A stretch of 51,866 nucleotides of DNA from Flavobacteriales bacterium (lineage in GTDB: Bacteria; Bacteroidota; Bacteroidia; Flavobacteriales_D; Sanyastnellaceae), in the NCBI GenBank assembly GCA_002862785.1, contig PKDZ01000029.1, positions 1 through 51,866 on the forward strand, read 5' to 3'. A model generated the notes under the pieces. It was not told the origin of the DNA. It did no database searches and worked only from the letters and a program-made list of their open reading frames with translations. Positions 1-51,866 of this stretch are shown in pieces. A program made the position numbers and the translations under genes. Positions within the stretch are counted from its first letter, which is position 1, and every line of letters begins with the position of its first letter.

Positions 1-133
1 AACATGGCGACACGGGAAGGTGGGGGCAAGACGTTCATTGGATCGAGGCGTTTGGGTGGGTTCCCAATTAGCCTCGCATCGAGGACGGTTCCGGTGACGT
101 CAGTCAGCCGGAGAGATGACAATTGTTAGTGCT
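1..133. other. Left-edge intergenic stretch
   Basis: I can support no gene here. On the minus strand an ATG at 38-36 opens a frame that runs off the left edge after 12 codons, so the start of a leftward gene may lie here, but this is too short to judge. A small perfect hairpin (CCTCG, loop, CGAGG) lies at 72-84, downstream of the minus-strand exporter stop. It has no T-run and is a poor terminator candidate. Confidence 0.3.
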
Positions 134-2581
134 TCAGCCCCGGCTCCCCGGGTTGCCCACATCGACCGTGAGCTCCTCAATGTCGACGTCGTCTTCCTCA
201 TCGATGATCTCGATCAGCGGCTCCTTGAAGGTCTGGGCCGTGATGTAGCGCTCGAAACCAAGCAGCATCGAGGGCAGCAGGACGAGGTTGGTCAGCATGG
301 CCACGAGCAACGTCGTGGAGACGAGGATGCCGAGGGCCCGCGTGCCTTCAAAGTCCGAGGCGAAGAACATCAGGAAGCCGAAGAAGAGCACGATGCTGGT
401 GTACATCATGGACACCCCGGTCTCCCGGACGGCGAGCAGGACCGCCTCGCGCATGTTCCACCCTTGGAGGTCAAGCTCCTGCCGGTATTTGGCCAGCAAG
501 TGAATGGTGTCGTCCACGGAAATGCCGAAGGCGATGCTAAAGACGAGCAGGGTGCTCGGCTTGAGGGCGATGCCGAAGAAACCCATCACGGCAGCGGTGA
601 AGATGAGTGGCACGAGGTTGGGCAGCAGGCTGATGGCCACCATCCGCGCGCTGCGGAACAGAATGGACATCACCGTGGCGATGACGAGCACGGCGAGGGC
701 GAGCGACACGAAGAGGTTCTTGACGAGGTAGGTGGTGCCCTCCACGAAAACGACGCTCGTGCCGGTCAGGGTCACCTTGTGGTCCTCCGGTGGGAAGATG
801 CTGTCGATGCGCAGGCGAAGACGGTCAGTCAATTCGCCCATCTCCCGGGTGCCGATGTCGGCCACCTGGGCGGTCACGCGGATGGTCGTCTTGGCGGAAT
901 CGACAAAGCGGCCCCCGCCTCCGATGCCCGTGCCGCTGGTTCCCGTCAGGTAGGGTCCCATGAAGCTCTGCTCCCGACGGGTGGGCAAGGCGTAGCGCGA
1001 CGGGTTGCCCCGGAAGAAGCCCTGTTTGGCCAGCTTCAGACCGTCCACGAGGGACACCGAACGGGACAATTGTGGCTCCTTGGACAGCACGCGCTGAAGC
1101 CGTTCGACCTTCTTGAGGAAGGCGAGCTGGGTGACGCGGCCCGGATTGTCCGTCTCGATCATGACCTCGAAGGGCATCACCCCTCCGAAACGGTCCTCGA
1201 ACCAGTGGAGGTCCATGAGGATGGCATCCTCCTGCGGCAGGTCTCCGGCCACGTTGCCCGTCACCTTCATGAGTGAGATGCCGATGCCGCCGAGCACCAA
1301 CACACCGGCCGTCACGAGGTACACCGCGCGGCGGTGGTGGCTGACCATCCGCTCGAGGCGATGCACCACGAGGTAGACCCAGCGCCGGTCGAGGTGGCGC
1401 ACGTGGCGGCGGCGCGGCGGCGGAAGCCAGCTGAACACGGCGGGGATGATCAGCAGCGAGATGCAGAACATCGCCAGGATGTTGACCGAGGCAATCACGC
1501 CGAACTGCTGGAGCACATCGCTCGTGGTGAACATGAAGGCCGCGAAGCCGAGCGCCGTCGTGGCGTTCGTCATGAAGGTGGCGTTGCCCACCTTCCGGAC
1601 CATCCGCGTCAGGGCGAGCGCCTTGTTGCCGTGGCGCTTGTATTCCGCGTGGTACTTGTTGAGCAGGTAAATGCAATTGGGCACCCCAATCACAATCATC
1701 AGTGGGGGAATGAGCCCCATCAGCGCCGTCAGCTTGTAATCGAACAGGACAATGCTGCCCAGCGACCAGACGACCCCCGTGCCCACCACGAGCATGCAGA
1801 CGGCCATGACGACCACGTTGCGGAAGAACAGGAGTAGCAGCAGGGCCGTCACGATGGCAGCCAGGGCGATGAAGAGCCCCAGCTCGCGCTTGATCTTGGT
1901 CGTGACCTCCGTGCGGATGTACGGCAAGCCCGACACGTGGACATCGACCCCGGTCTGCGCCTCGAACCGTTCCACCTCCTCCACCAGCAACTCCACGCTG
2001 CGCCCGCGGTTCTCCGAATTGAAAAGCGGCGCATTGACGTAGACCATCTGGATGGTCGCCTCGCTCTCCGTGTGAAGGAAGCCCTCATAAAACGGCAAGG
2101 ATCGCAGGCGATCAAGCGTGCTGTCGAGGGTGGCCTGATCCACGGGCATTGACCGGAACACCGGCTCCATCACGAAGGACTTTGGGTCGTCCACCCGGAC
2201 GAGTTCCACCGCCGTCCGGAAGCCGAAAACACTGTCGACCACGTGGACCTCCCAAGGGGTGCCATCGGGCTTCAGGCTGTCCACCGGCACCTGCACCGCG
2301 CGGAGTACAGAGTCGAGGTCCCACCAGGCCCGAAAGACCTCCAAGCTGTCGAGCCGGCCGTCCTCGATGCCGAGGGCGACCACGTTGCCCTCTTCCCCGA
2401 ATTCCTCGAGGAAATCGTGGTAGGCCATCAGGGCCGGATCGTCATCGGGAAGGAGCCCGCCAAACTTGTAGCGGATGCCCAGCTCGTCGATCCGCGTGGC
2501 CATGCCGGCCGTGATCACCGCGAGGGCAATCAGGATGGGGAGGCGTCCCCTTAGGATGATGGTTGCGAGCCGAGACCACAT
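134..2581 (-). CDS. RND/MMPL-family transporter (SSD-like exporter)
   Basis: An inner-membrane RND-superfamily protein of about 815 residues with the classic two-fold architecture. Each half has one N-terminal membrane helix, a large periplasmic loop (about 32-230 in the first half), then a cluster of about five helices. The helix-4 regions carry the polar residues typical of proton-coupled members, for example SVDDTIHLLAKY in the second half. Substrate cannot be inferred; relatives move lipids, hopanoids or hydrophobic compounds. I prefer ATG at 2581 (MWSRLATIIL), which puts the first helix at the N-terminus; a GTG at 2605 would add eight residues. It is transcribed divergently from lpdA. 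Family assignment is firm; function is not. Confidence 0.85.
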   Translation of the reverse strand: MWSRLATIILRGRLPILIALAVITAGMATRIDELGIRYKFGGLLPDDDPALMAYHDFLEEFGEEGNVVALGIEDGRLDSLEVFRAWWDLDSVLRAVQVPVDSLKPDGTPWEVHVVDSVFGFRTAVELVRVDDPKSFVMEPVFRSMPVDQATLDSTLDRLRSLPFYEGFLHTESEATIQMVYVNAPLFNSENRGRSVELLVEEVERFEAQTGVDVHVSGLPYIRTEVTTKIKRELGLFIALAAIVTALLLLLFFRNVVVMAVCMLVVGTGVVWSLGSIVLFDYKLTALMGLIPPLMIVIGVPNCIYLLNKYHAEYKRHGNKALALTRMVRKVGNATFMTNATTALGFAAFMFTTSDVLQQFGVIASVNILAMFCISLLIIPAVFSWLPPPRRRHVRHLDRRWVYLVVHRLERMVSHHRRAVYLVTAGVLVLGGIGISLMKVTGNVAGDLPQEDAILMDLHWFEDRFGGVMPFEVMIETDNPGRVTQLAFLKKVERLQRVLSKEPQLSRSVSLVDGLKLAKQGFFRGNPSRYALPTRREQSFMGPYLTGTSGTGIGGGGRFVDSAKTTIRVTAQVADIGTREMGELTDRLRLRIDSIFPPEDHKVTLTGTSVVFVEGTTYLVKNLFVSLALAVLVIATVMSILFRSARMVAISLLPNLVPLIFTAAVMGFFGIALKPSTLLVFSIAFGISVDDTIHLLAKYRQELDLQGWNMREAVLLAVRETGVSMMYTSIVLFFGFLMFFASDFEGTRALGILVSTTLLVAMLTNLVLLPSMLLGFERYITAQTFKEPLIEIIDEEDDVDIEELTVDVGNPGSRG

Positions 2582-2644
2582 TGGGAGGCGGCAAAGGAAA
2601 GGCACAAGGCACGAATCAGGGGTGCGGGCCTGCGTAGGCCGGGT

Positions 2645-2652
2645 TACCTTCG
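2645..2652 (+). promoter_or_regulatory. Putative -7 element (TACCTTCG) of lpdA
   Basis: TACCTTCG fits TAnnTTYG, close to the Bacteroidota -7 consensus TAnnTTTG, and ends 21 nt before the lpdA ATG. No clear -33 TTG was found. The same octamer lies just upstream of metG and in the purD/glycosyltransferase intergenic region. Confidence 0.45.
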
Positions 2653-2673
2653 CGGTCCAACCGTTCGCAACCC

Positions 2674-4077
2674 ATGAACCAGTACGACCTCGTGGTCATC
2701 GGCGCCGGCCCCGGCGGATATGTGGCCGCCATCCGCGGCGCCCAACTCGGATACAAGACGGCGCTCATCGAGAAGCGCGGCACCCTCGGTGGCACCTGCC
2801 TCAACGTCGGGTGCATCCCGTCCAAGGCTCTGCTCGACAGCTCGGAGCATTACCTCAAGGCGAGCAAGGAGTTTGACCTCCACGGGATCCAGACGGGAGG
2901 GCTGAAGATTGATTTCCCCCGGATGATCGCCCGCAAGCAGGAGGTCGTCGACCAGACCGTCGCCGGCGTGGACTTCCTCATGGAAAAGAATGGCATCACC
3001 GTCCTCAACGGATTCGGCTCCTTCATCGACGCGCACACCCTCGAAGTCAAGAAGGACGGCGGCGAGACGGAGCAAATCAAGGCGGACCGCATCCTGATCG
3101 CCACCGGCAGCGAGCCGGCCAGCCTGCCCTTCATCCAACTCGATGGAGACCGCGTCATCACCTCGACCGAGGCGTTGGAGCTGCCCGCCCTGCCCGAGCA
3201 CATGGTCATCATCGGCGGCGGGGTCATCGGACTCGAGCTCGGCTCGGTCTACGCCCGCCTTGGAACAGAGGTCCACGTGGTGGAATACCAGAACGCCATC
3301 ATCCCGACCATGGACCGCACGATGGGCAAGGAGCTCCAGCGCGCCATGAAGAAGATTGGCGTCAAGTTCCACCTGTCGCATGGCGTGAAAGAGGTGGTCA
3401 ATGCCGGCGACAAGGCCATTGTCAAAGCCGACAACAAGAAGGGTGAGGAAGTCACCTGGGAAGCGGATTACTGCCTCGTGGCGGTGGGCCGCAAGCCGTA
3501 CACCGAGGGCCTGGGGCTCGACAAGGCCGGCATCGCCCTCGATGACCGCGGCCGCGTGGAGGTGGATGGCCACCTGCGCACCGCCCACCCGCACATCTAC
3601 GCCATCGGCGACGTGGTGAAGGGCGCCATGCTCGCCCACAAGGCCGAGGAGGAGGGCATCTACGCCGTCGAGCACATGGCCGGCCAGAAGCCGCACCTCG
3701 ACCACAACCTCATCCCCGGCGTGGTGTACACCTGGCCCGAGGTGGCCGCCGTGGGCCAGACCGAGGAACAACTCAAGGCCGACGGTGTCGCCTACAAGAC
3801 GGGCAGCTTCCCGTTCAAGGCCTCGGGTCGCGCCCGCGCTTCGATGGACACCGACGGCGTGGTCAAGGTCCTCGCCCACCAGGAGACCGACGAGATCCTG
3901 GGCGTGCACATCTGCGGCCCGCGTGCTGCGGACATGATCGCCGAGGCCGTGGTGGCCATGGAGTACCGTGCCACAGCGGAAGATGTGGCCCGCATGAGCC
4001 ATGCTCACCCCACGTTCACCGAGGCCGTCAAGGAGGCCGCCTTGGCCGCAACCGGCGACCGCGCGCTGCACATCTGA
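2674..4077 (+). CDS. lpdA: Dihydrolipoyl dehydrogenase
   Basis: The E3 flavoprotein of the 2-oxo acid dehydrogenase complexes, which reoxidises dihydrolipoamide with NAD+. All hallmarks are visible. The FAD-binding GAGPGGY is at about 10-16. The redox disulfide is in GGTCLNVGCIPSK (Cys42 and Cys47). The NAD-binding GGGVIGLELG follows, then an ATG/AIGD FAD site, and the C-terminal HAHPTFTE supplies the catalytic His445-Glu450 pair. The 467-residue length is normal. No E1 or E2 gene is adjacent, as is common in Bacteroidota. The ATG follows a TACCTTCG element. Confidence 0.97.
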   Translation: MNQYDLVVIGAGPGGYVAAIRGAQLGYKTALIEKRGTLGGTCLNVGCIPSKALLDSSEHYLKASKEFDLHGIQTGGLKIDFPRMIARKQEVVDQTVAGVDFLMEKNGITVLNGFGSFIDAHTLEVKKDGGETEQIKADRILIATGSEPASLPFIQLDGDRVITSTEALELPALPEHMVIIGGGVIGLELGSVYARLGTEVHVVEYQNAIIPTMDRTMGKELQRAMKKIGVKFHLSHGVKEVVNAGDKAIVKADNKKGEEVTWEADYCLVAVGRKPYTEGLGLDKAGIALDDRGRVEVDGHLRTAHPHIYAIGDVVKGAMLAHKAEEEGIYAVEHMAGQKPHLDHNLIPGVVYTWPEVAAVGQTEEQLKADGVAYKTGSFPFKASGRARASMDTDGVVKVLAHQETDEILGVHICGPRAADMIAEAVVAMEYRATAEDVARMSHAHPTFTEAVKEAALAATGDRALHI

Positions 4078-4140
4078 CCGGACGAGCGAACCCGGCCGCG
4101 GTGGGGTTGTTCCCCCTGCGAAACCGCATTGGCATATACG

Positions 4141-5175
4141 ATGAAGACCGGCATCCTCCTGATCAACCTCGGCACCCCGGACAACCCCGGGCCCGGTGCC
4201 GTCGGACGCTACCTCACGGAATTCCTGTCCGACGGGCGCGTCATCGACATCCCCTGGCTGCCCCGTCAGATCTTGGTGCGCGGCATCATTTCTCCGCTCC
4301 GCCGGTTCCGGAGCTCCCGCGAATACAAGAAGGTCTGGACGGACAAAGGCTCGCCACTTCTGCTCCACGGCGAAGAACTGACCCGCAAGGTGTCGGCCCG
4401 CTGCGCTGCCCTCGCTGAGCAGCACCCGGAGCTCGGTGAGCTGCACGTGCACTTCGCGATGCGTTACCAGAATCCGGGCATGCCGAAGGTGCTCAACGAC
4501 ATGCGGCAGTGCGGCTACGACCGCATCGTCATTCTTCCACTGTATGCTCAGTACGCGTCGGCCACCACCGGCAGCACGCTCGAGGAGGCCATGCGCCTCA
4601 TCTCGAAGTGGTACGTCATCCCCGCGGTCCGGATGGTCAGCCAATACTGGGACGACGAGGGCTACCTCTCCTGCTTCGAGGCCCGGGCGCGGAAGTTTGA
4701 CCTCGACAGCTACGACCACATCCTGTTCAGCTACCACGGCGTGCCAACGCGGCAGGTGGACAAGGTCTACGAGGACCGGCGCTGTGCCAACCACAGCTGC
4801 GAATCGGAGATCAACGAGGAGAACAAGTTTTGCTACAAAGCGACGTGCTACGCCACCACGCGGGCGCTGGCCGAGCGCCTGGGCATCCCGGAGGACCGCT
4901 ACACCGTGGCCTTCCAGAGCCGCCTCGACAAGAAGTGGTTGACGCCGTTCAGCGACAAGGTCGTCGAGGAGCGGGCCAAGGCCGGAGACAAGCGCCTGCT
5001 CGTCTTCTCCCCGGCCTTCGTGGCGGACTGTCTCGAAACGACAGTGGAGATTGGCGAGGAGTACGTCGAGATCTTTGAAGAGGATGGAGGCGAGCACCTC
5101 GACCTCGTGCCGAGCCTCAATGCCGAAGACGACTGGGCCGATGCGGTGACCGACCTCATCCGGCGCCATCTTTGA
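4141..5175 (+). CDS. hemH: Ferrochelatase
   Basis: Inserts Fe2+ into protoporphyrin IX (or coproporphyrin) as the last or near-last step of heme synthesis. The 344-residue protein begins MKTGILLINLGTPDNPG. It has the catalytic His in FSYHGVP and the conserved acidic segment FVADCLETTVEI. The Cys-rich insertion, CANHSC followed by CYKATC, gives four cysteines just after the active-site His. Similar cysteines occur in some bacterial ferrochelatases, where certain members bind a [2Fe-2S] cluster; whether this one does is inference. ATG at 4141 is chosen over a TTG four codons upstream. The stop overlaps the start of pabB, which suggests translational coupling. Confidence 0.96.
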   Translation: MKTGILLINLGTPDNPGPGAVGRYLTEFLSDGRVIDIPWLPRQILVRGIISPLRRFRSSREYKKVWTDKGSPLLLHGEELTRKVSARCAALAEQHPELGELHVHFAMRYQNPGMPKVLNDMRQCGYDRIVILPLYAQYASATTGSTLEEAMRLISKWYVIPAVRMVSQYWDDEGYLSCFEARARKFDLDSYDHILFSYHGVPTRQVDKVYEDRRCANHSCESEINEENKFCYKATCYATTRALAERLGIPEDRYTVAFQSRLDKKWLTPFSDKVVEERAKAGDKRLLVFSPAFVADCLETTVEIGEEYVEIFEEDGGEHLDLVPSLNAEDDWADAVTDLIRRHL

Positions 5176-6527
5176 AGGTGCCCTTGACCGAGCCTTCCCT
5201 TTCCCTGCCGAACCTGACCAGCCTCGCCGCTGACCGGCCCTGGCTGCTGCTCGATGCCGCCGAGGGGGAGAACGGTCTGCACGGATTCCTCATCGCCGGT
5301 GTTCGACGCACCCTCGATTTGCCTTCTGCTGACCCTACAGCCTACGATCGCATCGCTGAGTTCGTGGGGTCGGGCAAGGGACGGTGCTTCGGATGGATCG
5401 GCTACGACCAACTGCGCGCCCACCCTCTCCTCGACCTGCCCAACCAGCCCCAGGCGGCGGTGCGCCTCCCGGTGGTCCATTGGGTCGAACCGGCCGGCAT
5501 CCTCGCCTTCCGGGGAACGGGGCCCGCGGCGCAACTCGATTGGCTGGTGCAACCGAATGCTGAATTGGCCGGCCGAATGGAACGGGCCCTGTGCTCGCGG
5601 AACGGTGAGCCCGAGGCCTCGCCGTCCAACGCAGACGTCGTTCTGGGCCAAAGTGGCCTCGACGCCGAGCAATACCGTCAGGCCTTCGAACGGGTTCACG
5701 CGCACATTCTTCGCGGGGACATCTACGAGTTGAACCTCTGTCGGGAAATCCATGGACCGCTGCCAGACAGGTGGTGCCCGGACCGGGCTTTCCAGCGACT
5801 CACCGCCAAGACCTCCGCTCCTTTCAGTGCTCGACTCCATTGGAACGGGGTCGACATCCTTTGTGCCAGCCCTGAGCGGTTCCTTCGCCGCGAGGGCGAC
5901 CGGCTCATCAGTCAGCCGATCAAGGGCACGGCCCCGCGCGACGCCGATGCGGTGCGCGATGCCGCCATCGCTGAGGCCTTGAGGACCGACCCCAAGGAGC
6001 GCGCCGAAAACGTGATGATCACAGACCTCGTGCGGAACGACCTGAGCCAAGTCGCCCGGCCGGCGACCGTAGAGGTCGAGGAGCTCTGCGGCATCCACAG
6101 CTTCCGCAACGTTCACCAGATGGTTTCCACCGTGTCCTGCACCGTGAGGGAGGGCCGGGGGTTTGCCGACATCCTCGCCGCCGCCTTTCCGATGGGCAGC
6201 ATGACCGGGGCACCCAAGATCCGCGCCATGGAAATCACCGCCGAGGTGGAACCTGTCCGTCGGGGACTGTACTCCGGCGCCATCGGATGGGCGGATCCGG
6301 ATGGCCGAGGAGGTGTGGGGGATTTCGACCTCAATGTGGTCATCCGAACCGCCCTGGCCGACCGCACCTCCGGGAGATGGAGCGTCCACGTGGGTGGGGC
6401 CATCACCGCCTTGGCCCGCGCGGAGGCCGAATGGGAGGAGACCCGCCTCAAAGCCCGGGCCGTCTTGGACGCCCTCGATGCCGCGGAAGCCACGGAATCT
6501 GCGACCTTGCCGGTCGATGGCCGCTGA
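5172..6527 (+). CDS. pabB: Aminodeoxychorismate synthase component I (chorismate-binding)
   Basis: Converts chorismate and ammonia into 4-amino-4-deoxychorismate for folate synthesis. The chorismate-binding domain fills the C-terminal two thirds, with PIKGTAPR (Lys251). PIKGT is the PabB signature, whereas anthranilate synthase TrpE normally has PIAGT; this is the main reason for calling PabB. Further conserved blocks are NVMITDLVRNDLS, GSMTGAPK and YSGAIGW. The start is non-ATG: TTG at 5172, overlapping the hemH stop, or GTG at 5178. The 3' end overlaps tilS. No glutaminase subunit is seen nearby. Confidence 0.9.
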   Translation: MKVPLTEPSLSLPNLTSLAADRPWLLLDAAEGENGLHGFLIAGVRRTLDLPSADPTAYDRIAEFVGSGKGRCFGWIGYDQLRAHPLLDLPNQPQAAVRLPVVHWVEPAGILAFRGTGPAAQLDWLVQPNAELAGRMERALCSRNGEPEASPSNADVVLGQSGLDAEQYRQAFERVHAHILRGDIYELNLCREIHGPLPDRWCPDRAFQRLTAKTSAPFSARLHWNGVDILCASPERFLRREGDRLISQPIKGTAPRDADAVRDAAIAEALRTDPKERAENVMITDLVRNDLSQVARPATVEVEELCGIHSFRNVHQMVSTVSCTVREGRGFADILAAAFPMGSMTGAPKIRAMEITAEVEPVRRGLYSGAIGWADPDGRGGVGDFDLNVVIRTALADRTSGRWSVHVGGAITALARAEAEWEETRLKARAVLDALDAAEATESATLPVDGR

Positions 6528-7875
6528 CTGGACCCCCCTGACCGATGCCCTTCGGGCTCTGCTGTCGGAGCACGGCCTGTCCGAATCGCACCCTGTGGCT
6601 GTGGCCGTGTCCGGCGGTGCGGACTCGATGGCCCTGCTCCACGCGGCCTGTGCCGTGTCGTCAGAAGTGACCGTGCTGCATGTCGATCACGGGCTTCGGG
6701 AACAATCCAACCAAGACCGGCAATTCGTGGAAGCCGCTGCCGTGTCATTGGGATGTCGATTCGAGGCCCAGGTTCTGGAGGGTCTGCAGGAGCGTGCCAA
6801 TGCGAAAGGCCTTGGGCTGGAGGCAGCCGCACGGGAAGCACGGTACGGTTGGTTCGCCGACGTGCTCGGGGAAGGCGACGTGCTGCTGACCGGACACCAT
6901 GCCGACGACCAACGGGAAACCCGATTGCTGCATCTCATCCGGGGCGCCCGGCCCGATGCCTGGCGGGGCATGGACGCCTGGACCACGGAACGGGGGTTTG
7001 CCGTGGGACGGCCCTTCCTCGGCCTGTCCCGCTCCGTCCTCCTCGCCAACCTGAGGGAGGCAGGCGTCGCCTGGCGGGAGGACCCTTCCAACGCCGACCC
7101 CCGCCACCTCCGGAACCGCATTCGCCATGAACTCATTCCCCTGCTGGACTCCCTTCGGCCCGGGTGGGATGCGGGACTGGAACGGGCAGCTGGACTCGCT
7201 TCTGAATGGCGGGAAGCCACCTTGACTCTGCTGGAAAACCACCCGCAGGATGTCCTTCCGATCTCCGCGTTGGAGGCGGCTCCGTCTCCGCGCCACATGG
7301 TGTCCGTCTGGTCCGCCCGGCATGGGGCGACCGCAGGTCAACTGGATGCGCTGATGGAATTGGCCGCGCCTGAGACCGAGACCGGAAAGCGATGCGACAC
7401 GCCCACCCACGGCATCGTCAGGGAACGGCAGGAATTGGTGGCCCGCCAGCTGGAATCCCTAGATCACCAGACACAGGTCTTTGACCCCCGAAACGAACCG
7501 GACGGAGAACGACCCACCCCTAGTGGGCGCGTTCGATGGACCGTGAACCACGCGTCGACCCGACCCGAGATCCTGGCTGGAGATGAGATTGCCCAGGTGA
7601 ACCTCGGCGCCCTCAACGGACCCCTCACCGTCAGGCCATGGCGTGCGGGAGACCGGTTGGCTCCCCTCGGGATGGACGGCCACCAGTCCGTGGCGGACAT
7701 CCTCACCCAGCGGAAGGTGGCCCATGGCGACCGGCCCTCGGCGCTTCTCCTCGAGGATGGGCTCGGGACGCCGGTTTGGCTTGTCGGCCACCGAATCGAC
7801 CGCCGCGCCGCTCTGCCCGCTGCATGGCCCGAAGACGGCATGGAGGTCCTCACTTTGCGTTGGGTTGCCGAGTAA
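6517..7875 (+). CDS. tilS: tRNA(Ile)-lysidine synthase
   Basis: Modifies the wobble C34 of tRNA-Ile(CAU) to lysidine so that it reads AUA. The 452-residue protein starts at ATG 6517, overlapping the end of pabB by 11 nt. The PP-loop ATP pyrophosphatase motif SGGADS is at 32-37, followed by HVDHGLR and TGHHADDQRETRLLHL. The C-terminal region (about 350-452) resembles the TilS C-terminal domain, with WRAGDRLAPLGM and a stretch of the pattern VADILTQRKV. A longer in-frame extension upstream lies inside pabB in another frame and is rejected. Confidence 0.93.
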   Translation: MAADWTPLTDALRALLSEHGLSESHPVAVAVSGGADSMALLHAACAVSSEVTVLHVDHGLREQSNQDRQFVEAAAVSLGCRFEAQVLEGLQERANAKGLGLEAAAREARYGWFADVLGEGDVLLTGHHADDQRETRLLHLIRGARPDAWRGMDAWTTERGFAVGRPFLGLSRSVLLANLREAGVAWREDPSNADPRHLRNRIRHELIPLLDSLRPGWDAGLERAAGLASEWREATLTLLENHPQDVLPISALEAAPSPRHMVSVWSARHGATAGQLDALMELAAPETETGKRCDTPTHGIVRERQELVARQLESLDHQTQVFDPRNEPDGERPTPSGRVRWTVNHASTRPEILAGDEIAQVNLGALNGPLTVRPWRAGDRLAPLGMDGHQSVADILTQRKVAHGDRPSALLLEDGLGTPVWLVGHRIDRRAALPAAWPEDGMEVLTLRWVAE

Positions 7876-7880
7876 ATTTG
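7873..7880 (+). promoter_or_regulatory. Putative -7 element (TAAATTTG) of yhhQ
   Basis: An exact TAnnTTTG match that overlaps the tilS stop codon and ends only 7 nt before the yhhQ ATG. A TTTG lies 15 nt upstream, shorter than the usual spacing. If used, transcription would begin at or next to the start codon. Confidence 0.45.
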
Positions 7881-7887
7881 CCCCCCG

Positions 7888-8622
7888 ATGACGCCGAATG
7901 CCTCCCCGGAACTGGCCGCCCCCAAGGCCCTTGCCGAACCCAAAGACCGGGAATTTGCCCTCGGCCTGTACCTCGTTCTGGCGGCCCTGTTCGTCTCGAG
8001 CCTCGTCACCTGCAACCTGGCCTTCCGCAAATTCTTTGCGTGGACCCTGCCCGGTCTCGACTACACCTTCGAAGCCAGCGTGGGCCTGTTGCCCTACCCC
8101 CTGACCTTTCTCGTCACCGACCTCATCAGCGAGGTCTATGGTCGCAAGCGCGCCGATGACGTGGTCAAAGCGGGCCTCGCGGCTTCCCTCCTGACGCTGG
8201 CCGTCATCACCCTCGCCGGTGCCGCACCAGCCACAGCCTGGTCGCCGGTGACTGACGGGGAATTCGACCACGTCTTCGGGCAGACCGCCCTTGCCGTGGG
8301 GGCCTCCATGGCGGCCTACCTGCTCGCCCAGTTTCTCGACGTCCGCATCTTTCACTTCTGGAAGCAACGCACCGGTGGACGCATGCTGTGGCTCCGCAAC
8401 AACTTCTCGACCATCCCCTCCCAGTTCGTGGACACGATGGTCGTGCTGGTTCTGCTGTGCAGCGTCGGCGAAATCGAGTGGAGTCTGTTTGGGGCTCTGC
8501 TGATGAACGGATTCGGCTTCAAGGTCCTCGTGGCCGCCGTCGACACACCGTTGGTCTACCTCGGGGCCGGATGGTTCCGCCGCCGGTTCGGTCTCGAGCC
8601 GGGTCAGGAAATCGCCCTCTGA
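7888..8622 (+). CDS. yhhQ: YhhQ/VUT-family queuosine precursor transporter
   Basis: A 244-residue inner-membrane protein with about six helices. Family hallmarks are an early helix followed by VTCNLAFRKFF, the PLTFLVTDLISEVYGR block, and FVDTMVVLVLL near the end. YhhQ-type carriers import queuosine precursors such as preQ0/preQ1; older annotation calls them DUF165 or VUT. The exact substrate here is inferred from the family. It follows tilS by 12 nt, so the two neighbours both concern tRNA modification, though this may be coincidental. Confidence 0.9.
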   Translation: MTPNASPELAAPKALAEPKDREFALGLYLVLAALFVSSLVTCNLAFRKFFAWTLPGLDYTFEASVGLLPYPLTFLVTDLISEVYGRKRADDVVKAGLAASLLTLAVITLAGAAPATAWSPVTDGEFDHVFGQTALAVGASMAAYLLAQFLDVRIFHFWKQRTGGRMLWLRNNFSTIPSQFVDTMVVLVLLCSVGEIEWSLFGALLMNGFGFKVLVAAVDTPLVYLGAGWFRRRFGLEPGQEIAL

Positions 8623-8712
8623 TAAGACGACACCCTTCGCATGCATTGGCGTTCCGCACGGCGTCCGAGGGCCAATGCGGCATTATCTTCCCGCCCGCAA
8701 AGCAACGTGCCC

Positions 8713-11160
8713 GTGAAGCCCCTGCATTTCCTCTTCGCCCTGCTCCTCGCCTTCGGAGCCTCCGTCCCGTCCCCCGCCCAGATCCACGATCCGGTGACCT
8801 GGGACTTTGCCCTGTATGACAATGGAGACGGCACCCTCGACCTCGACTTCCACGCCACGGTCGAGCCCGGGTGGCACGTCTACAGCCAGTTCCTGAACCC
8901 CTTCGACGGGCCGATTCCCACGTCGTTCACCATCGAAACCGAGGGCGTGCAGACGGCCGACACCGCCGCCGCGGAGTGCGAGCCCATCCTCGAATACGAC
9001 CCCAACTTCATGCTGGACCTGCTCTTCTTCGAGGAGGACGTGCATTGGGTCCACACCCTGTCCTTCCCGGGAGCGATTCCCCAGTCGGTCAAGGGCTATC
9101 TCACCTTCATGGTCTGCGACGAAAGCAAATGTCTGCCGCCGGAGGACATCGACTTCGACATCGCGTTGGCTGACCTCCAACCGGAGAGCGCCAAGCCCGA
9201 CTATTGCGCGGGTGGACACACCGGCAGCCATGGCGGCGACCACGGTGCGTTCGGGATGGACGACGCCGAGGACGAGGCCCCCATGGGCATCTACGACCCG
9301 GTTCAATGGGACATCGCCCTGTACGCCACGGGGGACAATGCCGCCACGGTCGTCGCTACGGCCGCGATTGAAGAGGGGTGGCACGTCTACAGCCACGACA
9401 ACGATCCGCTCGACGGCCCGATTCCGACCGCCTTCACCATCGCCTCGGAAGGCGTCGAGGTGGGCGACCTGCGCGAATGCACGCCCGAGGTCCACTATGA
9501 CCCCAACTTCGACAAGGACGTCAAGTCCTTCGAGGGTACCGTGCGCTGGGCCCTTGACGTGAGTTGGACCGGAGACCGCCCCGAGAAGATCGACGGCCTG
9601 CTGACTTACATGACCTGCGACGACACGAAGTGCATCTTCCCGCCGGACGTCGAATTCTACCTCGCCTTGGACGAGGCCCGCACGGAGGCCGTTCCCGAGC
9701 TCTGCCCCGGTGACGCGGGGACCGTGAGTGAATCCGAAGAAGAGGAAATGGGCGACGGTCTGTGGGTCCTCTTCCTGCTCGGCATGGGCTTGGGCTTTGC
9801 GGCGCTGTTCACGCCGTGCGTGTTCCCCCTGATTCCCATGACGGTGAGCTTCTTCACCAAGCAGAGCAAAACCCGCGCGGAGGGCATCCGCAACGCCCTC
9901 ATCTATGGCGCCAGCATCATCTTCATCTACACCGGGCTTGGCCTGCTGCTGACGGCCGTGTTCGGGGTGGACGTGTTGAACTTGATCTCCACGGACCCCT
10001 ACTTCAACCTCTTCTTGTTCCTGCTGCTCATCGTCTTCGGCGTGAGCTTCCTGGGCGCCTTTGAAATCCAACTGCCCACCAGCTGGGCCAACAAGGTCGA
10101 CGCCCAGGCCGACCGCGGTGGCCTGATCGGCATCTTCTTCATGGCCGCCACGCTCGCCATCGTCAGCTTCAGCTGTACCGGACCGCTGGTCGGCAGTGCG
10201 TTGGCCGGCGCCGCTACGGGAGACTTCGGCGGACCCATCGCGGTCATGTTCGGCTTCTCGTTGGCCCTCGCCATTCCCTTTGCCCTGTTCAGCGCCTTCC
10301 CGGGCTGGCTCAACTCGCTGCCCCAAAGCGGCGGATGGCTGACCAGCGTGAAGGTGGTGCTCGGCCTGTTGGAAATTGGCTTCGCCTTCAAGTTCCTGAG
10401 CAACGCCGACCTCGTCTTGCAACTCGGTTTGCTCAAACGGGAGCTCTTCATCGCCATCTGGATTGCGGTCGCCCTGTGCATTGCCATCTACCTCTACGGT
10501 GGACTGCGCTTCCCCCACGACAGTAAGCTGGAGCGCATGAGCGTCGGCCGCTGGGGACTCGGCACCGTGTTCCTCGTGCTCGCCATCTACATGATGCCCG
10601 GCCTGTGGGGCGCCCCACTCAAGATCATCGCCGGCTTCCCTCCGCCCATGTTCTACTCCGAAAGCAGCGGCTCCGTCGGCGCCTCTGGTGGCTCCTCGGA
10701 CGGGCACGCCTCCGGCCACATCGAAGCCCGGTTCCGCGATTATGAGGAAGGCCTCGCCGCCGCCCGCGCGGAGGGCAAACCGATGATCCTCGACTTCACC
10801 GGGTGGGCCTGCGTGAACTGCCGGAAGATGGAGGAGCAGGTCTGGCCCGATGCGACGGTGGCCGAGTACCTCACCGAGAAGGCCGTGCTCGTGTCGCTCT
10901 ACGTCGACGAGCGCAAGGCCTTGCCGGAAGACGAGCAGCGGGTGGAGGAATTCGGCGGAAAGGACTTCCGGATCCGCACGGTCGGCAACAAGTGGACCTA
11001 CCTGCAGGCCTCGCGGTTCGGCACCAATGCCCAGCCCTTCTACGTCATGATTGACCACGACGGGGAAGCGCTGGGGGATGGCGTCGGCTACGACCCGGAC
11101 CCGCAGAAATTCATCGACTTCCTCGACGAGAACTACGCCCGCTTCGAGGCGGGCAAGTGA
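8713..11160 (+). CDS. dsbD: DsbD-type thiol:disulfide reductase with duplicated N-terminal domain
   Basis: Moves reducing equivalents from cytoplasmic thioredoxin across the inner membrane to periplasmic thiols. Order of parts: signal peptide (1-23); two tandem DsbD N-terminal (alpha/DsbC-like) domains at about 24-153 and 193-319, each with a WHVYS block, a PIPTxFTI block and a C-D-x-x-K-C pair; a membrane domain at about 345-640 with the paired cysteines in TPCVFPLIPM and FSCTGPLVG; and a C-terminal thioredoxin domain with CVNC at 700-703. Standard DsbD has a single N-terminal domain. The start is GTG at 8713, with GTG 8707 an alternative, chosen because a signal peptide follows directly. 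About 815 residues. Confidence 0.92.
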   Translation: MKPLHFLFALLLAFGASVPSPAQIHDPVTWDFALYDNGDGTLDLDFHATVEPGWHVYSQFLNPFDGPIPTSFTIETEGVQTADTAAAECEPILEYDPNFMLDLLFFEEDVHWVHTLSFPGAIPQSVKGYLTFMVCDESKCLPPEDIDFDIALADLQPESAKPDYCAGGHTGSHGGDHGAFGMDDAEDEAPMGIYDPVQWDIALYATGDNAATVVATAAIEEGWHVYSHDNDPLDGPIPTAFTIASEGVEVGDLRECTPEVHYDPNFDKDVKSFEGTVRWALDVSWTGDRPEKIDGLLTYMTCDDTKCIFPPDVEFYLALDEARTEAVPELCPGDAGTVSESEEEEMGDGLWVLFLLGMGLGFAALFTPCVFPLIPMTVSFFTKQSKTRAEGIRNALIYGASIIFIYTGLGLLLTAVFGVDVLNLISTDPYFNLFLFLLLIVFGVSFLGAFEIQLPTSWANKVDAQADRGGLIGIFFMAATLAIVSFSCTGPLVGSALAGAATGDFGGPIAVMFGFSLALAIPFALFSAFPGWLNSLPQSGGWLTSVKVVLGLLEIGFAFKFLSNADLVLQLGLLKRELFIAIWIAVALCIAIYLYGGLRFPHDSKLERMSVGRWGLGTVFLVLAIYMMPGLWGAPLKIIAGFPPPMFYSESSGSVGASGGSSDGHASGHIEARFRDYEEGLAAARAEGKPMILDFTGWACVNCRKMEEQVWPDATVAEYLTEKAVLVSLYVDERKALPEDEQRVEEFGGKDFRIRTVGNKWTYLQASRFGTNAQPFYVMIDHDGEALGDGVGYDPDPQKFIDFLDENYARFEAGK
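8782..9171 (+). repeat. DsbD N-terminal domain, copy 1
   Basis: First of two tandem copies inside the DsbD gene, about 130 residues. It begins IHDPVTWDFALYDNGDG, aligning with IYDPVQWDIALYATGDN of copy 2. Its cysteine pair is VCDESKC, against TCDDTKC in copy 2. Confidence 0.85.
9289..9669 (+). repeat. DsbD N-terminal domain, copy 2
   Basis: Second copy, about 127 residues, separated from the first by an acidic/His/Gly-rich linker of about 39 residues. Similarity is clear along the whole length but diverged, so the duplication is old rather than recent. Confidence 0.85.
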
Positions 11161-11241
11161 GTTCAGATTCGCAGGCAAAGCCGGGAGCCACATCTACACA
11201 ACCCGTGTGAGGCCGTAGCTTGCACTGTGCACCTTCCGGAC

Positions 11242-11820
11242 ATGGAACACGCCGATCGCATCCGCCGACATTTCGAAGAGGCCCAGGACGTCCAACAGGC
11301 GTTCCTTGGAGACCCCGCCTGCTTGGCGGCCGTCGCCGAGGGCGCCGACGCCATGGGGCGGTCCATTGCGGCAGGCGGCAAGGTGATCTCCTGTGGCAAC
11401 GGTGGCTCCATGTGCGATGCCATGCACTTCGCTGAGGAACTGACCGGACGGTACCGGGACGACCGCAAGGCCCTGCCCGCCCTGAGCATTTCTGACCCCT
11501 CCCATTTGAGCTGCGTCGGCAACGACCACGGATATGAATTCGTCTTCTCCCGCTTTGTAGAGGCCATGGGCCGCCCCGGGGATGTTCTGCTGGCCATCTC
11601 GACGTCCGGAAATTCACCCAACGTGGTCCGCGCTGCTGAGGCGGCCAAGGAGGCCGGCATGACCGTTGTCGGCCTGACCGGCAAGGACGGGGGCACGCTG
11701 GCCCCGCTCTGCGACGTGGAGGTCCGCGTGCCGTGGTCCGGTTATGCCGACCGCATCCAGGAGGTGCACATCCAGTGCATCCACGCGTTCATCGACCACA
11801 TCGAGGCGCACTGCGCCTGA
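11242..11820 (+). CDS. gmhA: Sedoheptulose 7-phosphate isomerase (phosphoheptose isomerase)
   Basis: First step of ADP-heptose synthesis for LPS core, converting sedoheptulose 7-phosphate to D-glycero-D-manno-heptose 7-phosphate in the cytoplasm. The SIS-domain protein has [35 protein letters not shown] and [16 protein letters not shown], all nearly identical to known GmhA. ATG at 11242 gives 192 residues, the usual length; a GTG at 11227 would add five. It pairs functionally with the heptosyltransferase-like GT9 domain at about 37.4-38.3 kb. Confidence 0.95.
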
Positions 11821-11832
11821 GGACTGCACCCT

Positions 11833-13437
11833 GTGCTCGTCCGATTGAATGCCGCCGCCCTCCAGGGCGTCGATGCCGTGCCCGTCACCGTGGAGGTTCG
11901 GGTGGACCGGGGCATCCACTTCCTGATGGTGGGGCTGCCCGACAGTGCCGTCCGGGAGAGCCAGCAACGCATCAAGAGCGCCATCGAGCACCTTGGCTTC
12001 CGCTGGCCGGGAAAGGGCATCACCATCAACCTGGCCCCGGCCGGTCTGCGCAAGGAGGGAGCCGCCTATGATCTCCCATTGGCCCTGGGCATCCTCGCCG
12101 CTTCGGAACAGATCGAACTCGACGGGGTCGACCGCATCCTGAGCATGGGGGAGTTGGCCCTCGATGGAACCCTGCGCCCGGTCCACGGTGGATTGGCCCT
12201 CGCCCAAGCGGCCCTGGCCCCCGACATCGGCCCCGTCATCCTCCCGAGAGAATCCGCCGCCGAGGCCGCCCTGCTCGACGGTGTGACCGTGCACGCCGCC
12301 GACCACCTCCGGGAGGTCGTGGACCATCTGGCCAGGACCCGTCCCCTGCCCGTGCTCACTGGGGACCTGGCCCAACAGATGGCGGGGCAGGCCGACGCCG
12401 CACTCGAGCCTCTTGCCGCGATCCGGGGCCAGCCCAGGGGACTCGACGCCATTGCCCTCGCTGCGGCCGGGGGGCACAACCTCTGTATGGTCGGCCCACC
12501 CGGAGCGGGCAAGACCATGCTCGCCCGGGCCATGGTGGGGCTGTTGCCCCCCCTCAGTCTGGACGAGGCCCTCGCCGTCAACCGCATTCACTCCGTGGCG
12601 CGTCGGAGTGGACGCACCGACGCCCTTGTCCTTCAACGGCCCTTCCGAAGCCCACACCACACCATCTCCGATGTGGCCCTCGTGGGAGGTGGGTCCGACC
12701 CGCGGCCAGGCGAGATCAGCCTTGCTCACGCCGGGGTCCTATTCCTCGACGAACTCCCGGAGATGCCACGCCACGTGTTGGAGGTGCTCCGTCAGCCGCT
12801 GGAATCGCGCGAAATGACCATCAGCCGTGCCCGAGCCTCGGTGGTCTTCCCGGCCGACTTCCAGCTGGTGGCCGCCATGAACCCCTGCCCCTGCGGCCGG
12901 TATCGACCGGACGCTGTGCACCGGTCGCGGTGCACCTGCAGTCGCCACGCCCGAACCCGTTATCTCGAGCGCATCAGCGGTCCCCTTCTCGACCGCATCG
13001 ACATCCACCTCTTGATCGAACCCGTCGACCCCAAGCTCCTGCTTCCGGAATCGGGGGCGAGGGGTCGGCTGGAAAGGCAACGCCGTTTGGAAGAGGCCCG
13101 CACCCTCCGCGACCAGGTGCTTCAGGCAAGAGCTGCACAATGGGCCCGCAACCCCAGTGGTCTCGCCAATCACCGCTTGGAGGGGAATGCCCTGCATGAG
13201 GTGCTGGCGCTCGGGCGAAAGGAAAAGGAGCTTCTGACCCTTTGTGCGGAACGGTTCAGTCTGAGTGCCCGGAGCCACAGCCGCGTGCTGCGGCTGGCCC
13301 GCACCATTGCCGATCTGGCTGGGTCGGACACCGTGAAGACGGATCACATCGCCCAGGCCCTCGCCCACCGACGGGCGGGACAGACGCTGGACGGGGAGGA
13401 AGACCAGGAATCCGACCGGACCCTGTTCTCGGGCTGA
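11833..13437 (+). CDS. YifB/ComM family Mg-chelatase-like ATPase
   Basis: AAA+ ATPase of 534 residues in the YifB/ComM family. ComM helps branch migration during natural transformation in some bacteria; the role here is inferred from the family. The N-terminal domain begins MLVRLNAAALQGVDAVPV from GTG 11833, the usual family start. The Walker A motif GPPGAGKT is at 221-228, the Walker B motif is LFLDELPEM, and there is a Cys-rich segment CPCGRY...CTCSRH. The C-terminal part matches the Mg-chelatase C-terminal domain. It begins 12 nt after gmhA. Confidence 0.93.
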   Translation: MLVRLNAAALQGVDAVPVTVEVRVDRGIHFLMVGLPDSAVRESQQRIKSAIEHLGFRWPGKGITINLAPAGLRKEGAAYDLPLALGILAASEQIELDGVDRILSMGELALDGTLRPVHGGLALAQAALAPDIGPVILPRESAAEAALLDGVTVHAADHLREVVDHLARTRPLPVLTGDLAQQMAGQADAALEPLAAIRGQPRGLDAIALAAAGGHNLCMVGPPGAGKTMLARAMVGLLPPLSLDEALAVNRIHSVARRSGRTDALVLQRPFRSPHHTISDVALVGGGSDPRPGEISLAHAGVLFLDELPEMPRHVLEVLRQPLESREMTISRARASVVFPADFQLVAAMNPCPCGRYRPDAVHRSRCTCSRHARTRYLERISGPLLDRIDIHLLIEPVDPKLLLPESGARGRLERQRRLEEARTLRDQVLQARAAQWARNPSGLANHRLEGNALHEVLALGRKEKELLTLCAERFSLSARSHSRVLRLARTIADLAGSDTVKTDHIAQALAHRRAGQTLDGEEDQESDRTLFSG

Positions 13438-13453
13438 GCCCCATTTTCGCTCC

Positions 13454-14014
13454 ATGGACGTTTCCACTCCCTCCCCTGTCGTGTTGCCCGTCCGGGGCCA
13501 CCATCCGCGATTTGGCCGAGACAACTGGCTCGCCCCCAACTGCACGGTCGTTGGCGATGTCGTCACCGGGGATAACTGCAGCATCTGGTTCAGCGCCATC
13601 GTCCGGGGTGATGTCTGTGCCATTCGAATCGGCACCCGTGTCAACATCCAAGACGGGGCGGTGCTGCACGGGACTTGGGAGAAGACAGACCTCACCATTG
13701 GCGATGGGGCCAGCATCGGACACAACGCCATCGTTCACGGGTGCACCGTCGAGGCCGGGGCCCTCATCGGGATGGGGGCCGTCGTCATGGACCGTGCCAT
13801 CGTTGGAGAGGGCGCTGTCGTGGCCGCCGGAGCTGTTGTACTGGAAGGCACACACATCGGCCCCGGAGAACTCTGGGCCGGGGTGCCCGCCCGCAAGGTC
13901 AAAGAGGTCGGGGACGCGCTGAAGCAGCACCTGGCCGCCACCGCTGTGCGGTACCGGGAATACGCCGGGTGGTTCGAAGAGAAGGAAGGGGGTCAGGCCC
14001 AGAGCGGGTCGTAG
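13454..14014 (+). CDS. Gamma carbonic anhydrase family protein
   Basis: A 186-residue left-handed beta-helix protein (YrdA/PaaY/Cam-like). Hexapeptide repeats run from about 25 to 150. The zinc-ligand histidines are present in AVLHGTW and IGHNAIVHGC. Whether it hydrates CO2 is uncertain, as many family members lack measurable activity. The start codon follows a CATTTTCG element by 4 nt. The 3' end overlaps the convergent murI by 22 nt. Confidence 0.9.
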   Translation: MDVSTPSPVVLPVRGHHPRFGRDNWLAPNCTVVGDVVTGDNCSIWFSAIVRGDVCAIRIGTRVNIQDGAVLHGTWEKTDLTIGDGASIGHNAIVHGCTVEAGALIGMGAVVMDRAIVGEGAVVAAGAVVLEGTHIGPGELWAGVPARKVKEVGDALKQHLAATAVRYREYAGWFEEKEGGQAQSGS

Positions 14015-14865
14015 GCCAAATCGAGGCCATCCCCAAAGAACCGGGTGGCGGACCGCTCGAATCCCGGCGTCAGATCGCTGACCGAGAACCGGTGGTCACC
14101 GGCCGAGGGCCCTCGGTGGAGCAAGCCATCCTCCGCCAATTGCATGTGAACGGACTCGGCCACAATGCCGGGACCATCCACGACCTCGACGCCTTCACCG
14201 AGCACCCGCCGCAACGCCGCCATGGCCAGGGGGTAATGGGTGCACCCCGGAATCAGGGCGTCCAGGGCGCCGGCGGAGCCCGGGGTCCAGCCCGCGGCGT
14301 CGAGGTAGGAGAGCAGCACGGGGTCCATGAGCGTATGGTCCTGCCAACCCTCCTCGATGAGCGGCGCCAACAGGGGAGTGGCCCACTCTTCCACCACGCC
14401 GTCGCGGCCGGATTCCCGCAGTGCGTCCCGGAGGGTCCGCCCGTAGATGCCGCTGCCAATGGTCGCACGGGTCCCGATGACGCCGATTCGTGCGTGGCCT
14501 TGACCGGCCACAGTCCGGACGACTGGGGAGATCACGTCGATGACCGGAACCGCCGACCCGGCGAGGTCCCGTACGGCCCCGGCTGCAGTCGCTGAGGCCG
14601 AATTGCAGGCGATGACAATGGCCTTGCAGCCCTGGTCAAGCAGGTGCTCGGCGATGCGGACTGACCAAGACCGAACGAGCTCCGGCGACCGGTCCCCGTA
14701 GGGCATGTGGGCGGTGTCTCCGAAATAGGAAAGCCGCTCAGCGGGCAATGCCCGCGCGATGGCATGGGCAACCGTCAGGCCGCCGATGCCGGAATCGAAA
14801 ATGCCGATGGGGGCCTCAGAGGCCAAGTTTGGCCTTGACGAGCCCGAGCACGTCCTCGCCTCCAT
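13993..14865 (-). CDS. murI: Glutamate racemase
   Basis: Makes D-glutamate for peptidoglycan. Conserved elements are FDSGIGGLTV, the first catalytic cysteine in ACNSASATAAG and the second in GCTHYPL. From ATG 14865 the protein is 290 residues and overlaps the upstream ompH gene by 50 nt. A TTG at 14826 would shorten the protein by 13 residues and the overlap to 11 nt; the start is undecided. It is the last gene of the envelope cluster. Confidence 0.94.
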   Translation of the reverse strand: MEARTCSGSSRPNLASEAPIGIFDSGIGGLTVAHAIARALPAERLSYFGDTAHMPYGDRSPELVRSWSVRIAEHLLDQGCKAIVIACNSASATAAGAVRDLAGSAVPVIDVISPVVRTVAGQGHARIGVIGTRATIGSGIYGRTLRDALRESGRDGVVEEWATPLLAPLIEEGWQDHTLMDPVLLSYLDAAGWTPGSAGALDALIPGCTHYPLAMAALRRVLGEGVEVVDGPGIVAESVHMQLAEDGLLHRGPSAGDHRFSVSDLTPGFERSATRFFGDGLDLAYDPLWA

Positions 14866-15328
14866 TGTAGACCGTGGAGCCCGTGGACGTGTCGAAGATG
14901 TAAGTGAAACCCTCCTCGGCGCCGACCTGCTCGATGGCGGTCCGGGCGCGTTCGATCATGGGTTCCAACAGTCCCTGCTCGAGGATGGCCAGTTCCTGCT
15001 GCACCGTGGCGTAAAACTGCTCCAGTCCCTGCTGGTCCTGCGTGATGTCCTGCTCCTTCTGAGCGCGGATGGCGGTCGGCCACGACTCAGCCTTCTGCTG
15101 GTACTCGGCCAATTTGGCCTCGAGATCGCCCTGCATGCGGACGATTTCCTGCTCGTATTGGGCTGCAGCGCCCTCGATTTCGGACTGGATGGTGTTCCGC
15201 TCCGGCATGGACTCCAGGAGGGCCTGGGTATCGATGTGGCCGAATCGGGCTTCCTTGACCTGGGCCGTGGTGCTCGTGGAGAGGAAAAGGGTGGCCATCA
15301 TCAGGCCGAGGGTGATCGTGGATTTCAT
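14816..15328 (-). CDS. ompH: OmpH/Skp-family periplasmic chaperone (downstream copy)
   Basis: Skp-like chaperone that escorts unfolded outer-membrane proteins to BamA. The signal peptide is MKSTITLGLMMATLFLSTST followed by TAQ. The mature part begins FGHIDTQALLESMPE, the standard Skp N-terminal pattern, then a long charged helical region and a short C-terminal strand block (FTYIFDTS). ATG 15328 is preferred over an in-frame ATG at 15343 because it starts the signal peptide. 170 residues, directly downstream of a second ompH. Confidence 0.9.
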   Translation of the reverse strand: MKSTITLGLMMATLFLSTSTTAQVKEARFGHIDTQALLESMPERNTIQSEIEGAAAQYEQEIVRMQGDLEAKLAEYQQKAESWPTAIRAQKEQDITQDQQGLEQFYATVQQELAILEQGLLEPMIERARTAIEQVGAEEGFTYIFDTSTGSTVYNGGEDVLGLVKAKLGL

Positions 15329-15365
15329 GGTGTGAATCGTCATGTGGTGGAGTGCGGCCGGAGCC

Positions 15366-16055
15366 TCACTGCTTCGGGCGGCCACCGCCCTTGATGCCGG
15401 AATTGACCCGGTTGGTGACCTGCTCCTTGCGTTCGTTGAGTTTGTCCTTGCCCTTGTCGAGGGTGTCGTTCATCCGGTCCTGAAGGCTGGTGCCCTTCTC
15501 CCCGCCGTCCTCAGCTTCTTCGCCGCCGACGGTCTCGCCCGGGGTGTAGCCCAATTCCTTGATGACGCGGTCCGACACATCATACTTCGGGTTGGTGTAC
15601 AGCATGTTGCTGTCCTTGGCCTTGTCGAAGATGACCATGTACTGGCGTTGGCCGGCCAAGTCCTTCAGCACCTGGAAGAGCTGTTCTTGGATGGGCTGGA
15701 TCAGCTCCTGCCGCTTCTGGAAGAGCTCGCCCTCCACGCCGAACTTGGCCTTCTGCATGTCGGTCGCCTCGGTGCGCTTCCCGGCGATCTCCTCCTCGCG
15801 CTTCCGCCGCATCTCAGGGGTGAGCAGAACCCGCTCGGCACGGTAGGCCGTCTCGAGCTGGTTGGCGGCCTCGTATTTCTCCTCAATCTCATCGAGCCAG
15901 CCGGAGGCCAAGCTGTTGAGTTCCTTCTGGGCATCGGCATACTCCGGCAGGTGCTGGAGGATGTACTCCGTGTCAACGTAGGCATACTTCTGGGCGCCGG
16001 CCGTTAACGAGCAGGCGAGCAGGAGGACCGGAAGGAGGAATCGGAGGGAACGCAT
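15366..16055 (-). CDS. ompH: OmpH/Skp-family periplasmic chaperone (upstream copy)
   Basis: Second Skp-like protein, 229 residues. The signal peptide is MRSLRFLLPVLLLACSLTAG, then AQKYAYVDTEYILQHLPEY, the conserved Skp start. The middle is a charged helical hairpin; QYMVIFDKAKDSNMLYTNPKYDVSD is the C-terminal core. It differs from the neighbouring copy by a polar tail of about 60 residues rich in Glu, Gly and Lys. Placement between bamA and the second ompH is the standard flavobacterial order. Confidence 0.9.
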   Translation of the reverse strand: MRSLRFLLPVLLLACSLTAGAQKYAYVDTEYILQHLPEYADAQKELNSLASGWLDEIEEKYEAANQLETAYRAERVLLTPEMRRKREEEIAGKRTEATDMQKAKFGVEGELFQKRQELIQPIQEQLFQVLKDLAGQRQYMVIFDKAKDSNMLYTNPKYDVSDRVIKELGYTPGETVGGEEAEDGGEKGTSLQDRMNDTLDKGKDKLNERKEQVTNRVNSGIKGGGRPKQ

Positions 16056-16069
16056 GGCGTGATGGTCAG

Positions 16070-16077
16070 CGAAAATA
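16070..16077 (-). promoter_or_regulatory. Putative -7 element (TATTTTCG) of ompH
   Basis: TATTTTCG on the minus strand ends 14 nt before the upstream ompH ATG. It would allow the ompH-ompH-murI part to be transcribed separately from bamA. An identical octamer precedes the DUF6341 gene. Confidence 0.4.
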
Positions 16078-16126
16078 GGGTGCATCGGGGGCTCAACGTT
16101 CAACTCCATGGGTTTCGCACATGCGC

Positions 16127-18691
16127 TTACAAATCCCCAATGTTCATGCCCAAGGAGAAATGGAATTGGCCCCTCGCCATGGACGGGGCGGAGGGCACGT
16201 CGTCGAAGCGCCATCCGTAATCCAAGCCGAGCAGGCCGAACATGGGCAGGAAGATGCGCATGCCCACACCACCCGAGCGGTATACATCGAACGGATTGAA
16301 GCCGTCCCCGGTCTCCCACGTGTTGCCCGCCTCGAGGAACGCCATCGTATAGATGGTGGCACTCGGGTTGGTGCTCAGCGGGTACCGCAGCTCGGCGCCA
16401 TACTTGGCGATGGCGCCCGCGCCGGTGTTCTGGTCCGGGGCGGTGAGAGAGAGGTTGTCATACCCCCGCAGGGAAATGATCTCCCGGCCATCCAACACGA
16501 AGCCGCTCAGGAACACTCCACCGAGGTAGAACCGCTCAAAGGGCGAAAGGCCGATCTGCCGGTTGTATTGGCCGATGATGCCCCCGCCGAAATACGTGCG
16601 CAAGACGAGGGATTTCGGGTTCTCCCCGCCTCCGGTGGTGAGCGGCGTGTACCAGTTGGCCACAAACTTCCATTTGTGGTACTCCACGAACCGGAAGCGC
16701 TCCTGGTCGTCGAGGGCGGCCCAGTTCCGGTCGGGCTGGAACAAGCTGTAGGGCGGGGTCGCCTTCACGTTGAGTCGGACTTCGGAGCCCCACACCGGGA
16801 AGATGGGGTCACTGACAGAGTTCCGGCTCACCACGAGGTTGAGCGCAATGTTGTTGGACTTGCCGTCCGTGAAGCTGAAGAGGCCGCTGTTGTATTGGTC
16901 GAAGTCGAAGTGTTGATAGCTCAGGCCCGCGTTGACCACGAACCAGTCGTCCGGCTTGTTCCAACGCTGGCCGATGGAAGCCGAAACCCCCGTGATCATG
17001 AGCGTCTGACGCAATGGATTGTCCTCACCTTCCACGCGCTTCGGCTGACCGTTGGACTGGATGGAGCGCCAAGCCGCCACCGTCAGGGCATTGGGCTTCT
17101 TGCCGCCGAGCCACGGCTCAGTGAAGCTGACGTTGTAGCTCTGGAAAAACAGGCCGTTGGATTGGGCCCGGATGCTCACGCGCTGGCCATCCCCCATCGG
17201 CACCGGCCGCCAGGCGCCCTTCTTGAAGGCCTTGCCCACAGCAAAGTTGTTGAAGGTCACACCGAGCGAGCCGACGATGCGGCCACCGCCCCAGCCGCCT
17301 TGGAGTTCGATCTGGTCGGTCGGCTTCTCCTCGACGACATACTCGATGTCGACGGTCCCGTCCTGGGGATTCTGGACCGGGTTGATGCCGAAGGCCTCCG
17401 GGTTGAAGTAGTTCAGCTGGTTGAGTTCCCGCTGGGTCCGGATGACGTCGGTCCGGCTGAAGAGGTCGCCCGGCATCGTCCGGATTTCCCGGCGAATCAC
17501 GTGATCACTGGTCTTCGTGTTGCCCCGGACGTCGACCCGTCCGATGCGGAACTGCTTGCCCTCCACCAGGCGGATCTCCAGGTCGATGCTGTCGTTTTCG
17601 GCGCGCACCTCCACCGGGATGGCCTGGAAGGTCAGGTAACCATCATCGCTGTACAGGGTGCTCAGGTCGATGCCCTTCGGGTTCATGAAGAGGCGCTTCT
17701 CGAGTTCGGCCACATCATAGAGGTCGCCCCGCTTCAGGCCGAGCAGGCTGTCCAGCTGGCCGGTCGTGTACTTGGTGTTGCCGGTGAACGTGATCTCGCG
17801 GAGATGGAACTTGCCGCCCTCCTCCACGGACATGGCGATGCCCAAGTCCCCTTCGGACGTTCGGAAAAGGCTGTCCTGCACCACGCGGGCGTTGCGGTAC
17901 CCCTTTTCCCGGTAGTGGGCGACAATGGCCTCGAGGTCAGCATTGAATTCCTCCTCGAGGTATTTGGATGCTTTGAAGATCCGCCACCAAGCACGCTCCT
18001 TGACGTTGCGCATCTTCCGCTTAAGCGACTTCTCGGGAACGGCTTGGGCACCCGCAATCCGGATGGCGCCCACCTTGACCTTTTCCCCTTTGTCGATGAC
18101 GATGTCCACTCGGGACGCATTCTCGAGCAGGGTGTCACGCGTGTCGGTCACCGTCACTTTCGCATCGAAATGCCCCTTCTCGATGTAATGGTCCTCGAGG
18201 ATGCGGCGCGTCGTGACCTTGAGGTTCTCGTTGACAATCTGGCCCCGGACGAGGTCGAGCTTGCCGCGCAAGGTTTCCTGCTCTCCCCGCTTCACACCGG
18301 TGAATCCGTACTTGGTGAGGCGGGGCATCTCGACCACGCGGATGACGAGGTAGACGTCATCGCCCCGGCGCTCGGCGAGCTCCACGGAGACGTCGCTGAA
18401 GAGGCGCTGGTCCCAGAGGTTGCGGACGGCATCGCTGATCCGGTCGCCGGGAATCGTGACCTCGTCGCCGACCTGCAGGCCGCTGAACAATTTGACGGCC
18501 TGGACGTCGGTGAACTCCGCCCCGAGGACCGTCAGTCCGGCGATGCGGTAATCCGACGGAACGGCCAAGTCGAGGCTGGTCTCCGTGGGCTGGGCCCATG
18601 CGGGACCAGCCGCTCCCAGCAGCATCACGAGGGCCATCCACCCCGCCTTCCAAGGCCGATGTGCCCGTTCAGTTGCCCGCATTCTGCGCAT
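16127..18691 (-). CDS. bamA: Outer membrane protein assembly factor BamA
   Basis: Central Omp85 component that inserts beta-barrel proteins into the outer membrane. 854 residues with a signal peptide ending near AGPAWAQ, a series of POTRA domains (about 45-430, for example the ITFTGNTKYTTGQLDSLLGL block) and a C-terminal 16-strand barrel. The barrel has the typical FTEPWLGG motif and ends in a motif of the DYGWRFDD...FHFSLGMNIGDL kind. The 5' end overlaps the uppS stop by 23 nt, so translation is probably coupled. Confidence 0.95.
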   Translation of the reverse strand: MRRMRATERAHRPWKAGWMALVMLLGAAGPAWAQPTETSLDLAVPSDYRIAGLTVLGAEFTDVQAVKLFSGLQVGDEVTIPGDRISDAVRNLWDQRLFSDVSVELAERRGDDVYLVIRVVEMPRLTKYGFTGVKRGEQETLRGKLDLVRGQIVNENLKVTTRRILEDHYIEKGHFDAKVTVTDTRDTLLENASRVDIVIDKGEKVKVGAIRIAGAQAVPEKSLKRKMRNVKERAWWRIFKASKYLEEEFNADLEAIVAHYREKGYRNARVVQDSLFRTSEGDLGIAMSVEEGGKFHLREITFTGNTKYTTGQLDSLLGLKRGDLYDVAELEKRLFMNPKGIDLSTLYSDDGYLTFQAIPVEVRAENDSIDLEIRLVEGKQFRIGRVDVRGNTKTSDHVIRREIRTMPGDLFSRTDVIRTQRELNQLNYFNPEAFGINPVQNPQDGTVDIEYVVEEKPTDQIELQGGWGGGRIVGSLGVTFNNFAVGKAFKKGAWRPVPMGDGQRVSIRAQSNGLFFQSYNVSFTEPWLGGKKPNALTVAAWRSIQSNGQPKRVEGEDNPLRQTLMITGVSASIGQRWNKPDDWFVVNAGLSYQHFDFDQYNSGLFSFTDGKSNNIALNLVVSRNSVSDPIFPVWGSEVRLNVKATPPYSLFQPDRNWAALDDQERFRFVEYHKWKFVANWYTPLTTGGGENPKSLVLRTYFGGGIIGQYNRQIGLSPFERFYLGGVFLSGFVLDGREIISLRGYDNLSLTAPDQNTGAGAIAKYGAELRYPLSTNPSATIYTMAFLEAGNTWETGDGFNPFDVYRSGGVGMRIFLPMFGLLGLDYGWRFDDVPSAPSMARGQFHFSLGMNIGDL

Positions 18692-19433
18692 GTCTCAGTT
18701 GTTCTCCGGTCCGTCCGAAGCGCCGCTCCCGACCACGGAACTCGTGGACCGCGGCCCGGAAATGGTCCTCTCTGAAATCCGGCCACATGACCGGGGTGAA
18801 ATGGAGTTCAGAATAGGCCAGCTGCCAGAGCAGGAAATTGCTCAGCCGTTGCTCTCCGCTCGTGCGGATGAGCAGCTCCGGGTCCGGCACATCCGGCAGG
18901 CCCATGCAATTCCGAAGGGTGTGCTCGTCGATGTCGTCTGCGGCCAAGCCCGAACGGACGATGTCCCGAACGGCTTCCGTGATTTCCCAACGGCCACTGT
19001 AGCTGAGCGCCAAAATCAGGGTGAGCCCTGTGCACCCCGCGGTCTGCGCCTCGACGTCCTGAAGGGCCGCACAACACGCCTCGGGCAGGCTGTCCAGCGC
19101 CCCGACGGAGCGCAGCCGGACGCCCTGGGCGATGAGCTCGTCCACCTCTCCAGCGAGGCTGCTCACCAACAGTTCCATCAGGGCATTGATTTCCTCCTTG
19201 GGCCGAGACCAGTTCTCCGTGCTGAACGCATACAGCGTGAGATACTCTACACCCAGTTCACCGGCCGCCCGGACCACGGCGCGGACACTGTCCACCCCAT
19301 TGGCGTGGCCGAAAACCCGATCTTCTCCACGCTCTCTCGCCCAACGCCCATTGCCGTCCATGATGACGGCCACATGGCGGGGCAGGGGGTTGTTGGATGT
19401 GGCGGAGTCGGCCATGGTGTCAAATCGCGCCAT
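18669..19433 (-). CDS. uppS: Isoprenyl transferase (undecaprenyl diphosphate synthase)
   Basis: Cis-prenyltransferase that makes the C55 carrier for peptidoglycan and O-antigen. Signatures are HVAVIMDGNGRWA (catalytic Asp26), YAFSTENWSRP, and RTSGEQRLSNFLLWQLAYSE. 254 residues from ATG 19433; an in-frame ATG at 19415 is possible. A CACCTTCG element lies 10 nt upstream of the start. It lies between porG and bamA, as in other Flavobacteriales. Confidence 0.95.
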   Translation of the reverse strand: MARFDTMADSATSNNPLPRHVAVIMDGNGRWARERGEDRVFGHANGVDSVRAVVRAAGELGVEYLTLYAFSTENWSRPKEEINALMELLVSSLAGEVDELIAQGVRLRSVGALDSLPEACCAALQDVEAQTAGCTGLTLILALSYSGRWEITEAVRDIVRSGLAADDIDEHTLRNCMGLPDVPDPELLIRTSGEQRLSNFLLWQLAYSELHFTPVMWPDFREDHFRAAVHEFRGRERRFGRTGEQLRHAQNAGN

Positions 19434-19532
19434 TCGGGCCCGGCGAAGGTGGCCCGGAGGAACGCGCCCCGCAAGGTAATTCCCGGGTGGACGCCGGTCT
19501 TAGGGAGTTTTTCACCTAACCACCCCGGACGG

Positions 19533-20417
19533 TCAACGTTCCCAGCAGGTGGTCGGTGACTTGTCGATGCGGAAGGTGAACGACACGCTCATCACGGCAA
19601 ACCGATCGTCCAGACCGCCGTAGCCGCGCATCTGGCCGATTGGATCTTCCAGATTGCCCTCCCGTTCGATTCTGGCTTCACTGAGCAGTTCGGACAAGGG
19701 CCCGGCCTCTTCCTCCAACACAGCGAGGCTGGCGTAGTAGCCCGCGACGTCGTCAAGGTGGTCCGTCCAGGTCCTCCGCATGCCCCACTCGAGGTTGAGG
19801 GCGGAAAACCGGCCGAGGTTCCATTTGAAACCGAATCCGAACGGAATGGCAAAGCCGGTCGTGGCATATCGACTGCCCCCGCTGGCGGATGTGGTCCCCT
19901 GGCCTTCTGTCCCCAGTGGCTGGAGTTCGTACCAAATGCCGTCGATCTCCGCCTCCGGCATGTGACTGTACAGAGAGAGCCCCGCGAAGAGATAGCCTGT
20001 GAAGCGGTCCTTCGTGTTGCCAATCTGGTATCGGGAGTAATTGAACTCGGCCACGACCGAGCCCTCCGTGATGGCATTTCGGAAGTGCAGATTGCGGTTG
20101 GCAATCCACGGGTCATTCGAATCGGCGTCGTAGTAGAGCAAATTGGTCCTGTGCACGGCGGCCCGCACGCCGAATCTGCGGGTCATGTTGAACCGCATGA
20201 AGCCCCCGAATCCCGGTTGGAATCGCCCCTTGAAGTGGCCGTAGGGGTTCATCTCCCCGAGGTAATAGCCCGTGCCAAGGGTGAAGCCCAACGTCTTGCT
20301 CCGCTCGAATTTGGTCTGGGCGTGCGCATTGAAACCCACATGGACCATGCCCAAGGCGAGGACGAGCGGGAACAGGGAGCGCAGTGGGGCAGACATGGTC
20401 GTCGGATGGGACATCAA
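19533..20417 (-). CDS. porG: PorG-like outer-membrane beta-barrel protein (DUF6089 family)
   Basis: A 294-residue signal-peptide protein with a predicted small outer-membrane barrel. Features are an early LGFTLGTGYYLGEMNPYG block, alternating hydrophobic strands with aromatic girdles, and WNLGRFSALNLEWGMRRTW near the C-terminus. DUF6089 proteins between nadK and uppS are annotated as T9SS component PorG in Flavobacteriia, and that gene order is kept here. The start may be 20417 or ATG 20396 (MSAPLRSLFPLVLALG); the first overlaps nadK by 4 nt. The T9SS role rests on family and context. Confidence 0.8.
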   Translation of the reverse strand: MMSHPTTMSAPLRSLFPLVLALGMVHVGFNAHAQTKFERSKTLGFTLGTGYYLGEMNPYGHFKGRFQPGFGGFMRFNMTRRFGVRAAVHRTNLLYYDADSNDPWIANRNLHFRNAITEGSVVAEFNYSRYQIGNTKDRFTGYLFAGLSLYSHMPEAEIDGIWYELQPLGTEGQGTTSASGGSRYATTGFAIPFGFGFKWNLGRFSALNLEWGMRRTWTDHLDDVAGYYASLAVLEEEAGPLSELLSEARIEREGNLEDPIGQMRGYGGLDDRFAVMSVSFTFRIDKSPTTCWER

Positions 20418-21358
20418 CGCGATCCGGGTCCGATTTCGTGCCCGCCAGCCCGGGAGGGCCCTTCCCGGCCATCGAGTCCAAGGTGGAGCTTGCGCCGGAC
20501 GGTCTCGATGAAATCCACGTCAGGGAGCTGCACGAGCTTGAACGGCCGGTCCGCCGGACGGACGAGAAAACGCACCGGCGCCGCCACCTTGTGGGACCGG
20601 GTGTCGAGCGTCACCATCAGATGGTCATCCCGGCCCTCGGCCTGGATTTCGAGCGTTCCCTCTGCCGGAATGACCAGAGGGCGGTCGTTGAGGTTGTGCG
20701 GCGCGATGGGGTTGAGCACCAGCGCGTTGCTTGCCGGGTGGACAATGGGGCCGCCGCAGCTCAAGGAATACGCGGTCGAACCGGTCGCCGTGGACACGAT
20801 GAGACCATCCGCCCAGTATCGGTTGATGAAGGTGCCGTCGCGGTGGACGGAAATCCGAATCATGCTCGCCACATCCCGGCGGTGCACCGTGACCTCGTTG
20901 AGGGCCAGTCCGCCGGGCTCGAAGTCCAGCCCGGGGAATTCCACCTCGAGCATGTTGCGGTCCTCCACGGCGTAGTTCCCATCGAGGATGCCCCCGAGGA
21001 GGGATTCGGCGTCCTCCAGCGGCACATGGGCCAGGAAACCGAGCCGCCCCGTGTTGATTCCAAGGACCGGCACGTTGGCGGCTCCCGGCATGGAGGCCGT
21101 CTCGAGCACCGTGCCATCGCCACCAAAGGAGAGCACCATGTCCGGATTGGGAGTCGTGCCCGGTTCGTGGATGCGCAGGCCGAAAGCGGAGCGGTCGAAG
21201 CCGTTGGCGTCCAACAGATCGGCGTAGGCCGGGCTCAACCACATGGTGGTCCCTCGCTCCCAGATTGCGGAAAAGATGCGCTCAATCCGCTCCAGCAGAG
21301 AGGCATCGAGGGCCTTGCCGTGGATGAGGACCGAATGAACTGCGGGTCGGATGGACAT
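20414..21358 (-). CDS. nadK: NAD kinase
   Basis: Phosphorylates NAD+ to NADP+ in the cytoplasm. The diagnostic GGDGT is at 79-83, followed by GINTGRLGFLA, LNEVTVHR and the TGSTAYSLSCGGP nucleotide-binding block. 314 residues, slightly longer than many because of a polar C-terminal tail. Start ATG 21358, 5 nt after the CBS gene ends; its 3' end touches porG by 4 nt, consistent with one operon. Confidence 0.95.
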   Translation of the reverse strand: MSIRPAVHSVLIHGKALDASLLERIERIFSAIWERGTTMWLSPAYADLLDANGFDRSAFGLRIHEPGTTPNPDMVLSFGGDGTVLETASMPGAANVPVLGINTGRLGFLAHVPLEDAESLLGGILDGNYAVEDRNMLEVEFPGLDFEPGGLALNEVTVHRRDVASMIRISVHRDGTFINRYWADGLIVSTATGSTAYSLSCGGPIVHPASNALVLNPIAPHNLNDRPLVIPAEGTLEIQAEGRDDHLMVTLDTRSHKVAAPVRFLVRPADRPFKLVQLPDVDFIETVRRKLHLGLDGREGPSRAGGHEIGPGSR

Positions 21359-21363
21359 GGGAA

Positions 21364-22017
21364 TCAGGTGTTCATGTACCGGATGAAGGCGGCCATCCGC
21401 TTTTTCATGTCCTCGGCGTACTCTTCGGCCCGGTAGAAGGCGCTCACGGCGTAGCCATGGCGGCGAAGCGAGTCAATCAGTGGCTCGATGTCGCGGGTGG
21501 ACAGGCGCAGGGCCACTTCCGCATGGTCCGGTTGGGCACCGTCGCTGACGAGGACTTGCAAAATCTTGACTCCTTCGGACTCCACTCGATGCGAGACCTG
21601 GGCCAAGCTGTAATCGTTCCACGGGACCTCAAGGGTGAGAATGCTCCCCTCGCTGTACGGCGTGAGGCTGTGGTGGAACGCCCTCCACAGGTGGGCGCGG
21701 TCGATGCTGCCGATGAAACGACCTTCCTCCACCACGGGCACCACGCTCACATCGGCTTCGCAGAGGACATCGACGACTTCCAGAAAATGCTGGCCCGGGG
21801 CCACCATCACGGGCATGAGTTGCACATTGGTCAGGAAGGGCACCTCGCCCTCTTGATCGAGCAGGTGTTGCTCGGCGACGAGGCCCAGATAGCGGCCTTC
21901 GGCGCACACCGGCAGATGCTCAACCTTCAACTCGTCCATGGCGCGCAGCGCCTTGTCCAAGGTGTCTCCTGGGTCGAGCGAGATAAGCTCGGGGTTGGTG
22001 ATGCTTCCTGCGTGCAT
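21364..22017 (-). CDS. CBS-domain pair protein
   Basis: A 217-residue cytoplasmic protein. Two CBS domains occupy about 1-120 ([22 protein letters not shown] and the matching second repeat ending [14 protein letters not shown]). The C-terminal part (about 135-217) looks like an ACT-like regulatory fold. CBS pairs bind adenine nucleotides; the ligand and output are unknown. It is the first gene of the nadK-porG-uppS-bamA operon in many flavobacteria. ATG 22017 is chosen because the CBS fold starts directly after it. Confidence 0.85.
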
Positions 22018-22049
22018 GGACTTGGGTGCCCGGTGGGACGTGTCTTTTA

Positions 22050-22057
22050 CGAAATTA
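22050..22057 (-). promoter_or_regulatory. Putative -7 element (TAATTTCG) of the CBS-nadK-porG operon
   Basis: TAATTTCG on the minus strand ends 32 nt before the CBS gene ATG, in the 73-nt gap divergent from pdxJ. It fits TAnnTTYG. Confidence 0.45.
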
Positions 22058-22090
22058 GCGGCCCGGTGGACGTTCCGCCGCCCCCCGTCC

Positions 22091-22825
22091 ATGGAAACTT
22101 TCCCAACGCGACTGAGTGTCAACGTCAACAAGGTGGCCACCCTCCGAAATGCCCGGGGTGGAACCGAGCCTTGCCCGGTCCGGGCAGCCGAACGCCTCCA
22201 GGAATGGGGCGCGGACGGCATCACGGTCCACCCCCGTCCGGATGCCCGCCACATCACGTATGACGACGTTCGGGCCCTGCGCCCGGTGGTCCACACCGAG
22301 TTCAACATCGAAGGCTACCCCTCGGAGGACTTTGTGGCCCTGGTGCTGTCGGTCCGTCCCGAGCAGGTGACGCTCGTCCCCGACCCGCCCGATGTCCTGA
22401 CGTCCAATGCCGGCTGGGATACGCTCTCCGAAGCCGACCAGCTGCGCCCGATCCTGAATCGCTTCCGGCAAGCCGGCATCCGGACCAGCCTGTTCATCGA
22501 AACGGACGATGACCGCATCCAGGCCGCCGCCGACCTGGGAGCCGACCGCATCGAGCTGTACACCGAAGCGTATGCGGTCGCCCATGCGGCCGATCCCGAG
22601 GCCGCCGTGGCCCCCTTCGCCCGGGCGGCCGCCGCGGCCCATGCCGCCGGCCTCGGCGTGAACGCGGGACACGACCTCAACCTCGACAACCTGGCGCATT
22701 TCGCCGCTTCGGTTCCCCATCTGGAAGAGGTCTCCATCGGCCACGCCCTGATCTCCGACGCCCTGTATCTCGGGCTCCAGAATGCGGTCGGCCAATACAA
22801 GGAGGCCCTGCGGCCGCGCTCCTGA
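22091..22825 (+). CDS. pdxJ: Pyridoxine 5'-phosphate synthase
   Basis: Condenses 1-deoxyxylulose 5-phosphate with 3-amino-2-oxopropyl phosphate to give pyridoxine 5'-phosphate. A TIM barrel of 244 residues starting [20 protein letters not shown]. Conserved blocks are [48 protein letters not shown] and [11 protein letters not shown]. Dxs at 28.7-30.6 kb makes one of its substrates. An upstream extension overlapping the CBS gene is rejected; ATG 22091 fits the family start. Confidence 0.96.
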
Positions 22826-22827
22826 CC

Positions 22828-23601
22828 ATGGTGCTGTTCAACCGCATCCTCGGCGAACAACCGACGCCGGATGGCCAGCCCCCCCTTGTCGTACTGCACG
22901 GCCTGCTCGGCTCCTCCGACAACTGGCAGACTTTGGGCAGCCAGTGGGCGGCGCACCGCCCCGTGGTCCTCATCGACCAACGAAACCACGGCCGCAGTCC
23001 CCACCACCCCAGCCATGTCTACCCCGACATGGTCATCGACCTGCTCGACACCCTGGACCACCTCGGTATCCAGAAGGCCGACCTGCTCGGCCACAGCATG
23101 GGCGGCAAGACCGTCATGCATTTCGCTGACCGGCACCCGGCCCGCTGCCGCCGGATCATCATCGCAGATATGGCCCCCATCGCCTATCCGCCGCACCACA
23201 CACCCCTGTTCGACGCGCTTGCCTCGTTGGACCTGACCCGATTTGACCGCAGGCAAGAGGTGGATGCTGCCCTGGCCCAGACCGTTCAGGAGCCCGGCAT
23301 ACGGCAATTCCTGCTCAAGGGGCTTCATCGGGCCGCACCAGACCGCTTCGCCTGGCGGTACAACCTGCCCGTCCTTCGACGCCACTTGGCCGACATGACC
23401 GCCTTCCTGCCCCTCGGCTCGGTGGACCTGCCGACCCTGGCCCTGTACGGCACCCGCTCGGACTATGTCGTGGGACGGGGCCTTGAGGCACTGCACGCCC
23501 ACTTCCCCCAGCTTGAAGCCACGGGACTTGAGGCAGGGCATTGGCTGCACGCGGAACAGCCTGACGCCTTCGCGGAATGCGTGGAGGCATTTGTTTCCTG
23601 A
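22828..23601 (+). CDS. ybfF: Alpha/beta hydrolase (YbfF-like esterase)
   Basis: A 257-residue alpha/beta hydrolase. The nucleophile elbow is GHSMGG (Ser90), the oxyanion-side motif is LHGLLGSSDNW, and RNHGRSPHH and a late catalytic His in GHWLHAE (His238) complete the pattern of YbfF and related esterases. The physiological substrate is unknown. It begins 2 nt after pdxJ, a pairing common in Flavobacteriia, so the two are co-transcribed. Confidence 0.88.
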   Translation: MVLFNRILGEQPTPDGQPPLVVLHGLLGSSDNWQTLGSQWAAHRPVVLIDQRNHGRSPHHPSHVYPDMVIDLLDTLDHLGIQKADLLGHSMGGKTVMHFADRHPARCRRIIIADMAPIAYPPHHTPLFDALASLDLTRFDRRQEVDAALAQTVQEPGIRQFLLKGLHRAAPDRFAWRYNLPVLRRHLADMTAFLPLGSVDLPTLALYGTRSDYVVGRGLEALHAHFPQLEATGLEAGHWLHAEQPDAFAECVEAFVS

Positions 23602-23620
23602 GCCGCCAGGTAATCAGCCC

Positions 23621-23656
23621 AAAAAAGAACGCCCGACCGGCAGAACCGATCGGGCG
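23621..23656 (-). terminator. Intrinsic terminator for the minus-strand secreted-protein operon
   Basis: An 11-bp stem, arms 23630-23640 and 23646-23656, with a 5-nt loop. On the minus strand it reads CGCCCGATCGG, loop, CCGGTCGGGCG (one G-U pair), followed at once by TTCTTTTTT. The plus-strand side lacks a T-run, so it favours the minus-strand genes. It sits in the 78-nt gap between convergent genes. Confidence 0.85.
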
Positions 23657-23679
23657 CTCATGGCAATTGGAGGTGGAGG

Positions 23680-24138
23680 TCAGCCCTTGGAGCCGACCAT
23701 GATGCTCACGCAGCCTTCATGCTCAATGACGGCATCCGAGCTGGGAACTTGGACGCGCACCGTCATCTGTTGCGTGTTGGCGACGCGGAAATCGAAGTGG
23801 TTGCTCTCCTTGTCCGTGCTGTCGTAGATCCCATTGCCGCGGCTGTCGAGGACCTGGAAGGTCAAATCGCCGAGGACGGGGTGTCCACACACGAGCAACC
23901 GGTATGCCCGGTCACCGAAGAAGGTGAGTTCCAATTCGGCCTCGTCCCCGGGGATGAGGACGGCCGTGTTGTAGTTGTCGTTCTGCACGTAGTCCTCCAG
24001 CTGGGGAAGGCAGCGCTTTTTCGTGAAGGTCCGGCATTGTGCATCCGCATCCGAGGCGCTGAAAAGCACCATCAGGAGGGAGAAAGCCGCGAGGGAGAAT
24101 TTCTTGATCGCAGTCATGGCGTTGGACGATACGTTCAT
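23680..24138 (-). CDS. Conserved secreted protein of unknown function
   Basis: A 152-residue exported protein with signal peptide (cut probably after SASDADA) and a beta-rich mature part. It has Cys residues near the start of the mature protein (QCRTFTKKRCLP) and at CGHPV and GCVSI, suggesting disulfides. I recognise no enzymatic motif. Similar short secreted proteins with a KKxCLPxLE start and a late CVS motif occur in other Bacteroidota, from memory and not checked. Its ATG overlaps the stop of the upstream lipoprotein gene (ATGA), so the two are translationally coupled. A strong terminator follows. Confidence 0.75.
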   Translation of the reverse strand: MNVSSNAMTAIKKFSLAAFSLLMVLFSASDADAQCRTFTKKRCLPQLEDYVQNDNYNTAVLIPGDEAELELTFFGDRAYRLLVCGHPVLGDLTFQVLDSRGNGIYDSTDKESNHFDFRVANTQQMTVRVQVPSSDAVIEHEGCVSIMVGSKG

Positions 24139-25061
24139 TGGGCGTAGAGGTTACGAATCTTGGCGACGGAAGCGGCAATTTCCTCCAGAGCGGCATCTTC
24201 GTACTGGACGCTCGGGCCTCCGCTGATGACCACTGTGCCGTCTTCGGCTGCCGTGGCCGCCGCCTCGTTTTCGGTCACGGTGACGTTGGCGTACGCCGCC
24301 TCGACGGAGGTCAAGACCTGCTTCATCTTGGTCAGGGCCTCGGTTGGCGGGTAGCTGTCGACCAGACCGAGGAGGTTGTCCAAGGTCATCTTCTGCTCAG
24401 CAATGCGCAGCTTGAGGTCCTCGGTCGAGGAGGACAGGTTTCGGGTGCCGAGGTACAAGCCCTCGATCCAGCCTCCTGCCGCCATCAGGCCGCTGACTTC
24501 CTCCATGCCATTCTCCCGGAAGCGGGCGTTGAGCTCGTAGAATGTCTCGGTGACGATGTGGACCAGAGAATCCCGGACATCGCGGTTGTTGTCCGCCCGG
24601 GCAATGAGGTCGGCGTCGATGATGTCGCCCACGCCGAGTCCGTCGCAGAGACGGCGGCAGGTGTTCAGATAGTCGACCGACTGCTGGTTCTGGTTGAAGA
24701 TGACGCTGTAGCTGAGGTCACCGGCGTAGATGCCGAGGTTGACCGCCTGCGCTTCCGTGGTGGTGTAGCCCATCGCCTTGTCAATCGGATTCAGGGCCTC
24801 GGCGTCAAAGCGGATGCCACTGCGCTCGAGGAGCAGGGCCGTCTCAATCGGGGACGGAACGGCGTGGAAAATTTGCTTGAAGGCCTTTTGACGGCGGGCG
24901 GGCATCATGCCCTCGGCGTCCATTTCCACCTGAGGGGCCTCGTCGGCGCCTCCACTGGAGGATGTCGGAGCCTCTCCGCAACTGAACAGGAACAACAGGG
25001 GCAAGGCCAACAGGACGGAAGCATTCCGTCCGGGCAAGATTCGGTCATACACGCGTCTCAT
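24135..25061 (-). CDS. Conserved lipoprotein of unknown function
   Basis: A 308-residue lipoprotein. The signal peptide ends in a lipobox LFLFSC with Cys about 28, followed by a Ser/Gly/Ala-rich linker. The body is helical, with a conserved-looking block VPSPIETALLLERSGI and LGIYAGDLSYSVIFNQNQQS, and no catalytic motif. The pattern recalls a Bacteroidota-wide hypothetical lipoprotein family. ATG 25061 is preferred over an upstream ATG at 25088, giving a compact signal peptide. It forms a two-gene unit with the secreted protein downstream, suggesting a joint envelope role. Confidence 0.75.
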   Translation of the reverse strand: MRRVYDRILPGRNASVLLALPLLFLFSCGEAPTSSSGGADEAPQVEMDAEGMMPARRQKAFKQIFHAVPSPIETALLLERSGIRFDAEALNPIDKAMGYTTTEAQAVNLGIYAGDLSYSVIFNQNQQSVDYLNTCRRLCDGLGVGDIIDADLIARADNNRDVRDSLVHIVTETFYELNARFRENGMEEVSGLMAAGGWIEGLYLGTRNLSSSTEDLKLRIAEQKMTLDNLLGLVDSYPPTEALTKMKQVLTSVEAAYANVTVTENEAAATAAEDGTVVISGGPSVQYEDAALEEIAASVAKIRNLYAQ

Positions 25062-25085
25062 GGAGTATCGGATTCGTTGTAAAGA

Positions 25086-25093
25086 CAAATAGA
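25086..25093 (-). promoter_or_regulatory. Possible -7 element (TCTATTTG) of the lipoprotein operon
   Basis: Seven of eight positions match TAnnTTTG; it ends 24 nt before the lipoprotein ATG in the 150-nt gap after polA (25062-25211). The same gap holds a small hairpin CGCGA/TCGCG without a T-run. Nothing else is seen there. Confidence 0.3.
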
Positions 25094-25211
25094 CTCTGCA
25101 CCGCGACGTTCGCGGGCGAGAGTCGGGAAAGTTATCCTCCCAGAGGGGTGGATGTTGTCGGCCCCCATCCGAACCATCGTGGGAATCGGCCGATTGACCG
25201 GGGCGAATCCG

Positions 25212-28073
25212 TCAATGGGCCTCCAGCCAATCCTGTCCGGTCTGGGCCTCCACCTCGAGCGGCACAGCCAGCTCGACCGCCTGCTCCATGTGGGAGCAGA
25301 CCAGATCACGGACCGCCTCGACCTCCTCGGTGGGTACATCGAAAACCAGTTCGTCATGCACCTGAAGGATCATGCGCGCCTTGAATCCGCCCTCGTCCAG
25401 CGCCCGATGGATGCGGACCATGGCCATCTTGATGATGTCGGCCGCGGACCCCTGGATGGGGGCGTTGATGGCGTTGCGTTCGGCAAAGCCCCGAACCACC
25501 GCGTTTGCGCTCGTGATGTCGGGCAGCCACCGCTTCCGGCCGAGTACCGTTTCCACGTAGCCGTTCTCCTTGGCTTCCTCCACGACCTGGGTCTGGTAGG
25601 CCTTGAGGTCGGCGAATTCCGCGAAGTAGGCCTCGATGATGCCCTTGGCTTCCCGGCGGGGAATCTTGAGCGTCTCGGCGAGGCCGAAGGCACCCTGTCC
25701 ATACAGGATGCCGAAGTTGACGGCCTTGGCCTGGCTGCGTTGGCCGCGGTCCACTTCTTCGGCGGGCACGCCGAACACCTTGGCTGCCGTGGCCGTGTGA
25801 ATGTCTGCGCCCTCCAGGAATGCGGTGCACAGTCCGCGGTCCCCGCTCAAGGCCGCGACGATGCGCAGCTCCACCTGGCTGTAGTCCGCAGCGAGAAGGA
25901 CGTGGTTCGCATCCCGCGGCACGAAGGCCTTGCGGATCTCACGGCCCCGCTTCGTCCGGATGGGGATGTTCTGCAGATTGGGCTGGGTGCTGCTCAAGCG
26001 GCCCGTCGCCGCCACGGCCTGCATGTATTGGGTGTGGATCCGGCCGGTTTCCGGGTCGACCAGTTCCGGCAATGGCCGGACGTAGGTGGACAAGAGCTTG
26101 TTCAGCTGACGGTACTCCAGCACCTCCGCCACGATGGGGTGGGTGTCCACGAGCTTCTGCAGCACATCCTCTCCGGTGGCGTACTGCCCCGTCTTGGTCT
26201 TCTTGGCCTTGTCGGTGATGACCAGGTGGTCGAACAGGACCTCTCCCAACTGACGGGGGGAGTCGATGGAGAAGGGAACCCCGGCATGGGCCTGGATGGA
26301 CTCGGTCAACGTCCGAAGGTCCTCCTGCAGCCCTTCGGCCATGGCGCCCAGCACGTCCACATCCAGTCGGACGCCCTCCATTTCCATGTCGGCGAGCACC
26401 GGCACCAGCGGCATCTCCACCTCCTCCAGAATGTGCCGCTCCGGCGAGCCGGCCGGCATGCGCGCTTCGAAGACATCGGCCAACCGCAGCGTGATGTCGG
26501 CATCCTCACAGGCGTAGTTCACCACCTCCTCCGGCGGAATGTCCGCCATGGTCTTCTGGTTCTTGCCCTTCTTGCCGAGCAGATCGGTGATGGGAATGGT
26601 CCGGTACCCGAGCTCGTTCTCCGCGAGGACATCCATGCCGTGCTTCTGGTCCGGCTGTAGGACGTAATGGGCGAGCATGGTATCGAACACCTGGCACTCG
26701 ACATCCACCCCGACCCGGCGCATCACCTTGTGGTCGTATTTCCAGTTCTGGGCCACCAGCACCTTCCCCTCTGCCGTCCAGACCGCTGCAAAGGCGTCGA
26801 GCACTTGACGAACAGCGTCGTCTTTCGACTGCGGGGCATCGAGTGACCCGAGCGGCACCGGCACATACCATCCCGTACCCGGTCGGGTCGAGAAGCTCAT
26901 GCCCACGATCCGGGCCTTGCGGGCATCCAATCCTGTGGTTTCCGTGTCAAAGGCGAACCGATCCACCCCCGCCACTTCAGCGCACACCTGCGCCCAAGCC
27001 TCCGGGGTGTCGGCCATCCGGTAGTCCACCTTGTCAGGATTGAAGGCGTCCAACCCTCCTTGCGCGGTGTCTGCACCGGCTCCCGCGGCGTCTCCACCGC
27101 CGCCGAACATGTCCATCTGGGCGTCTCCTCCAGCCACGGAGGCTGAGGCACTCTTGCCGGCGGCGGGAGCGGCGGCCGGTGCAGCGGCATCCCCCAAGAC
27201 CCGACGGGACAACGTCCTGAACTCGAGGGACTCGAATACGGCAGCTAGCTTCTCGGCATCCGGAGCCTCTACGATCATGGCGTCGAAATCCGGCTCCACC
27301 GGCACGTCGAGGGCGATGGTGGCCAGCCGCTTCGACAGCAGGGCCTGCTCCCGGAAATTCTCGAGGTTCTCTTTCTGCTTGCCCTTCAACTCCTCCGTGG
27401 AATCGAGGAGCACCTCCATGGAACCATAATTGCTGAGCAATTTGGCCGCCGTCTTGGGGCCGATGCCCGGAACGCCCGGGATGTTGTCGGCGCTGTCGCC
27501 CATCAGGCCCAGCAGGTCAATCACTTGCTCGGTTCGCTCAATGCCGAACCGTTCGCACACCTCGGCCGGTCCCCAAATCTGTGGCGGATTGCCGGACCGC
27601 CCCGGACGGTACATGCGCACCTTGTCCGTCACCAATTGGGCGTAGTCCTTGTCCGGCGTCATCATGTAGACGTCGAACCCTTCCTCCTCCGCCATGACCG
27701 ACAGCGCACCAATGGTGTCGTCCGCCTCGTAGCCGGGAACCGTGATGGTGGGAATGCGCATCGCTTCGGCCACCTCGAGCACGCGGGGCACACTGGCCCG
27801 GATGTCCTCGGGCGTCTCGTCGCGGTTGGCCTTGTATTCGGTGTACTCCTCGTGCCGAAACGTCGGGCCCGGTGGGTCAAACACGACAGCCAAGTGGGTC
27901 GGCTTTTCGTTCTTCAGAACGTCCAACACCGTGGTCGTGAAGCCGAAAACGGCGCTCGTATTCTGGCCCTTGCTGTTGATCCGGGGGTTCCGGATGAAGG
28001 CATAATACGCCCGGAAAATCAAGGCGTAGGCGTCGAGCAGGAAGAGCTTCTTGTCGGATTCAGCGGTCAGCAT
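25212..28073 (-). CDS. polA: DNA polymerase I
   Basis: Replication and repair polymerase of 953 residues with all three domains. The 5'-3' exonuclease occupies about 1-290 (PGYEADDTIG, GDSADNIPGVPGIGPKTA). The 3'-5' exonuclease occupies about 350-530 and retains FDTETTGLDA and NYACEDADIT, so proofreading residues are present. The polymerase occupies about 560-953 (ADYSQVELRI, QAKAVNFGILYG, LQVHDELVFD). An Ala/Gly-rich linker at about 295-345 carries QMDMF at 319-323, resembling a sliding-clamp binding motif. Start ATG 28073 is supported by MLTAESDKKLFLLDAYALI. Confidence 0.96.
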   Translation of the reverse strand: MLTAESDKKLFLLDAYALIFRAYYAFIRNPRINSKGQNTSAVFGFTTTVLDVLKNEKPTHLAVVFDPPGPTFRHEEYTEYKANRDETPEDIRASVPRVLEVAEAMRIPTITVPGYEADDTIGALSVMAEEEGFDVYMMTPDKDYAQLVTDKVRMYRPGRSGNPPQIWGPAEVCERFGIERTEQVIDLLGLMGDSADNIPGVPGIGPKTAAKLLSNYGSMEVLLDSTEELKGKQKENLENFREQALLSKRLATIALDVPVEPDFDAMIVEAPDAEKLAAVFESLEFRTLSRRVLGDAAAPAAAPAAGKSASASVAGGDAQMDMFGGGGDAAGAGADTAQGGLDAFNPDKVDYRMADTPEAWAQVCAEVAGVDRFAFDTETTGLDARKARIVGMSFSTRPGTGWYVPVPLGSLDAPQSKDDAVRQVLDAFAAVWTAEGKVLVAQNWKYDHKVMRRVGVDVECQVFDTMLAHYVLQPDQKHGMDVLAENELGYRTIPITDLLGKKGKNQKTMADIPPEEVVNYACEDADITLRLADVFEARMPAGSPERHILEEVEMPLVPVLADMEMEGVRLDVDVLGAMAEGLQEDLRTLTESIQAHAGVPFSIDSPRQLGEVLFDHLVITDKAKKTKTGQYATGEDVLQKLVDTHPIVAEVLEYRQLNKLLSTYVRPLPELVDPETGRIHTQYMQAVAATGRLSSTQPNLQNIPIRTKRGREIRKAFVPRDANHVLLAADYSQVELRIVAALSGDRGLCTAFLEGADIHTATAAKVFGVPAEEVDRGQRSQAKAVNFGILYGQGAFGLAETLKIPRREAKGIIEAYFAEFADLKAYQTQVVEEAKENGYVETVLGRKRWLPDITSANAVVRGFAERNAINAPIQGSAADIIKMAMVRIHRALDEGGFKARMILQVHDELVFDVPTEEVEAVRDLVCSHMEQAVELAVPLEVEAQTGQDWLEAH

Positions 28074-28128
28074 GGGGAAGGCAAATTAGCCCGAAGGCCG
28101 CGCCAGACCTCTCTTTTCCGGCCCCTGG

Positions 28129-28632
28129 TTATCGCGACTTGTACACGGGGACCGTGCTGCACGGCTCGCCAAACATCAGCGATTTCACCACAGGCTGGAG
28201 CCGCTCCACAATGCGCATGGACGGCCCGGCGCCCGAAGTCAATCCGCAGCCCTTGACCACGACCCGCTTCCCTGCGTATTCCGCAGGGTCCAGTTCCTCG
28301 GCGATCCGCGCCAGCACCATGGCCTCGAGCTCCTGCGGTTCACAGTCGTGCACACTGCGCGCGACCCCCATGAGCCGGGAGGTCACCAGCATCCAGACCC
28401 ACTCCGGGAGGATGGCCTCCGCACTGCAATGGATGGCCACGTCCGCTCCCTCGAATGGGGTTACGTCGAGGTCTTTCAGCCAGCTCCGGAACTCCTGTTC
28501 GCGGATGGCCAGCCCTTGCCACAGCTGTGGCGCGAGGTCCAGGTCGCGCAACGTCCGCTCTCGCAGCAAAGCCGACAGGTCCAATTGCACGAGGCCACTT
28601 TCCTCGACACGGTTGCGGATGGGGTCCTCCAT
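28129..28632 (-). CDS. DUF2480 family protein
   Basis: A 167-residue cytoplasmic protein confined to Bacteroidota. Recognised from IHCSAEAILPEWVWMLVTSRL-type blocks, VVVKGCG and the C-terminal KSLMFGEPCSTVPVYKSR. Function is unknown. ATG 28632 (MEDPIRNRVEESG) is the family start; a longer upstream frame lies antisense-free but inside the dxs region and is rejected. A CAAGTTTG element lies 34 nt upstream of the start, between it and dxs. Confidence 0.88.
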   Translation of the reverse strand: MEDPIRNRVEESGLVQLDLSALLRERTLRDLDLAPQLWQGLAIREQEFRSWLKDLDVTPFEGADVAIHCSAEAILPEWVWMLVTSRLMGVARSVHDCEPQELEAMVLARIAEELDPAEYAGKRVVVKGCGLTSGAGPSMRIVERLQPVVKSLMFGEPCSTVPVYKSR

Positions 28633-28666
28633 GGGTGCGAAGGTCGCTCCACGGGCGGGGTTCGAA

Positions 28667-28674
28667 CAAACTTG
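28667..28674 (-). promoter_or_regulatory. Possible -7 element (CAAGTTTG) of the DUF2480 gene
   Basis: Seven of eight positions match TAnnTTTG; it ends 34 nt before the DUF2480 ATG. The context AAGTTTGTTC is shared with the element upstream of dxs. Confidence 0.35.
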
Positions 28675-28684
28675 AGCTGGGGGA

Positions 28685-30625
28685 TCAGCCGGCCTTCTGG
28701 GCACCGGCGCGGGCGCCGACCAAATTGCGGGCGGCGGCGGCGATGTCGTCGACGTTGTAGCCGCACTCGGAGTAGAGCTCGGACTGCGTGCCATGCTCGA
28801 TCCAGCGGTCCGGGACACCGAGTCGCACCACGCGGGACGTGTAGCCTTGATCGGCAGCGAATTCCAGTACTGCACTGCCCATGCCGCCCTGAATGCAGCC
28901 ATCCTCGATGGTCACCACCTTGTCGAATTTGCCGAACACCTCGTGGAGCAAAGTCTCGTCCAGCGGCTTCACGAACCGCATGTCGTACATGGCGGCGGAG
29001 ATGCCCTCTGCCTCAAGCTGTTCTGCAGCCTGGAGGGCATGGTTGCCGAGGTGACCGATGCCGAGGATGGCGATGTCCTCACCGGTCCGCACGCGGCGGC
29101 CCGTGCCCACCTTGATCTTGCGCAACGGCGTCTTCCACTCGGTCATGACCCCTTGGCCCCGCGGGTAGCGGATGCTGAATGGGCCATGATCGTCGGCGGA
29201 AGCCGTGTACATGAGGTTGCGCAACTCCTCCTCGTTCATGGGAGCGGAGACGATCATGTTGGGGATGCACCGCATGTAGGCGAGGTCGAACACGCCATGG
29301 TGCGTGGGTCCATCAGCACCAGCCATGCCGCCGCGGTCAAGACAGAACACCACGTGGAGCTTCTGAAGGGCCACGTCGTGGAGCACTTGGTCGTAGGCCC
29401 GTTGCATGAAGGTGCTGTAGATGTTGCAGAATGGCACCAGGCCCTGCGTGGCCATGCCCGCTGAGAAGGTGACGGCGTGCTGCTCGGCGATGCCGACGTC
29501 GAAGGCGCGCTCCGGCATGGCCTCCATCATGAACTTCAGCGAGCATCCGGTCGGCATGGCCGGGGTCACGCCGACGATGCGCTCGTCTTTTTCGGCAAGC
29601 TCGATGATGGTGTGACCGAAGACGTCCTGGTATTTCGGCGGCGCGGGGGCCTTGGGCGCGACCTTGATGATCTCGCCGGTGTCCTTGTTGAACAGCCCCG
29701 GGGCATGCCACTTGGTCGGGCTGCCCGCCTCGGCCGGCGCATAGCCCTTGCCCTTGGTCGTGATGAGATGCAGGAGCTTGGGACCGGGAATGTCCTTGAG
29801 GTCGCGCAGCACGTGCTCGACTTGTTCCACATCATGGCCATCGATGGGGCCGAAGTAGCGGAAGTTGAGCGACTCGAAGAGGTTGGATTGCTTGAGCAGG
29901 GACCCCTTGACCATGTCGCTCACCTTGGAGGCAATGGTTTGGGCGTCCGGGCCGAATTTGGAGACTTTGCCCAGCAACTGCCACACCTCATCCTTGACGC
30001 GGTTGTACGTATGGGAAGTGGTGATGTCCGTGAGGTAATCCTTCAACGCCCCGACGTTGGGGTCAATTGACATGCAGTTGTCGTTGAGGATCACGATCAT
30101 GTCGTTGTCCTGCCATCCGCCGTGGTTCAGACCCTCGAAGGCGAGGCCCGCGGTCATGGCCCCGTCGCCGATGACGGCGATGTGCTGGCGCTTGTCCCCC
30201 TTGAGCTTGTTGGCCACCGACATGCCGAGGGCCGCGCTGATGCTGGTGGAGCTGTGGCCCACGCCGAAGGTGTCGTACTCGCTCTCAGTCCGCTTCGGAA
30301 ATCCGCTGAGGCCATTGTGGACACGGTTGGTGTGGAACCGGTCCCGGCGCCCCGTCAAAATCTTGTGCCCGTAGGCCTGATGGCCGACGTCCCAGACAAT
30401 CTGGTCCTCGGGGGTGTTGAAGACGTAGTGCAGGGCCACTGTCAATTCGACCACCCCGAGGCTGGCGCCGAAGTGACCGCCCTTTTCACTGACCACATCC
30501 ACGATGAATTGACGCAACTCGTCGCAGACCTGGGGAAGCTCCTCGACCCCGAATTCACGGCGCAGATCGGCAGGCTCGGTGATCTTCGAGAGGAGGGGGC
30601 CGGCGGCGTAAGGTTGGTCGGACAT
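28685..30625 (-). CDS. dxs: 1-deoxy-D-xylulose-5-phosphate synthase
   Basis: First enzyme of the MEP isoprenoid pathway; its product also feeds pyridoxal and thiamine synthesis. The 646-residue thiamine-diphosphate enzyme has GGHFGASLGVVELTVALH, DVGHQAYGHKILTGR, the TPP motif GDGAMTAGLAFEGLNHGG...NDN, the pyrimidine-domain GIAEQHAVTFSAGMA and DRGGMAGADGPTHHG. Length and order are standard. It supplies precursor for uppS and pdxJ in this window. Confidence 0.97.
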   Translation of the reverse strand: MSDQPYAAGPLLSKITEPADLRREFGVEELPQVCDELRQFIVDVVSEKGGHFGASLGVVELTVALHYVFNTPEDQIVWDVGHQAYGHKILTGRRDRFHTNRVHNGLSGFPKRTESEYDTFGVGHSSTSISAALGMSVANKLKGDKRQHIAVIGDGAMTAGLAFEGLNHGGWQDNDMIVILNDNCMSIDPNVGALKDYLTDITTSHTYNRVKDEVWQLLGKVSKFGPDAQTIASKVSDMVKGSLLKQSNLFESLNFRYFGPIDGHDVEQVEHVLRDLKDIPGPKLLHLITTKGKGYAPAEAGSPTKWHAPGLFNKDTGEIIKVAPKAPAPPKYQDVFGHTIIELAEKDERIVGVTPAMPTGCSLKFMMEAMPERAFDVGIAEQHAVTFSAGMATQGLVPFCNIYSTFMQRAYDQVLHDVALQKLHVVFCLDRGGMAGADGPTHHGVFDLAYMRCIPNMIVSAPMNEEELRNLMYTASADDHGPFSIRYPRGQGVMTEWKTPLRKIKVGTGRRVRTGEDIAILGIGHLGNHALQAAEQLEAEGISAAMYDMRFVKPLDETLLHEVFGKFDKVVTIEDGCIQGGMGSAVLEFAADQGYTSRVVRLGVPDRWIEHGTQSELYSECGYNVDDIAAAARNLVGARAGAQKAG

Positions 30626-30660
30626 GGTGAAACCCGGTGAATGCGGGCGTGGGGTAGGAA

Positions 30661-30668
30661 CAAACTTA
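30661..30668 (-). promoter_or_regulatory. Putative -7 element (TAAGTTTG) of dxs
   Basis: An exact TAnnTTTG match on the minus strand, ending 35 nt before the dxs ATG in the 120-nt purQ-dxs gap. No convincing -33 TTG was found. Otherwise the gap shows nothing. Confidence 0.5.
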
Positions 30669-30745
30669 ACCCTTTCATGTTCCCGTCCACCCCCGGGAAG
30701 CGTGAAGGAAGCCGAAGCGCGGCAGAGTGGGGTCGGGCGCCGGAA

Positions 30746-31459
30746 TCAGACCGCCGCTACGGCGGTGGAGAGGGCGGCAAGCATGGCCCGGCCATCGGTG
30801 TTGCCGAGGGCTTCGCTGCAAGCGCGCTCAGGGTGGGGCATCATGCCGAACACATTGCCTTCGGCGTTGCAGACGCCGGCGATGTTCTCGATGGATCCGT
30901 TGGGGTTGAATTCGTCGCCGATGCCACCATCCGGCCCACAATAGCGGAACAGAATCTGGTCTCCGTCCTCGAGGGCGTCGAGCCCGGCATCATCAATGGT
31001 ATAGTTGCCTTCGCCGTGGGCGATGGGAATGCACAGCGGCTGCCCATCCGGCAGCCCCGCCGTCATGGGAGCCATGAGCGACTCGGGGCGCAGGAGCACA
31101 TTCCGACAGATGAACTTCCGGCTCTCATTGTGGCGGAGGGCGCCCGGAAGGAGTCCAGCCTCGCAAAGCACCTGGAAACCATTGCAGACACCGAGGACAA
31201 GGCCGCCTCGGCCCGCGTGGGCCACCACCTCATCCATGATGGGCGAGAAACGCGCGATGGCTCCACTGCGGAGATAGTCTCCGTAGCTGAAGCCACCGGG
31301 CAGGACCACCAAGTCGACCCCCTTGAGGTCGCGGTCCTTGTGCCAGAGCCGCTCGACGTGGAACCCGAGTTCCGTGCCGAGGGCGTATTCCATGTCATGG
31401 TCGCAATTGGACCCCGGGAAGGTGATGACGCCAACTTTCACGCTGGCGAAGTTCGGCAT
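30746..31459 (-). CDS. purQ: Phosphoribosylformylglycinamidine synthase subunit PurQ
   Basis: Glutaminase subunit of FGAM synthase in purine synthesis. The class I amidotransferase pattern is complete: GVITFPGSNCDHD, PGGFSYGDYLRSGAIA, the nucleophile in LGVCNGFQ (Cys92) and HPERA (His209, Glu211). 237 residues, the normal length for the small-subunit form, which implies separate purL and purS genes elsewhere. It starts 12 nt after a large surface protein gene, an odd neighbour for a purine gene. purD lies 3.7 kb upstream on the same strand. Confidence 0.95.
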   Translation of the reverse strand: MPNFASVKVGVITFPGSNCDHDMEYALGTELGFHVERLWHKDRDLKGVDLVVLPGGFSYGDYLRSGAIARFSPIMDEVVAHAGRGGLVLGVCNGFQVLCEAGLLPGALRHNESRKFICRNVLLRPESLMAPMTAGLPDGQPLCIPIAHGEGNYTIDDAGLDALEDGDQILFRYCGPDGGIGDEFNPNGSIENIAGVCNAEGNVFGMMPHPERACSEALGNTDGRAMLAALSTAVAAV

Positions 31460-31471
31460 CCCGGTTCAGAT

Positions 31472-33961
31472 TCAGCGGGCCAATCGCCAAGTCTTTTGCC
31501 GGCCCGAGATTTCGCCCGACCAGCGGATGAGGGAGACCACTGGGAGAACCGACGGATCCAGCATCACCGGCTCTCCAGCGAAGCCTTGGACTCGGTGGAC
31601 CTGGCGGCCCGTCAAGTCGAAGATGTCGAGGGAAAAGGCCTCCTCCGGGTGCAGCACGGACCAGCCGTCTGCCTTGCGTTCGAGAATGGGGTCGGTGCCC
31701 GTGGACAGGGAGCCCACGCTGCTGACGACCTCCACGGTCACCACCAGCTGGTGCGTGTCGGAGCAGTAATCGTTCCAAGCGTTCAGCCCCACCGTGTAGG
31801 CGCCTCCCGCTGTGTAGGCGTAGACCGGGGCCGCATCGGTGCTCGCTCCGCCGTCCCCGAAGTTCCACTGGTAGGCCGTCGCCCCGGTGCTCGTGTTGGT
31901 GAAGACCACTTCGGCCTCGCCATCGATGAGCGCAACCACCGCGTTGTCCACCTCGGCATCGGCCGTGACATGCGGCGCGGCGAGGACTTCCACCGTCGTG
32001 CTGTCTGCGCACCCGGCGGCATCCGTGATCACGGCGCTGAACACCCCGGCCTCGGTCACCTCGATGGAAGCGCCCTCGGCTCCGTGGTCCCACGCCACCG
32101 TGTAGGGGGCATACCCCCCGTCGATGTCGAGGCTCACGCCACCGTGGTCGTCATAGCAACCGATGTGGTCGGGCATGGCCACCACATCGAAGGGGGCGGT
32201 GCCCGATCCTCCGGCGCTGACCTCCACGGTCTTCACGATGTCAGCGCAGCCATCGGTGATGGCCGTGACGGTGTACGTGCCGACGGCCAATCCGGAGAAG
32301 GTACCGGAGGCGCCGTCTCCAGAGAAGGTGCCCGCCGGATCCCCGGCGGCGTCGACCAACGCGAAGCTGGTCGTGAGGTCCGGTCCGGCCACCGCGATGG
32401 TGCCGTCCTGGGCGCTCTCGCATGCGGCATCGGTGGACGCCGCCGTCAAGGTCCCGCCCACAATCAGGTTGAACCGATGGTGATCGGACCCATTGGTCGG
32501 AGAGAATTCATAGCTGAAGCCCGGCTCGATGCCGCCTGTCCAGCCCGTCTCGATGTCCTCTAGGATGAGGCAGAGATTCTCGGCCAAATCCGGCGCCTCC
32601 AGCGTCAACAGGGTGCCGATGCCCGCCTTGATCCAAATGGGAATCGTTTGCGCAACATCGCTCGTGCGGTTCACCATCACGCTCACGGAGTCCGCCGTCT
32701 GAGAATAGAGATCCAAATTGTTTCGGCCGCGGAAGGAAGAAGCAAACTGGGCATCCTCGTTCCAATTGAAGGCTTCTTCCCCTCCTCCGAGGACAATGGC
32801 ACACTGCTCAACGAGCAGTCCGTTGCCCATCTCGAGAATCAGCATGGACTCAGGAATGGTGGTGGACTGCGCCTTCCACGTGCTGTGGTCCACCAGGCTT
32901 TCGTGACCAAATGACCAATTGTAAGCGGTATCGGCAATGGTCCAGAAGGCCTCTCCCGGCGCCACGATTCCAGCACGTCCAAATTGACCCACGCCCCCGA
33001 CCTGGGCCACCCACGTCTGCAGAGAGTCGACCCAGTGATAGGTTGCGCCCATTGTTCCGGGTCCATTCGTCGCCGTGGCCCCCAAGTCAACGTATCCCGT
33101 GAGGGGATTGGACAACAGGTTCCAACCGCGCCAGGAGGCACTGCTCGCCTCGGCCGTCACGGGGATGGCCGTCTGCAGAACCGCCTCCCCGTCAATGTGG
33201 TAGCTGTAGGTGCCCGCGGGAAGGGAGCAGGTGAAGCCCTGTCCGTTTTCCATCTCATCCGTGCCCACCAGATTGAGGTAGGACGTCGTGGCCTCGGTCC
33301 AATCCTTGGCGTACACCGCACCCGGTTGATCCAGCATGACGCTCGCTTGCGCACCAGATACACCTGACCCCATCTGGTGGGTGTAAGGACTCGTCTTGGT
33401 CCAATCGAAGCGACGGGCCACGCCTCCGGAAAGGGAGCCTCCCGATGCCGTGATGCCCGCCTCGCCGTCGAGGACCAGCAGACCGCCGGTCACCACATCG
33501 GCTGTGGCGATGTCAAGGGTCTTCGTGATGGTCACCACGTCGGCCAAGGTCATCTCTCCTTCGCCACAATCCAGGTGGGCCAGCGTGGCCGGACCACAGG
33601 TGTGGGGGCCCTCGCCGACAAACACCACGCGTCCCTCCCCCTGGACCTCACCGGCCGAGGCGAAGGCCTCTGTGACTTCGAGCAGCGCATTCGTCGGCAA
33701 GCCGAGGGTGGCTCCGGCCGAGATGCCCAGCGTCTCTGCCCGGACCGTGTCCGTGCCGGCCACGGAAACCGAGTGGCCATCGAGGATGCTCACGTCATGA
33801 GAGGCTCCGGGGATGCAAGCGCAATCCCAAGTCGCGACATCGTTCCAGGCACCGGACTGCACGGAGGCAACCAGTTCGCCGGAAGCGGTGCTGCCGTCGC
33901 CCGTCTGGGCGAAGGCGGAAGCGGAGAAGACAACGAGAAGAAGGGTAATGAGGTGCTTCAT
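31472..33961 (-). CDS. Large secreted protein with PKD domain and T9SS-like C-terminus
   Basis: An 829-residue exported protein. The signal peptide is MKHLITLLLVVFSASAFA. Next comes a G8-like beta region with GAWNDVATWDCACIPGAS and repeated turns. The centre is rich in aromatic strands. A PKD domain lies near 655-740 (YQWNFGDGGAST). The C-terminal region, about 80 residues, has SLDIFDLTGRQVHRV and a terminal strand ending KTWRLAR, resembling a T9SS type A sorting domain. It is probably secreted and surface-attached or released. Binding target is unknown. It lies between a DUF6427 membrane protein and purQ. Confidence 0.75.
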   Translation of the reverse strand: MKHLITLLLVVFSASAFAQTGDGSTASGELVASVQSGAWNDVATWDCACIPGASHDVSILDGHSVSVAGTDTVRAETLGISAGATLGLPTNALLEVTEAFASAGEVQGEGRVVFVGEGPHTCGPATLAHLDCGEGEMTLADVVTITKTLDIATADVVTGGLLVLDGEAGITASGGSLSGGVARRFDWTKTSPYTHQMGSGVSGAQASVMLDQPGAVYAKDWTEATTSYLNLVGTDEMENGQGFTCSLPAGTYSYHIDGEAVLQTAIPVTAEASSASWRGWNLLSNPLTGYVDLGATATNGPGTMGATYHWVDSLQTWVAQVGGVGQFGRAGIVAPGEAFWTIADTAYNWSFGHESLVDHSTWKAQSTTIPESMLILEMGNGLLVEQCAIVLGGGEEAFNWNEDAQFASSFRGRNNLDLYSQTADSVSVMVNRTSDVAQTIPIWIKAGIGTLLTLEAPDLAENLCLILEDIETGWTGGIEPGFSYEFSPTNGSDHHRFNLIVGGTLTAASTDAACESAQDGTIAVAGPDLTTSFALVDAAGDPAGTFSGDGASGTFSGLAVGTYTVTAITDGCADIVKTVEVSAGGSGTAPFDVVAMPDHIGCYDDHGGVSLDIDGGYAPYTVAWDHGAEGASIEVTEAGVFSAVITDAAGCADSTTVEVLAAPHVTADAEVDNAVVALIDGEAEVVFTNTSTGATAYQWNFGDGGASTDAAPVYAYTAGGAYTVGLNAWNDYCSDTHQLVVTVEVVSSVGSLSTGTDPILERKADGWSVLHPEEAFSLDIFDLTGRQVHRVQGFAGEPVMLDPSVLPVVSLIRWSGEISGRQKTWRLAR

Positions 33962-33994
33962 GCGCCCCCATACGGCCTGCAATCGCAGAAGGTT

Positions 33995-34906
33995 TCATCC
34001 CCAAGACAGCCAGGGCCAGACGGCGCTGGCCATGGCCACCGCCACGAGAACCCAAGGCACCCATTGCGTTCCCTTCCACCGGGGAGGAAAACACCAACCA
34101 ATGGTCCACGCACAGAACAGCCCTCCCGCAAAAAGAGCGTGATGGGACCAGTCCGGACCGGTCCTTTCCATGACGCCGAATGCGCTCAGGAGAAGGCCGC
34201 CTACCGCCACCCATTGGGTCAATCGCCTCGCAGTCCGTTGTCGGGCGGTCGCCCGGGCCAGCGACTGCTGCCGGAGCAACCACCCCGTCGCCCCGAACAC
34301 CAGCCATGGGAGAACAAGCCATGGCTCCCAGGGGCTCTCGGGGACGGCCTCCCACAAGGGAAGCGGCGTTCTCAGCAACCAGGTCAAGGCGGGCAAGACA
34401 CCCCACGACACGGCGAAACCCAGCAGAAGTGACAGCGTCTCCGCCGGACGGAATGGGCGCAAGCCCACACAGCCCAAAGGCAACAGGAGAGCCCACAGGG
34501 CCATGGAAGTCCAGAGCAGCCCGGCCACACCGAGGTGGACCCCCATCCAGAACAGGGCAGAATTGCGCCCCGACTCCTCCTCCGAAATCCGCAAGGCCTG
34601 GCGCAGGGCGGCCAACACGAAGAACCCCGACCACCACAGTCGGAAGGAGGAACTTGGCAGAAAGGGAATGGCCCACAGGACGAACACCCAGCCGGGAATG
34701 GAGGTCGGCCGCGTCCTCATCCGGGATTCCAGATGGGCCATGTGGATCATGCGGGCCGAAGCGAGGATGCCGAGAAACCCAAGCCCCTCCTCTACATCCG
34801 GTCCCGATTCGCCGACACCCATGGACGCCAGACCCCAAAGCAGGGCCGCCGTGAGGGGCACGATGACCCACGCGGCGGGTTGATTGGACTGGAGAAGCCG
34901 AAGCAT
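33995..34906 (-). CDS. DUF6427-like polytopic membrane protein
   Basis: About 303 residues with eight or more hydrophobic helices rich in Trp and Leu. Starts MLRLLQSNQPAAWVIVP at ATG 34906; a TTG two codons upstream is possible. Flavobacterial DUF6427 proteins have the same short N-terminal motif and lie beside purD and a DUF6341 gene, as here, so the family call leans on synteny as well as sequence. Function unknown. Confidence 0.65.
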   Translation of the reverse strand: MLRLLQSNQPAAWVIVPLTAALLWGLASMGVGESGPDVEEGLGFLGILASARMIHMAHLESRMRTRPTSIPGWVFVLWAIPFLPSSSFRLWWSGFFVLAALRQALRISEEESGRNSALFWMGVHLGVAGLLWTSMALWALLLPLGCVGLRPFRPAETLSLLLGFAVSWGVLPALTWLLRTPLPLWEAVPESPWEPWLVLPWLVFGATGWLLRQQSLARATARQRTARRLTQWVAVGGLLLSAFGVMERTGPDWSHHALFAGGLFCAWTIGWCFPPRWKGTQWVPWVLVAVAMASAVWPWLSWG

Positions 34907-34909
34907 GCC

Positions 34910-34917
34910 CAAAGGTG
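34910..34917 (-). promoter_or_regulatory. Possible -7 element (CACCTTTG) of the DUF6427-like gene
   Basis: Seven of eight positions match TAnnTTTG; it ends just 3 nt before the ATG at 34906. It lies 2 nt from the opposing element at 34920, so the two could hardly be occupied together. Confidence 0.3.
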
Positions 34918-34919
34918 CC

Positions 34920-34927
34920 TATTTTCG
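34920..34927 (+). promoter_or_regulatory. Putative -7 element (TATTTTCG) of the DUF6341 gene
   Basis: TATTTTCG ends 18 nt before the ATG at 34946 and is identical to the element before the upstream ompH gene. Confidence 0.4.
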
Positions 34928-34945
34928 CACCAGCAAAGCGAGCGC

Positions 34946-35134
34946 ATGAACCTTCAGGACCTCCTTACCCCCGTCGGAAAATTCATCGAGTGGACCTTCG
35001 AGACCGTGCTGGTCCCGATCAGCAGCCCCTTCAACCTCGGTGTCATCGTGCTGGGCCTCGGAGGCATTGCCTTCTGGCTCCGCAAGCAGCGCCAGTACAG
35101 CGAAAAGGCGCGCCAAAGCGGCGACATCATCTGA
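34946..35134 (+). CDS. Small DUF6341-like membrane protein
   Basis: A 62-residue protein with one clear membrane helix (about 30-45, NLGVIVLGLGGIAFWLRKQ) and a charged C-terminal tail. The N-terminal amphipathic part with a W-T-F-E-T-V-L-x-P pattern and the position between DUF6427 and purD genes match DUF6341 proteins of Flavobacteriia. Function unknown. It is short enough to be missed by gene finders. The ATG at 34946 has its own upstream TATTTTCG element. Confidence 0.75.
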   Translation: MNLQDLLTPVGKFIEWTFETVLVPISSPFNLGVIVLGLGGIAFWLRKQRQYSEKARQSGDII

Positions 35135-35136
35135 CG

Positions 35137-35166
35137 CCGGCCCTCCGGAAATCCCTTCTTCTTTTT
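35137..35166 (+). terminator. Weak possible terminator after the DUF6341 gene
   Basis: A 4-bp CCGG/CCGG stem directly after the stop, followed after some bases by TTCTTCTTTTT. The stem is short, so this is only a candidate; it sits between convergent genes 35 nt apart. Confidence 0.25.
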
Positions 35167-35169
35167 GAA

Positions 35170-36450
35170 TTAGCCCACCGTTCCGATGTCGGAACGCAGG
35201 GTTTTGCCTTCGTACTCGACTTTGTCGGCGAGGGCGTACGCTTTCTTCACGGCATTCTCCAGCTCGGCGTCAAAGCCGATGCAGGCGAGCACGCGCCCCC
35301 CGGCCGTCACGATGGACTCCCCCTCCCGTTTGGTTCCCGCGTGGAACAGGAGCTGGTCCTCCTCGATGTCCGCAGCGGCAGGAAGGGTCATCGGGATGCC
35401 CTTTGCGTAGCTTCCGGGATAGCCACCGCTGGCGAGGGTGATGGTGGCCGCTGCCTTCGGCGAGAGGGCCACGTCAATCTCGGAGAGCAGGCCGTTGGAC
35501 AGGCCGTCCATCAGGTGGAGCAGGTCGGTCTCGAGCAGGGGCAGGATGATTTGCGTCTCGGGGTCGCCGAGCCGGCAGTTGTATTCGATCATATAAGGAT
35601 CCCCCTGGACCTTCATCAGACCGAAGAAGAGGAAGCCGCGGTAGTCGATGCCGTCCCGCTGGATGCCCCGGATGGTGGGAATGACCACCTGGTTCTTCAC
35701 CTTCTCCATGAACTCGGGGGTGACATGCGGAACGGGGCTGATCGCCCCCATTCCCCCCGTGTTGGGACCGGTGTTCCCCTCTCCGATGCGCTTGTAGTCC
35801 ATCGCGGAAGGCAAGAGGCGCCAGGCCTCCCCATCGGTCACGGCGAACATCGAGACTTCCACCCCCTTGAGGAATTCCTCAATCACCACCTCCTTGCCGG
35901 CCGAACCGAAGGCCTCTCCCTTGAGCATGCCCCGGACGGCCTGTTCAGCCTCTTTGAGGTCCTCGGTGACGATGACGCCCTTGCCGGCGGCCAGACCACT
36001 GGCCTTGACCACGTAGGGCGCCTTCATTGTCTTGAGAAAGGCGAGCGCATCCCGGGTCTGACCCTTGCCGAAGGTGCCGAACTTCGCGGTGGGGATGCGG
36101 TGCCGCTTCATGAACTCCTTGGCGAACTTCTTGCTGCTCTCGAGTTGGGCCCCCTCCTTGCTCGGCCCAATGACCGCGACGGATTCAAGGCCCTTTGCCT
36201 TGGCAAAGTGATCGACGATGCCCGCCGCAAGGGGCGCTTCCGGACCGACAACGACCATGTCGATGCCGTGTTCCCGGACGTGCGCCTCCACAGCATCGAA
36301 ATCGAGGGGATCGAGGTCGCAATTGATGCCGACCTCCGCCGTTCCTGCATTGCCTGGGGCAAAGTGAAGCGCCTCGAGCAGGGAGCTGCTTGAGATTTTC
36401 CAACCGATGGCGTGTTCCCTTCCGCCGGATCCAAGTATCAATACGCGCAT
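35170..36450 (-). CDS. purD: Phosphoribosylamine-glycine ligase
   Basis: Second step of purine synthesis: ATP-dependent joining of phosphoribosylamine and glycine. The 426-residue ATP-grasp enzyme starts MRVLILGSGGREHAIGWKI. It has VVVGPEAPLAAGIVDHF, the ATP-grasp region (KASGLAAGKGVIV), GNTGPNTGGMGAISPVP, and YNCRLGDPETQ, the usual metal-binding segment. Standard length. The ATG is 7 nt from an exact TAnnTTTG element. Transcribed divergently from the GT2-GT9 gene. Confidence 0.96.
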   Translation of the reverse strand: MRVLILGSGGREHAIGWKISSSSLLEALHFAPGNAGTAEVGINCDLDPLDFDAVEAHVREHGIDMVVVGPEAPLAAGIVDHFAKAKGLESVAVIGPSKEGAQLESSKKFAKEFMKRHRIPTAKFGTFGKGQTRDALAFLKTMKAPYVVKASGLAAGKGVIVTEDLKEAEQAVRGMLKGEAFGSAGKEVVIEEFLKGVEVSMFAVTDGEAWRLLPSAMDYKRIGEGNTGPNTGGMGAISPVPHVTPEFMEKVKNQVVIPTIRGIQRDGIDYRGFLFFGLMKVQGDPYMIEYNCRLGDPETQIILPLLETDLLHLMDGLSNGLLSEIDVALSPKAAATITLASGGYPGSYAKGIPMTLPAAADIEEDQLLFHAGTKREGESIVTAGGRVLACIGFDAELENAVKKAYALADKVEYEGKTLRSDIGTVG

Positions 36451-36457
36451 GGCGCCT

Positions 36458-36465
36458 CAAAACTA
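36458..36465 (-). promoter_or_regulatory. Putative -7 element (TAGTTTTG) of purD
   Basis: An exact TAnnTTTG match on the minus strand ending 7 nt before the purD ATG. The nearest upstream TTG is about 33 nt away, too far for a normal -33 box. It overlaps by 2 nt a TACCTTCG facing the other way. Confidence 0.45.
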
Positions 36466-36471
36466 CCTTCG
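36464..36471 (+). promoter_or_regulatory. Possible -7 element (TACCTTCG) of the GT2-GT9 gene
   Basis: The same octamer as upstream of lpdA and metG, on the plus strand, 75 nt before the preferred ATG of the glycosyltransferase (36547). It overlaps the purD element, which suggests competing divergent promoters. Confidence 0.35.
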
Positions 36472-36546
36472 CCACGGACCCGGTGACGGCCATGTTTTCA
36501 ACACGGCGTGGCCATTCCTCACCAATCCGGTCCCCGACCCGTCCCG

Positions 36547-38340
36547 ATGCAACCCGATCCGACCCCTTCGGACTCCTCGTCCACGATGCGCCTCAGCGTG
36601 GTCGTCATCACGCGCAACGAGGAGCGCAACCTCCCGCGGCTGCTCGATTCCGTGCGGGATGTAGCGGACGAAATCATCGTCTTTGATTCGGGCAGCACGG
36701 ACGCCACAGTGGCGCTGGCGAAAGCGGCGGGAGCGAGGGTCGTATCCTGCGACTGGAAGGGATGGTCGGCCACGAAGAATGAGGCCAATGCGGAAGCCCG
36801 GGGGCAATGGATCCTCAGCCTCGATGCAGACGAGGCCCTCACCGCTCGGTCCCGGGCCGCGATACTGAACCACATCGACGGCCCGATTCGGACCACCAAC
36901 GGGGCTTGGCGCGTGGGGGAAATCAACCGATTGACGAATTACTGCGGGCGTTGGGTGCGGTACAGCGGTTGGCACCCCGACCGCAAGGTGAGACTCTGGC
37001 CCTCCGGAGCCGGCCGCTGGCACGGCGCCATCCACGAACAGGTGGCGTTCGAGGGGGCCGTGGAGGTCATCCGGTTGCACGGTGTGGTCGAACATCACAG
37101 CTATCCCACCGCCGCCAGCCATCTTGCCCAGATTGAGCGGTTCGGTCAGGTCTGGGCCGAAGACCGCCATGCCCACGGAGATCGCCCATCCCGAACGCTG
37201 GCTTGCCTCAAGGTGGCGGCCCAATGGATGAAGACGTTTGTCGTCAAGCTGGGGGTCCTGGACGGCCGTACCGGCTGGGTCATCGCCCGGCGCAGCGCTT
37301 GGGCCACCTGGCGAAAGCATGCCCGCCTGCGGGCCCTGAACGAAGGTGGCATTCCCCCCGCGCGCCGGGTGCTCGTCACCCGCACGGACGCCCTGGGCGA
37401 CCTCGTCGTGACCCTGCCCATCGTCCGAGCCCTCAAGGAAGCCCATCCCGCGGTGCAAGTGGATCTGCTTGTTCGTGGATACGCGGTTCCCTTGGCCATT
37501 CAGGCCATCGGAGTCGACCGGGTCGTGGAATGGACGGCCGACATGGCTGCCCGGCCCGGCGGAGCGGGAGCGAAGGCCCTCAGGAAGGGTGAGTACGATG
37601 TCTCGATTCATGCCTTTCCCGATGCGGCCGTCCTGAAAGCGGCCCACCAAGCAGGCATTCCGATGCGCATCGCCACGGGCCGCCGTTGGTCGGGATTGCG
37701 GCATGCCAACCATCGCGTGTGGGACAGCCGAAGGGAGTCCGGTGGCCACGAAGCGTGGCACGGGCTGCGGCTGCTCCTTCCGCTCCACATCGACCCGGAC
37801 CTTGGGTACCGTACAGCCTGTGGTCTGGAAGCGCCTGAGGCCGACCCCGACTTGCGCGCCCAGCTGGACTCCATGGACCGTCCGCTCGCTCTCTTGCACC
37901 CGGGATCACATGGCAGTGCGGGCAACTGGCCTCCTGCACAGTTTGCGGAACTGTCCGCGCGTCTCGCCGATGCGGGCTGCATCGTGGGCCTCACTGGCAC
38001 CGCAATGGAGCAGGAGGCCTTCTCCCGGTTCCGGCCTGTCCGGGAGGATGTCATCGATTTCGGAGGCCATTTCGATTTGACCCAATTGATGGCCATCCAG
38101 GCCTCGGCTGCCTTGGTGGTGGCGTCGAGCACGGGACCACTGCACACCGCCGCCGCCCTAGGCACACCCTGCGTCGGACTCTATGGCCCAGCGGCCCCGG
38201 AATGGGCCGAGCGGTGGGCCCCGCTGGGTCCTTCGGTGCGGGTGTGCACGGCCGAAACACAGACTCCGGATGGGGCGCTGGACCTGTCGGTCGAAGACGT
38301 GCTGGAGGCCTGTCTCAGCCAGCTCCGGCGCGTCCAGTAG
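36547..38340 (+). CDS. Bifunctional glycosyltransferase: GT2 fused to GT9 (heptosyltransferase-like)
   Basis: A 597-residue two-domain protein. Residues about 14-255 are a family 2 glycosyltransferase of the WaaE/KdtX type (LSVVVITRNEERNLPRLL, FDSGSTDAT, DAD at 93-95, WSATKNEAN). Residues about 270-597 are a family 9 domain related to LPS heptosyltransferases (RVLVTRTDALGDLVVTLP, LLHPGSHGSAGNWP, STGPLHTAAALGTPCVGLYGP). These are usually separate neighbouring genes. Role: probably LPS core building, using ADP-heptose from the GmhA pathway. ATG 36547 is preferred; ATG 36586 and GTG 36508 are alternatives. The 3' end overlaps the O-antigen ligase by 26 nt. Confidence 0.9.
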   Translation: MQPDPTPSDSSSTMRLSVVVITRNEERNLPRLLDSVRDVADEIIVFDSGSTDATVALAKAAGARVVSCDWKGWSATKNEANAEARGQWILSLDADEALTARSRAAILNHIDGPIRTTNGAWRVGEINRLTNYCGRWVRYSGWHPDRKVRLWPSGAGRWHGAIHEQVAFEGAVEVIRLHGVVEHHSYPTAASHLAQIERFGQVWAEDRHAHGDRPSRTLACLKVAAQWMKTFVVKLGVLDGRTGWVIARRSAWATWRKHARLRALNEGGIPPARRVLVTRTDALGDLVVTLPIVRALKEAHPAVQVDLLVRGYAVPLAIQAIGVDRVVEWTADMAARPGGAGAKALRKGEYDVSIHAFPDAAVLKAAHQAGIPMRIATGRRWSGLRHANHRVWDSRRESGGHEAWHGLRLLLPLHIDPDLGYRTACGLEAPEADPDLRAQLDSMDRPLALLHPGSHGSAGNWPPAQFAELSARLADAGCIVGLTGTAMEQEAFSRFRPVREDVIDFGGHFDLTQLMAIQASAALVVASSTGPLHTAAALGTPCVGLYGPAAPEWAERWAPLGPSVRVCTAETQTPDGALDLSVEDVLEACLSQLRRVQ

Positions 38341-39853
38341 AACTGAACAGGGCGGGAAGCACGAGCACCCACAAGGCCAGCGTCACACCCGCTTGGGTCT
38401 CCAAAGTGTCCTCGAAGCAGAAGGACAGCCACAGCACCATGATTCCTGGGACACCCCACGGCCGGCAAAGGACAGCCCACCCAGCGGAGATCAACAACAA
38501 CAAACCGATCCAGCCCTGTTCCAGCCAAAGGCTAAGCCATTGGTTGTGCGGCCGGTGCCGCATGCTGACCGGCCAATTCGGTTGTTCCATGTCATAGGCC
38601 TTTTTCAAAACGCCCCGGCCACTCCCGGTGCCCACACCCATCACATGGGCGCTCCACGGCAAGGTGCGGATGGCGGACCAGGCCGTCGATTGGTAAACCT
38701 GCCTCGCCAAAAGGCTCGCATTGCCGGACCGGACTCCGTCCAACCATTGTCCCCAATTGAAACACATTCGGTTCCAACGTCGGGTCCATCCCACCTCACG
38801 CCACTCCACCACCGACGTGGCACCAGCAGCAATCGCCTGAACCTCTTCATCCGAGAGGGCCTCGACCCCCGCTTGATCCTTGGGCAAACCCTTGGAGGCG
38901 AGAAAACGGATGAGCCTGCCGTTGACCTCATCAAAGGATCTGTCGTCGCGGGACCGCCACGCGGCGGACAACTCGCCCCACGCCACTTCGGTCCACACGA
39001 AATGGCCGTTTTCCGTCACCCGTCGCTCCGGATGGTGGTAATATTGCTCCCCGTTCTCCGTGAATTCCGGCAGGACATCAAGGTCAGGGTAATCGGACGG
39101 CAGGGCCGAATGCAACCCGATGGCGAGGCAAGCGAGCAAACCGGTCACCGCAGCGAGCCCGAACCGAACCTGACCGGAATCTGGCCATTCTTTTCGGCTC
39201 CCCGCCCGATGAAGCACCATGGGTCCCCACCATGCCATTGTGATCAGACCGCTCAGAAGACCGCTCAGTGATTCAGTCCAGAACCAAGTGAGACCGGCGA
39301 AGGCCACGGCCAACAAGGTCCACGTTCGGGACAGTCTGGCCGCAACCAGAGGAAGCAACACTGCCCACCAGAGTCCGAATCGGATGTGGGAAATGAACCG
39401 TGAGGCACTTCGACCACCGAAGGGGGGGCCATCCAAGAGGTCGAGGACCACGACGGTCACCGAGGCGGCGATGGCACTGAAAGCCGCGCAGCGCAGAACC
39501 CGATCGAACGAGCGGGCCGACAGGAGGGCCGAACCGCGCGCGGCGAGCAACACCAAGCCCCCCACGGCGAGCGGAAGCTTCACGCGCACATCGCGGAGGG
39601 CGAGGGCTCCGTCCAAGCTCCAAAAGGAAGAAGCGCCCGAAAGGGCCACCAGCGCCACCAGCGCGAGGCCGGAAAGCCTCCAGAACCTAGAATCGGGGAG
39701 GCGGCGCAGGGGCTGTGCGAGTTCGAAAAGGGCCACAAGGCCCAGCAGGGCTGTGGCCACACTCATGAAAGAGTTGGACCACGGAAAGGAGAGGGCCACG
39801 GCGCACCAAGCTGCCGTCCACATCTCTTCTCTGGCCCCCCCTCGGCCCATCAA
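38315..39853 (-). CDS. O-antigen ligase family protein
   Basis: A 512-residue inner-membrane protein with about ten helices and a large periplasmic loop of roughly 170 residues (from about 255). The loop has the ENGHFVWTEVAW segment and ends in MGVGTGSGRG and RPHNQWLSLWLEQGW, the Wzy_C/WaaL-type motif with a conserved His. Probably joins or polymerises O-antigen on lipid A-core or another surface glycan. It stands next to the GT2-GT9 gene, convergent, with overlapping ends. It follows the S41 protease gene, their ends overlapping by 4 nt. Confidence 0.85.
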   Translation of the reverse strand: MMGRGGAREEMWTAAWCAVALSFPWSNSFMSVATALLGLVALFELAQPLRRLPDSRFWRLSGLALVALVALSGASSFWSLDGALALRDVRVKLPLAVGGLVLLAARGSALLSARSFDRVLRCAAFSAIAASVTVVVLDLLDGPPFGGRSASRFISHIRFGLWWAVLLPLVAARLSRTWTLLAVAFAGLTWFWTESLSGLLSGLITMAWWGPMVLHRAGSRKEWPDSGQVRFGLAAVTGLLACLAIGLHSALPSDYPDLDVLPEFTENGEQYYHHPERRVTENGHFVWTEVAWGELSAAWRSRDDRSFDEVNGRLIRFLASKGLPKDQAGVEALSDEEVQAIAAGATSVVEWREVGWTRRWNRMCFNWGQWLDGVRSGNASLLARQVYQSTAWSAIRTLPWSAHVMGVGTGSGRGVLKKAYDMEQPNWPVSMRHRPHNQWLSLWLEQGWIGLLLLISAGWAVLCRPWGVPGIMVLWLSFCFEDTLETQAGVTLALWVLVLPALFSSTGRAGAG

Positions 39854-41553
39854 CGTTTTTCGCTGGGTTCCTGAGCCTCAATCTGGCCCATTCCGATGAT
39901 GGACTCCATCTCCTTGCCGAAGGCCGCCAGGGCACGGAGCACGGTCGGGTCCTCGGTCAAACTCCGCTCGACCATGCCGGCCGCGAGGTGGAACCGAAGG
40001 ACCACTTCCTCCTCGATGGCCTGGCGGATTTCCGCTTCAAACAGGCCGAGGTCCCGGCCCAAATCCGGCTCGAGGGCGGCCTCGAGGGCGGCCATCGCCT
40101 CACCGGAAACGCCATCGTATTGCTCAATGTCGACCACCTCCTTCAGGTCTTCCAATACCGCCATGCTCTCTGTGGAGTAGGTGAAGCCTTTGTCCCTCAA
40201 ATGGGGCTCGAACCCCTGCCAATCGGCTTCCGCCAATGAATAAGACACGGGGTCCGGCACCTGCGCACTGTCGAGACGGGCAGCCACCGCTGTGGCGTAA
40301 TCAAAGAGGGCATACTCGTCCAGAAGGCGTTCGAGCAGCGTGGACATGAAGGGCGTTTCCACCTCGATGTCGGGCTGGATGCCCCGGCCTTCGATCACCG
40401 GTCGTCCCAAGCGCGTGTTGAACGTCCGCAGCAGCGAGTCGGAGACGGCCTTCGCCTTGCCTTGAGCGTCGCGGTTCCCCCCGTAATCAAGGCGTTGGAT
40501 GCACCGTCCGCTCGCCGTGTAGTATTTGGCGACCGTCACCTTCAGCCGGGTGTTGAAGGCCATGTCCTTGGTCTGCTGAACGAGCCCCTTGCCGAAGCTT
40601 TCCATGCCGATGATCAGAGCCCTGTCGAGATCCTGCAGGGTGCCGCTGACGATTTCCGAGGCGCTGGCGGATTGTCCGTCAATGAGCACCACAAGCGGCA
40701 TGTCTGGCGCCGTCGGTCGACCCAGCGCGGTGTACGACTTGTTCCACTTGTCGGTCTTGCCCCGGGTCGAGACGATTTCCGTGCCTTTGGGAACAAACAA
40801 GTTCACGATGCTGACGCTCTCATTGAGCAGCCCGCCCCCGTTGCCCCTGAGGTCCAGCACAAGCTGTTCCATGCCGGCGGAATCCCGAAGGGCCATCAGG
40901 GCCTTGCGCACCTCCCCAGCGGAACCGCGGGTGAATTTGGAGAGGTAGATGTAGCCCGTGCGATCATCAAGCATGCCGGAATAGGGGACGGCCGGAATGC
41001 GAACTTTGGCCCGATTCACTTCGAATTCGAGTCGCCCTCCCCCATAGGGCCGGTCGATTCCGACGGTCACCGCACTGCCGGACTCCCCCTGCAGCAGGTC
41101 GGAGACGGCCTGGGTATCCATGTCCACCTCCACCTTCCGACCATCGATGTCGAGAACAATGTCCCCCGGACGCATGCCCGCCTGCTGGGCCGGATATCCC
41201 TCGTAAACCTCCACAATGGTCATGCGGCCATCCATCGGCTGGACGAGGGCGCCGATGCCCCCGTATTCGCCCGTGTTCATGAACCGGATGTCCTCGATTC
41301 TGGATTCGGGATAGTAGATGGTGTAGGGGTCCAGCTCGTCCAGCATGGCGTCGATGGCCACGCGCATCAGCGTACCGGGCTCGGGCTCCTCCACGTAGAA
41401 TTCGTGTACACCTCGGAAGACGGAGGTCAGGATTTCGAGGTGCTTGGTGACCTCGAAATAGGTCCCGGAGGGCAGGGCTGCCCGGAGGCCGAAAACAGCG
41501 AGGGCAACGGCCACGAGGATGGCGGAAAGGCGGATCGTTCTAGGGCGGGTCAT
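39850..41553 (-). CDS. ctpA: C-terminal processing peptidase (S41 family)
   Basis: A 567-residue periplasmic serine protease. One N-terminal membrane anchor (SAILVAVALAVFGLRAAL) precedes the catalytic fold. A PDZ domain follows (YEGYPAQQAGMRPGDIVLDI), then the protease core with DLRGNGGGLL, Ser in QSASASEIVSG (Ser297) and Lys in ESFGKGLVQQ (Lys322), the correct spacing of 25. It trims C-termini of envelope proteins in relatives. ATG 41553 overlaps the rnpA stop (ATGA), so the two are coupled. The order hemD-rnpA-S41 is typical of Flavobacteriales. Confidence 0.95.
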   Translation of the reverse strand: MTRPRTIRLSAILVAVALAVFGLRAALPSGTYFEVTKHLEILTSVFRGVHEFYVEEPEPGTLMRVAIDAMLDELDPYTIYYPESRIEDIRFMNTGEYGGIGALVQPMDGRMTIVEVYEGYPAQQAGMRPGDIVLDIDGRKVEVDMDTQAVSDLLQGESGSAVTVGIDRPYGGGRLEFEVNRAKVRIPAVPYSGMLDDRTGYIYLSKFTRGSAGEVRKALMALRDSAGMEQLVLDLRGNGGGLLNESVSIVNLFVPKGTEIVSTRGKTDKWNKSYTALGRPTAPDMPLVVLIDGQSASASEIVSGTLQDLDRALIIGMESFGKGLVQQTKDMAFNTRLKVTVAKYYTASGRCIQRLDYGGNRDAQGKAKAVSDSLLRTFNTRLGRPVIEGRGIQPDIEVETPFMSTLLERLLDEYALFDYATAVAARLDSAQVPDPVSYSLAEADWQGFEPHLRDKGFTYSTESMAVLEDLKEVVDIEQYDGVSGEAMAALEAALEPDLGRDLGLFEAEIRQAIEEEVVLRFHLAAGMVERSLTEDPTVLRALAAFGKEMESIIGMGQIEAQEPSEKR

Positions 41554-41894
41554 GTGGGGTCGTGCAGGGCGTCGTTCATCCGGGACAGCAACCGGTCCAT
41601 GGCCCGGTCGACGTGCTCCTGAGAAGGCAGATCCTTCCCCACAAAGATGAGCACGACGGCATACTGGACACGTTCCGGAAGGACATCCTCGAAGACCGAA
41701 CGGCGATTCCGCCAACTTTCGCGCATCAACCGCTTGATTCGGTTGCGGTCTACGGCCCGGCGGAACCGCCGTTTGGACACAGTGAAGGCCACCCTCGTCG
41801 GAGCCGGGCCATCCATGGGCACCTCAGCGAAGCGCGCAATCAACGGAAATCCCTTGGCTGTATGGCCGTCCGCGAACACGCGGTCCATGACCAC
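41550..41894 (-). CDS. rnpA: Ribonuclease P protein component
   Basis: Protein subunit of RNase P, which matures tRNA 5' ends. The diagnostic RNR-type region is KRRFRRAVDRNRIKRLMRESWR; FTVSKRRF and an N-terminal MDRVFADGHT block also match. 114 residues from GTG 41894. The normal RnpA N-terminus is about 10-15 residues longer than this. The frame stays open upstream (residues reading DRSLKRKVV before the MDRVF block) with no ATG, GTG or TTG until it meets the end of hemD, so the true start could be a rare codon. It is coupled to the S41 protease gene. Confidence 0.9.
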   Translation of the reverse strand: MVMDRVFADGHTAKGFPLIARFAEVPMDGPAPTRVAFTVSKRRFRRAVDRNRIKRLMRESWRNRRSVFEDVLPERVQYAVVLIFVGKDLPSQEHVDRAMDRLLSRMNDALHDPT

Positions 41895-41962
41895 CTTCCG
41901 CTTGAGGCTTCTGTCCCGGCCCTGGCCGAGGTCCTTGCTGGGTTCCCGTTCGTCCAGAGCGA

Positions 41963-42709
41963 TCAGTCCTTGCCGAGAATGTGGTTCTCGATGGCCATGC
42001 TCATCGATGGCGCCTTCGGATGGGGCGCGCCGATGTCAATCCGCAGGTTCTTGACCTCCGCCGCCTTGCGCGTCGTCGGGCCGAACACAGCAATGCGGGT
42101 CTCCCCCTGTTCGAAATCGGGGAAATTCTTGTAAAGGCTTTCAATGCCCGACGGGGAGAAGAACACGAGCATGTCGTACTTCACGTCGGACAGGTCGGAC
42201 AGGTCGCTGCACACCGTCTTGTACATCACCGCCCTGGTGAAGTCGATGCCATTTTCCTCAAGGAGGGCAGGAATGCTCGGCTTGAGGATGTCCGCGCAAG
42301 GAAGCAGGAACTTCTCCTTTTTGTGCTTCTTGATGAAATCAATCAGCTCGGTGAAACGCAATTGGCCGTGGAAGATTTTGCGCTTCCGGTAGACGATGTA
42401 CTTCTGGAGGTAGTGGGCCGTGGACTCGCTGATGCAGAAATACTTCGTCGAATCCGGCACCTCGTGGCGCAGCTCCTCCGCCAACCTGAAGTAGTGATCC
42501 ACGGCATTGCGGGATGTGAAGATGATGCTGCCGTGCTCGCTCAGGTCGATGCGCTCCTGACGGAATGTTTGCACGTCCACCCCCTCCACATGGATGAAGC
42601 TGCGGAAATCAATCTTCAACTTGTGCTTGGCCGCCAAATCGAAATACGGGGACTTCTCCGTAGAAGGTTTGGGTTGCGAAATGAGAATGGTCTTGACCTT
42701 CTTGCCCAT
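41963..42709 (-). CDS. hemD: Uroporphyrinogen-III synthase
   Basis: Closes hydroxymethylbilane to uroporphyrinogen III in heme synthesis. The 248-residue protein has the low-conservation HemD fold: IIFTSRNAVDHYF, the LLPCADI block, and MLVFFSPSGIESLYKNFP with IAVFGPTTRKAAE. HemD is poorly conserved, but the S/TSRNAV and FFSPSGI motifs plus the DUF4271-hemD-rnpA order make the call firm. Start ATG 42709 (MGKKVKTILISQPKP). Confidence 0.9.
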   Translation of the reverse strand: MGKKVKTILISQPKPSTEKSPYFDLAAKHKLKIDFRSFIHVEGVDVQTFRQERIDLSEHGSIIFTSRNAVDHYFRLAEELRHEVPDSTKYFCISESTAHYLQKYIVYRKRKIFHGQLRFTELIDFIKKHKKEKFLLPCADILKPSIPALLEENGIDFTRAVMYKTVCSDLSDLSDVKYDMLVFFSPSGIESLYKNFPDFEQGETRIAVFGPTTRKAAEVKNLRIDIGAPHPKAPSMSMAIENHILGKD

Positions 42710-42713
42710 GTGC

Positions 42714-43388
42714 TTACCCCTGCCAGATGCGGAAGAGGACCGCGACCGGGAGGATTTCGAGGCCGCAAAGGTAAAGAATCCCATGGAGGGGCTGTTTTCT
42801 GAACAGGGGATTCTGGGAAACCCCCCTTTGCTGGCGGAGGAGCCAGCCCACGACCCAAAGGAACATGGCCACCCAAAGTCCGAATCGGCTCGCTTCTGGC
42901 CCCCATGTCGAGCAGACAAACCCCACTGGAGCGATCAGCCACGCGGCGGACTCCATGTGGAGTCGATGATTCAAGAAGAACGCGTCCCCGAGGTGGTGGT
43001 CTCCCGCGTGCAGGTCCCAAAGCAGAGCTGTAACCCAGCGCAAGAACAGCAGCAGAGCCCAAACCAACATCCCCTTCCACACCCATGGCCAAGAGGGAAT
43101 GGCCGACTCGGAAACTGAACCCATGCCCACCATGGACAGGGAGAGGGCCAGACCGGCCAGCACACAGGACAGCACCCACGTCAATTGGACCCGCTGACGA
43201 TCGGCAAGTTCCAGCACCAGCAACCGGTGATCCGTCCATGCCCACCACATCCAACGCCGGTGAGCGGGTTGTGCCCGATGGAGAAGACCCAGACCCAGCG
43301 CGAGCAGGAACCAGCTGGACCACCAGCCAACCGGCATCTCCTGGACTGTGCGCAAGGCTCCCTCGAACATGACCGCAAGGTCGGTCAA
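42714..43388 (-). CDS. DUF4271 family membrane protein
   Basis: A 224-residue polytopic membrane protein with about six helices and a Trp-rich composition. Bacteroidota DUF4271 proteins lie immediately upstream of hemD, with the same small spacing (4 nt here), and share the closing pattern LYLCGLEILPVAVL before a short tail. Function unknown; it may relate to envelope or heme processes by position only. The start could be 43388 or ATG 43370. Confidence 0.75.
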   Translation of the reverse strand: MTDLAVMFEGALRTVQEMPVGWWSSWFLLALGLGLLHRAQPAHRRWMWWAWTDHRLLVLELADRQRVQLTWVLSCVLAGLALSLSMVGMGSVSESAIPSWPWVWKGMLVWALLLFLRWVTALLWDLHAGDHHLGDAFFLNHRLHMESAAWLIAPVGFVCSTWGPEASRFGLWVAMFLWVVGWLLRQQRGVSQNPLFRKQPLHGILYLCGLEILPVAVLFRIWQG

Positions 43389-43416
43389 CCGCCTCCACGA
43401 TAGAAGCGCCTGGGAT

Positions 43417-44240
43417 TCAACGGTGGCCGGGCACGCGGATGAGTTCCCGAAATCGACCCCGGCATGTCCTGCCCCACCACCTCACATCCCAGATCAATGC
43501 TCCAGGCGGATCGGGATTTCCGCTGGAATCCACTCCTGGCCATGTCCATTCACCCTGCTGTTCGGCCAGGTCCAAACCTTGGGTATTGACCAGCGTTCCG
43601 TCAGGCCAACGGACCATGCGAAGAAGGACGCCATGCCCCGCCGAGGGAAACCGCCAACGCAACGCTGGCATTCCGTCGACCCCGACCACAATGGAAATGG
43701 GAGCATCGTGACCGGCACAACCCACAGGCTCGGAATGACCGACTTCACCTGGCGACCCCCCATCTGCGGAGGGGGTCCAATCCTGGGGTTCTGGACCCCC
43801 TCGAATCCAGGACCATCCGGTTTCCTCCCACCACCAGGGCCCCCGCATCGCAGCGTGCCAGGAGACCGAGTCCAAGGGTTCGGGCCCCTGCGAGGGCAGT
43901 CGAATGGCCAGACGGCCGGCTTCGTCAGACAGGGCAAACCAGGACTCCGCGGGCCAGCAGGCCACGCTCCATCGGGCAATTCCCGTTCATGTCCATTCCA
44001 GGACAGCACGAGTCCGTCCGTCCGGCAGGCGCCTCCCCCGGTCAACGAATCCGACATGGCGTACAAAGCGATGTACTCGCAATCAGGCGCTCCCAAGGGC
44101 GGTGTCGGATCGGGATGGAGCGATGAAATCACCCATCGGGTGGATGGAATGGTCTGAGCCTGAACGGGTCGTGCCTGGGCCCCCAGCGCGGCAAGCGCGG
44201 CGGCCGCCAGGGACCCCAGAAACCGGCGATGGACATGCAT
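43417..44240 (-). pseudogene. Frameshifted lamin-tail-domain secreted protein
   Basis: Signal peptide from ATG 44240 (MHVHRRFLGSL), then the start of a lamin-tail domain: WVISSLHPDPTPPLGAPDCE and LVLSWNGHERELPDG. The frame then continues as nonsense-like, Pro-rich residues, while the other half of the domain continues in another frame from about 43973: VACWPAESWFALSDEAGRL, LDSVSW, WEETGWSW and DWTPSADGGSPGE. Adding one G at 43969-43970 joins them. So there is a one-base deletion or a sequencing error. The C-terminal segment (VDSSGNPDPPGALIWDVRWW) resembles a T9SS type B/CHU-like module. About 274 residues if repaired. Confidence 0.8.
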
Positions 44241-44253
44241 GCCGCCAACCTCG

Positions 44254-44261
44254 TACCTTTG
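44254..44261 (+). promoter_or_regulatory. Putative -7 element (TACCTTTG) of asd
   Basis: An exact TAnnTTTG match ending 65 nt before the asd ATG, in the 86-nt gap divergent from the lamin-tail gene. It implies a 5' leader of about 55-60 nt, longer than for the other genes here. Confidence 0.5.
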
Positions 44262-44326
44262 CAACAGCGGAATCCTCCGCCCACAAAGGGATTGGAGCCG
44301 TTTACGAATCGAAGAGAGAGCAGCTC

Positions 44327-45340
44327 ATGGCATCCACGCACGGAAGGACTCTGGCCGTTGTCGGCGCCACAGGATTGGTGGGCAGAACCATCATCGAGGG
44401 ATTGATTGCCCGGAAGTTTCCCATCAAGCGCCTCCTTCCCGTGGCCAGTGTGAGATCCAAGGGAAAGACCGTGGACTTCAAAGGGGAAGCCATCGAGGTC
44501 ATGACCATCGAGGAGGCCATCGAGCAGAAGCCCGACCTCGCGCTGTTCAGTGCAGGTGGAGACATCAGCCGACAGTGGGCCCGGGCCTTTACCGACATCG
44601 GATGTTCCGTCGTGGACAATTCTTCCGCTTGGAGAATGGACCCCGATGTGCCGCTCGTCGTGCCGGAAGTGAACGCCGACAGCATCACGGACAAGGACCG
44701 GCTCATTGCCAATCCGAACTGCTCCACCATTCAGCTGGTCATGGCACTCAAGCCCCTCCACGACCGGTTCCTGATTCGCCGGGCCATTGTGAGCACCTAT
44801 CAGAGCGTGACGGGGACGGGACAGGCCGGCATTGCCCAATTGATGGAGGAGCGAAATGGCGGCGAAGCCAACCGCGTCTACCCGCACCCGATTGATGGCA
44901 ACTGTCTGCCGCACTGTGACGTGTTTCTGGAAAACGACTTCACCCGCGAGGAGATGAAGCTTCACCATGAGACCAAGAAGATTCTGGATGACGCCCACGT
45001 GGAGGTAAGCGCCACCGCCGTGCGCGTTCCTGTTGTGGGTGGACACAGCGAAAGCGTTTACCTCGAACTGGAGCGCCCCTTCAGCGTGCCGGACGTCCGC
45101 GAGGCCCTGCAATTGATGCCGGGGCTCATCATTCAGGACGACCCCATGGGCAATCAATATCCGATGCCCCTGCACGCCGAAGGCAAAGACGAAGTCTTTG
45201 TCGGTCGAATCCGCCGGGACATTTCCCACGAGCAGGGCCTTCACATGTGGGTCGTGTCGGACAACCTGCGGAAAGGCGCGGCAACCAACGCCATCCAAAT
45301 TGCCGAATACCTGCAACGGACGGGGCGTTTCCGCAAATGA
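44327..45340 (+). CDS. asd: Aspartate-semialdehyde dehydrogenase
   Basis: Makes aspartate semialdehyde, the branch point for lysine, diaminopimelate, methionine and threonine. The 337-residue protein has the NADP-binding VGATGLVGRTI, DNSSAWRM, the active-site Cys132 in NPNCSTIQ, and GGHSESVYLE. Start ATG 44327 (MASTHGRTLAVVGATG); a much longer upstream frame crosses the divergent gene and is rejected. The stop overlaps the next gene (ATGA), so a Kunitz-domain protein is coupled to it. Confidence 0.96.
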   Translation: MASTHGRTLAVVGATGLVGRTIIEGLIARKFPIKRLLPVASVRSKGKTVDFKGEAIEVMTIEEAIEQKPDLALFSAGGDISRQWARAFTDIGCSVVDNSSAWRMDPDVPLVVPEVNADSITDKDRLIANPNCSTIQLVMALKPLHDRFLIRRAIVSTYQSVTGTGQAGIAQLMEERNGGEANRVYPHPIDGNCLPHCDVFLENDFTREEMKLHHETKKILDDAHVEVSATAVRVPVVGGHSESVYLELERPFSVPDVREALQLMPGLIIQDDPMGNQYPMPLHAEGKDEVFVGRIRRDISHEQGLHMWVVSDNLRKGAATNAIQIAEYLQRTGRFRK

Positions 45341-46098
45341 TCCGGTGCGATCTTCTTCTGATCCTGCTGTGTTGCGGATTCAATGGCGCGGCCCAGGTGG
45401 AGGCCTGTCTGCTTGAGCCCGACCCCGGACCTTGCGAAGCCGCCATTCCCGCTTGGCATTTCGATCCGTTGACGCAGATGTGTACCGAATTCACCTGGGG
45501 CGGGTGTGAAGGGGTGGTCCCATTCCCGACGCTGGCGGCCTGCCAGGCTTCCGGTTGTGTCGGGGACACGTTGTCCTATCCCATTTGCGACTCCATTTCC
45601 GTGACAGCCCTGTCCTTCGGAACATGGCCCAGCGGGGTCGACCACTTGGCCATCCTCGTCGAACCCTTTTTCACATCGATGGTCTGGGTCGCCTATTGCG
45701 GATTTGCCTTGAGCGATGCGAATGGCCACCTCATCGCCGCCGAAACCAACGAGACCGCACCCAATTTCTACGGGTTTGGGAGCGCTCCTGGTTATCCCGA
45801 AGAGCGGTTTCTAGACCTCGAGCCCGGGGTCGACCTGCAAGGGTCACCCCCCCCCTTGCCCTGGACCCTTCGCCTCTTCGAGGGGTGGATGGCCGGTGGT
45901 GGTGGCGACCTCGTCTGCGAATGGACCTGGACAGAGCTCGACCTCGCGTCGGACGTCCGGACCATCCTCCCCACCGAACAGGTGGCCAAACCCATCTATT
46001 TTGATCTGCTCGGTCGTGAGCGCTCTCCAGAGCCCGGGCGCCTCCTGATTCGACGAAGCTCCAACGGGGGGGTCAGCAAAGTGTGGATCAGCGAATGA
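45337..46098 (+). CDS. Secreted Kunitz/BPTI-domain protein with T9SS-like C-terminus
   Basis: A 253-residue exported protein. The signal peptide (1-20) ends FNGAAQ. Residues about 24-74 form a Kunitz domain with six cysteines at 24, 33, 49, 57, 69 and 74. The first four spacings (8, 15, 7) equal those of BPTI, and DPGPCEAAIP and FTWGGCEG match its loop and core. The fifth Cys is shifted by one residue, while the total span is unchanged. The P1 residue is Glu34, not Lys/Arg. A beta-rich body follows and the C-terminus IYFDLLGRERSPEPGRLLIR resembles a T9SS sorting domain. The ATG overlaps the asd stop; the 3' end overlaps metG by 11 nt. Confidence 0.85.
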   Translation: MIRCDLLLILLCCGFNGAAQVEACLLEPDPGPCEAAIPAWHFDPLTQMCTEFTWGGCEGVVPFPTLAACQASGCVGDTLSYPICDSISVTALSFGTWPSGVDHLAILVEPFFTSMVWVAYCGFALSDANGHLIAAETNETAPNFYGFGSAPGYPEERFLDLEPGVDLQGSPPPLPWTLRLFEGWMAGGGGDLVCEWTWTELDLASDVRTILPTEQVAKPIYFDLLGRERSPEPGRLLIRRSSNGGVSKVWISE

Positions 46099-48148
46099 TG
46101 TCGCCCGGCTCGGCGCCCTCCTCGGGGGTCACGAACCGCAAGCCGCCGTCTTCGGTGGAGGCCATCAGGACCATGCCTTGGGAGACGACGCCCCGAATCT
46201 TGCGAGGCGCGAGGTTGGCGAGCAGGGTGACCTTTCTTCCGACAACGTCCTCCGGGGCGAAATGCTCGGCGATTCCGCTCACCACGGTCCGTTCATCATA
46301 GCCCGTCCGGACGGTCAACTGCAAAAGCTTGTCCGCGCCCTTGACCTTTTCGGCTGCGATCACTTCGGCCACCCTCAGGTCGATGGCCTGGAAGTCGTCG
46401 AAGGTGGTCTGGGCCTTCTCAGCCTCGACCTCCCGCATGCCTTCTGCATGGCCCAGCTTGCTCCGCTGTTCCTCCACCTGCTCGTCGGTCACCTTGTCGA
46501 AGAGGATGGGCAGGGAACCAAGGGGCTGACCAGCCGGCACGAGGTCTCCGCCGGCGGCGTCCCAAGGCAAGTGGGCCGTCCCCAGCGCCGAGGCGATCCG
46601 CTCGGACGTCCTCGGCAAGAAGGGAGACAGGACGATTGCGGCATTCGCGGTGACCTGAAGAGCGAGGTTAAGGATGTCCGCCGTGCGCTGCTCATCGGAC
46701 TTGATGACCTTCCAAGGCTCCTCCTCCGTGAGGTATTTGTTGCCGGCCCGGACGAGTCCCATGGCGTGTTGCAGCGCATCCCGGAATCGATACTTCTCAA
46801 TGGAATCGCCCACGGATCCGGGCGTCGAGGCCATCAGGTCCCGCAGGCCCAGATCCGTCTCCGTCCAATTCCCGCTCGCGGCGGGCACCTTGCCGCCGAA
46901 GTATTTGGACGTCAAGACGATCACACGATTCACGAAGTTGCCGAGCACATCGGCGAGCTCGTTGTTGACTCGGGACTGGAAATCCTCCCAGGTGAACTCG
47001 GCATCCTTCTGCTCCGGCATGATGGACGCGAGGACGTAGCGCATCTCGTCGCTCCGGCCGGGAAAATCATCGATGTACTCCTTCGCCCACACCGCCCAGT
47101 TCCGCGAAGTGGAAATCTTGTCGCCCTCGAGGTTCATGAACTCGTTGGCGGGCACATTGTGCGGCAACAGATATCCCCCGTGTTCCTTGAGGAGAATGGG
47201 GAAAATGATGCAGTGGAAGACAATGTTGTCCTTGCCGATGAAATGGACGAGGCGTGTGTCCGCGTCTTTCCAATACGGCTCCCAGTCCACCCCCTTCTTC
47301 TCGGCCCAGTTCTTGGTGGCCGTGATGTAGCCGAGTGGCGCATCGAGCCAAACGTAGAGGACCTTGCCATCCGCCCCTTCTACGGGCACGGGGACGCCCC
47401 AATCGAGGTCCCGGGTCATGGCCCGGCTCTGCAGACCGCCGTCCACCCAGCTCTTGCACTGTCCGATGACGTGGGCCTTCCACGTTTTGGGGTCGTGATG
47501 CGGGGCTCCATCCAACTGACCCTGCTCGAGGTACTCTCTGAGCCAGTCCTCGTGGCGGTCCATTGGGAGGTACCACAATGTCGTTTCACGCCACTCCGGC
47601 GTCGCCCCGCTCAGGGTGCTCTTCGGGTCGATGAGCTCTTCGGGGGACAACGCGGATCCGCACTTCTCGCATTGATCACCGTAGGCTTTGTCATGGCCGC
47701 ATTTCGGGCAACCACCCTGGACATACCGATCCGCGAGGAACTGCTTCTCCACCGGGTCGAAAAACTGTTGACGCGTTTCCTGTGTGAAGGCTCCTTGGTC
47801 CAGAAGGGTCAAGAAGTACTCTTGGGCAAATCGATGATGGTCCGGGCTGGACGTGCGGTCGTAGTGGTCGAAGGCGATGTCCAGTCCGGCAAAGGCCTCC
47901 TGCATCTCCTCGTGGTAGCGGTCCACAATGGCTCTGGGGGTGGTGCCCTCCTTTCGGGCACGCAGCGTGATGGCGGCCCCGTGCTCATCCGAACCGCAGA
48001 CCCAGACGACGTCCTGCTTGCGCAAACGCAGGTACCTCACATACACATCCGCTGGGAGGTAGGCACCGGCGATGTGACCGATGTGGATTGGGCCGTTGGC
48101 GTAGGGCAACGCGGAAGTGACCAGGGTCCGGGCAAGGGTCGCGCTCAT
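46088..48148 (-). CDS. metG: Methionine-tRNA ligase
   Basis: Class I aminoacyl-tRNA synthetase of 686 residues. The signature HIGH motif is in ANGPIHIGHIAG near the N-terminus; the KMSKS-type loop reads KISTS in GDKISTSRNW. Four zinc-ligand cysteines lie in CPKCGHD and CEKCG. The last roughly 110 residues form the C-terminal tRNA-binding (OB-fold, dimerisation) domain, VAEVIAAEKVKGADKLLQL. ATG 48148 (MSATLARTLVTSALPYANG) is preferred; an upstream start at 48235 would precede the promoter-like TACCTTCG. Confidence 0.97.
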   Translation of the reverse strand: MSATLARTLVTSALPYANGPIHIGHIAGAYLPADVYVRYLRLRKQDVVWVCGSDEHGAAITLRARKEGTTPRAIVDRYHEEMQEAFAGLDIAFDHYDRTSSPDHHRFAQEYFLTLLDQGAFTQETRQQFFDPVEKQFLADRYVQGGCPKCGHDKAYGDQCEKCGSALSPEELIDPKSTLSGATPEWRETTLWYLPMDRHEDWLREYLEQGQLDGAPHHDPKTWKAHVIGQCKSWVDGGLQSRAMTRDLDWGVPVPVEGADGKVLYVWLDAPLGYITATKNWAEKKGVDWEPYWKDADTRLVHFIGKDNIVFHCIIFPILLKEHGGYLLPHNVPANEFMNLEGDKISTSRNWAVWAKEYIDDFPGRSDEMRYVLASIMPEQKDAEFTWEDFQSRVNNELADVLGNFVNRVIVLTSKYFGGKVPAASGNWTETDLGLRDLMASTPGSVGDSIEKYRFRDALQHAMGLVRAGNKYLTEEEPWKVIKSDEQRTADILNLALQVTANAAIVLSPFLPRTSERIASALGTAHLPWDAAGGDLVPAGQPLGSLPILFDKVTDEQVEEQRSKLGHAEGMREVEAEKAQTTFDDFQAIDLRVAEVIAAEKVKGADKLLQLTVRTGYDERTVVSGIAEHFAPEDVVGRKVTLLANLAPRKIRGVVSQGMVLMASTEDGGLRFVTPEEGAEPGDIIR

Positions 48149-48153
48149 CCCGG

Positions 48154-48161
48154 CGAAGGTA
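48154..48161 (-). promoter_or_regulatory. Putative -7 element (TACCTTCG) of metG
   Basis: TACCTTCG on the minus strand ends only 5 nt before the metG ATG; transcription would begin at the start codon. The same octamer occurs upstream of lpdA and of the GT2-GT9 gene. Confidence 0.45.
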
Positions 48162-48226
48162 GCCACCACACCCATGGCCCGAACTGCGGCCCGCGAATTG
48201 CGATATTGCCGGCACAACCTTGTCCG

Positions 48227-49600
48227 TTGAAACACATTCTTCTCCCTGTCTTGCTCGCCCTCACGTCCATTGTGATGGGCCAGACTCCGGAAATGAGAAA
48301 GGGTCGAGAGCTAAGGGTGGATTCGTTGAAACACATCGACAATCCCCGTTGGTGGTACCCTGGAGAGCCCATCACCTGGGCTCCCGATGGTGTGCTGGAC
48401 TCGCTCTTCGCCATGGAACTGGATGGGTTCTTGGTCTTCACTGAGTCGCCCCGCTCGAAGAATTACAACAAGGCCATTGCCTTCTCCCGCTCCCCGGAAG
48501 GCCGGGAGGCCCTGTTCATTCAGGGGGACTGCCGCTACATCAGCTACGATCGCGGAAGGACCAATTCCAGCCACAGCATAGTCAATGGCCACAACCATTA
48601 TTCCAGCTCTTACTGGAAGGAGGGCACGCTGTACTTCCAGAGCGGCCATGCGAACTGGTTTCGCCACACCCAACGGCTCTATCATTCACAAGAGACCCTC
48701 CAGATGGAGCGGTACAAAACCGAGGATGCCCCGGAGCGCTTGGAGATTGCCGCCGTCTTGCCCCTCCAAGATGGATGTGCTTTCCTCTATCCCATGAGCG
48801 AGACCATGACCCGGTCGGAGGTCGTTCCTGCCTATTTCCTCGCGCACAACTCCACCGAATTCGAATGGTGGGGACGGGTGAACCCTGCGGTGGGCAATGT
48901 GAACAATGAGTTGACGATGTACCCGCTGCAAGACTATTCGGTCATCCGCAATGGCTCCAGCTTGACCGTCATTCGAAGGTCAGACTTGAGTTTCGTCAAT
49001 GTTCCCTCCAAACTGGCCAGCCGCATGGAGGCCAATACAGGATCCATCCGTGGGACTTGCTCCGGTTGGAAGGGCAATGTCATATTCCGGGAATTCCCTG
49101 ATGGCGAGGCGGTCATTGAGGACCTGGATTCACTCGTGATTGGAGCCGCTTGGTCCCCCTTGATTCTTCCAGCCCAAGCTCCGACCAAGCAAGAGGATCA
49201 GCAACTCGACTCCACGTGGGGCTGGACGTTGGCTGTCATCATGACCTCCGCCTTCCTCCTCCTCCTCTTTGATCGTTTGACCTACCGCGGCCGGATCCGA
49301 TTCGTCCCCATCGATCCTTCCGCAGGGGGAACGAAGCCCATCGCTTTGTCGCAGTGGACAGAAACGATGTTGGCCCATTCCGGGCGCAGAATGGGATCGG
49401 ATGCCTTTGACCAGATCATCGGGCTGGGGCAGGTGGAATCCCCCGAAACAAGGCGATCGAAACGCAGCCGCTACATCCAATTGGTCAACGCTGAGGCACA
49501 GGCCCGATTCGGGCGTGACCTGGTCGTGCGGGTTCGGTCGGAGGAGGACAAGCGGGTCATGCTGTACCACATCATCCGGCTGGATGAGGACCATGATTGA
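48227..49600 (+). CDS. Unrecognised exported, membrane-anchored protein
   Basis: A 457-residue protein beginning at TTG 48227 with a signal peptide ([19 protein letters not shown]). A large exported region of about 310 residues follows, aromatic-rich and without cysteine clusters of a known kind ([28 protein letters not shown]). One membrane helix lies near 331-350 ([17 protein letters not shown]), then a cytoplasmic tail of about 105 residues with Arg-rich segments. I do not recognise the family. It ends 26 nt before kbl. The long open frame upstream is antisense to metG and is excluded. Confidence 0.6.
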
Positions 49601-49613
49601 CCGGGGACGCGTC

Positions 49614-49621
49614 TATCTTCG
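49614..49621 (+). promoter_or_regulatory. Putative -7 element (TATCTTCG) of kbl
   Basis: TATCTTCG ends 5 nt before the kbl ATG at 49627, a spacing identical to that of metG. Confidence 0.45.
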
Positions 49622-49626
49622 TCTGC

Positions 49627-50832
49627 ATGTACGGTTCAATGAAAGATCACCTGCGGCAGGAGCTGGAGGCGATTGAGCAGGATGGCCTGTTCAAGAAGGA
49701 GCGGGTCATCACCTCGGTGCAGGATGCCGTCATCCAATTGGAGGATGGGAGTGAGGTGCTCAATTTCTGCGCCAACAACTACCTCGGACTGTCCTCCCAC
49801 CCCCGTGTGGTCGACGCCGCCAAGCGCGCCATCGATGACCGCGGGTTTGGCATGAGCTCGGTGCGCTTCATCTGCGGCACTCAGGACATCCACAAGGAAC
49901 TGGAGAGGACCATCGCCGAATTCCACCACACCGAGGACACCATCCTCTACGCCGCGGCATTCGATGCCAATGGTGGGGTCTTTGAACCGCTGCTGACCAA
50001 GGAGGACGCCATCATCTCCGATGCGCTCAACCACGCGTCGATCATCGATGGGGTCCGGCTGTGCAAGGCGGCGCGCTACCGCTTCGCCAACAACGACATG
50101 GCCGATCTCGAGAAGCAGCTGCAGGCGGCCAACGCGGCCGGGCATCGCTTCAAGGTCATCGTGACCGACGGGGTGTTCTCCATGGACGGATACGTCGCCC
50201 AGATTGACCGCATCTGCGACCTCGCGGACCAGTACGACGCGCTGGTCATGGTGGATGAATGCCATGCCACCGGGTTCATCGGACGGACCGGGCGGGGCTC
50301 CATCGAACTGCGGAACGCGCTGGGCCGCGTGGACATCATCACGGGTACGCTCGGCAAGGCCATGGGCGGCGCCATGGGCGGATTCACCACAGGCCGGGCC
50401 GAAATCATCGAGATGCTTCGTCAACGCAGCCGACCCTACCTCTTCAGCAACTCCCTTGCCCCGAGCATTGTGGGGGCCAGTCTCGAAGTCTTCCGGATGC
50501 TCGACGAAACCACCGAGCTGCGCGACCGCCTCGAGGAGAACACCCAATACTTCAAGGACGGTCTCCGGCGGATTGGCCTCGACTTCAAGGATGGAGAGAG
50601 CGCCATTGTTCCGGTCATGCTCGGCGACGCGCGATTGAGCCAGGTCATGGCCGACGCCCTTCTCGAAGAGGGCATTTATGTGATTGGCTTCTTCTACCCC
50701 GTCGTGCCCAAGGGCCAGGCGCGCATCCGGGTCCAGCTCAGTGCCGCCCACACGAAGGACCACCTCGACCGGGCCCTCGAGGCCTTTGAAAAGGTGGGCA
50801 AGTCCCTCGGCGTGGTGGCCGAAGCCGTCTGA
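49627..50832 (+). CDS. kbl: Glycine C-acetyltransferase (2-amino-3-ketobutyrate CoA ligase)
   Basis: PLP enzyme of threonine breakdown, cleaving 2-amino-3-ketobutyrate with CoA to glycine and acetyl-CoA. About 401 residues from ATG 49627; an ATG at 49639 is possible. It shows [51 protein letters not shown] and the PLP-lysine block [13 protein letters not shown]. It is close to BioF/AlaS-type enzymes but the SVRFICGT block is Kbl-specific. No threonine dehydrogenase is in view. It is followed 1 nt later by an FAD oxidoreductase. Confidence 0.94.
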
Positions 50833-50833
50833 C

Positions 50834-51866
50834 ATGCGCATCCTGGTCGTGGGCCAGGGATTGGCCGGCACCCTCGTCAGCCACGCTGCGCTCCGGCGAG
50901 GGTGGGACTGCCACGTGGTGGACTCCGGACAACCGTCCGCCTCTTCGGTCGCGGCCGGCATGTTCAACCCGATGTCATTCCGCCGCATCATCGAAGTGTG
51001 GGATGCCCGAGCCCACCTCGATTCGATGACCGCCACGTACCGTGCGTTCGAGGCCGAACTTGGTGAGCCTTTCCTCCATTTCCTGCCCATTCTCAAGCAG
51101 ATTCCCAACGCTGAATACGCCAAAGAGTGGAACCGCAAGGCCCTCGATTCCCCCTGGATCGAACCCGTCCGGTCCGATGCGGAAGTGGTCCAGCGGTTTC
51201 CCGATGCCGTTCCCTCACCCGGCCATGGATATGGCATCGTCCAAGGAGGAGGTTGGCTTGACCTGCCCCGACTCATCCACACATGGAGGGGCCAACTTCA
51301 GAGTGAAGAAAGATTCTCTGTAGGCCAATGGACGGCCGCACAGGCTCAACGATCCCACGCCGACGGTTGGGACGCCATCATCGACTGTCGAGGGTGCGCC
51401 ACTGTACTCGACCCCACTGCAGTCCCATTGGACATCCGGGCCAACCGCGGGGAAATCCTGACGGTGCAACCAGATGGGAATGAGGGCGCCCCCCTGCCAA
51501 GCACGCACATCCTGAACTTCGGAAAATGGACCTTGCCTGCGCAGCCGGGGTCATGGCGTCTCGGGGCAAGCTATGAATGGAACCGCACCGATCTCGACCC
51601 AACCCCCGAGACCCGAGATTTCTTGATGGCCTCCCTCAGCCAAGCCACGCCCAACACGGAGAAAAGCAAGACTGTCCGTCACGATGTCGGATTGAGGCCC
51701 GTCTCAAAGGATCGCCGTCCCGCCGTTGGACCCCACCCCACCATTTCCTGTCTGCACGTGTTCAATGGCCTGGGAACCCGCGGGGTTCTGATCGGACCTC
51801 GTTGGGCCCAACTACTTTGTGATTCTCTCTCAGGAAAAACACAACTCCCTGATATCGTGAATCCTG
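50834..51866 (+). CDS. FAD-dependent oxidoreductase (DAO family), truncated by window edge
   Basis: The reading frame from ATG 50834 stays open for 344 codons to the window end with no stop. The start MRILVVGQGLAGTLVSHAAL has the dinucleotide-binding pattern, and a late FNGLGTRGVLIGP matches the FAD-binding end of glycine oxidase/D-amino-acid oxidase relatives. The substrate is unknown; a link to amino-acid oxidation fits the neighbouring kbl. Probably almost complete; the missing part is likely only the last few residues. Confidence 0.8.
   Translation, partial: MRILVVGQGLAGTLVSHAALRRGWDCHVVDSGQPSASSVAAGMFNPMSFRRIIEVWDARAHLDSMTATYRAFEAELGEPFLHFLPILKQIPNAEYAKEWNRKALDSPWIEPVRSDAEVVQRFPDAVPSPGHGYGIVQGGGWLDLPRLIHTWRGQLQSEERFSVGQWTAAQAQRSHADGWDAIIDCRGCATVLDPTAVPLDIRANRGEILTVQPDGNEGAPLPSTHILNFGKWTLPAQPGSWRLGASYEWNRTDLDPTPETRDFLMASLSQATPNTEKSKTVRHDVGLRPVSKDRRPAVGPHPTISCLHVFNGLGTRGVLIGPRWAQLLCDSLSGKTQLPDIVNP

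Follow-up and report, generated by a model that had tools for sequence, protein, structure and literature searches.

The Kunitz family is generally regarded as belonging to animals, and the question raised by the present locus is whether a protein encoded by a Flavobacteriales bacterium genuinely belongs to this family and, if so, upon what a domain bearing Glu at its P1 position would act. The window, i.e., the whole stretch of DNA analysed here (51,866 nucleotides), had received an initial annotation in which a Kunitz domain with a displaced cysteine was placed at 45337-45580; this interval does contain the domain but is only part of a gene of 253 residues, of which the domain represents about one fifth. 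The features of the locus are as follows, the Gln20 that ends the putative signal peptide being near-invariant in the alignment of the genus copies (alignment A1).

45337..46098, + strand: whole gene, 253 amino acids plus stop (open reading frame list; orthologs in the genus; alignment A1)
45337..45396, + strand: putative signal peptide, residues 1-20 (MIRCDLLLILLCCGFNGAAQ), read by eye
45406..45558, + strand: Kunitz/BPTI domain, Cys24 to Cys74 (PF00014; best AlphaFold2 model)
45436..45438, + strand: P1 codon GAA, Glu34 (conserved in the genus, with one exception among 14 copies)
45514..45525, + strand: VVPF segment, site of a one-residue deletion relative to the printed animal Kunitz domains (phmmer alignments)
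45586..45930, + strand: unnamed predicted beta-sandwich, roughly residues 84-198; Cys84 and Cys194 are conserved (structure model)
45985..46095, + strand: short C-terminal tail (FDLLGR...PG..LI...G...KV.I.E), 37 residues, probable T9SS sorting tail (tail model)
44327..45340, + strand: asd, aspartate-semialdehyde dehydrogenase, upstream neighbour (NF011456, 8.7e-127, NCBIfam)
46088..48235, - strand: metG, methionine--tRNA ligase, convergent downstream neighbour (NF001100, 2.5e-240, NCBIfam)

The start codon shares four bases (ATGA) with the asd stop, as in 10 of the 14 genus copies (own copy included), and the other end of the open reading frame (ORF) runs into the convergent metG. Judging by eye, asd is the upstream neighbour in 13 of the 14 copies and the convergent metG arrangement is likewise found in 13 of 14, the own copy being included in both counts; from their NCBIfam names, the genes flanking the Kunitz gene are housekeeping genes. 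Upstream of asd lies a 256-residue ORF (43497-44264, - strand) with no NCBIfam match at E <= 1e-5.

Six cysteines were read in the ORF at 24, 33, 49, 57, 69 and 74 (gaps 8, 15, 7, 11 and 4), together with Glu34 after GPC and WGGC at 54-57, all as first annotated. With PF00014, i.e., the Kunitz/BPTI family (MEROPS I2), the protein scored 43.5 bits (E 3.8e-11) for a cut-off of 21 bits, which bears out its assignment as a true Kunitz domain; nothing else in the own genome (2.4 Mb) matched PF00014 up to E 10, and among 14 control genomes five gave matches at E <= 10 and none passed the cut-off. A phmmer search of the PDB returned 97 distinct sequences up to E 0.1, and in its alignments the six cysteines line up with those of animal Kunitz domains. 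The strong profile score, the PDB matches and the lack of any control above the cut-off together indicate that the match is not due to chance. Among the best 60 of the 97 PDB sequences, the nearest was SmCI (4bd9; 2.3e-18 over three domains), a Kunitz protein from a marine worm; it differs from the window protein in being animal and three-domained, in displaying no deletion in the printed alignments, and in bearing Thr, Arg and Lys at its P1 positions.

The structure prediction that had been called for also came out as a Kunitz fold; with a strong profile match and this fold, neither of the outcomes named in advance as refuting the assignment arose. While the AlphaFold2 model of the domain was built with 75 prokaryotic sequences, that of the full-length protein was built with 20. 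The five domain models had pLDDT values of 95, 94, 85, 61 and 54, and the best of them exhibits strands at 17-23 and 28-34 followed by a helix at 46-51, i.e., the Kunitz hairpin and C-terminal helix; within the full-length model, the blocks of the Kunitz domain reached just 44-59. Searched with Foldseek, the best domain model gave 189 matches, 23 of them at E <= 0.001 (including mambaquaretin, textilinin and TFPI), with BPTI at E of about 0.002 and a TM score (query) of 0.77-0.83 to the top 20 PDB matches. From the alignment, the disulfides would be 24-74, 33-57 and 49-69 (1-6, 2-4 and 3-5). The window domain is thus alike to the Kunitz/BPTI family in its six-cysteine framework, its GPC loop, its GGC and its fold (TM of about 0.8) but differs from it in having 11 residues and not 12 between Cys38 and Cys51 (VVPF), 4 and not 3 between Cys51 and Cys55, and Glu at P1.

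Beyond the Kunitz domain, the predicted beta-sandwich had no Pfam match. In the full-length model, its 10-residue blocks (81-200) had pLDDT values of 67-90 except for one block at 57; this model had no Foldseek match in the PDB at E <= 0.001, with weak matches to assorted beta-sandwich proteins, and the region can be described only as a generic predicted beta-sandwich. As regards the C-terminal tail, the T9SS sorting model TIGR04183 did not match the 253-residue protein (NCBIfam up to E 10); in the own genome, the same model gave 56 matches at E <= 1, of which 36 passed the cut-off, and at that E it also matched in 13 of 14 control genomes (one over the cut-off). A model built from the tail itself (A4) retrieved another protein of the own genome, L148 (5.5e-8), ending in the same tail, besides two weak matches (L149, 0.028; L150, 0.18). 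The tail is probably a T9SS sorting tail; the protein, whose putative signal peptide was read by eye, is probably exported, by a route that would be the T9SS, and may be attached to the surface.

The fifth cysteine had been regarded as displaced, a peculiarity that turned out to be the sum of two length changes. The usual length between Cys38 and Cys51 in animal Kunitz domains is 12 residues; in the five printed alignments that cover the site (SmCI and TFPI domains), the window domain lacks one residue before the fifth cysteine, within the GVVPF segment, and in the one alignment reaching the last cysteine (TFPI) it has one extra residue after it. As a deletion before and an insertion after, this is not simply a shifted cysteine. 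Among 112 loci compared, 111 gave a domain (L099 gave none), and 11 residues separate cysteines 4 and 5 in all of them, L060 included, except L018 and L019 (10) and L085 (12); the animal spacing of 12 is not the one found here, 11 being a length variant in a spacing that does not define Pfam membership. Between the fifth and sixth cysteines there are 4 residues in the genus and 2-5 in other loci. From these alignments, the short segment (GGCxG[VT]VPF) is a trait of a whole branch that spans Bacteroidota, Marinimicrobia, relatives of Alcanivorax, and archaea, while the long gap between Cys51 and Cys55 is a trait of the genus.

Kunitz domains had been annotated as rare in bacteria, a statement that does not hold within the order, where 68 of 399 genomes had a match at E <= 0.01 (own included), yet only 6 of 395 genomes drawn from the phylum had one at E <= 0.001 (own included). 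Within the genus, the gene was present in 13 of 16 other genomes, the three without it being 74-83% complete, and the orthologs come from metagenome-assembled genomes (MAGs) of Flavobacteriales or Crocinitomicaceae. In a wider scan, 124 loci were confirmed, and the 80 of them that were retrieved came from Flavobacteriales, Saprospiraceae, Hymenobacter, relatives of Alcanivorax, Marinimicrobia, Nitrosopumilus, Methanophagales and others, and many of these relatives are small proteins with an apparent lipobox (by eye). For the Kunitz part, dS could be computed in eight of the 11 pairs chosen, and dN was much lower than dS in all eight; in the other three dS was saturated. By computation, the protein is a member of the Kunitz family, is predicted to adopt its fold and is conserved; as a whole, the ORF encodes a real, conserved and probably exported Kunitz protein of a prokaryotic branch. 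The literature searched, where coverage of subscription journals was thin (PMC11511053, PMC9779611 and PMC5508998 included), yielded one paper on a bacterial Kunitz protein and no description of such a branch. The closest published parallel is that of Acinetobacter (F6W77, KABP1-5), likewise with Kunitz domains from a bacterial genome and, unlike the window protein, with five domains bearing Arg or Leu at P1; these were tested on coagulation factors and elastase, and P1 is said to decide the target (PMC11511053).

Two side observations concern these relatives. By eye, the single-domain relatives L035, L080, L091 and L095 have additional cysteines close to the domain boundaries, which may perhaps form a fourth disulfide. 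Besides, a second Kunitz-like group was met in a sample of 25 loci, 20 of them hand-picked among the weaker order-wide matches: 21 loci (L155, L156 and L158-L176) have 10 residues between cysteines 4 and 5 and a YSGC-like motif; of the other four, three read 11 residues and one (L157) did not match the six-cysteine pattern. Like the window protein, the 21 carry bacterial Kunitz-like domains that are probably exported, apparently as small lipoproteins; they differ from it by a spacing of 8-9/15/7/10/3-4, by the YSGC-like motif in place of WGGC and by a lipobox (by eye) in place of the T9SS-like tail. At P1, 19 of these 21 loci have an uncharged residue (ten Gln, four Leu, three Ala, one Met and one Phe) and two have Glu.

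With respect to P1, the conservation of the Glu within the genus was confirmed, with 13 of 14 copies having Glu and one (L017) Phe; the reactive loop as a whole is conserved there (alignment A1). The 12 genus rows with Glu include both GAA and GAG, so that the codon has drifted without a change of residue. A further genus of the same family (g14) has Glu at P1 in three of its eight copies and Phe in five. Outwards, among 66 representatives less than 80% identical (drawn from 96 distinct rows, those with more than six gaps being dropped), Cys14 is kept in 66 and Ala16 in 63, while P1 is Glu in 18, Arg in 11, Lys in 9, Phe, Leu and Asn in 6 each, Asp in 5, Met in 3 and another residue in two, frequencies that are biased because P1 was restricted to E, F or R in one of the two patterns used for searching. 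The change between Glu and Phe always involves all three bases of the codon and thus is not a single mutation; codons differing at all three bases amounted to 4 of 211 between L039 and L062 and 4 of 230 between L023 and L059, the five pairs used for codon comparison having been picked because their P1 differs. In a tree of 20 full-length proteins, five rows have Phe, for which parsimony gives three changes, at least two of them on well-supported branches, the window protein itself sitting on a very long branch of unsure placement. Of 20 pairs of domains from within a locus (15 of them from one protein), 16 also differ at P1, and other surface sites behave similarly; site entropy reaches 3.64 bits at other exposed sites against 2.95 at P1. 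Since other exposed sites are equally variable, the variability of P1 alone is no proof of contact with a protease.

Several loci hold more than one such domain, namely (i) three neighbouring Kunitz genes with P1 E/R/L in a Lewinella MAG (L095:2918-3777), (ii) neighbouring Kunitz genes or domains with P1 M/D (L074:3593-4177), (iii) neighbouring Kunitz genes or domains 85% identical with P1 K/E (L098:3926-4415), and (iv) one six-domain protein with P1 K,E,K,E,K,R (L034:3551-4684).

As to function, the company kept by relatives is the most telling clue. In a Nitrosopumilaceae MAG, a Kunitz domain and a full serpin (4e-121) are encoded in one ORF (L061:3950-5311); in a Methanophagales MAG, a Kunitz domain is followed by Kazal domains (six stretches; L026:150-1466); and in a Saprospiraceae MAG, a serpin gene lies immediately upstream, on the same strand, of a lipoprotein-like Kunitz gene (L091:2646-4165), while another Saprospiraceae protein contains six Kunitz domains. 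The own genome gave no serpin when searched for one. Neighbour proteins of relatives were screened with 11 genus loci and 9 near-duplicate loci left out, and the 145 proteins retained were cut from 196 by dropping the longest, which biases the screen against large proteases; over the 71 of 145 proteins and 25 of 57 families listed, no serine protease family appeared save one Lon-type match, and the families seen included, besides that match, two M20 peptidases, one serpin and one Kazal protein. Because relatives associate with serpin and Kazal inhibitors, an inhibitor role is favoured, a reading supported by association.

With moderate confidence, the window protein is thus read as a secreted or surface Kunitz protein of the prokaryotic branch, acting as a canonical inhibitor of a serine protease that is probably foreign and accepts Glu. 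The loop GPC-E-AAI would enter a chymotrypsin-fold protease like a substrate and stay bound, with Glu34 sitting in the S1 pocket of the target; the beta-sandwich would act as a spacer, and export by the type IX secretion system would be directed by the C-terminal tail. The protease bound in this way would probably come from another organism and have an S1 pocket that admits Glu. Against this reading stand the poor suitability of Glu at P1 for trypsin- and chymotrypsin-type targets, the lack of a TIGR04183 match to the tail, a P1 no more variable than several other exposed sites, and an own enzyme that takes Glu (L183, below). Both inhibition as such and the class of the target are inferred.

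It is possible, though unlikely, that the Kunitz fold inhibits no protease here and is kept as a module for binding or structure, the Glu at P1 serving another partner or nothing. Some animal Kunitz domains, such as channel blockers and that of collagen VI, do not inhibit, and Glu at P1 is unusual for an inhibitor; besides, conservation of the protein extends beyond its Kunitz domain, and in one relative (L068) kelch and dockerin domains precede a lone Kunitz domain. Against such a module speak the relatives fused to or paired with serpin and Kazal inhibitors and the variation of P1 next to the near-fixed Cys14 and Ala16.

Rather unlikely is the regulation of a protease of the bacterium itself, an idea to which the fixed place of the gene across the genus and its near-fixed P1 there lend some weight. 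Own-genome searches with PF00089, PF13365 and PF10459 gave one DegP-like protein, three lysyl-endopeptidase-like proteins (L179, L180 and L181, each with lysyl endopeptidase as its nearest match, the three E values being, from the strongest, 3e-39, 5.7e-35 and 1.9e-33) and two S46 dipeptidyl-peptidases. The best candidate, L183, resembles DPP11 and belongs to a family removing dipeptides ending in Asp or Glu: its best PDB match is an Asp/Glu-specific dipeptidyl-peptidase (9.2e-194), and in the specificity region (NFDRTWE in L183, AFDGNWE in L182) its Arg also stands, by alignment, in solved Asp/Glu-specific enzymes, where L182 has Gly. At this site, Arg goes with a preference for Asp/Glu and Gly with one for hydrophobic residues. 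Going by this region, L183 is probably an own chymotrypsin-fold enzyme taking Glu, so a foreign target is favoured less strongly than it would otherwise be. Nevertheless, S46 enzymes act as exopeptidases and require their substrate to have a free N-terminus; L183 being an exopeptidase by family, the internal Kunitz loop should not fit it, and a foreign target is still favoured. The DegP-like and lysyl-endopeptidase-like S1 proteins fit Glu poorly, and the housekeeping genes around the Kunitz gene likewise argue against an own target.

The same lysyl-endopeptidase-like proteins open a further, improbable reading, in which Glu at P1 would avoid inhibiting the secreted Lys-C-like proteases of the bacterium, the target being bound mainly through other residues of the loop. 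Consistent with it, three such ORFs occur in the genome, of which L180 matches the T9SS tail model below its cut-off, and neither Lys nor Arg is found at P1 in the 14 genus and 8 g14 copies, all of which have Glu or Phe; yet this reasoning is by inference only, and many relatives elsewhere carry Lys or Arg. Finally, that the gene was lately acquired from an animal, or is a contaminant, is hardly credible: Kunitz domains are best known from animals, but asd and metG flank the gene in 13 of the 14 copies in the genus and its deletion is common to bacterial and archaeal domains while absent from the five printed animal alignments covering the site.

Returning to the favoured reading of a secreted inhibitor of a Glu-accepting protease, a broader picture may tentatively be drawn. 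An old bacterial and archaeal branch of Kunitz domains, marked by the GGCxG[VT]VPF deletion, would comprise surface lipoproteins and T9SS cargo deployed together with serpins and Kazal inhibitors, in which repeated switching at P1, from Glu to Phe and back or, where copies lie in tandem, from one charged residue to another, would track the proteases of enemies; the window protein would then be the Glu form directed against a glutamyl endopeptidase. With the Kunitz gene kept in one place across the genus and two inhibitor families linked to the branch, this would provide a system for the study of microbial resistance to extracellular proteases, and the alternation of Glu and Phe at P1 would make target specificity directly testable with small domains.
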